Shown here: one piece after another, positions 1 to 6,393 of the stretch | Position numbering within the stretch: position 1 is the first letter of the stretch | Layout of the letters: each line of letters opens with the position of its first letter | From: Candidatus Cloacimonadota bacterium | Lineage (GTDB): Bacteria; Cloacimonadota; Cloacimonadia; Cloacimonadales; Cloacimonadaceae | NCBI GenBank assembly: GCA_017995495.1 | Contig: JAGOIS010000086.1 | Location: 1-6,393 of the forward strand | DNA: 6,393 nt | Direction: 5' to 3' | Translations under genes and position numbers: made by a program | The notes under the pieces: model-generated | The model's database searches: none | Told to the model about the DNA's origin: nothing | Seen by the model: the letters and a program-made list of their open reading frames with translations, nothing else

Positions 1-334
1 CCGGGGCGGTCTCAAACTCGATGAGGGGATTGAAGCTTTTGTCTTCAAAATTCAGCCAGGTGCCGGCCACGCCTGCCTTGGGGTCAACTTCCTGCTTGGA
101 AAGGAAGAACAGGCTGTCCGGGCTGGCACCGCGGTAGATATTGTATTGGATGATCCTGTATTCGCTGCCCAGCGGTTTCCACTTGAGCAATACGCCAGAG
201 CCGTTGTCGTGAGGCATGTCGATGGCGGTGAAATCTTCTATCCGAGCCTGTTTAACGTTTCCACGGGAACAAGCGGTGAGCAGCAGCGCGGCGGCGATCA
301 GCATCAGGGCCGCAAGTTTGATCTTTCTATTCAT
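1..334 (-). CDS. Fn3-like lipoprotein, N-terminal part (truncated by window edge)
   Basis: The ATG lies at 334-332 and 111 codons are open to the window edge, so the C-terminus is missing. Residues 1-22 form a lipoprotein signal peptide: positive N-terminus (NRKIK), hydrophobic core and a canonical LTAC lipobox with Cys22 followed by Ser. The mature protein should be lipid-anchored in the envelope. Residues about 27-80 look like a fibronectin-III-like module, with the motifs LLKWKPL and QYNIYRG. The same segment aligns without gaps to residues about 36-114 of the 1013-residue protein at 5937-2896. By eye about 30 of 79 positions are identical, including shared IPHD/MPHD, WKPL, YRG and LFFL patches, so the two are paralogs. 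A moderate Shine-Dalgarno (GGGGA, 7 bases away) precedes the ATG. It lies 97 bases after the 205-residue gene, with a hairpin between. Whether it also has the C-terminal domain of its paralog cannot be seen. Function unknown. Confidence 0.88.
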   Translation of the reverse strand, partial: MNRKIKLAALMLIAAALLLTACSRGNVKQARIEDFTAIDMPHDNGSGVLLKWKPLGSEYRIIQYNIYRGASPDSLFFLSKQEVDPKAGVAGTWLNFEDKSFNPLIEFETAP

Positions 335-386
335 TTGTCCATCCCCAAGGGTCTGGCCCTAAAGAAAAAGTCATATCAGAAAAGGA

Positions 387-409
387 GGGAAAGCCGGCCA
401 GGGCTTCCC
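387..409. terminator. GC-rich hairpin, possible terminator or attenuator between operon and paralog gene
   Basis: An inverted repeat pairs 387-395 (GGGAAAGCC) with 402-409 (GGCTTCCC) around a six-base loop, with one bulged base. Read on the plus strand it is followed by AATTTTTT, the classic form of an intrinsic terminator, but no plus-strand gene points at it. On the minus strand, where the genes lie, it sits about 23 bases after the stop of the 205-residue gene and is followed by the weaker tract TCCTTTT. It may end the four-gene operon, partly attenuate transcription into the next lipoprotein gene, or stabilise the 3' end of the message. The hairpin is seen directly; its role is inferred. 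Confidence 0.45.
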
Positions 410-431
410 CAATTTTTTCACAGTGTCTTTG

Positions 432-1049
432 TCAGCCAGCGATGGCCTGTTTGATGGCCAGGAAGACGTCATTGACCAGAAACTGGATGCGTCCGATCAG
501 AAGCGAGATACGGGCCATAACCGTGAGTCCGAACGAGGCTCCGAATCCAACCATCATGAACCATTTGCCGATGTTCACGAACTTGCCGTAAACGCCGGTG
601 TGGGCCTTGGAGAAGAAGAAATACAGGAGCACGGTGATGGTGCCGATGAAAATGAGCGCCAGGTTGGCGTTTTCGATGGGCACCATGGCCTGGCGCATCT
701 GCACCAGGATGCTGTTGTGCATGGCCAGCGCGACCGAGGCGCCCACTCCCATCATCGAAAAGGCGATGGGATAGCGCGACAGCCAGCTCAGCTTGCGGGA
801 AAAGCGCAGCAGGTAGAACATACCGATGATGCTGGGGATGATCAGGATCCACTCGTGTTTAAGGAAGATCGGCTGGTAGAAATAGGGGATGAACACCCTT
901 TCGTAGGTGAGCACCAGCGAATAGCCAAGCGAGATCCCCACCAGCAGTTGTTCGGACATCTGGTAGAAGGGATTGTCCTTGTAGAGGAAGGAGAAGATGC
1001 AGAGGGTGAAAAAGGCACCCACGAGATTGCTGAATAATTCGAATGACAT
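432..1049 (-). CDS. Polytopic membrane protein, 205 aa, unknown function
   Basis: This is an uncharacterised integral membrane protein that I do not recognise. Hydrophobic segments fall near residues 8-23, 36-52, 66-81, 94-114, 126-146 and 158-195. The last stretch could be one or two helices, giving six or seven crossings. Short basic loops (residues 82-92 and 148-162) separate them. There is no cleavable signal peptide and no obvious catalytic motif. The start is set by GGAGG five bases before the ATG at 1049-1047. The preceding gene ends at 1061, leaving an 11-base gap, so the two are cotranscribed. Its C-terminal part, with a VGFGAS segment followed by LLIGR, resembles the C-terminus of the 208-residue membrane protein two genes upstream (GVGLGS then LLGIER), so they may be distant relatives. 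It is probably a membrane subunit of the complex encoded by the operon. Coding is certain, function is not. Confidence 0.9.
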   Translation of the reverse strand: MSFELFSNLVGAFFTLCIFSFLYKDNPFYQMSEQLLVGISLGYSLVLTYERVFIPYFYQPIFLKHEWILIIPSIIGMFYLLRFSRKLSWLSRYPIAFSMMGVGASVALAMHNSILVQMRQAMVPIENANLALIFIGTITVLLYFFFSKAHTGVYGKFVNIGKWFMMVGFGASFGLTVMARISLLIGRIQFLVNDVFLAIKQAIAG

Positions 1050-1060
1050 GCTTTCCTCCC

Positions 1061-2254
1061 TTATTGTTTGCCGGCACGGGCTTTCTGGATGAAGTAGCCG
1101 ATGTTTCCGATCAGGATAAACACGATGATCATGATGTGGGCCACGGATTGTGCGTTCATGCCGATGCGGGCCACCTTGAACTTGTAGAGCGTGTTTCGGG
1201 TCAGGCGGTTCAAAGCGCCCCAGGTGTTGGCGGCAAAATCATCAGCCTTGAGTTTGCTCACATCGACCACGATCTTGCCATTGTCTTCTGTTTTAACCTG
1301 GTTCAGCCTGGCCTGGTCCTCCACGGACTGGCCTTTGAGGAAGGTCTGGAATTCCTCGGGAGTGAATTTGGCCTGGGTCTGGGTGGTTATCTTGATCAGG
1401 TCCTGGACCTCAGGTTTCTCCAGCACGTCGTCGCTGAAGGAACGGCCTGGGATCACCTTGTTGCCTTCCGCGTCGGTGGAGGTGGTCAGGGGATCCCCGG
1501 GAGCACGGTAGGCGGCGAAAACATCCACCAGCTTCTCATATTCCGCGGCCCCTTTGAGGCCTGCCAGCATGCCGATGAACTGGCCTGTCTGCAGGTAGGG
1601 ATATTCATCGGCGGCCATCACGGCGGTGACACCCACGGCTATGTTGGTGCCGAATTTGGGCCGCGCGTAGGTGAGCCAGTAGCCACCGGCAACAGAGCCG
1701 GAAAACTCGATCACCAGGTTCATCTCGGTATAGTTGTTGATGCCTTTCATGATCGGCAGGTTCTCCACCTTGCGGCCTTCCGCGTCGGTGGGAACGGCGG
1801 TGGCGATGTTGTCGCCCATGCCGATGATGGTTTGCATGATCAGCGCGCCGGGGATGTAGCCGAAGTTGCAGTAGTCAGTTCCGGACTTGATGTTGGGATA
1901 CTCCTCCTTCACCGAGTTGATGGCCATGTCGATGATGGGGGCGCCGGTGGGCAGGAAGGAGAGGAAAAACACCTTCACGTTGCGCTCGAAGCAGTGGCGC
2001 AGGATCGCTATCTGCATGGGATAGAGCTCCGGCATGGTGGAGGCGTCGTGATAGAAGCTCATCAGGATGGCCCGGTCTTCACGTCCGGCGAAGGAGTCCA
2101 CCATCTGGTAAACGTTTTCGGTGGGGGGGGATGTCACGTTGTCCGAATTGTAGGGGATCATCAGGGGAATGATGATGGCCAGGGCGACAACGATGTAGAT
2201 CCAGCGCCGGTCAAGGGCTTGGAGGCGTTCAAAGAGGGTGAGTTTATCTGCCAT
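1061..2254 (-). CDS. Membrane-anchored alpha/beta domain protein, 397 aa, unknown function
   Basis: The protein starts MADKLTLF. It has one hydrophobic helix at residues 18-34 after a basic stretch (DRRW) and another at 371-389 followed by KARAGK, so both ends should face the cytoplasm. Residues about 38-365 would then lie outside the membrane. Residues 60-120 alternate predicted strand and helix in a Rossmann-like way (RAILMSFYHD, then VKVFFLSFLPTG). A Gly- and Ala-rich stretch follows at 180-240, and an acidic, Gln- and Thr-rich segment at 255-340. A short motif, TDAEGRK or TDAEGNK, occurs twice (157-163 and 260-266) within a 17-base DNA repeat. A run of eight C encodes part of residues 42-44. 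A TTG three codons upstream is possible, but GGAGGTGA is correctly spaced only for the ATG at 2254. The gene begins two bases after the upstream stop, implying translational coupling. No enzyme motif is recognised; it is probably a partner of the 1013-residue protein. Confidence 0.9.
   Translation of the reverse strand: MADKLTLFERLQALDRRWIYIVVALAIIIPLMIPYNSDNVTSPPTENVYQMVDSFAGREDRAILMSFYHDASTMPELYPMQIAILRHCFERNVKVFFLSFLPTGAPIIDMAINSVKEEYPNIKSGTDYCNFGYIPGALIMQTIIGMGDNIATAVPTDAEGRKVENLPIMKGINNYTEMNLVIEFSGSVAGGYWLTYARPKFGTNIAVGVTAVMAADEYPYLQTGQFIGMLAGLKGAAEYEKLVDVFAAYRAPGDPLTTSTDAEGNKVIPGRSFSDDVLEKPEVQDLIKITTQTQAKFTPEEFQTFLKGQSVEDQARLNQVKTEDNGKIVVDVSKLKADDFAANTWGALNRLTRNTLYKFKVARIGMNAQSVAHIMIIVFILIGNIGYFIQKARAGKQ
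1463..1479. repeat. 17-base direct repeat within the 397-aa gene, copy 1
   Basis: The sequence GCCTTCCGCGTCGGTGG on the plus strand is identical to that at 1775-1791, 312 bases apart centre to centre. In the gene it encodes the repeated peptide TDAEG followed by N and K. The spacing is a multiple of three, so both copies are read in the same frame. The match is exact at DNA level, including synonymous positions. Confidence 0.8.
1775..1791. repeat. 17-base direct repeat within the 397-aa gene, copy 2
   Basis: This is the second exact copy of the 17-mer at 1463-1479, encoding TDAEG followed by R and K at residues 157-163. Sequence identity ends immediately on both sides. The two copies look like hydrophilic loop inserts rather than a repeated domain. 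Confidence 0.8.
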
Positions 2255-2256
2255 GA

Positions 2257-2883
2257 TCAATCACCTCCCAGGTAGGAGCGTTCTATTCCCAGCAGGATCT
2301 TCAGGGTGGTGGCCACGCTGCCGAGGCCCACCCCCAACATGATCCCGCGCTTGGAAGCCAGGTTCGGCACGTCCAGGATCCATTGTGAAATATTCGGCAG
2401 ATGCTTGCTGATCTTCACTCCCAGCGGCACCTGGGCCAGCATCACCACAATGGCCGCGACCAGCAGCACCGTGGCCTCGGGAGACCTGGCGCGGAAGGCC
2501 TTGTAGGCGGCGGAGGCCATGTAAAACGCCAGCAGCGAGAACATGGTGGCGCTCATCGGCATCTGCATGTTTTCAAACAGCCACATATAGAGCCCGCCTT
2601 TCTGGGTTCCGCCGATGAAGCCAGCCAGCGATGTGATGATAAAGCCTGCAAAGAAAAAGAAGCTGTATTGCCATTTGGGGGCTTTGCGCCTGATCTTGCC
2701 ATAGTGCATCATGGTGAGGCTCATCACGCCAAGCAGCATTCCAAAGGGAGACATGGCCCGTACCCAGGGCACGTAAAACTCGTAGTAAAATACATCTTGG
2801 AGCAGCCTGTGGGGCACAAAAACCCAGGCCAGCCAGATGAGTCCTCCGATTATCACTATCAACAGGGGGATTGTCTTCTTCAT
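2257..2883 (-). CDS. Polytopic membrane protein, 208 aa, unknown function
   Basis: An integral membrane protein I do not recognise. Hydrophobic segments lie near residues 4-24, 43-60, 72-92, 109-128, 137-155 and 178-198, suggesting six helices. The basic loop KIRRKAPK (63-70) and the basic patch KAFRAR (128-133) mark likely cytoplasmic sides. The first helix could pass for a signal peptide but has no clear cleavage site, and the rest is polytopic. The ATG at 2883-2881 is preceded by GAGG six bases away, and the upstream gene ends 12 bases before it. The last three codons and stop (GGA GGT GAT TGA) also form the ribosome binding site of the next gene, so translation of the two is probably coupled. 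The C-terminal helix region resembles that of the 205-residue protein in the same operon. Coding is well supported; a role as a membrane subunit of the operon's complex is inferred from context only. Confidence 0.9.
   Translation of the reverse strand: MKKTIPLLIVIIGGLIWLAWVFVPHRLLQDVFYYEFYVPWVRAMSPFGMLLGVMSLTMMHYGKIRRKAPKWQYSFFFFAGFIITSLAGFIGGTQKGGLYMWLFENMQMPMSATMFSLLAFYMASAAYKAFRARSPEATVLLVAAIVVMLAQVPLGVKISKHLPNISQWILDVPNLASKRGIMLGVGLGSVATTLKILLGIERSYLGGD
2261..2268 (-). promoter_or_regulatory. Ribosome binding site deciding the start of the 397-aa gene
   Basis: On the minus strand this reads GGAGGTGA, a near-perfect Shine-Dalgarno six bases before the ATG at 2254-2252. The alternative TTG at 2260-2258 would abut it directly, too close for normal initiation. 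The site is embedded in the last codons of the upstream gene, which suits coupled translation. Confidence 0.8.
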
Positions 2884-2895
2884 CTAAGACCTCTT

Positions 2896-5800
2896 TTATT
2901 TTACGGGGAAAATTTGCATTAAGCCGGTCATCTGGAAGGTGGCCAGCAGGGCACCGGCGATCACCAGGACCAGGATCAGGAACTTAAAATAATCCTGGGC
3001 TTTCAGGGTTCCCAGCAGCATCGGTTCGCGGTTCAGGTAGGCGGAGGCGGCGTAGAGCTCCTCGCCAATGAGGGTGTAGTCGCAGGTGGTGATAAAGAAC
3101 GGGATCTGGGTGATGGCGTCCGAGCCGGCGATCTGCACCGCTCCCACCGCGTTTCCTGTCTCCGTCATGAGCAAAGCCTCAGCGGCGAAATAGCCCATGA
3201 AGAAGTTGGTGGCCATCTTTTCACGGATCATGATCCCGTTCACGCCGGCCACATAGGCAAACTGCACCGAGGTGAGGTAGAACACGTTGTTTTTGTCAAA
3301 GCTGTCCGGGCGTCCCACCGCGTAGTGAGCTTCGCGGACGATCTCCTGGGCGATGGGCATCACAATGTAGTCGTAGCAGGGAACAATCAGCTTGGTGTCA
3401 TATTCAGCGGCTTTTTTGGCCACCAGGCTCAGGATTCCCATGGAAGCGAGGGTGGCCACGTCGGAGAGGCCGCCGTTGCCCATGCAGTAAAGCATCGGGC
3501 GCCCCATCTCGGTGGCGCGGCCGATCGCGTTGTCGATCTCCTCCAATCCCGCGATGGGTCGCATATACAGGTCCTTGCCCTTTTTGGCCAGGTTCACGAA
3601 CACCACCACCATGATCCCGAAGATGATCACCGCGATCAGGGTGATCAGCTTGTTCCAGTCGAACCAGTTGGATATGGGGGCGTGGTATCTGGGGTCGCCA
3701 TCCTTGGTGGTGGAGGGCTCGGTTTCCGAAAAGAGGGCTTCTCCGTTCGTCCTGACGATGGCATAGCTGTGTTTGCGTGATTCAGCTTCCCGGATGGAGG
3801 AAACCAGCTTCATCAGGCCTCTGCTGCTGGTCTGTTTCAGGGCTTGCAGGAAGGTCTTGTTACCCTTGTAGGCCGGGATTTTCGTTTCCAGGCCCTGGGC
3901 CTTTTGGGTGAGGCCGGCGATTGCCGCGGTGAAGGCCTCCGCCTGCTGCGGGGAAGCCGCCCGGGCCAGAGAATCCTGATACGCGGCTATTTCCTGCTTG
4001 GCGTCCTTCAGTTCGGTTTCAAAATTGGTAATGGTCTTTTTCGCCTCATCCAGGTAGATGCTGGTGTTGAGCACCGTGTCGTTGTCCTTGTCGTAGGTGA
4101 AATCGATCTCCGAGGAAACGAGGGTGAGGTTGCCGGCCTTTTCGCCCGGCTCAAGTTTGCGGGCGAACCTTTTGCCGCCCATATAGGTGTAAAGCGAATC
4201 TCCCTTCACAAAGTTGAAGCCGGACACTGGCTTGACCACCGTGGACATGTATCCCACGGTGACGTCGAGGTTGTTCTCATACGAAGTGCTGCTCTTCACC
4301 TGGCTGTAGGATTTGCCCCTGTAGCTCTTGCGGTAGACCACATTTTGCACCTGGGAGACGTCCACTCCGTTCAGAAAGAGCCCCCGGGTGGGCATGTAGG
4401 CCATCATGGCGGGGTCCGGTTTGAGATACTGGACCATCTCGTAATCTTTGATCTGCGCCTTTTTCCCGTAGGTGATGCGGCCGTTGCGGGGATTGTTGGT
4501 ATAGGGTTTGGCGGCTATGGTGATCTTCACTTTCAGGCTGTCATCCGGGAGCTTGTCAACGTTCTTGAGTGAATACCGGGGGGAAATGTCCACGTGGATG
4601 ATGTTGTCCAGATAAAACTCGTTGACCTTGGCAAAGGAGACAGTCTTGCCCGGTTCAAAAAACTCGAAGTAGATGTTCTCTATGTTCTGGTGGTCGGTTT
4701 TGTTCACCTGGTAGTTCACCTTGAGCCTGGTCCCGTCTTTTTTGAGGGATGAGGTTTTGGTCACCGAGACCACCGGGTCCTGCCAGGTTACGGTGATGCG
4801 GTCGCCCTTGTCCATGGGTTTGTCATCCACCCGGAATCTGGCGATCTGGGGCAGGGCTTGGCTGGTTACCAGGCGTGGCGTGGAAAGCGGGCTCAGGGGC
4901 GAGGGGTTCATGCTGCCATCCATGAAACGGATGGCATAGCGGCCCTGGCTGGCGACATCCCAGGTGAGTGCCGGCGAAGCCTGAAGCAGCTCTGTTTCCT
5001 TGAGGACGCAGTTGTTTTTCAGCGTTCCTCCCCCCACCATGTCCTGGGAGATCAAGATCCCACTCTGGGCTGCCAGAGCATCCTTTTGCGGGGCCTCCAT
5101 CCTTTTCCAAATGGAATCTTGCATCGCAGGCACAAGATAGATCGCGTACATGGTCAGATCATCGTGATTGAGGGGATACTGCCACTCAAACTGCAGGGTC
5201 CTGCTGTCGCCGATGGCGGCGGAAAACAGTCCGGGAGAAGCTTCGGGGGCGTCGTCAACCGGTGTGCCGAACACCGGTTTGGCAATACCCAGATACTGGC
5301 TGCGCTCGTTGACGGGCACCACCGTGTAGTAGTATTTAACCGGTTCCTGCCCGGGCTGAGGGCTCATCAGCGAAGCCAGGATCGTCTGCTGGTTGAACCT
5401 CAGGCCGGCATAAATGTTTTTGTCTTCTTTGTCGGCGCTTCTGGCCTTGCTGGTCCGGTAATAATAATCTCCGTCTTCGATCTGGGAGATCAGGCCAAAA
5501 CTTTCGCTCAACCTGGCCGCCAGCTCTGTATCGCGAGGCACGCCGCGGTAAAGGTTGCTGCCGGGGGCCCCCTTTTCGTTTTTGAGTTTCCCCGGGGAAT
5601 CCAGGCTGATGAACGTGCTGTACCCGCTGTCATAATAGTACATTTGATCTGAAGCCACGCCTGTTTTCACGTTCACCTGCACCGAGGCCAGGAAAAACAG
5701 GGTGTCCGGATGCACGCCGCGATAAACCCGGTACTCCTGCACCCGTTTGTCTTTGGACAGGGGTTTCCAACTGAGCATCAGGCCATCCCCGCCATCATGG

Positions 5801-5937
5801 GGGATGTCTTCTACCCGGAGGTTTTCCACCACCAGTTTCTTGAGTCCTTCCTGATCCTGCGCGTTTGGCCCGCTACAGCCGTAGGCAAGCAAACCCAGCA
5901 GCATCACCAGGATTACAAGCCGTATGTACAGCTTCAT
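2896..5937 (-). CDS. Large envelope protein, 1013 aa: putative lipoprotein with Fn3-like modules, coiled coil, membrane helix and DUF6754-like C-terminal domain
   Basis: This is the first and largest gene of the operon. AGGAG lies seven bases before the ATG. Residues 1-21 form a signal peptide ending AYGC; Cys21 could be lipidated, though Tyr before Gly is unusual in a lipobox. Fn3-like modules are suggested near residues 35-115, 228-360 and 362-480 (motifs LSWKPL with EYRVYRG, FEWQYPL, VTWQDP). A beta-rich region follows to about 625 and a coiled-coil-like stretch covers 628-690. A membrane helix at 763-783 is followed by basic AKKGK, so residues 787-980 should be cytoplasmic, with a final helix at 984-1001. 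The 787-980 domain has alternating strands and helices, a GNGG motif (820-823) and Cys at 818, 854 and 952. From memory it resembles the uncharacterised family DUF6754; I could not check. It probably scaffolds a complex with the next three membrane proteins and links outside to inside. Function unknown. Confidence 0.92.
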   Translation of the reverse strand: MKLYIRLVILVMLLGLLAYGCSGPNAQDQEGLKKLVVENLRVEDIPHDGGDGLMLSWKPLSKDKRVQEYRVYRGVHPDTLFFLASVQVNVKTGVASDQMYYYDSGYSTFISLDSPGKLKNEKGAPGSNLYRGVPRDTELAARLSESFGLISQIEDGDYYYRTSKARSADKEDKNIYAGLRFNQQTILASLMSPQPGQEPVKYYYTVVPVNERSQYLGIAKPVFGTPVDDAPEASPGLFSAAIGDSRTLQFEWQYPLNHDDLTMYAIYLVPAMQDSIWKRMEAPQKDALAAQSGILISQDMVGGGTLKNNCVLKETELLQASPALTWDVASQGRYAIRFMDGSMNPSPLSPLSTPRLVTSQALPQIARFRVDDKPMDKGDRITVTWQDPVVSVTKTSSLKKDGTRLKVNYQVNKTDHQNIENIYFEFFEPGKTVSFAKVNEFYLDNIIHVDISPRYSLKNVDKLPDDSLKVKITIAAKPYTNNPRNGRITYGKKAQIKDYEMVQYLKPDPAMMAYMPTRGLFLNGVDVSQVQNVVYRKSYRGKSYSQVKSSTSYENNLDVTVGYMSTVVKPVSGFNFVKGDSLYTYMGGKRFARKLEPGEKAGNLTLVSSEIDFTYDKDNDTVLNTSIYLDEAKKTITNFETELKDAKQEIAAYQDSLARAASPQQAEAFTAAIAGLTQKAQGLETKIPAYKGNKTFLQALKQTSSRGLMKLVSSIREAESRKHSYAIVRTNGEALFSETEPSTTKDGDPRYHAPISNWFDWNKLITLIAVIIFGIMVVVFVNLAKKGKDLYMRPIAGLEEIDNAIGRATEMGRPMLYCMGNGGLSDVATLASMGILSLVAKKAAEYDTKLIVPCYDYIVMPIAQEIVREAHYAVGRPDSFDKNNVFYLTSVQFAYVAGVNGIMIREKMATNFFMGYFAAEALLMTETGNAVGAVQIAGSDAITQIPFFITTCDYTLIGEELYAASAYLNREPMLLGTLKAQDYFKFLILVLVIAGALLATFQMTGLMQIFPVK

Positions 5938-5983
5938 ACACTTACTCCTGTTCCGTATTCAGATGTTTTTTCCATTAGATTAC

Positions 5984-6012
5984 ATCCCGCTGAAGAGGGG
6001 CGATATTGTCAA
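5984..6012 (-). promoter_or_regulatory. Putative promoter of the four-gene envelope operon
   Basis: On the minus strand a perfect TTGACA (6012-6007) is followed after 17 bases by CGGGAT (5989-5984), a poor match to TATAAT. The support comes from similarity to the sequence upstream of the tRNA genes. Both read GATTGACAA, then a short A/T stretch, CGCCCCT, a pyrimidine stretch and GGGATG, with nearly the same spacing. Transcription would begin near 5977, giving a leader of about 40 bases before the ATG at 5937. The -35 is convincing; the -10 assignment is tentative. Confidence 0.5.
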
Positions 6013-6159
6013 TCCTTTTTTCTGCGGGGCCTGGGTGATGGAGCCATTCAGGGACCGGTGGCTGTTCAGGTGGTTGAGGCCATAATGAAATTGGTCTCAA
6101 CGGTTGAGAGTTGGGAAAATCCGTCCGCCGATCCTGGCGATTGGAAGAAGGGGAAAGGG

Positions 6160-6236
6160 TGGTGGGTGATACTGGATTCGAACCAGTGACCTCTACGATG
6201 TGAACGTAGCGCTCTAACCAGCTGAGCTAATCACCC
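6160..6236 (-). tRNA. tRNA-Val (anticodon CAC)
   Basis: On the minus strand a complete cloverleaf folds. The seven-pair acceptor stem is GGGTGAT with ATCACCC, the D arm has GCTC with GAGC, and the anticodon stem is CTACG with CGTAG. The T arm is ACTGG with CCAGT around TTCGAAT. The anticodon loop TTCACAT places CAC at 6202-6200, reading the valine codon GUG. The discriminator A and an encoded CCA end the gene, for 77 bases. It lies 11 bases after the tRNA-Val(GAC) gene and is surely cotranscribed with it. No clear intrinsic terminator follows: the 147 bases to the next promoter-like element hold only short weak palindromes. Confidence 0.96.
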
Positions 6237-6247
6237 CGTTCAAGAGG

Positions 6248-6325
<78 letters not shown>

Positions 6326-6339
6326 GTGTATGGAATGCC

Positions 6340-6367
6340 ATCCCAAAAAGGGGCGGATTTTTGTCAA
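6340..6367 (-). promoter_or_regulatory. Putative promoter of the tRNA-Val pair
   Basis: On the minus strand TTGACA (6367-6362) is followed after 16 bases by TGGGAT (6345-6340), which matches TATAAT at three positions. Initiation would fall near 6333, leaving a short leader of about eight bases before the mature tRNA at 6325, a normal geometry for a tRNA promoter. It shares an extended pattern with the element upstream of the envelope operon. Whether other genes lie further upstream is outside the window. Confidence 0.6.
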
Positions 6368-6393
6368 TCAAATTTTGCCGGAGGCTGCCCCGA

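What the first reader, a model, noticed from the sequence alone, without database searches (positions are those of the whole stretch)
432..5937. Four-gene, all-membrane operon with no recognised function: candidate undescribed envelope complex
All four products carry membrane segments and are encoded with 2-12 base spacers and strong ribosome binding sites. No product has a recognisable enzyme or transporter motif. The mix of a large Fn3-like putative lipoprotein with a cytoplasmic domain, a two-ended membrane-anchored alpha/beta protein, and two small polytopic proteins suggests a fixed-stoichiometry complex spanning the cytoplasmic membrane. Coupling and topology are read from sequence; the complex is inferred.
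Basis: partly seen in the sequence, partly recalled or inferred. Interest (0 to 1): 0.75.

Follow-up and report, generated by a model that had tools for sequence, protein, structure and literature searches.

The report
Unknown six-part membrane ATPase machine
Four neighbouring genes, kept in the same order in little-known bacteria well beyond their own phylum and almost only in genomes that also carry genes for a MutL-like ATPase and a barrel-fold partner protein, likely encode the membrane part of an undescribed machine that is predicted to use ATP to move or assemble something across the inner membrane.

Summary
The window comes from a Candidatus Syntrophosphaera-like Cloacimonadota genome. 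On the minus strand it holds DUF6754 (PF20539), S1, AB and S2, then a fifth gene cut by the contig end: a second large DUF6754-type protein.

The order DUF6754-S1-AB-S2 is kept in 23 of 27 DUF6754 genes in 18 loci (16 genomes) outside the phylum, taken on DUF6754 score alone. DUF6754 occurs in 121 of 124 Cloacimonadota and 43 of 165 other genomes. Two soluble partners go with it: a long MutL-family ATPase and a ~375-aa barrel-sandwich protein (BSH). Of the 43, 40 have BSH and 40 have MutL; BSH is in 0 of the 122 without DUF6754. All six genes form one cluster in 15 of 38 genomes inspected. A MutL-BSH fusion gene was found in 12 of 15 Cloacimonadota searched.

Best reading: the membrane part of a six-component, ATP-driven trans-envelope complex. 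The gene set is shown; the physical complex, ATP use and cargo are inferred. The openly licensed papers searched held no description.

The parts
2896..5937 (-). Large DUF6754 protein (1013 aa): signal segment, Fn3-like extracytoplasmic part, TM, cytoplasmic Rossmann-like DUF6754 domain, TM
   Evidence: PF20539 E 1.8e-117 at residues 756-1010; AF2 model of the last 279 residues pLDDT 86, pTM 0.76; topology from signal segment and positive-inside rule (inferred)
2908..3672 (-). DUF6754 domain itself
   Evidence: Genome search match G000:C104:2908-3672, E 4.5e-119; median 50% identity to 27 domains from outside the phylum
2257..2883 (-). S1, polytopic membrane protein (208 aa, 6 predicted TM)
   Evidence: ORF; family-averaged hydropathy of 19 members; second gene of the cassette
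1061..2254 (-). AB, alpha/beta protein anchored by a TM at each end (397 aa); predicted extracytoplasmic Rossmann-like domain with a lineage-specific insert (about residues 248-360)
   Evidence: AF2 pLDDT 88.5, pTM 0.85; positive-inside analysis on 15 and 91 sequences
432..1049 (-). S2, polytopic membrane protein (205 aa, 6-7 predicted TM)
   Evidence: ORF; hydropathy of 18 members; last gene of the cassette
2..334 (-). Fifth gene, 5' end only: second DUF6754-type protein (111 aa read before the contig ends)
   Evidence: phmmer to the large protein 66 bits; copies follow S2 in L002, L003, L005-L008, L010-L014 and L057

Best explanation
The window's four genes encode the membrane part of a gene system that likely forms one six-component, ATP-powered complex across the inner membrane, in which a cytoplasmic MutL-like ATPase is predicted to act through a barrel-sandwich protein on the DUF6754 domain. 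Shown: the gene order, the co-occurrence of the genes, the fusion of the two soluble ones in Cloacimonadota, and confident Rossmann-like models for the DUF6754 and AB domains. Inferred: S1 and S2 form the membrane core; DUF6754 presents its Rossmann-like domain to the cytoplasm and its Fn3 arm outside; AB presents a similar domain on the outer face. ATP binding and hydrolysis by MutL would be passed by BSH to DUF6754, and the membrane core would use this to transport, export or assemble a still unknown substrate. The tree suggests two old versions of the cassette: the window holds one, and most MutL- or BSH-linked cassettes fall outside its group. The two versions may form a paired machine.
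For: Order DUF6754-S1-AB-S2 in 23 of 27 DUF6754 genes in 18 loci (16 genomes) outside the phylum, being all such places in the printed list, often with overlaps of 1-4 bases. Co-occurrence in the same 289 genomes: BSH in 40 of 43 non-Cloacimonadota genomes with DUF6754 and in 0 of 122 without; MutL in 40 of 43 against 13 of 122, of which one has the long form. All six genes in one cluster in 15 of 38 BSH-bearing non-Cloacimonadota genomes inspected; BSH linked to DUF6754 in 20 of 38. MutL and BSH in one open frame in 12 of 15 Cloacimonadota searched, including the window's own genome (G000:C53). The own genome also holds a second cassette, cut by the contig end before S2 (L046), and separate MutL and BSH genes (L079). 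Nucleotide-binding motifs invariant or nearly so in 18 MutL-long proteins (assignment of the motifs recalled). BSH matches RnfC_N in 14 and Biotin_lipoyl in 13 of 17 members at E up to 0.1, best E 4.9e-8. AF2 models pLDDT 86 and 88.5. Whole-cassette duplication in a concatenated tree of 48 cassettes.
Confidence: 0.45

Rival explanations
1. A redox-driven ion pump of NQR/RNF style: a barrel-sandwich subunit docks on two small polytopic subunits and soluble Rossmann domains bind a nicotinamide.
For: BSH members match RnfC_N (14 of 17) and NQRA_N (5 of 17) weakly; two small polytopic subunits of about 205 aa recall RnfA/E or NqrD/E in size (recalled); transhydrogenase domain III is among the fold neighbours of DUF6754 and AB; one small gene before a MutL gene (L085) is a 2Fe-2S type protein.
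Against: No Rnf-Nqr, FMN-binding or Fe-S family listed for the window proteins or for members of the S1, S2 and BSH alignments; no invariant cysteine in BSH, AB, S1 or S2, one in DUF6754 and one in MutL-long; an ATPase, not a dehydrogenase, is the constant partner.
Confidence: 0.1
2. A cobalamin-linked system: MutL-long reactivates or loads a B12 enzyme and the membrane cassette handles the cofactor or substrate.
For: MutL-long belongs to PF13941, whose named relatives (GlmL) are accessories of B12 mutases (NCBIfam scores below cut-off); 30 of 43 DUF6754 genomes outside the phylum have a methylmalonyl-CoA-mutase-type protein.
Against: 13 of the 43 genomes have none; the family is common anyway (8 of 14 control genomes); no such mutase was recognised among the flanking proteins that were scanned; the constant neighbours are BSH and the cassette.
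Confidence: 0.1
3. A cell-surface secretion or motility motor that works with the type IX secretion system.
For: SprA_N found in 24 of 43 genomes with DUF6754 against 5 of 37 (of 122) without (Fisher 1.4e-4). The largest group of similar flanking proteins (9 proteins, 8 loci) is made largely of proteins with T9SS-type tails: FlgD_ig or Por_Secre_tail in 5 of 7 scanned by Pfam and in L072 by NCBIfam; a further one in L081. Large Fn3-like arms.
Against: 19 of 43 have no SprA_N match; no T9SS component gene was recognised beside the cassettes; how common sorting-tail proteins are elsewhere in these genomes was not measured; the enrichment may reflect shared ancestry.
Confidence: 0.15
4. Co-transcribed but separate membrane proteins with no common complex.
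For: No interaction data; a lone DUF6754 gene in L064, L068 and L072 and in the fifth position of Cloacimonadota operons.
Against: Fixed order in distant genomes, overlapping reading frames, whole-cassette duplication, BSH found only in genomes with the cassette outside Cloacimonadota.
Confidence: 0.08

Closest known systems
DUF6754 (Pfam PF20539)
   Same: The large protein carries the whole domain at E 1.8e-117
   Different: The Pfam name gives no function and covers one domain; the conserved partners S1, AB, S2, BSH and MutL-long are not covered by it
MutL/GlmL family (PF13941), ASKHA-type ATPases
   Same: The constant cytoplasmic partner matches the whole PF13941 profile (L063: E 1.1e-128)
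   Different: About 590-650 aa with a C-terminal extension, tied to BSH and DUF6754 rather than to a mutase; below the NCBIfam cut-offs for GlmL
ABC-type binding-protein-dependent transporters
   Same: Layout only: cytoplasmic ATPase, two polytopic subunits, a membrane-anchored domain outside (analogy, recalled)
   Different: No ABC ATPase or ABC permease family found; the ATPase is of the MutL type
RNF/NQR complexes (RnfC, NqrA barrel-sandwich subunits)
   Same: BSH has an RnfC_N-like barrel-sandwich region; two small polytopic subunits
   Different: No redox cofactor motifs seen, no Rnf-Nqr family membership
gamma_Glu_sys (TIGR04332), poly-gamma-glutamate system protein
   Same: Protein with a hydrophobic segment at each end (sequences), present in 7 of 7 Cloacimonadota searched
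   Different: No sequence relation to AB or DUF6754 (NCBIfam scan of 15 AB proteins; profile comparison probability under 1%)

Membership tests
DUF6754 (PF20539) | Profile match above the curated cut-off over the whole domain | tested here: met
   391.5 bits against cut-off 27, profile 3-257 of 257
MutL/GlmL B12 reactivases | PF13941 match of the partner ATPase | tested here: met
   430 bits against cut-off 27 for L063
MutL/GlmL B12 reactivases | NCBIfam GlmL/Or-4 equivalog cut-off | tested here: not met
   242.6 of 475 and 208.4 of 600 bits for L063
MutL/GlmL B12 reactivases | A B12-dependent mutase in the same genome | tested here: inconclusive
   13 of 43 genomes lack PF01642; other B12 enzymes were not searched
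ABC transporter | ABC ATPase or ABC permease domain in the system | tested here: not met
   No ABC ATPase or permease family for the window proteins, MutL or BSH; among S1/S2 members only an ABC TMD0 hint, best E 0.011, in 4 of 19 S1 proteins
RNF/NQR ion pump | Barrel-sandwich subunit of RnfC/NqrA type | tested here: inconclusive
   RnfC_N 14 of 17, NQRA_N 5 of 17 at E up to 0.1, best 4.9e-8 and 1.5e-5; barrel-sandwich folds are widespread
RNF/NQR ion pump | Rnf-Nqr polytopic subunits, FMN or Fe-S sites | tested here: not met
   No such family listed; no cysteine cluster among invariant residues
Type IX secretion system | Constant presence with SprA | tested here: not met
   SprA_N in 24 of 43 DUF6754 genomes and 5 of 37 others
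gamma_Glu_sys (TIGR04332) | Profile match of AB | tested here: not met
   Not matched by any of 15 AB proteins at E up to 0.1
Rossmann-like folds (Sir2, CODH epsilon, RCK) | Specific fold relation | tested here: inconclusive

The most novel reading that the evidence does not exclude
A new class of primary active membrane machine, spread over many candidate phyla, in which an actin/Hsp70-like (ASKHA) MutL ATPase replaces the ABC ATPase: it drives, through a barrel-sandwich coupling protein, a two-faced membrane core that carries Rossmann-like domains on both sides of the membrane.
Probability: 0.25. Interest if true: 0.88.

Novelty: categorically new. Interest (0 to 1): 0.7.

Why it matters
A gene set kept in fixed order in Cloacimonadota and in distant candidate lineages, present in 121 of 124 Cloacimonadota genomes searched and without any named function, points to a basic process of these bacteria that is not in the textbooks. 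The link to one ATPase family and one barrel-sandwich family, including a natural fusion, turns an unknown domain into a defined six-part system that can be expressed and tested.

Tried and rejected
AB as a relative of DUF6754: the order of helices and strands in the models is similar, but profile comparison gives 3% probability, so only a shared kind of fold is claimed. Invariant DUF6754 residues as a classical Rossmann active site: 17 of 67 fall in the strand-end zone that makes up 54 of 279 positions, no clear enrichment. Other flanking genes as a clue to function: OPT transporter, penicillin amidase, DUF819, NTP transferase and lipoate ligase at one locus each, TPR proteins at two. BSH as a lipoyl or biotinyl carrier: not supported but not excluded; the alignment has one nearly invariant lysine in the second barrel half (arginine in L088), and the rest of the usual hairpin was not recognised by eye. 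Poly-gamma-glutamate system: no sequence relation. Solved structures: no sequence relative of AB, S2 or MutL-long, nothing credible for BSH (best E 0.015) and S1 (best 0.48), and only Fn3 domains for DUF6754. A distance comparison of the four families was spoilt by fragments and was replaced by the tree; there 48 cassettes were kept after four were dropped for short pieces (L002, L054, L062_8327, L063), and further ones were left out by name (L051 a repeat of L006, L078, L072_1916, L004, L008). Paper searches for DUF6754, PF20539 and related terms found no description; only openly licensed papers are held, so this is weak. Absence from the VIA rows is not taken as exclusion of any fold.
Full report
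What is in the window. The four ORFs lie on the minus strand as stated: the large protein 2896-5937, S1 2257-2883, AB 1061-2254 and S2 432-1049, with spacers of 12, 2 and 11 bases and good ribosome binding sites. Upstream stand two tRNA-Val genes. Downstream the contig ends inside a fifth gene (2-334) that resembles the start of the large protein. The closest named relatives of AB are from Candidatus Syntrophosphaera. Of the 14 related loci from named genomes, 13 are labelled Cloacimonadota or Cloacimonetes and one Candidatus Syntrophosphaera thermopropionivorans.

What the proteins are. Only the large protein has a Pfam match above cut-off, PF20539/DUF6754 at residues 756-1010. In most loci outside the phylum the same domain sits in a shorter protein of about 370-490 aa (L063 has a 943-aa one); a profile of 16 short forms shows an Fn3 domain. 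The domain is well kept: median 50% identity between the window and 27 domains from outside the phylum. AB, S1 and S2 of the window match no family, and alignments of their relatives give only scattered weak hits. AlphaFold2 gives confident models of the last 279 residues of the large protein (pLDDT 86, pTM 0.76) and of AB (pLDDT 88.5, pTM 0.85). Both are Rossmann-like domains held between two membrane helices. Fold searches give no specific relative. By the positive-inside rule the DUF6754 domain would face the cytoplasm and the AB domain the outside, S1 would have both ends inside, and S2 its N-terminus outside (inference).

The cassette. In these loci 23 of 27 DUF6754 genes are followed by S1, AB and S2 in this order on the same strand. 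The other four are lone genes in L064 and L068 and two in L072; one of the latter is misread because of an over-long AB start. Tandem cassettes are common, for example three in L061. In the Cloacimonadota loci the order is the same, and in many of them a second large DUF6754 gene follows S2. DUF6754 occurs in 121 of 124 Cloacimonadota genomes, in 43 of 165 genomes outside the phylum, and in none of 14 control genomes.

Two soluble partners. Comparing neighbours showed two more recurring proteins near the cassette. One matches PF13941, MutL. The other, of about 375 aa, has a barrel-sandwich hybrid region by weak RnfC_N, Biotin_lipoyl and NQRA_N matches and is called BSH here. The same 289 genomes were searched for DUF6754, MutL and BSH. 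Among the 165 genomes outside the phylum, BSH is in 40 of 43 with DUF6754 and in 0 of 122 without; MutL is in 40 of 43 and in 13 of 122. Of the 13, seven are weak (E 1e-6 or worse), five have frames of 455-503 aa, the length of classic GlmL, and one, G210, is of the long form. The long form was seen in the loci and in the matches that were listed, not checked for each of the 40. Exceptions: G181 and G200 lack both partners, G153 lacks BSH and its MutL match is weak, G130 lacks MutL; three Cloacimonadota without a DUF6754 match (G049, G060, G095) have both partners. In the controls MutL rings in 2 of 14, both below the cut-off. Fisher values (3e-35 for BSH) ignore shared ancestry.

Linkage. I inspected 38 of the 40 genomes outside the phylum with BSH (not G183 and G225). 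All six genes lie in one cluster in 15 (L062, L063, L074, L076, L077, L083, L084, L087, L088, L093, L107, L110, L115, L116, L124). BSH is linked to DUF6754 in 20, one of these at 2.6 kb, and MutL is within 1 kb of BSH in 23. In Cloacimonadota the MutL-BSH pair sits apart from the cassette in the four loci inspected: own genome L079, and L080, L090 and L091. In addition, one open frame that joins a MutL part and a BSH part was found in 12 of 15 Cloacimonadota searched, including the own genome (G000:C53); G001, G016 and G103 have the two as neighbouring separate genes only (the copy of G120 is cut). In L055 the fusion gene stands about 300 bases upstream of a full cassette. Fusion of two genes that are neighbours elsewhere is a classical sign of working together.

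Two cassette types. The own genome has a second cassette (L046: lipoprotein, short DUF6754 protein, S1, AB, then the contig end). A concatenated, unrooted tree of 48 cassettes has a 27-member group (support 0.935) with the window's Cloacimonadota type, the last cassettes of the tandem arrays L061, L062, L069 and L071, both cassettes of L067, the first of L072, and L065 and L066. The other Cloacimonadota type (L047, L048, L050, L052, L056) lies outside it. Of the MutL- or BSH-linked cassettes in the tree, only L055 is inside this group; L061_8978, L074, L076, L077, L083, L084, L087, L088 and L093_11155 are outside, L074 and L093 being next to it (31-member split, support 1.0). Single-gene trees agree broadly, not in every branch. 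This points to an old duplication of the whole cassette and, as inference, to a paired machine.

Mechanism. The MutL partner keeps its nucleotide-binding motifs (motif assignment recalled). With ATPase and coupling protein in the cytoplasm, two polytopic proteins in the membrane and Rossmann-like domains predicted on both faces, the best reading is an ATP-driven trans-envelope complex. Its substrate is unknown. Redox-pump, B12 and poly-gamma-glutamate readings are less likely. A link to type IX secretion stays open: SprA_N is in 24 of 43 genomes with DUF6754 and 5 of 37 without, and flanking proteins with T9SS-type tails are frequent in Cloacimonadota loci, but 19 of 43 genomes have no SprA_N match and the background frequency of such proteins was not measured.

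Literature. Searches for DUF6754, Cloacimonadota with fibronectin, MutL/GlmL/ASKHA, PF20539 or Syntrophosphaera, membrane complexes in these phyla and the poly-gamma-glutamate system protein showed no description in the listings. Of PMC13082233 I saw the abstract, the section list and one passage; of the six terms searched in it, MutL and fibronectin among them, only 'pgs' occurred, in a passage on poly-gamma-glutamate genes. Other papers were seen as search listings only.

Verdict. Score 0.7.

Noticed in passing
window 6160-6325: Two tRNA-Val genes (anticodons CAC and GAC) in tandem upstream of the operon, very alike, of 77 and 78 bases.
   Followed up: no
L055:3706-6879 (+), own genome G000:C53 (L134:723-3629): A natural MutL-BSH fusion gene, in 12 of 15 Cloacimonadota searched, besides the separate MutL and BSH genes.
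   Followed up: yes
L078:2763-7737: Four AB copies in one cluster, three of them beyond S2.
   Followed up: no
L046:422-1213: A putative lipoprotein precedes the second cassette in L046, L047 and L050; no Pfam match for the L046 one.
   Followed up: partly
window 1061-2254, AB residues about 248-360: An extra insert of roughly 85-120 aa in the AB protein of Cloacimonadaceae, absent in the shorter AB of other Cloacimonadota and of other phyla.
   Followed up: no
L081, L085, L086, L087 and L093, just upstream of MutL-long: A small protein of about 95-135 aa often stands directly before the MutL-long gene; it is not one family: four of five scanned have no Pfam match, the one in L085 is a 2Fe-2S (Fer2) protein.
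   Followed up: partly
L003:2130-4838, L010:1821-4589, L011:194-3019, L047:16144-16977, L007:10839-11222, L072:12328-13797: Large or cut proteins with FlgD_ig or Por_Secre_tail (T9SS-type) ends lie within about 9 kb of the cassettes.
   Followed up: partly
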